Source: a virus. From it: a stretch of DNA of 20,901 nucleotides. The first letter of the stretch is position 1, and every line of letters begins with the position of its first letter. The position numbers were made by a program, and so were the translations under genes. Location: positions 1 to 20,901 of IMG/VR virus record IMGVR_UViG_3300006751_000182; one strand, given 5' to 3'. Positions 1-20,901 of the stretch are shown piece after piece. The notes under the pieces are model-generated. The model had not been told where the DNA came from, ran no database searches, and was given only the letters and a program-made list of their open reading frames with translations.

Positions 1-957
1 CTTGATGTTACTGGTCTTGCTTTAAACATTGTGGCCCAGACTAGCGCTTTTGCCGCTCAAAGCTCTTTCAACTCGCAAAGTACAATGGAAAGCCAAAGCT
101 CTTTTACCAGCTCGGAATCGGTGGATATGTCTTTTAACTATGGCGGCGTAGGCATTGTAAGCACCACTCAAAGCAACTTTGCCGTTGATACCTTAGACAT
201 TAAATCTGAGCTACTACAGGTAACAGAACAAGCTGCCTCTACTGCGGTTGCTGAAATAGATGCGGTTTACGGTGACACAAGTAATGTACAGCTTGCCATG
301 CAAGAAGTAAGACGAGAAGAAGTGCAGCAGCAGGGAGCGCAGCAAGAACAACAAGAACAACAGCAGCAACAACAGCAACAGGTTATCCAGCAGGTAGATA
401 CGGGCTTTTTTGATGTTCAGACCACAGAACAAGAGGTTATTACGCAAACATCAAGCATTCAGGTTAATGAAGCCGAGGAGTCCGAAGAGCTAGAAGCTAC
501 GCAGGATTTAGGCGATTCAGCCCAACAGATGCAATTTGAGCAAGACTTTAATGATGCGTTAGGCGCAGGTCAGAGTGTCGGGCAGTTCCTAAGCCAACAG
601 GCTCCAGACTTTGGGCAATTTGATGTTGCTCCTCCTAGTGTAGAAGAGCAGCAGACTGTTCGTAGGGCTGAGAACGCTATACAAAGCATGACCAGCGCAG
701 AGATTGAGCAAGCTCAAGATTCACAGCTAGAGGGGATGCAGGACTCTGGAGGCTTTGACGATCAGTCTTTAACCATTCTTCTGATGGGTAGAGTTGAAGG
801 TGTAGAAGCGTACAATATAGACCTTATAGATCAACAGCAGTGGTATCAATCCAGAGAAATATACGGGGGCAATGCGCCTGTAGACGGAAATGTAAGAGCT
901 TTGCAAGGACAGGGCGCACAGAGGTTCCAAGATTTAGTGGGGCAGCAATATGACTGA
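1..957 (+). CDS. Ser/Gln-rich protein of unknown function, 5' end missing
   Basis: The frame is open from base 1 (L-D-V-T-G-L-A-L-N-I before a GTG at 31), so the gene most likely starts upstream and GTG 31 is probably not its start. The visible 318 residues are low-complexity. A Ser/Phe/Gln-rich stretch comes first, then a Gln-rich segment with eight consecutive Gln (bases 358-381), then an acidic Glu-rich part, and finally a more ordered C-terminus containing QQQWYQSREIYGG and ending in QQYD. No catalytic motif is seen. The stop overlaps the start of the next gene by 8 bases, so the two are probably translationally coupled. I do not recognise a named family. The composition suggests a disordered, elongated or scaffold-like phage protein, which is inference only. 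High confidence that it is coding, none about function. Confidence 0.75.
   Translation, partial: LDVTGLALNIVAQTSAFAAQSSFNSQSTMESQSSFTSSESVDMSFNYGGVGIVSTTQSNFAVDTLDIKSELLQVTEQAASTAVAEIDAVYGDTSNVQLAMQEVRREEVQQQGAQQEQQEQQQQQQQQVIQQVDTGFFDVQTTEQEVITQTSSIQVNEAEESEELEATQDLGDSAQQMQFEQDFNDALGAGQSVGQFLSQQAPDFGQFDVAPPSVEEQQTVRRAENAIQSMTSAEIEQAQDSQLEGMQDSGGFDDQSLTILLMGRVEGVEAYNIDLIDQQQWYQSREIYGGNAPVDGNVRALQGQGAQRFQDLVGQQYD
322..381 (+). repeat. CAG/CAA glutamine tract
   Basis: A mixed CAG/CAA codon run encodes Q-rich sequence (QQQ, QQ, QQ, then eight Gln in a row at 358-381) within the first gene. CAG and CAA alternate irregularly, which would limit slippage compared with a pure triplet run. On the opposite strand it produces a spurious Leu-rich frame. 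Confidence 0.85.
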
Positions 958-1495
958 AAAAACAGAATTGGAGTTTGGCGGAGCCACTATTACAGGTGGG
1001 AAAATACTGCTATTAGTGCCGCTTTTAGGGGCTATTGGTGGGTCTATGTGGGGTGGTTTTGAGGTATACCAACGATTGATTGATGCTGAAACCGCTATTA
1101 CTGAGTACGTTAGCCCTGACTTTAGTGGCTACGATGAGGCTTTAGCAGTCCTAGAATCAAGACTTACGGATCAGTCGCGCATCCTTGATACGGTAGAAGA
1201 CTCTTTACGAAATGAAACTGATGCCATGCAAACCCAAAACCAACGTATGTTAGCAAACATTAATGACCAGATAGATACAATTGAAAGCGATGTGAGGCAG
1301 TCTGAGAGCATTGCAAGAACGGCAGAAGATACGGTGGCAGATACTACTAGAGAGCTTAGGGATGATGTGTATGCCTTAGAAGAGCGGGTTAATGATACTC
1401 TTAGAGATGTAGACCTAGAGTTAAGAGAAATACGAGACGATCTGGAAAGTAGAATCCAACAGATGTTAGATAACCCCCTTAACGATAACGAGTAA
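950..1495 (+). CDS. membrane-anchored coiled-coil protein, possible i-spanin-like
   Basis: The 181-aa product has one N-terminal hydrophobic segment (about residues 18-38, Gly-rich, containing LLLVPLLGAIGG). A long charged, heptad-like helical region follows (about 64-172, rich in Glu, Asp, Arg and Leu), with no cysteines. One TM followed by a coiled coil is the architecture of Rz-type inner-membrane spanins, and the gene lies just before lipase, lipoprotein, holin and endolysin genes. No sequence-level match to Rz is recognised, so the spanin role is inference. It could equally be another membrane-tethered structural or lysis accessory protein. The start overlaps the preceding stop by 8 bases, with a GGGG stretch about 7 bases upstream as a weak ribosome site. 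Confidence 0.8.
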   Translation: MTEKTELEFGGATITGGKILLLVPLLGAIGGSMWGGFEVYQRLIDAETAITEYVSPDFSGYDEALAVLESRLTDQSRILDTVEDSLRNETDAMQTQNQRMLANINDQIDTIESDVRQSESIARTAEDTVADTTRELRDDVYALEERVNDTLRDVDLELREIRDDLESRIQQMLDNPLNDNE

Positions 1496-1497
1496 TT

Positions 1498-1719
1498 ATG
1501 GATTATCAGGTCATGTTTAATATAGCTATTATCCTTATTTCTTTTTTTGGCGGGTGGATGGTTAATCGCGTTTTTGCACTTCTTGACAAATTAGACGAAG
1601 ATATGAAATTAGTGCCGGAAAAATACGTTGCTAAAGATGATTACCGTGTAGATATTCGAGAAATTAAAGACATGTTAGGTGCGATCTTCAAAAGACTAGA
1701 AAACAAGGCCGATAAATGA
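1498..1719 (+). CDS. small single-TM phage protein
   Basis: The 73-aa protein has a hydrophobic N-terminal segment (about residues 5-24, containing IAIILISFFGGW) followed by a charged helical tail (KLVPEKYVAKDDY, then RLENKADK). The pattern of one TM, a 'YVxKDDY' segment and a C-terminal amphipathic helix occurs in small hypothetical proteins of many phages of alphaproteobacteria; this is remembered, not searched. It starts 2 bases after the previous stop, and its own stop overlaps the lipase start (ATGA, 1716-1719), so it is tightly coupled to the lipase gene. Its place in the cassette makes a lysis accessory role (such as a small holin or antiholin) possible, but nothing in the sequence proves it. 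Confidence 0.8.
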   Translation: MDYQVMFNIAIILISFFGGWMVNRVFALLDKLDEDMKLVPEKYVAKDDYRVDIREIKDMLGAIFKRLENKADK

Positions 1720-2465
1720 AACTAGACCCTGTATTACTCAATATGGCTTGTTCGTGGGCCATGAAAGCCTATAAAGATGAAAATCCAAAAGCTGCCAAAA
1801 TCGAGAGTAGATTCACTTCTACCACTGTTTATGTCGCTAAACGAAAAACCATAGATATTATTGCCTTTAGAGGCACACAACAGGGCAGAGATTGGCTAAC
1901 TGATGCAATGGTAATACCTGTACCGTATGCTGGAAGGCTCTGTCATGGTGGTTTTGCCCTGGCACACAAATCAGTCTGGAAAAAAGTAGTCAAGATGATT
2001 GACTGGAAGAAGCGAACTTTAATTTGTGGGCATAGTCTTGGTGGTGCTTTAGCAGAGCTAAGTGCAGCTAAAATCTGGAAGAAGCATCCGAATGTTAATC
2101 TTATTACCTTTGGCAAGCCAAACGTTTTTTTTAAAGGTTTTAAACGCCCTATGCAATTAGACAAACAAATCTCCTGTGTACAGGGAAGTGATATGGTGGC
2201 CCGAATCCCGCGTCTTTGTTACGGGCCTTCTAAATCTCAGACAATGTTATACTTTGCCAACAGTGGAATGGACTATATAGACCCTGAAAAAGCACTAAGA
2301 AAAACAGACAGAAAGGGCGGGGCTATAGCAGAACGTATTACAGACCACATGATGGATGGTTATGAAGAGCGTTTAAATATGTTTCTTGCATTACAGGATG
2401 AAATGCCTAATGAAGATGAATTAGAAGAATTGGAGAAAATGGCCGATGAGGTGGAAATTAATTAG
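1716..2465 (+). CDS. class 3 (alpha/beta-hydrolase) lipase or esterase
   Basis: The 249-aa protein carries the hallmarks of the Lipase_3 family. These are an FRGT segment (51-54, oxyanion region), HGGF (77-80), the nucleophile elbow GHSLGG (105-110, Ser107), a strand followed by TFGKP (131-135), a GSD with Asp159 before RIPRL, and a TDH with His211 at the usual distance. Ser107, Asp159 and His211 would form the catalytic triad. Family members hydrolyse acyl ester bonds in glycerolipids or phospholipids. There is no signal peptide, so export would depend on the holin or on lysis. The N-terminus overlaps the preceding gene by 4 bases and the C-terminus overlaps the lipoprotein gene by 20 bases. 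Lying among lysis genes, it may attack host membrane lipid at release. The substrate is unknown. Confidence 0.92.
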   Translation: MKLDPVLLNMACSWAMKAYKDENPKAAKIESRFTSTTVYVAKRKTIDIIAFRGTQQGRDWLTDAMVIPVPYAGRLCHGGFALAHKSVWKKVVKMIDWKKRTLICGHSLGGALAELSAAKIWKKHPNVNLITFGKPNVFFKGFKRPMQLDKQISCVQGSDMVARIPRLCYGPSKSQTMLYFANSGMDYIDPEKALRKTDRKGGAIAERITDHMMDGYEERLNMFLALQDEMPNEDELEELEKMADEVEIN

Positions 2466-2679
2466 TTTAATAGTCGTTTTTATGTTGGGCGGTTGTACTG
2501 TTTCAGAAGAAATGATTGCCAACAAAGAACTCTATTGCTCTGGAGTCTATAAAGGTATCAGAGCTGTAGGGCGCGTAGCTACTGAAGTTACAACTGGTAT
2601 AGCGGTTCCAGACGTTTGCGATACTATTGACGAAATTGTCGAGGAGGAAGAGGCTGAAGCAACTGACAAAAGTGGTTAG
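2446..2679 (+). CDS. small lipoprotein, possible o-spanin
   Basis: The 77-aa product has a basic start (MRWK), a hydrophobic core and a lipobox L-G-G-C with the lipidated Cys at residue 17, so it should be processed by signal peptidase II. The mature part is about 61 residues with two more cysteines (31 and 58), a conserved-looking YCSGVYKGIRAVGR segment and a very acidic tail (EEEEAEA). It starts inside the lipase gene, with a GGAG at 2432-2435 ten bases before the ATG. A small lipoprotein within a phage lysis cassette fits an outer-membrane spanin (Rz1-like), although it is not Pro-rich like classic Rz1. An uncharacterised virion or lysis lipoprotein is the alternative. Confidence 0.82.
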   Translation: MRWKLISLIVVFMLGGCTVSEEMIANKELYCSGVYKGIRAVGRVATEVTTGIAVPDVCDTIDEIVEEEEAEATDKSG

Positions 2680-2717
2680 TAATGTGGAAGCGCTCATAAA
2701 GTTATGGTTAATCTTTT

Positions 2718-3185
2718 ATGAAACTTAAAGGGATTCTGGGAGCGTTAGCCCCCACACTGCTTAAAACGGTAGCTAGTAGTAATCCTATTGCGGGAATGGC
2801 AATCAAAATAGCTGCTAAAAAGCTAGGAATGCCAGAAACATCTAGCATCGAGCAGATCGAAGAAGTTATAGAAAGAGAACCAGAAAAAGCAGAAATCTTG
2901 CAGGACGCAGAATTAGAGATAAAAAAGCTCACTGCGAATATCGAGGGGTTCAGGCTTGAGACTGAAGACAGGCAAGACGCAAGGGCTAAGTTCGCCAAAG
3001 ACCCTACGCCTAAAGTCATTGCAGTTATGGCAATGCTTGGGTTCTTGGCGTATATATTTATGGTTACGCTCCAGGCACCGGAAAGTAATGATGATGCCAT
3101 TGTCAATCTTGTTCTTGGTTATCTTGGGGGGCTTGTTAGCGGTATTGCCAGTTTCTACTTCGGAAGCAGTCATAATGGAGATTAA
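2718..3185 (+). CDS. holin of the GTA 3-TM type
   Basis: The 155-aa protein has a hydrophobic or amphipathic N-terminus (about residues 5-33), a charged helical middle (about 43-95, with DRQDAR) and two clear TM segments (about 98-118 and 128-148). It ends in FYFGSSHNGD. This layout and the FYFGSS ending match the GTA_holin_3TM family of gene-transfer agents and alphaproteobacterial phages. Members form holes in the inner membrane that let the endolysin reach the murein. It lies directly before the GH24 endolysin gene, as expected. No clear Shine-Dalgarno precedes the ATG. A five-codon frame (ATG at 2704, stop TGA at 2719-2721) ends across the start, so coupling is possible but unproven. Confidence 0.85.
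   Translation: MKLKGILGALAPTLLKTVASSNPIAGMAIKIAAKKLGMPETSSIEQIEEVIEREPEKAEILQDAELEIKKLTANIEGFRLETEDRQDARAKFAKDPTPKVIAVMAMLGFLAYIFMVTLQAPESNDDAIVNLVLGYLGGLVSGIASFYFGSSHNGD
3177..3180 (+). promoter_or_regulatory. ribosome binding site favouring the endolysin start at 3190
   Basis: GGAG sits 9 bases before ATG 3190. The competing ATG at 3175 has only the weaker GGAAG at 3162-3166. The choice of start rests on this and on alignment with T4 lysozyme. Confidence 0.5.
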
Positions 3186-3189
3186 GGGA

Positions 3190-3624
3190 ATGGAAAAGCT
3201 TATAGAACAATTAAAACGGCATGAAGGCGTAAGAACACATGCTTACAAAGACCAGTTCGGCACGGTTCACATTGGTGCAGGGCGTAATATTTCAGACGGC
3301 CCTCACAAAGGACTAGGTTTAAGCATAGCAGAAATAGATTTTATGTTAAGTAATGATATTGTTAGAACTATTAAAGAGTTAAGTGCAGAGTACGCTTGGT
3401 TTAACGACTTGGAAGATGGGGCTAGGCGGGACGGAATTATTAATATGCACTTTAACTTGGGACGCCTTCGTTTTTCTAAATTTGCTAAAGCACTTGCTCA
3501 TATGGAAAAAGGTAGTTATGACGCAGCAGCTACTGAATTTTTGGACAGTTTGTGGGCACGGCAAGTAAAAGGCCGCAGCCTGGAAGTAACAGACATGATT
3601 AAAACTAACGAGTATGTAGGGTAA
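3190..3624 (+). CDS. GH24 (T4-type) phage endolysin with His at the catalytic Thr position
   Basis: The 144-aa lysozyme cleaves the glycan strands of murein. The family pattern is clear: KRHEGVR with catalytic Glu12, AYKD with Asp21, G24, then IGAGRN (28-33). The C-terminal half has the usual INMHFNLG (85-91) and DSLWARQVKGR. In T4 lysozyme the third active-site residue is Thr26; the aligned residue here is His27 (codon 3268-3270). There is no signal peptide or SAR anchor, so it should need the holin just upstream. The chosen ATG (3190) puts Glu at position 12, close to T4 (11), and has GGAG at 3177-3180. The alternative ATG at 3175 overlaps the holin stop and adds five residues (MEIKG). A much longer open frame upstream is a shadow of the holin gene. 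Confidence 0.9.
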   Translation: MEKLIEQLKRHEGVRTHAYKDQFGTVHIGAGRNISDGPHKGLGLSIAEIDFMLSNDIVRTIKELSAEYAWFNDLEDGARRDGIINMHFNLGRLRFSKFAKALAHMEKGSYDAAATEFLDSLWARQVKGRSLEVTDMIKTNEYVG

Positions 3625-3626
3625 CC

Positions 3627-5516
3627 ATGCCGGTTAAAAAATTACAGTTTAAAGCGGGAGTGAATAGGGAGTCTACCCGTTATGCTGCCGAAGGCCAGTG
3701 GTATGAAGCTGAAAAAGTGCGATTCAGACGGGGACTACCTCAAAAAATAGGGGGCTGGGAGCAACTTTCTGCTAGTACATTTTTAGGCATATCTCGTTCT
3801 CTCCATAACTGGGCAACATTAGGCTTACAGAATCTTGTTTCTGTAGGTACACACCTTAAGTATTACCTAGAAAAAGGTGGCGCGTACTATGATATTACCC
3901 CTATTAGAGAAACTACATCTGCTGGCGATGTTACCTTTGCGGCTGTAAACGGGGACGCTACTATAACTGTTTCTGATACATCAAACGGTTCTATTCAGAA
4001 TGATTTTGTAACTTTTTCAGGTGCGGCTTCTTTAGGAGGTAATATTACTGCGGCGGTGCTTAATCAGGAGTATCAGATAGCTACGCGCCTAAACGATAAT
4101 TCCTACACTATAGAAGCTAAAGATACTTCCGGTTCTACAGTTACAGCAAATGCTTCTGATAGCGGTAATGGAGGAGGAAGCACTGTAGGTGCTTATCAAA
4201 TAAATACAGGTAATGAAATTGAAGTGCCGTTTACTGGGTGGGGTGCTGGTACATGGAGTCAAAGTACATGGGGTAACGGGGGAACTACTCAGGCAGGGAT
4301 GCGGTTATGGAGCCAATCAAATTTTGGTGAAGATTTATTCTTTTTGCATAGAAATGGAGCTTTATATTACTGGGACGCAAGCGGTGGTATAGCTACTAGA
4401 GGGGTGTTAGTAAGTTCTTTAGGAGGTGCGGCACAGGTTCCTACAGTGGCTAATATAGCTTTTGTTTCTGATATTTTCAGGTTTGCATTTTGTTTTGGGG
4501 CCAATGCTGTGGGCAGTTCTACACTTGATCCTATGCTCATCCGGTGGTCTGACCAAGAAGATATAAGCGACTGGAACCCTACAGCTATTAATCAGTCCGG
4601 TAGTTTAAGTTTATCTGAGGGTACTGAAATAATACAAGCTATCCAAGCCCGACAAGAAATTCTAATTTGGACTGATGCGGCTTTATATGGACTTCAGTAT
4701 TTGGGTGCGCCGGAGGTATGGGGTGCAACTTTACTAGGTTCTAATATTACAACCGCTAGTTCTAATTCAGCCGTTTATTCTAATAATGTTGCCTATTGGA
4801 TGGGTAAAAATAAATTTTATTTTTATGATGGCACTGTTAAAACATTGCCTTGTGAAGTGCGTAGTTATGTATTTGACGATTTTAACATAGAACAGTATGA
4901 CCAGATCGTTTGTGGTTCTAATGAAGAATTTGATGAAATATGGTGGTTTTATTGTTCTAACGGGGTTACTCAAAATGACCGTTATGTGGTCTATAATTAT
5001 GTAGAAAATATCTGGTATTACGGTAGTTTAGCTAGATCAGCATGGCTTGATTCTGATTTACGTGTGCATCCGTTAGCAGCTACTTTTAGTAACAAGTTAG
5101 TGAGCCATGAAAAAGGAGTAGACAATAACGAAACAGGCACTCCAGCAGCTATTACTGCTAGCATTACTTCTACTCAGTTTGATCTGGATGACGGTGATCG
5201 GTTTATGTTGGTAAACCGGATGTTGCCCGATATGACTTTTGACGGGTCTACGGCAGCCTCTCCAGCCGCTACTTTAACTTTAAACCCTTTAGAAAACTCT
5301 GGTTCCGGGCGATATAATCCTGCTTCTGCGGGGGGAAATAGTAGCGCTACTGTTACTAGAACAGCTACAACACCTATAGAGGCATACACTGGGGAAGTTT
5401 TTATTCGTGTGCGGGGGCGGCAAATGTCGTTTAAAATTGAATCTACAGCTACAGGAGTAACGTGGAAGCTGGGCGCACCTAGAATGGATATGCGTCCTGA
5501 CGGCAGGAGGGGATAA
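3627..5516 (+). CDS. virion/tail structural protein (beta-rich)
   Basis: The 629-aa protein opens with a segment typical of a widespread phage structural protein (FKAGVNRESTRYAAEG, then KVRFRRGLPQKIGGW, residues 8-44). A beta-rich, Gly/Ser/Thr-rich insert follows at about 100-190 (containing TFSGAASLGGNI). Next come repeated blade-like strands with Trp/Tyr motifs: RWSDQEDISDW, IWTDAALYGLQY, EIWWFYCSNG. The end is RGRQMSFKIES, then KLGAPRMDMRPDGRR. The strand pattern suggests a beta-propeller-like tail hub or accessory protein, loosely like P22-type tail accessory factors; this is inference. It starts 2 bases after the endolysin stop, and its own stop overlaps the next start by 1 base (TAATG). 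There is no enzymatic motif. Confidence 0.85.
   Translation: MPVKKLQFKAGVNRESTRYAAEGQWYEAEKVRFRRGLPQKIGGWEQLSASTFLGISRSLHNWATLGLQNLVSVGTHLKYYLEKGGAYYDITPIRETTSAGDVTFAAVNGDATITVSDTSNGSIQNDFVTFSGAASLGGNITAAVLNQEYQIATRLNDNSYTIEAKDTSGSTVTANASDSGNGGGSTVGAYQINTGNEIEVPFTGWGAGTWSQSTWGNGGTTQAGMRLWSQSNFGEDLFFLHRNGALYYWDASGGIATRGVLVSSLGGAAQVPTVANIAFVSDIFRFAFCFGANAVGSSTLDPMLIRWSDQEDISDWNPTAINQSGSLSLSEGTEIIQAIQARQEILIWTDAALYGLQYLGAPEVWGATLLGSNITTASSNSAVYSNNVAYWMGKNKFYFYDGTVKTLPCEVRSYVFDDFNIEQYDQIVCGSNEEFDEIWWFYCSNGVTQNDRYVVYNYVENIWYYGSLARSAWLDSDLRVHPLAATFSNKLVSHEKGVDNNETGTPAAITASITSTQFDLDDGDRFMLVNRMLPDMTFDGSTAASPAATLTLNPLENSGSGRYNPASAGGNSSATVTRTATTPIEAYTGEVFIRVRGRQMSFKIESTATGVTWKLGAPRMDMRPDGRRG
5505..5510 (+). 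promoter_or_regulatory. strong Shine-Dalgarno (AGGAGG) before the fibre-like gene
   Basis: A perfect AGGAGG lies 5 bases before the ATG at 5516 and inside the end of the previous gene. It is the strongest ribosome site in the window, suggesting a highly translated virion component. Confidence 0.7.
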
Positions 5517-6154
5517 TGCCTAATGACCTTATAAACAAGGTTACTAATTCAGCATTGCCTATACCCCCAAAAGGAACAGCTTTAAGTGGGTATCTTGATG
5601 ACCTGAATAATATATTGCGTTTGTTTTTCAACGGGTTATCAAATACGGTAAACTTGTTGACCGGGGATTACGGAGGCAGGTTTTTAAGTGTTCCTAATGG
5701 AAAATTTTATTCCACAGTAGATCAAACCGCAGGGTCCACGGGCACTGCATACGCAATACAGTTTGAAAACACGTATCTTGGCGAAGCCATGAGCGTAGCG
5801 TCTAATACCCAAATAACCCCAACCTACTCAGGGGTTTACAATTTTGAAGTGTCAGCTCAATTAACTAGCACTTCCGCCGGTGCCAAAACCGTTGATATTT
5901 GGGTAAAAAGAAGTGGTACAGATGTAACAAATACTGCTAAACAGCATGTCTTATCAGGCTCAGGCAGTATTGATGCGTTTAACTACAATTTTACAATTGA
6001 TGTACAAATAGGGCAGTACATAGAAATTATGTGGGCAACTACTGATACTAATGTAAGTCTTAATCATCAGGCGGCATCCAGCCCTCGCCCTGTCATACCT
6101 TCTGCTATTGCCAGTGTATTTTTAATTTCAGCACTACCGGGGACTTTACCTTAG
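5516..6154 (+). CDS. short tail-fibre-like protein with C1q/TNF-like domain
   Basis: The 212-aa protein has an N-terminal helix-forming part (about 24-50, YLDDLNNILRLFFNGL). A jelly-roll-like beta domain covers about 62-209, with alternating hydrophobic strands such as YSGVYNFEVSAQLTS, DIWVKRSGTDV, YIEIMWAT and SAIASVFLIS. This arrangement of strands, with 'TPTYSGVYNF' early and 'GQYIEIMWATTDTN' late, is typical of C1q-like domains on phage fibres or capsid decorations, where trimers bind host surface ligands. It overlaps the preceding stop by 1 base, and the next gene follows with no gap. A decoration protein rather than a fibre is the main alternative. Confidence 0.82.
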   Translation: MPNDLINKVTNSALPIPPKGTALSGYLDDLNNILRLFFNGLSNTVNLLTGDYGGRFLSVPNGKFYSTVDQTAGSTGTAYAIQFENTYLGEAMSVASNTQITPTYSGVYNFEVSAQLTSTSAGAKTVDIWVKRSGTDVTNTAKQHVLSGSGSIDAFNYNFTIDVQIGQYIEIMWATTDTNVSLNHQAASSPRPVIPSAIASVFLISALPGTLP

Positions 6155-9100
6155 ATGCCTGTAGGTGACACTAACATTGCATACGATCAACCTAAAGGGC
6201 CGCAACCAGATATATTGGGGGACAAATATACTGGAGGCACTTTAGGCTACTCTGGATTGATCCGAAGCATCCCTCATACGGGGACGATGGGCAGTCCTAA
6301 GTCACAAGCAACCCTAAACAATATAATCATGGAAGCTGTAGAAGGGATGTCTTCCATTGCTGACTGGACTGCACAAGAAAGTTGGGAGTTTGAACAACGT
6401 GTTAATACCAGACTTTTAGCAGCGGCAGCGGCTGACCCAGAAGATACAGAATTACAAACAGTTGCACAAAATATACAACGCGATAGAAATTTATTTCAAA
6501 TATACAGAGACAAACTACAAGAAGTAGAAAATTTAAAAGCACAAGCTTTAGAAGCTGCTATTGCTGAAGACTGGGATACACATGCAAGTATAAGAGGGGC
6601 TGAAAATGCCGCTGAAAAAATACTTAAAGATATGACGCATTTTCCTGATGGAACACTTAGACCAGATAATACTTTTATGCGTGTAGGTGGCGTAGGTTAT
6701 GAGAACTGGGGCGTAGAACGTGCTTCTATTTTGTACAACCCTGATGATCTTTCGGCTTTTGATAAAGATTTTGAAAAAGTCTATGGTGATCCTTCACTTT
6801 ATGACCAGGCAGCAAAGGGGCTTATATTTGGGCCAATGGGGGTGCAATATAATTTTATTTTAGATGGAGACCTTCCCGGCGACCCCGCTGTTAAAGTAGG
6901 TGAGGTAGACGATAAAGGGCAAGGAACAGATATAGGAGTAACAAGTGGTTCAGGTGCGCTTGATAGCATATTAAGAAAAATTCTGGGTCAAGACCACGGG
7001 GGTTGGGTATACGCTGCTATAGAAGGTGGGATTGCAGGACTAGAAAAAGCTACTGGACTACCTGTAACAGTATTAGTAGATATTCTTAATAATACAGTAG
7101 GAAAAGGACGACAGGTTGTACAAGAAAAAATATTAGATGCTGTTGAAGCAGCGGGAAAGGTACTTACAGGCGGTGAAAGCGGTACAGCTACTGCGGGAGG
7201 AACCGGTACTGGAAGAGGGGCAGCAGAAGCAACCGCAGCAGCAACTTCAGCTAGTACAGCAGGGAAAAAAAGCAAAAAAGATTGGCAAAAAACAGTTACT
7301 GCTATATTAGGTGGCATCGGTGCAGCGGCTGCTGTTTCTGGTTGGTTTAAAGATGATGATGACGATGATAACAAGGTAGTTACTACTGGTGATGAGGATG
7401 CTAACAAGGTAGTTACTACTGGTGGTGATGGCGATACCACTACCACTGATCCAATAACCGGAACCCTTAGTTTAGATAAACCTTCTGTAGAAGGTACTTT
7501 AGCGCCAGAAGGATACGGAAGCCTAGATGCTTTAGATTCTATACTTGGAGGCACAGGCAGTGCAAACGTAGCCGGAGGTACAGGAAGTGAAGATATATTT
7601 GGAGGTTCAGGCGCAGTTGATGTAGCCGGAGGTACAGGAAGTGCAGATATATTTGGAGGTTCAGGCGCAGTTGATGTAGCCGGAGGTACAGGAAGTGCAG
7701 ATATATTTGGAGGCTCAGGAAACGTAAATGCGTTTGGTGGTGTAGGTGGTGCAGATATATTTGGAGGTTCAGGTGCAATTGATGTAGCTGGGGGTACGGG
7801 AGGAAGCGATTTATACGGGGGCACAGGTACTTTAGATGCGCTTGTTAATTTTTTAGGTTTAAATACAGCGGGGGGTTTTGAGCCGGGAGCTTCAGGCTCA
7901 CTTGAAACTTTAGCTTCTGGGTCGCTTGATACTTTAAACACTGGATCGCTTGATACTTTAAATACTGGGGCATTAAATTATTTGCCTCGTATGTCTTCTG
8001 GAGTACAAGGTATACGAGAAACTCCGGGCGATGTAGTAGATATTGATTACCTTTATGACATTGGCGGGGAAAGTATTTTTGCTCCTATGGTGTATGACGA
8101 TGATGAAAATGAAAAAGAAAAAGGAGAACGGCTGTATGTTTATCAAGAAGGGGGTACTGTGGAAAATCAAGATGCGGTAGATACGCTTATTAGGCGGCCT
8201 GGTCAATATGGAAGAAACTATTTTACTCCTGGTGAGTTTGTGCCTACAGGAACTGCGGTGGGCGGTGCAGCTTTAGATTCTAATTTAATACAAATCCCTG
8301 AGTATACTTACAACCGAAATTTACTCCCTGCGTTTGGTGGCCCTGCTTTAACATCTACAGGAATGCCTGTAGAAACATCTACTGTTGGAGGTCTTGGAGA
8401 CGCGGTTAACAGTTCGACAGCAAGTACCATAGGCACTATAGGAGCCGAAACTGTTATACCTGGCGTTGATACTCAAACAGGCGTACTTACTTCTAGCGAT
8501 GTCGATACTACAGAAGGTGCAAGTTTTGTTGATCCTGTATATGACTATTTAACAAATTTAGGTTTTGGGGGGACTCCACAAAATATAACCCAAACACATG
8601 TACAAGACTTTTTAACTTCGGGTTTTACATTAGACGAGTTAGCCAGCGCTTTGGGGACAACAACTTCTCAACTACAGGCTATTGCTGACTATAGTGCTCC
8701 TGTACAAACACAAAATGCACTTCAACAATATCTTTCAACGCTAGGTTATGGTGCCTCTCCTAAAACCCTTACTAAAGAAGATGTTACTTCTTTTATGGGG
8801 CAAGAAAATTTTACTTTAGCTGAAATAGCCTCCGAACTGGGTGTAAGTGAAGATTTACTTAATCAAATTTATAGCTACACCCCTTCTACTGCTACTTCTT
8901 TAACTCCTGTAGAAACATATTTAATAAACAAAGGTTACGGAGGAGAAGGGCAAGCTATAAGTCAGGCAGATGCAGTTGAGTTTTTAGACTCATCAGATTT
9001 TACAATAGAACAAATAGCAGAAGAATTAGGTTTAACAGTTGCAGATATTCAAAATGCAGCTACCTATGGAGGTCAAACAGCTACTTCTACTGGGCTATCT

Positions 9101-10501
9101 GAATTACAAAATTATTTAATAAACCAAGGATTTGGTGGAGGGGGTAAAGAAGTAACCGCTGATGATGTAGCTGCATTTGGAGAGTCAGACTTTAATCTGG
9201 ACGAGATAGCCAGTGCTTTAGGTTTAACTGTTGCCGATTTAAATGCTATTGAACAGTATGCAGGTCAAACTGCTACTTCTACTGGTTTATCTGACATACA
9301 AAATTATTTAATAAACCAAGGTTTTGGCGGGGCTGGTAAAGCTGTAACTGCCGCAGATGTAACTGCGTTTGGAGAGTCAAACTTTAGTTTAGAAGATATA
9401 GCTAGTGCTTTGGGCCTAACTGCTGCTGATTTAAATGCAGTGGGGGCTAGTATGGCTACTTCAACCGGCTTGTCTGAAATACAAAACTATTTAACAGAAC
9501 AAGGTTTTGGGGGAGCTGGTAAAACTGTAACCGCTGAAGATATAACTGCATTTAAAGGGTCAGACTTTAGTTTAGAAGATATAGCCAGTGCCTTGGGTCT
9601 GACTGTTGCTGATTTAAATGCAGTGGGAGCTGGAACTGCTCAAGCAACCGGTTTATCTGGAATACAAAACTATTTAACAGAACAAGGTTTTGGTGGGGCT
9701 GGTAGAGCTGTAACCGTTGAAGATATAACTGCGTTTGAAGAGTCAAACTTTAGTTTAGAAGATATAGCCAGTGCCTTGGGTCTGACTGTTGCTGATTTAA
9801 ATGCAGTAGGAGCTGATGCTGCTAGTTCAACTGGTTTATCCGGGTTACAAAATTATCTAATTAATCAAGGTTTTGGTGGGGCTGGAAGGAACATAACCGC
9901 TGAAGATATAACTGCGTTTGGAGAGTCAAACTTTAGTTTAGAAGATATAGCCAGTGCTTTAGGGGTAACAGTTGATACTTTAAATGCTATTTCAAGCTAT
10001 ACAGCACCTTCGGCGGGGGGTACTACTCTTTATAGCTATTTATCAAATTTAGGGTTTGGTTCTGATGCTGTTACTATAACCCCTGCAATAGCAAAAGAAT
10101 TTTCTGTGGGTGGCGCAGAGTTAGGGTTTTCTTTATCACAAATAGCAAGTGCATTAAATGTAACAGAAGCACAGCTTAGTTCGTTAATTGCAGAACATGA
10201 TGCTGCTAACACAGTACAAGCTGCGGGGGGCGGATTAATGCAAAGCCAAGGCTATTATTTAGGTGGGCCTACCGACGGCCTGGCAGATCAAGTACCTGCC
10301 ACAATAGATGGAGCACAACCCGCCGCATTAAGTGATGGTGAATTTGTAATACCTGCTGATGTAGTAAGTCATTTAGGCAATGGCAACTCAGAAGCAGGCG
10401 CACAACAACTATATGGAATGATGGATAGGTTACGTGAAGAACGTACCGGGACTACTCGACAAGGCCCGGAAATAAACCCTATGCAAATGATGCCAGCTTA
10501 G
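6155..10501 (+). CDS. 1448-aa repeat-rich putative virion protein
   Basis: Parts in order: an Ala-rich helical N-terminal region (about 1-330). A Gly-rich hydrophobic stretch follows (about 376-400), ending in WFK and six Asp, with two NKVVTTG copies. Eleven RTX-like nonapeptides cover 465-563, then a short GSLDTLNT octapeptide repeat (about 581-612). A linker comes next, then nine helical modules of 61-65 residues (about 795-1352). The C-terminal segment (about 1358-1448) reads YLGGPTDGLADQVPATIDG, then LSDGEFVIPADVVSHLG. That C-terminal pattern is common in structural proteins of environmental marine phages. The start directly follows the previous stop, and the next gene has a good ribosome site. 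No enzyme motif is seen. A long adhesion, tail or internal virion protein is likely, but the function is unknown. Confidence 0.85.
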   Translation: MPVGDTNIAYDQPKGPQPDILGDKYTGGTLGYSGLIRSIPHTGTMGSPKSQATLNNIIMEAVEGMSSIADWTAQESWEFEQRVNTRLLAAAAADPEDTELQTVAQNIQRDRNLFQIYRDKLQEVENLKAQALEAAIAEDWDTHASIRGAENAAEKILKDMTHFPDGTLRPDNTFMRVGGVGYENWGVERASILYNPDDLSAFDKDFEKVYGDPSLYDQAAKGLIFGPMGVQYNFILDGDLPGDPAVKVGEVDDKGQGTDIGVTSGSGALDSILRKILGQDHGGWVYAAIEGGIAGLEKATGLPVTVLVDILNNTVGKGRQVVQEKILDAVEAAGKVLTGGESGTATAGGTGTGRGAAEATAAATSASTAGKKSKKDWQKTVTAILGGIGAAAAVSGWFKDDDDDDNKVVTTGDEDANKVVTTGGDGDTTTTDPITGTLSLDKPSVEGTLAPEGYGSLDALDSILGGTGSANVAGGTGSEDIFGGSGAVDVAGGTGSADIFGGSGAVDVAGGTGSADIFGGSGNVNAFGGVGGADIFGGSGAIDVAGGTGGSDLYGGTGTLDALVNFLGLNTAGGFEPGASGSLETLASGSLDTLNTGSLDTLNTGALNYLPRMSSGVQGIRETPGDVVDIDYLYDIGGESIFAPMVYDDDENEKEKGERLYVYQEGGTVENQDAVDTLIRRPGQYGRNYFTPGEFVPTGTAVGGAALDSNLIQIPEYTYNRNLLPAFGGPALTSTGMPVETSTVGGLGDAVNSSTASTIGTIGAETVIPGVDTQTGVLTSSDVDTTEGASFVDPVYDYLTNLGFGGTPQNITQTHVQDFLTSGFTLDELASALGTTTSQLQAIADYSAPVQTQNALQQYLSTLGYGASPKTLTKEDVTSFMGQENFTLAEIASELGVSEDLLNQIYSYTPSTATSLTPVETYLINKGYGGEGQAISQADAVEFLDSSDFTIEQIAEELGLTVADIQNAATYGGQTATSTGLSELQNYLINQGFGGGGKEVTADDVAAFGESDFNLDEIASALGLTVADLNAIEQYAGQTATSTGLSDIQNYLINQGFGGAGKAVTAADVTAFGESNFSLEDIASALGLTAADLNAVGASMATSTGLSEIQNYLTEQGFGGAGKTVTAEDITAFKGSDFSLEDIASALGLTVADLNAVGAGTAQATGLSGIQNYLTEQGFGGAGRAVTVEDITAFEESNFSLEDIASALGLTVADLNAVGADAASSTGLSGLQNYLINQGFGGAGRNITAEDITAFGESNFSLEDIASALGVTVDTLNAISSYTAPSAGGTTLYSYLSNLGFGSDAVTITPAIAKEFSVGGAELGFSLSQIASALNVTEAQLSSLIAEHDAANTVQAAGGGLMQSQGYYLGGPTDGLADQVPATIDGAQPAALSDGEFVIPADVVSHLGNGNSEAGAQQLYGMMDRLREERTGTTRQGPEINPMQMMPA
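7369..7424 (+). repeat. 23-bp direct repeat next to a poly-Asp tract
   Basis: Identical 23-base copies at 7369-7391 and 7402-7424, 33 bases apart and in frame, encode two NKVVTTG segments. They follow six Asp codons and a hydrophobic Gly/Ala segment. Confidence 0.8.
7547..7843 (+). repeat. eleven tandem RTX-like nonapeptides (27 bp), doubled into 54-bp units
   Basis: The protein repeats GG-x-G-x-x-D-hydrophobic-x eleven times (for example GGTGSADIF, GGSGAVDVA), residues 465-563. At DNA level there are 54-bp units at 7568-7621, 7622-7675, 7676-7729, 7730-7783 and 7784-7837. The first two differ by very little and the later ones have diverged. The period and the Gly/hydrophobic positions match calcium-binding RTX repeats (GGxGxDxUx), but the Asp is one place later. 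Confidence 0.9.
7895..7990 (+). repeat. 24-bp in-frame repeats (GSLDTLNT)
   Basis: Four consecutive octapeptide units start at 7895, 7919, 7943 and 7967: GSLETLAS, GSLDTLNT, GSLDTLNT, and a degenerate GALNYLPR. The two middle units are nearly identical at DNA level, pointing to replication slippage. Confidence 0.85.
8537..10210 (+). repeat. nine tandem ~61-65-aa helical modules
   Basis: Modules begin at about 8537, 8720, 8909, 9104, 9296, 9479, 9662, 9845 and 10028. Spacings are 183, 189, 195, 192 and then four of 183 bases. The consensus is (hydrophobic)-x-x-YL-x-x-x-GFGG, then VT-x-x-D(V/I)-x-x-F, then F-x-L-(E/D)-(E/D)-IA-x-ALG-(L/V)-T-x-x-x-LNA(I/V). Modules 4-8 are very alike in DNA, while modules 1-3 and 9 have diverged, so the array has grown from its middle. 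The 'IASALGLTVADLNA' part looks like a helix-turn-helix or LysM-like helix pair, but no family is assigned. Confidence 0.9.
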
Positions 10502-10511
10502 GAGATTAAAA

Positions 10512-11393
10512 ATGAGTAACGGAAGTGCAGTAGGAGCAGAAACAGGTTCCCAAGAGTCATTATCTGATTGGGCAGCGCCATACGTAACTGAGATGCTAGG
10601 TAAGGGGCAGGCACTTGCTTCTACGCCTTATGATGCGTATACCGGTGCATTAACTGCGGGTGCGTCAGGTTTACAAACCCAAGGGTTTGGGGGGTTAGGT
10701 TCACTAGCTTTACCTGGAGCAAGTGCAGCGGGGTCTTTTACAGGGGCAGCGTATCAACCCGGAACCGACGCTACTGCGGCTGATGCTAGTGTTGTACAGC
10801 AATATATGAATCCGTATATACAAGCTGCTCTCCAACCTCAAATTGATGCAATGGCAAGGCAAAATCAAATAGCAAAAAACGAAATGCAAGGTCAGTACAG
10901 TAAAGCAGGAGCTTTTGGTGGGGGCCGACAAGCAGTGGCGGGAGCAGAGTTAGATAGAGGGTTTTTAGACAGGGCAGCGGCTGTAACAGGACAAGGCTAT
11001 AAAGATGCTTATGACCGCGCTTCGGATTTATTCGGTGAAGAAAGACGTTATGGTTTAGATGCTTTAAAAGCTCAGTTAGAAGGCGGTGAACAACAGCGTG
11101 CTATAGAACAGGAAGGTGTATTAGCTGATATTGGACAGTTTAAAGAACAAAGAGACGACCCTTTTAAGAAAGTCCAGTATATGCAGTCGTTGCTTCAAGG
11201 ACTTCCAACCGAAGCTATATCTCGTGACATCGTAGAACCCAGCGGAATGAGTCAGGTTCTTTCTGATTTAGGTTTGGCTGGAACCTTTTTAGATTTAATG
11301 TTTGCACAACCAACTAAAACCACAGGCTCAGGGGGCACAACTACTACTACTACAGGAGGAGGAATATTTTCGGGTTTATTTGATAAAGGGTGA
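10512..11393 (+). CDS. phage virion structural protein of the 'WAAPYVTEMLGKGQ' type
   Basis: The 293-aa protein has an N-terminal segment with WAAPYVTEMLGKGQALA and a YDAYTGAL motif (about 20-50). A Gly/Ala-rich linker follows. The core (about 95-185) contains QQYMNPYIQAALQPQID, then the KAGAFGGGRQA stretch, then TGQGYKDAYDRASDLFGEE. The tail is helical and ends in a Gly/Thr-rich low-complexity stretch (TTTTTTGGG). These core motifs recur in uncharacterised structural proteins of many marine phages; this is recall, not a search. A good ribosome site (GGAG at 10501-10504) lies 7 bases before the ATG. It sits between two large putative virion proteins, which supports a structural or ejection role. 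Confidence 0.85.
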   Translation: MSNGSAVGAETGSQESLSDWAAPYVTEMLGKGQALASTPYDAYTGALTAGASGLQTQGFGGLGSLALPGASAAGSFTGAAYQPGTDATAADASVVQQYMNPYIQAALQPQIDAMARQNQIAKNEMQGQYSKAGAFGGGRQAVAGAELDRGFLDRAAAVTGQGYKDAYDRASDLFGEERRYGLDALKAQLEGGEQQRAIEQEGVLADIGQFKEQRDDPFKKVQYMQSLLQGLPTEAISRDIVEPSGMSQVLSDLGLAGTFLDLMFAQPTKTTGSGGTTTTTTGGGIFSGLFDKG

Positions 11394-11433
11394 AGATGGC
11401 TACCTCCGTGTAAATTATTCAAGGATATAAACA

Positions 11434-14400
11434 ATGGTTTTTAACGTACAAGAACAAGTAAATGCCTACGAAGATAAAGGCGTAAATGCGTTGCAAAAAA
11501 TGCAGCAACAAAACCCTAAGTTGTTGGTTGGTATTGCGTTAGAAAATTTAATGAAAGACATGCAAGAAGATCAACGAGCCAAACAAGCGGCTGCTGGTGG
11601 TGTCGGTGCTCCTATAATTGATAAAAAACTTGCAGGTTTAAGTGGGATGGGGGGCTTAGGACAACAAGAAGCTATGGCTACTGCGGCTCCTGGCCTTCAA
11701 CAACGTGGGCAACAAATGCAAGGGCAACAAATTCTTAAAGCCTTACAGCAAGCAGCTAGAAGGCCCGGTGGTATGCCCGCAGCTATGGCTCAAGCTGGAA
11801 GTATGCCAGCAACAAGACCCGGCGCGATGCCCACACAACGAATGGCAATGGGTGGGATTGTTGGGTATCAGGATGGAGGGAATGTACAACCCATCCCTGC
11901 ACTTATGGATAAGTATGGCAGTGAGATGGTAATGGAGTTTCTGGAAGGGGAAAAACAATTACAAGAAGAAAGCAAATATGTAGCGCCTCAGTATACCGCT
12001 GCTTACCAACAAAAAGCAGACAATTTCTATTCAGGGTTTGACCAAGGGTTTGTAAGCGACTTACTTACAGCCAGATCAGGGCAGTCCTATCCTAAATTTA
12101 GCAGCACAGACGAGTTAATGAAGTATGTAACGCGAGATCGTCCGGGGCTAAGATTTACAGGCCCAAAGCCTAACCCTGAAGAAATGGCCCACGGTGGCAT
12201 CGTAGGCTATGCTAATCGAGGACTTGTAGAAAACAGTCCTTTTTCCACAGACCTTGCTGATATGGACATAGATGCAGTATTAGATGCCATTCGACAAGTT
12301 GAAAGTGGTGGTAATCCTGATGCTGATTCAGGCTATGCCTATGGAGCATACCAAATTAACCCTGAAGCTGGATTAGAACCCGGATACGGTGTTGAACCTA
12401 TAGACGTATATAACAGTTCTGAAGAAGAACAACGAGATTATGCACGAAACTATTTAACAGCTATGTTTAATAAATATGGCAACATGGAAGATGCTTTACA
12501 AGCATACAATGTAGGACCAACAGCTCTTGATGAAATACAAGCGGGTAGAAGAGATATGCCGCAAGAAACAGGAAATTATGTTGGTAACATTAGAAACCAA
12601 TTAGCAGGTGGTGCTATGAATGAAGATTTTGTACCTCTTTCCAGTATGGCAGACGATGAAGGCATGGTCAGTCAGGCCGTTAACTGGGCAAAAGAAAACC
12701 CATTTGAGGCTGCTTCTTTAGGGTTAATGTTTATACCGGGAGTTGGTTGGGGTATGGCAGGAGCACGGGGTGCGGCAATGGGAGCCAGAGCTTTAGCACC
12801 TAGAGGGATAGCCGCAGCGAAACAAATAGGGAGTGGAATACGTGAAGGCGCTCGGAATTTGTTTACTAGACCCCTTAAGTCAGGTCCGGGCAGTGCGGTT
12901 AGAGACCCGGCAACTGGTCAAATGATGAGGGCTAGCGATTTAACAAACTTTTCAAGAGGACGGCTTGGTGATCCGGGCGGAAACACCGTTCTACCTGGAG
13001 TAAAGTATAACCGTGCTTTTTCACCCGGACGTACTGCGGCTGCTGCGGGGGCTGCTGGATTTGCAGGGTCAAACCTAGTTGGAGATGCTTTAACTCCCGG
13101 TGGACCCGGCAATAACGTATCTCCCGGTTTAGCTGCGGCAGACAGAAGAAGAACATTGCGGGAAAACCCTGCTATAGGTTCTTTGCGTGAAGTAGGTAGG
13201 CTACAAGACAATCAACAACAACAAGAACATGAAAATGAAATTGCGTTGTTAAATGCAGCACAAAACCGACAGTTTGGTGGCCCTGGCAATAATGTATCTC
13301 CTGGTATAACTAACGCACAAAGAAGAAGAACATTGCGGGAAAACCCTGCTATAGGTTCTTTGCGTGAAGTAGGACGACAACAAGATGAAGGTGCTAAAGG
13401 GGCTTTAGAATATTTACAAAGCATAGGCCGTCAACAACAAATGGGGGCCGACACTCAAGATATGGTAAACAGGGCTGACCCCGCTCGGACTCTTAGAGGT
13501 ATAGATACTGATAGAGAATTTGAATCTTCTAATGCAGGAATAATGAGTGAAGCAGATAGGTTTAGCCAAATGTTTCCAGATGCTAAAGGAGCTGTTAGAC
13601 GCTATCAAGATGAGCAAGCAGAAGATGAACTTCCTAGTTGGTATAAAGGTAAAGTATATGAGCCAGGTGCTATGGGTGATTTTGCTGAAATAAAAGATTA
13701 CTTACAAAGCCTCTTTGGTTTTAAAGAAGGAGGAAGAGTTGGTTTTCAACCCGGAGGGGCGGTAGGTTCCATGTCAGGCTCTGGCAATATTAATGTAGGA
13801 ACACTTGGTTCGGGAAGCGAAACAGACGAAGAAGAATTTGTCCCACTTGAAGATTTATCAGATGAAGATGACATGATAAATAAGACCATTAACTGGGCAA
13901 AAAACAATAAGTGGGAAGCTGCTTCTCTAGGACTTATGCTTGTACCGGGACTTGGTTGGGGTGTTGCCCTGGGGCGGGCTGGTATGCTGGGAGCCAGAGC
14001 TTTAGCACCTAGAGGAATAGCAGCACTAGGAAGGGCATTTGGACCGGGAAGTAAATTAGGTAAAGTAGGTCAAAAAATGTTTACTAAACCCCGACAATAC
14101 ACCAAAGATTTTAAAATAGAAGACCCTACCTTATTAAATAAAGCAGGAAAACCTACTGTGTTAAGGGGTAAAAAAGGGTTTGAGGAAGCAATAAATCCAA
14201 GAGCAGCCGTAGAAAGAATACCCGGCGCGTTAAAAACACGTAGAGGAAAGCCTGTAGGGGGTAGAAATCCTGATATAAGAAGAGCATCAGCAGCCAGAGA
14301 CCCGTTAATTAGCCCTAGAGTTTTTGATCCTTTGCGTGCTACCGGAGTAGCAGCCACACCCGGTGCTATATCAGCGGGAATAAGCGCACTTGGGGGAGAC

Positions 14401-15045
14401 GAAGCTCAAGCTCAAGCTCAAACTCAAGTCTCAAGGGACACATCAAATCTTGATCGCAGTAGACCTTTTGATGTGGAAGCATTCTCAGAAGCATATCCTG
14501 AATTGGTAGCAGAGATGCGCCAACGCCCGTTAGATGAGACTCAACGTAGTTACGATGAACAAAGAGCAGCTTTGGAAGCACGCAGACGTGAAGAAGCGCG
14601 ACCCGGCATTATGAGTCAGGTTGGTAATGCTCTTGGGTCTGAAAGAGCGCAACGCCTTTATCAGGCAATGCAAACTTTAGGTCTTGGAGGAGGCGCTGCC
14701 AGAGGGCAAGAAGGTTTGCAGCTTATGGCAAATTTAGAAACAAGAAACGCGCAACGAAGAGAACTGGATGCCTTGGAAGATAAACTAGCTGTAGACAGGG
14801 AAAATATAGCCGCACAAGAACGTGCGAATTTATCTAATCTCTATGCAGCGGTTTATAACGATACAGGGTTTCAACAGCATTCAGCCAAAATAGCAGAGGA
14901 AAAGGGTTTATCTATGGACGATCCCGAAGTAATAATAGCTACTTTAGCGGCTTTCTTTGGGGCGCTCCCACAAAGCCCAGTATTAGATAATATGGGAGGG
15001 TTAGATGGTCCTACTAGAAGTGAAATGGAAGCATATATTCAATAA
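11434..15045 (+). CDS. 1203-aa virion protein with lytic transglycosylase domain
   Basis: The N-terminal ~140 residues are Gln/Met/Gly/Ala-rich. A lysozyme-like SLT domain lies at about 278-395: IRQVESGG with probable catalytic Glu290, then YAYGAYQIN, then AYNVGP (357-362). Such domains cut murein and in virions open a local hole for DNA entry. Three GG-(I/R)-VG-(Y/F) motifs occur at 140, 254 and 766. A hydrophobic Gly/Ala-rich block is duplicated (about 397-480 and 800-887), and a 59-codon segment is repeated with an identical 53-base core. The C-terminus is helical and charged. The ribosome site is AAGGAT at 11421-11426. The stop overlaps the next start (TAATG). It is probably an internal or ejection protein acting with the giant downstream protein. 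Confidence 0.87.
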   Translation: MVFNVQEQVNAYEDKGVNALQKMQQQNPKLLVGIALENLMKDMQEDQRAKQAAAGGVGAPIIDKKLAGLSGMGGLGQQEAMATAAPGLQQRGQQMQGQQILKALQQAARRPGGMPAAMAQAGSMPATRPGAMPTQRMAMGGIVGYQDGGNVQPIPALMDKYGSEMVMEFLEGEKQLQEESKYVAPQYTAAYQQKADNFYSGFDQGFVSDLLTARSGQSYPKFSSTDELMKYVTRDRPGLRFTGPKPNPEEMAHGGIVGYANRGLVENSPFSTDLADMDIDAVLDAIRQVESGGNPDADSGYAYGAYQINPEAGLEPGYGVEPIDVYNSSEEEQRDYARNYLTAMFNKYGNMEDALQAYNVGPTALDEIQAGRRDMPQETGNYVGNIRNQLAGGAMNEDFVPLSSMADDEGMVSQAVNWAKENPFEAASLGLMFIPGVGWGMAGARGAAMGARALAPRGIAAAKQIGSGIREGARNLFTRPLKSGPGSAVRDPATGQMMRASDLTNFSRGRLGDPGGNTVLPGVKYNRAFSPGRTAAAAGAAGFAGSNLVGDALTPGGPGNNVSPGLAAADRRRTLRENPAIGSLREVGRLQDNQQQQEHENEIALLNAAQNRQFGGPGNNVSPGITNAQRRRTLRENPAIGSLREVGRQQDEGAKGALEYLQSIGRQQQMGADTQDMVNRADPARTLRGIDTDREFESSNAGIMSEADRFSQMFPDAKGAVRRYQDEQAEDELPSWYKGKVYEPGAMGDFAEIKDYLQSLFGFKEGGRVGFQPGGAVGSMSGSGNINVGTLGSGSETDEEEFVPLEDLSDEDDMINKTINWAKNNKWEAASLGLMLVPGLGWGVALGRAGMLGARALAPRGIAALGRAFGPGSKLGKVGQKMFTKPRQYTKDFKIEDPTLLNKAGKPTVLRGKKGFEEAINPRAAVERIPGALKTRRGKPVGGRNPDIRRASAARDPLISPRVFDPLRATGVAATPGAISAGISALGGDEAQAQAQTQVSRDTSNLDRSRPFDVEAFSEAYPELVAEMRQRPLDETQRSYDEQRAALEARRREEARPGIMSQVGNALGSERAQRLYQAMQTLGLGGGAARGQEGLQLMANLETRNAQRRELDALEDKLAVDRENIAAQERANLSNLYAAVYNDTGFQQHSAKIAEEKGLSMDDPEVIIATLAAFFGALPQSPVLDNMGGLDGPTRSEMEAYIQ
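12265..12618 (+). other. lytic transglycosylase (SLT-like) domain
   Basis: Residues about 278-395 of the 1203-aa protein. The order of motifs is that of soluble lytic transglycosylases: Glu290 in QVESGG, then G-x-YQIN, then AYNVGP. The usual YNAGP is slightly altered (Val for Ala). It would cleave the MurNAc-GlcNAc bond in murein. Confidence 0.8.
13144..13196 (+). repeat. 53-bp exact direct repeat, copy 1
   Basis: Identical to 13321-13373 over 53 bases, 177 bases apart (59 codons, same frame). It encodes RRRTLRENPAIGSLREVG. The flanking GGPGNNVSPG segment is also repeated but has diverged. Confidence 0.92.
13321..13373 (+). repeat. 53-bp exact direct repeat, copy 2
   Basis: Second copy of the 53-base repeat at 13144-13196. 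Full identity at synonymous positions indicates a recent duplication or recombination between copies. Confidence 0.92.
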
Positions 15046-18000
15046 TGTCTGATTTAGATTTAGCAGTTAAGGCTTTTAATAAAGCCAAAGCACAAGGAGA
15101 TACAGTCAATGCAAAGCGTTTTGCACAGGCAGCTTTAGATTTAGATACACCTACCTCTCCTGTGTTCAATCCAATTACTCTGCTAGGCGGTTCGATGCCT
15201 AGCATAGCCCCTCCTGCCCCCCGTGATAGTTCCTTGCCATTGCCAGATGCAAGCGATAGAAGCCTTTTTAGAGAAACAGCAGACGTGGGTCTCCAATTCG
15301 GAAAAGGTGCTGTTTCGGGTGTTCGTTTTATTACTGATACTTTAGGTGCAGGTAACCCTTTATCCCAGGCATTAAGTGGTACTGAAGAATGGTTAGACAG
15401 CCTTCTTTCTGCCCAGTCTAAACGGGACCAGCAAGAAGTTGCTCGGATATTAAAAGAAGCCGAAGACAAAGGAATGGGTGCTCAAGTAGTAGCCGGTCTT
15501 AAAGCTTTAACTGTTGCTCCCGTAGATTTAGTTGTAAATGCTTTTGGTACTTCTGTGCCGGTCTTAGTCGCAGGTATTTTGGGTGGAATGGCTGGTCTAG
15601 GTGCAAGGGGTGTGGCTACTGGTGTAGGAGTATTAACTGGAGTTGGTATTACTAAAGGCGCTATTAACGATGCTGTTTTCCAAGAATTAATAAGCGCTGG
15701 TGTATCAGAAGCCGATGCTAAAGAAGCTGCAAAAGAAGCGCAGGCATACGGTGGAAATAACTTAGATAACATTGCTTTCGGTGGTTTTCTTGGGGGGATA
15801 GCTTCAAAAGTAGGCATGGAACCAAAAATCCTTACCAGTGGAGTAGGAAGAAGGTTAGCTGGAGATGTGTCTGCGGAAGGGTTAAAAAATGCAACGAAGC
15901 TAGGGCTTATAAAAGAAGCTTCTCGTACAGCATTAAAAGAAGCATTGCCTGAAGCTTTACAGGGTGGGCAGGAACAATTTGCAAGTAACATCGCGCTTCA
16001 AAGAGAAGGTATTGATACGCCTACTTTTAGAGGGGTAACAGGAGCTGCCACATTAGAGGGTGCGGTAGGTGCGCCAGTCGGAGCTATTAGTTCATTAGGT
16101 TCAGACATTATAAAACCACGCGGGACAGAACTGGCTGATATTGAAGCAGAGATAGAAAGGCTAGCAGGGGAACAAGAAACAGAAACATTTGAAGAAAAAG
16201 AAGAAGAAGCAGCGCAGGAAGACAAAGTAAGACTTAAGGCAGACAGACAGAAAAGAATGGAAGAAGCTGACAGAGCATATTGGCGCAAAAGGAAAGAATC
16301 CGAAAAAAGTTATGCAGAACGCGGCATTGAAGAAAGACAACTGGAAGGGGTGGCAGCGTATGAAAACCCTGAAGAAATTAGGCAACGTGTAGTAGATGAG
16401 GTTTATGAAAAATTAATAAATGAAGGGGTGCTAGAAGACGAGGCTGTAGAAACCGCCGAGCTTCGTGGTGAAGAAGCAGCGGATGCAGCAATTAAAAGAG
16501 AATTTGAATTACAAGGCGTAGAAGAAACTGTTGTATCTGACGCAGCAGATGAGTTAACAAGACGCGAACAAGAAGACCTCCAAGCTTTTATAGACACAGA
16601 AGCAGGCTATGACGGCTATGTAGATTCTGTTAAAAATAAAATGGAAAAAGAAAGTGGGGTTAGCCAACAAAGACAAATAGACGATTATCTTAAAAGTCTT
16701 TCGGAAGGAAGATTAGATAAGCTGTTTAAATTTACACCAGACAGAACGTTTCGTAAGCTAGTAGACAATGCGGTAGTTGAACAAAATAAGGCTTACAACA
16801 ATTACAGAGACCGAGTAGAAAGAGCAATACAAAATGATTTGATATTAAAAAACTTAATTCAGGCTGGCTATAAAAAAACAGATTTAGGAAGGTTTCTTAG
16901 AGCACTTAGGGATGGAAAAACTAATTCCATTTTTCCTAAATTTAAAATGCCCACTACACAAGAAACGACTAAGGGTATTCTTAAGTATATAGACATAAAT
17001 AAAGCGAGGGGCTTAAGAAAAACTAAAGAAGTTGATGCTTTTTTCTCTACAATAGATTTAGAAAGACCAATTAGTGATGTAATTAAGTCCTACCGTACAA
17101 CAAAAGGGTATGCAGCCGCAGCCCTTAAAGAACAAGCAAGAACAAAAAAAGAATTTCCAAACATAGAAAAAGAAGACTTACTAGCAATTGAAGAAGCAAA
17201 ACTAGAACTAGATATAATTACAGAAAAAATATTTAGTTTAAGACCAGACAGTACAATAGACCCTTCAAAAAGTGCAGAAGACCCTATAGCTTACACTGAG
17301 TACCTTGCAGATGCAGAAACAGTGGAAGAATATTGGCTGGGGTTAAAAAATGCACAAAATATTCCAGGGTTTACAGCCGAAGATGATTTACTTGTAGATG
17401 ATGTAAATGCTGAATCAGGCAAACTAAAAGGGGAAGCTAGCAACTTAAAAGGGGAAAAAAGAAAACGTGCTTTAGCTATAAATAAATATTTTAATATGCC
17501 TTTTGTTGACACCTATCCTGAACTGGCTTTAGAAGAACTTGCTATAGATGTAGCTTTAGACCCTACCGGTATTGAACAAGAAATAATAGACAGCCGCCCC
17601 GTCTCAGTCCGAAGTTCAACAGGAAGATTGCCTACTCCTCCAAAAGAAGTATTAACAAAAGCACTTGAATTAATACCAACGGACGCGAGGCGAACTGCAT
17701 TAAAGCGTAGTGTAGATACTATTAAAGCTACACAAAATGCTAAAGACTGGGTGCTTGAATCAGAACTTTCTACAGCTATAAAAGATAATTTTATAGCGCG
17801 TGTTGATATTATTAGAGAAGACCATAAAAAACAAATTTTAAAAAATGCAAGAAGTTTACAAGGCGCAGATAACTTAAGAAAAAACAAAATAGCAGAAGAG
17901 CTAGGTGTAGAGTCAGCTAGTACGTATGTAAGTGACGTTTTTAAATTTGAAGAAGGAAGTGACAACGAAACAAAAGCGTTTAATAAAGCTAAAAGACAGA

Positions 18001-20901
18001 TAGCAAAAGACGTTAAAAACAAAAAAGTACCAGACACATTTAAAGATGTTAAAGAAGAAGTAAGTGCTCTGGAAGGTGAAGATGTAGATACAGATGCGGA
18101 TGCAAGTGTTGACGCTGCTAATAGAGAATTAACAAAACAACAAGCAACCGCTAAACTTAAAAAAATAAACAGAGAAGCAAAAAAAATTCAGGATAAATTA
18201 CAGGAGAAACAACGAGAAAAAATTAATACTGCCGCTCATGGATTTGCAACAAAAGAAATGACGGAAAAATACAAAGGTAAACCATTAAAAAAAGATGAAC
18301 CTAACAATAGAACTGAAGAGTGGAATACTTTGTATATTGCTGAAAAAAGTAGACTATTAAAAGCTTATGATGCAGCGCTAAAAGCTAAAGCTACAGATAA
18401 AGAATTAACTCCCGAACAGAAAACACAATTAGAAAAAGATTTACCAAAAGATGTTGAAGCGTTTAGAAACACTAAACGCCAAGAGATAGCAGAAGAGCTA
18501 AACTTATCTATAGATGACCCCGCAGTAGAAACGGAGTTAAACAAACGTATAACAGTAGAAGGTACGCCAAACATATTACCGGGAGTACCGAAATATACCG
18601 CAGATGCTAGTGACAAGAAAAGACTTGCCCAGATAATAGACCCGCAAAAACCTCAAGAAATAGACCCAATAATACAAGAGTATGCAAATAATGTACGGGG
18701 TTTAAATCGTACTATTGAAATACTCCTTGCTTCAGAACCTAAAGAAATAAGACCTGTTTTACGTAAGCTACGTAAATTAGCTGCGGGTACTAAAGTACGT
18801 ATAGAATCTTTTGCTGATCCAGAAGAAGTGGGTCGTTATTACTCGGAAGAAAGGGTTATCGCGTTAGACCCCGAAAGGGGAATGAATAAAGCTACGTTCT
18901 TCCATGAACTTTCTCATGCGGGTTTGGATCGTTTATTAGCTAACCCTGATTCTAAAGAAGTAAAAAAACTTTTTGAGTTCTATTCTTCTATAAAAACCCA
19001 GATGGGGGATGCTTACGGAGGGACTGATCTTTATGAGTTTGTTGCAGAGCTAGTAGGTAATTCTGAGTTTCAAAACCTTCTTAAAACAATAAAAGCACCG
19101 AAAAGTAAATCACTTTGGGACACTATAATAGATTCCATTTTAGAATTTCTAAACATTCGTAAAGGCCAAAGTGCGTATGATGCGTCGTTTAAATTTTTAA
19201 ATGATGTTATAGAAGCGCGTCCTTCTATAGAACCTTCCCGTTTAGAACGTATGTTTTTTGCCAATGAAAATCCAGAAGTAGTTTTTAAAGAAGCAAGCGA
19301 TGAGCTGCCGCCGTTTCGTTCTCGACGTTTAAAAGAAACAATGGAAAATATAGAAGGACCAGCAAATTTTGTTGACAAACTTAAAACAGGAGCGTCCGGT
19401 GCCCTTCGTCTTGATAATTTAATGGAAGCCTATGGCAAGCATTTACCCGGCATTAAACAAATAATTGAGTTCGTAGAAAAACGCCAGGGAGAACAAGAAC
19501 AAGGCATTGCAGAAATTAATAAAAAATATAAACAGTTTTATAAATTGGCTGACAAATACAACCCTGCCATGAAAACAATGGGTAAAATGGCTATAGCTAT
19601 GCGGCTTGCACGAGTAGATATATTTGAACCGGCACCTAGTCTTAAAGATAAGACAGGCAAAAACAAAACAGGCAAAGAATTAGTTAGAGAAGAAAAAAGA
19701 TTAAAAGCTTACAAGGAAGGTAAAGCTACGTTTGAAAAACTTGGTAAGATGGAAGGAGGAAAATCTATACAAAATATGTACAAGATCATGCGGGCTGATT
19801 TTGATAAAACGTATAAAGATTATGTAAATGTTCTTCTTAATTCTATAAAAGATTTTGAGTTAAGAAACGAAGTAAAAAAACAATTTGATGCAGAAAAACC
19901 TATTGCAGGTTATATACCGGCTCGCCGCTATGGTGATTTTGTTTTAATCTATGTAGATAAAGCTACAGGAGAAAGAACTGTCCGTACCTTTGAGTCTAGG
20001 TCAAAAAGAAATAAAGAAATAAAAGCACTGGGTTTAAACCATCGTATTGAAATTCAAAAACAATTAAATGAAGCTGAAACAGAAGAAGAAAGAAAAAGTT
20101 TAAAAGAACAAACAAAAAAATTAAAAGTAAATGATTACGTTACTTTAAATAGTATTAAAAGCACAGTTACAGCTTCGTTTCCTCCAGAAAACTTTATTGC
20201 AGATGCTATGGAAGCAGTGAAACAGACTGGTGAAGAGCAAGGTTTAGGTAAAGAACAAGCGCAAGCTTTGGCTACAAGCGTATACGAAGCATATGTAGAT
20301 TTATTTCCTGACACTTCTTTAATGCAACAGTTTCAAACTTCAGCAGATATAGCTGGGGCTTCAGACGATATACTTCGTGTCTGGGGGGAGTCGATGGTTA
20401 AGTGGGAGCGTAAACTAGCTGACCTTAAATACAACGCTAAAATACAAGAAGGTTTTAATAAAGTACGTTCACAGGCTTCGGGCTATAGCCAACTGTCGCC
20501 TTCAGACCCTTCAGAGTCAACTATACATTCTCTAGGAAGAAATATTGCAGGTAAGAAAGAAGGAGAAGGAAGAGAAGAGTTTACTTTAAACCCGCAGTAC
20601 GCTCCCTGGGCCGCTGGTGCTACCACTGGTAGTTATTTTTTGTTTATGGCAGGTAATGTTTCTTCTGGCGTAGTAAATTTAAGCTCTGTCCCCCTACTAG
20701 CGTATCCTATACTAGCAGCTCGGTACGGAGGCATAAAAACAGCAACGGCTCTTGGAAAAGCAAGTAAAACTGCTATTAATGATTGGGAAACAGACCCTAA
20801 ATATAAAGTGTTGTATGAAACACTGCGGGACCATGCCCAGTTACGCCATACGTTAGAACGAGAAGTTCTTGAAGGCGCTCGCCAAAGCTCAGAAGAATAT
20901 A
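15045..20901 (+). CDS. giant polyvalent-type phage protein, zinc-metallopeptidase and PLxRFG-like segments, 3' end missing
   Basis: The frame runs from ATG 15045 (overlapping the previous stop, TAATG) to the right edge without a stop, so at least 1952 residues. Parts in order: a helical N-terminus. A hydrophobic Gly-rich region covers about 148-235. An LPEALQGGQEQFASNIALQ segment follows (about 301-319). Then comes a very long charged, Glu/Lys/Ala-rich helical region (about 360-1200). HELSH (1287-1291) is followed by YEFVAE with Glu1331 and Glu1335 as candidate third zinc ligands. GYIPARRYGDF (from 1622) resembles the PLxRFG motif of phage polyvalent proteins. A hydrophobic SYFLFMAGNVSSGVVNL region begins near 1863. 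Known relatives are multidomain proteins thought to be packaged and injected with phage DNA. Activity and targets here are unknown. Confidence 0.9.
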   Translation, partial: MSDLDLAVKAFNKAKAQGDTVNAKRFAQAALDLDTPTSPVFNPITLLGGSMPSIAPPAPRDSSLPLPDASDRSLFRETADVGLQFGKGAVSGVRFITDTLGAGNPLSQALSGTEEWLDSLLSAQSKRDQQEVARILKEAEDKGMGAQVVAGLKALTVAPVDLVVNAFGTSVPVLVAGILGGMAGLGARGVATGVGVLTGVGITKGAINDAVFQELISAGVSEADAKEAAKEAQAYGGNNLDNIAFGGFLGGIASKVGMEPKILTSGVGRRLAGDVSAEGLKNATKLGLIKEASRTALKEALPEALQGGQEQFASNIALQREGIDTPTFRGVTGAATLEGAVGAPVGAISSLGSDIIKPRGTELADIEAEIERLAGEQETETFEEKEEEAAQEDKVRLKADRQKRMEEADRAYWRKRKESEKSYAERGIEERQLEGVAAYENPEEIRQRVVDEVYEKLINEGVLEDEAVETAELRGEEAADAAIKREFELQGVEETVVSDAADELTRREQEDLQAFIDTEAGYDGYVDSVKNKMEKESGVSQQRQIDDYLKSLSEGRLDKLFKFTPDRTFRKLVDNAVVEQNKAYNNYRDRVERAIQNDLILKNLIQAGYKKTDLGRFLRALRDGKTNSIFPKFKMPTTQETTKGILKYIDINKARGLRKTKEVDAFFSTIDLERPISDVIKSYRTTKGYAAAALKEQARTKKEFPNIEKEDLLAIEEAKLELDIITEKIFSLRPDSTIDPSKSAEDPIAYTEYLADAETVEEYWLGLKNAQNIPGFTAEDDLLVDDVNAESGKLKGEASNLKGEKRKRALAINKYFNMPFVDTYPELALEELAIDVALDPTGIEQEIIDSRPVSVRSSTGRLPTPPKEVLTKALELIPTDARRTALKRSVDTIKATQNAKDWVLESELSTAIKDNFIARVDIIREDHKKQILKNARSLQGADNLRKNKIAEELGVESASTYVSDVFKFEEGSDNETKAFNKAKRQIAKDVKNKKVPDTFKDVKEEVSALEGEDVDTDADASVDAANRELTKQQATAKLKKINREAKKIQDKLQEKQREKINTAAHGFATKEMTEKYKGKPLKKDEPNNRTEEWNTLYIAEKSRLLKAYDAALKAKATDKELTPEQKTQLEKDLPKDVEAFRNTKRQEIAEELNLSIDDPAVETELNKRITVEGTPNILPGVPKYTADASDKKRLAQIIDPQKPQEIDPIIQEYANNVRGLNRTIEILLASEPKEIRPVLRKLRKLAAGTKVRIESFADPEEVGRYYSEERVIALDPERGMNKATFFHELSHAGLDRLLANPDSKEVKKLFEFYSSIKTQMGDAYGGTDLYEFVAELVGNSEFQNLLKTIKAPKSKSLWDTIIDSILEFLNIRKGQSAYDASFKFLNDVIEARPSIEPSRLERMFFANENPEVVFKEASDELPPFRSRRLKETMENIEGPANFVDKLKTGASGALRLDNLMEAYGKHLPGIKQIIEFVEKRQGEQEQGIAEINKKYKQFYKLADKYNPAMKTMGKMAIAMRLARVDIFEPAPSLKDKTGKNKTGKELVREEKRLKAYKEGKATFEKLGKMEGGKSIQNMYKIMRADFDKTYKDYVNVLLNSIKDFELRNEVKKQFDAEKPIAGYIPARRYGDFVLIYVDKATGERTVRTFESRSKRNKEIKALGLNHRIEIQKQLNEAETEEERKSLKEQTKKLKVNDYVTLNSIKSTVTASFPPENFIADAMEAVKQTGEEQGLGKEQAQALATSVYEAYVDLFPDTSLMQQFQTSADIAGASDDILRVWGESMVKWERKLADLKYNAKIQEGFNKVRSQASGYSQLSPSDPSESTIHSLGRNIAGKKEGEGREEFTLNPQYAPWAAGATTGSYFLFMAGNVSSGVVNLSSVPLLAYPILAARYGGIKTATALGKASKTAINDWETDPKYKVLYETLRDHAQLRHTLEREVLEGARQSSEEY
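18765..19230 (+). other. zinc-metallopeptidase-like domain in the giant protein
   Basis: Residues about 1241-1395. A strand with 'RYYSEERVIALD' precedes TFFHELSHAGL (HExxH, His1287 and His1291, general base Glu1288). DLYEFVAELVGNSEFQ, with Glu1331 or Glu1335, follows about 40 residues later. This HExxH plus EFVAE-(x)-NxEFQ pattern is typical of peptidase-like domains in phage and plasmid polyvalent proteins. Its substrate is not known. Confidence 0.72.
19890..19960 (+). other. divergent PLxRFG-type motif
   Basis: The sequence GYIPARRYGDFVLIYVD (starting at residue 1622) aligns by eye with the (Y/F)-P-L-x-R-F-G-D signature that names PLxRFG proteins. Leu is replaced by Ala and Phe by Tyr. The downstream hydrophobic segment near residue 1863 also fits that family. 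Confidence 0.55.

Follow-up and report, generated by a model that had tools for sequence, protein, structure and literature searches.

Histidine recurrently takes the place of the catalytic threonine in viral GH24 lysozymes, a possible natural switch from inversion to retention

The virus-derived DNA analysed here (IMG/VR record IMGVR_UViG_3300006751_000182, positions 1 to 20,901; the whole 20,901-nucleotide stretch is called the window) encodes a T4-type GH24 lysozyme in which a histidine, His27, stands at the site of the catalytic Thr26 of T4 lysozyme. At this site the enzyme is a natural and recurrent counterpart of the engineered T26H lysozyme. Histidine at this site is rare in the family overall and normal in the window's own clade, and from sequence comparison the Glu-Asp-His triad is a recurrent variant of Glu-Asp-Thr, with repeated and independent switching between His and Thr. 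That phages have repeatedly and independently evolved an inverting-to-retaining switch through Thr to His, giving GH24 a double displacement with a histidine nucleophile, is a serious possibility, although we lean slightly against it.

The reading frame that opens at the ATG at 3190 is translated into 144 residues, beginning MEKLIEQLKRHEGVRTHAYKDQFGTVHIGAGRN. It matches the Pfam profile PF00959 (Phage_lysozyme; 1.6e-8, 35.4 bits against a cut-off of 22.3) and carries the PHROGs label endolysin or tail lysozyme. Its AlphaFold model (pLDDT 92.8) was used as a Foldseek query and matched T4 lysozyme structures at TM 0.80-0.88; the structural comparison called for by the original prediction thus returned the T4 lysozyme fold that characterises GH24. 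The HMM alignment also places Glu12 and Asp21 at the Glu-x8-Asp spacing of the family, while the Thr (or Ser) of the canonical E-(D/C)-x5-Thr triad is replaced by His27. The product of 3190-3624 is therefore a GH24 homologue with a variant triad and lies outside the canonical-triad enzymes. According to PMC8228626, every published structure in this group has Glu(X)8(Asp/Cys)(X)5Thr. The domain and its active-site residues are as follows.

3190..3624, plus strand: GH24 (T4-type) lysozyme catalytic domain, 144 aa plus stop (PF00959, AlphaFold, Foldseek)
3223..3225, plus strand: Glu12, equivalent of T4 Glu11, the general acid (HMM alignment)
3250..3252, plus strand: Asp21, equivalent of T4 Asp20 (HMM alignment; invariant in alignment A1)
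3268..3270, plus strand: His27 (CAC), equivalent of T4 Thr26, the residue that positions the catalytic water (HMM alignment, phmmer)
3574..3576, plus strand: Arg129, equivalent of T4 Arg145 (gap-free phmmer match of 71-139 to T4 87-155; invariant in A1)

Alignment A1 holds 97 rows, and the invariance of Asp21 in it is partly built in because Asp was in the search pattern for many of these rows. In T4 lysozyme itself, Arg145 is close to the catalytic Glu.

The motif in the window reads D21-QFGTV-H27-IGAG. In a profile-HMM alignment that includes T4 lysozyme, window residues 12, 21, 27, 29 and 31 share columns, gap-free, with T4 residues 11, 20, 26, 28 and 30; E12, Y19, D21, G24, H27 and I28 fall with T4 E11, Y18, D20, G23, T26 and I27, and G29, G31 and R32 with G28, G30 and H31, again with no gap. 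A phmmer search of the PDB set His27 opposite position 26 of 1qt8, gap-free, where that chain reads YYHIG, and further matches with His27 at position 26 were obtained for 5xpe and 5xpf; we take all three entries to be the T4 lysozyme mutant T26H. In the AlphaFold model His27 sits inside a predicted beta strand (residues 26-29). The original prediction had put Glu12 and Asp21 at the standard GH24 positions, which the profile-HMM alignment with T4 lysozyme confirmed, and had assigned His27 to the Thr26 site by eye, an assignment on which the HMM alignment, the phmmer match to the T26H chain and the predicted fold agree. It had also named Thr25 as a residue that might occupy the active site instead. 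This candidate was rejected: the Thr25 equivalent is present in just 13/47 non-redundant His enzymes and so is not conserved, and even with Ser and position 26 admitted, Thr or Ser at 25 or 26 occurs in only 15/47. The remaining catalytic residues are retained, with Glu present in all 104 verified viral GH24 genes from a His-pattern scan that left Glu unspecified and the Asp21 equivalent kept in all 47 non-redundant His rows, Asp having been part of the search pattern.

Thr26 of T4 lysozyme serves to position the catalytic water, and replacing this residue by His is by itself enough to turn the inverting enzyme into a retaining one (PMC2976769). The natural His enzymes keep every residue needed by the T26H mechanism, and the window enzyme has the whole set, with His at the Thr26 site and the equivalents of Glu11, Asp20 and Arg145. 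Studies of the mutant reportedly include those of Kuroki et al. (1995/1999) and Hiromoto et al. (2017), and neutron and X-ray work on T26H is said to show an imidazole nitrogen that is deprotonated and placed for attack on the anomeric carbon, with Glu11 as acid/base. By analogy, the neutral imidazole of His27 would attack the anomeric carbon of N-acetylmuramic acid on the side on which the attacking water is normally kept by Thr26 and Asp20, and Glu12 would act first as acid and later as base; the bond would be cut by double displacement with retention, leaving an enzyme able to transfer as well as to hydrolyse. An active T4-fold endolysin with a Glu-Asp-His triad that works in this way, as T4 T26H does, is a reading for which we find belief and doubt evenly balanced. 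Retention and transglycosylation by the natural enzyme, likely on this argument, are extrapolated from a single engineered mutant. The two share a His at the same position, the Glu and Asp partners and the Arg145 equivalent, but T26H is one engineered enzyme and retention was shown there only, whereas the window's His is natural, conserved under purifying selection and recurrently switched. The canonical GH24 endolysins (T4, P22, P21, DLP12, LysF1, and P1 with Cys) resemble the window enzyme in fold, Glu-x8-Asp spacing, glycine-rich beta hairpin and genomic role, but have Thr where it has His (PMC8228626).

Among close IMG/VR relatives of the window enzyme (n=80, at least 69% identity) 64 have His and 16 Thr, and the identical protein is encoded on two other metagenome contigs; sequencing error was rejected as the source of His27 on these two observations. 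A residue-blind IMG/VR scan, in which the site was left free (EG..., Y.D..G..?[IV]G.G), gave a different picture for viral GH24 genes at large: the 120 matches listed comprise 118 Thr, 1 Ser and 1 His (L088), a family-wide His frequency of ~1% (1/120 of the matches listed; exact 95% interval about 0.02-4.6%). The concern that His might be common in ordinary members of the family was thereby answered. A second scan, for site codons whose second base is not C, leaves out Thr, Pro, Ala and TCN serine, and among its 120 viral GH24 matches listed were 77 His, 37 Ser and 6 others, with no Asn, Asp or Glu. The 77 His loci had already been found; the 43 new loci were the 37 Ser, 2 Cys and one each of Leu, Gln, Lys and Met. 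Among these matches histidine is the sole non-hydroxyl residue with appreciable frequency at the site. The site codons are ACT, ACG or ACA for Thr and CAC or CAT for His, so that Thr to His takes two nucleotide changes; the one-step intermediates between ACN and CAY are Asn, absent from the matches listed in the non-Thr scan, and Pro, absent from the residue-blind matches listed. A His-pattern scan of genome contigs gave mostly chance matches (6 loci passed the GH24 profile, 3/6 of them without the Glu) and was excluded from the frequency estimates. His was also absent from the named isolates nearest several His lineages, which have Thr or Ser instead. The literature searched, most subscription papers lying outside its reach, gave neither an account of a naturally occurring His at the Thr26 site nor any biochemical work on a His member.

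Other departures from the canonical site were seen in passing. Cys occupies the Thr26 site in the GH24 domains of L452 and L483 (GQICIGVGHA), and Leu (L456), Gln (L465), Lys (L478) and Met (L488) are single cases. Shewanella phage ZP9 (L440, 468-902) has a Glu-Cys-Ser site (EGLRLKPYKCTAGKLSLGYGRN) in which the Asp20 and Thr26 positions are both replaced. The gp5-like tail lysozyme of Prochlorococcus phage P-RSM4 (L496) has an altered Y-x-D motif (FSPTAIPEPNGGMSIGYGH), without Tyr or Asp at the usual positions and with Ser at the Thr26 site.

Recurrence of the switch was assessed on a maximum-likelihood tree of 163 GH24 domains, built from 138 columns with the site column left out. With a bootstrap range of 13-15, the tree requires 14 exchanges of His with another residue, at least 7 of which are forced by well-supported branches; 138 columns are short for this number of rows and numerous deep forks stay open, which makes 7 the safer figure, and the counts do not separate gain from loss. 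A single origin of His was rejected, since forcing one His clade costs a delta lnL of 600 (p-AU 0.0027) and the His rows therefore belong to more than one lineage. Independent cases include L126, a His enzyme with a Thr sister, L416 (support 100/95); L137 with its Thr sister L407 (100/99); and L110, L090 and L123, grouped with the Thr enzyme L397 (100/88). The window's own supported clade has 41 rows, 34 His and 7 Thr (100/90), with the Thr rows nested among the His rows.

The same alternation bears on whether these enzymes retain at all. An active Glu-Asp-His enzyme could still be inverting and release the alpha anomer, with His27 replacing the Thr hydroxyl in positioning water or sharing the base role with Asp21; we consider this a real contender, although we think it somewhat improbable. 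A site nearly limited to Thr, Ser and His, interchanging among close relatives, fits one shared role, as does an Asp21 equivalent kept in every His enzyme, though Asp was in the search pattern. A compensating residue tied to His was looked for in an independent-pair scan of all columns, which gave no clear signal in at most 7 pairs on supported branches. That His and Thr alternate between close relatives whose scaffolds are otherwise alike, while no partner residue clearly changes along with them, counts against retention; it would be easily explained if both residues did the same job and product stereochemistry were unchanged. Against an inverting His enzyme stands T4 lysozyme itself, the one scaffold tested, where Thr to His alone gave retention (PMC2976769).

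Under either stereochemistry we argue that the His is catalytic, because the site is near-restricted to Thr, Ser and His, purifying selection is strong and the switch is recurrent. Pairwise dN/dS between the window enzyme and its His relatives is about 0.02-0.13 (two further pairs were saturated and unusable), and selection of this strength rules out decay. The suggestion that the protein is a non-catalytic lysozyme homologue, its His a loss-of-function change and the cell lysed by another enzyme, draws on the second muralytic domain in the window (SLT, 11434-15045) and is in our judgement very improbable: a decaying site would accumulate many residues beyond Thr, Ser and His, A1 shows no variation at the Glu and Arg, and the gene lies in the lysis slot while the SLT domain is within a large protein among virion genes. 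Inactivity was accordingly rejected as unlikely on the residue restriction and the dN/dS values. The SLT (lytic transglycosylase) domain belongs to a 1203-aa protein that is probably virion-associated; the ORF that follows (15045-20901, at least 1952 aa) runs off the end of the window, leaves no room for other genes and encodes a probable internal virion protein.

The genes around the lysozyme and the features at its start are as follows.

2718..3185, plus strand: upstream holin-like membrane protein, 155 aa (PHROG 1544, 8e-9; synteny)
3088..3189, plus strand: probable N-terminal extension of the lysozyme, hydrophobic, with ATG ATG ATG at 3088/3091/3094 (MMMPLSILFLVILGGLLAVLPVSTSEAVIMEIKG)
3177..3180, plus strand: GGAG, Shine-Dalgarno-like, 9 nt before the ATG at 3190 (sequence)
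3627..5516, plus strand: downstream virion structural ('stabilization') protein (PHROG 3287, 1e-63)

The structural protein has tblastn matches in phage DSL-LC04, Roseobacter phages CRP-901/902 and pelagiphages HTVC023P/027P. In DSL-LC04 the slot that precedes the same structural gene holds a 'Holin of 3TMs', in the position of the window's holin-like gene, followed by an M15A peptidase; in CRP-902 it holds a chitinase. The lysozyme lies between holin-like and structural genes, in a slot filled by other enzymes in relatives, and is therefore best read as an endolysin, presumably made together with its holin-like partner. In L064 the downstream structural gene is 91% identical to the window's and the Thr lysozyme 72% identical, which suggests that the lysis cassette moves as one piece. 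Upstream of the lysis slot are a lipase class 3 gene (PF01764, 1716-2465) and a lipoprotein-like ORF (2446-2679); both are conserved near the lysozyme in many relatives and are unusual for a phage lysis region.

The holin-like gene is directly upstream of the lysozyme in 64/64 close His loci and undetected in 15/16 close Thr loci, two of the latter having too little upstream DNA (L045 260 bases, L076 22). This association has a bearing on a further explanation, that His is an adaptation to another condition or substrate (seawater salt, pH or a host peptidoglycan modification) and any change of mechanism a side effect, which we regard as improbable. Such an adaptation would fit two observations: the largest group with His is a clade of environmental phages, to which the closest isolates are marine ones, and in the close family His goes along with an intact holin-like gene and Thr with no detected copy. 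However, the association amounts to essentially one or two events on the tree, too few for causation to be claimed, and His is also found in unrelated contexts, such as L126, a relative of T4-like cyanophage-type tail lysozymes that sits beside a Thr sister.

The original prediction gave the gene as 3190-3624; this includes the catalytic domain, but the full protein may be longer, since the start is probably near 3088, inside the holin-like gene and in another frame. Initiation at 3190 is possible, given the GGAG 9 nt upstream. The lysozyme frame runs on upstream of 3190 without a stop codon, across the 3' end of the holin-like gene. When the synonymous codons of that gene were randomised, the lysozyme frame was expected to be open over the last 32 codons of the holin-like gene in 1.35 cases, against 19/19 distinct relatives observed; the other alternative frame, used as control, was open in 0/19, and further upstream the lysozyme frame was open in 7/19 and 3/19. 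The 19 relatives are non-independent, yet their holin-like proteins fall to about 45% identity. By this comparison the overlapping frame is held open under selection, and it would encode a hydrophobic N-terminus; residues 4-18 are helical in the long-form model, with moderate confidence. Export or membrane anchoring of the lysozyme is likely, and secretion may give the enzyme a second way into the periplasm besides a holin lesion. Hydrophobic segments before a GH24 domain are likewise found in the SAR/signal-peptide endolysins (P1 Lyz, P21 R), but the segment predicted for the window is encoded in another frame of the upstream gene. No such extension is present in more distant clade members (e.g. 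L124, L135, L102, L140, L088).

The Thr relatives of the same clade (L045, L064, L068, L072, L079) are mostly 66-75% identical in the aligned domain and share the scaffold and, in several cases, the genomic slot. They differ in having Thr at the site and in the loss of the holin-like gene, which is gone from all Thr relatives that can be judged except L072. L064, L068, L074, L045 and L067 still have DNA homologous to the 3' end of that gene (a shared CTGCATTCTTCTTT...AAATAA block), which, read in the lysozyme frame, yields a hydrophobic N-terminus free of overlap, as with MPKFLVLLVVIWLGLYPVSLHSSLVEITLEDD in L068; L079 has a similar segment. It is this retention of the segment in Thr relatives without the holin-like gene, together with the overlapping frame kept open, that points to the start near 3088. 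In L064, L068, L074 and L045 the 3' remnant appears re-used as a signal- or anchor-like lysozyme segment, which may be one way in which secreted endolysins arise.

The mechanism of a glycosidase is usually taken as constant within its family. The Glu-Asp-His lysozymes bear on whether inversion and retention can switch naturally within one family, a question usually answered 'no', and they offer several independent natural replicates, with Thr and His enzymes that share up to about 75% identity and can be compared directly. Lysozyme-like families other than GH22 are all listed as inverting (PMC2976769). A double displacement through a His nucleophile, if true, would be a mechanism unassigned in GH24, and would give these phages an enzyme that cuts and possibly also transfers glycan strands. 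If the His enzymes are retaining, they would be natural transglycosidases for making peptidoglycan or chitooligosaccharides; if they are inverting, it would have to be reconsidered whether T26H is enough to bring about the switch.
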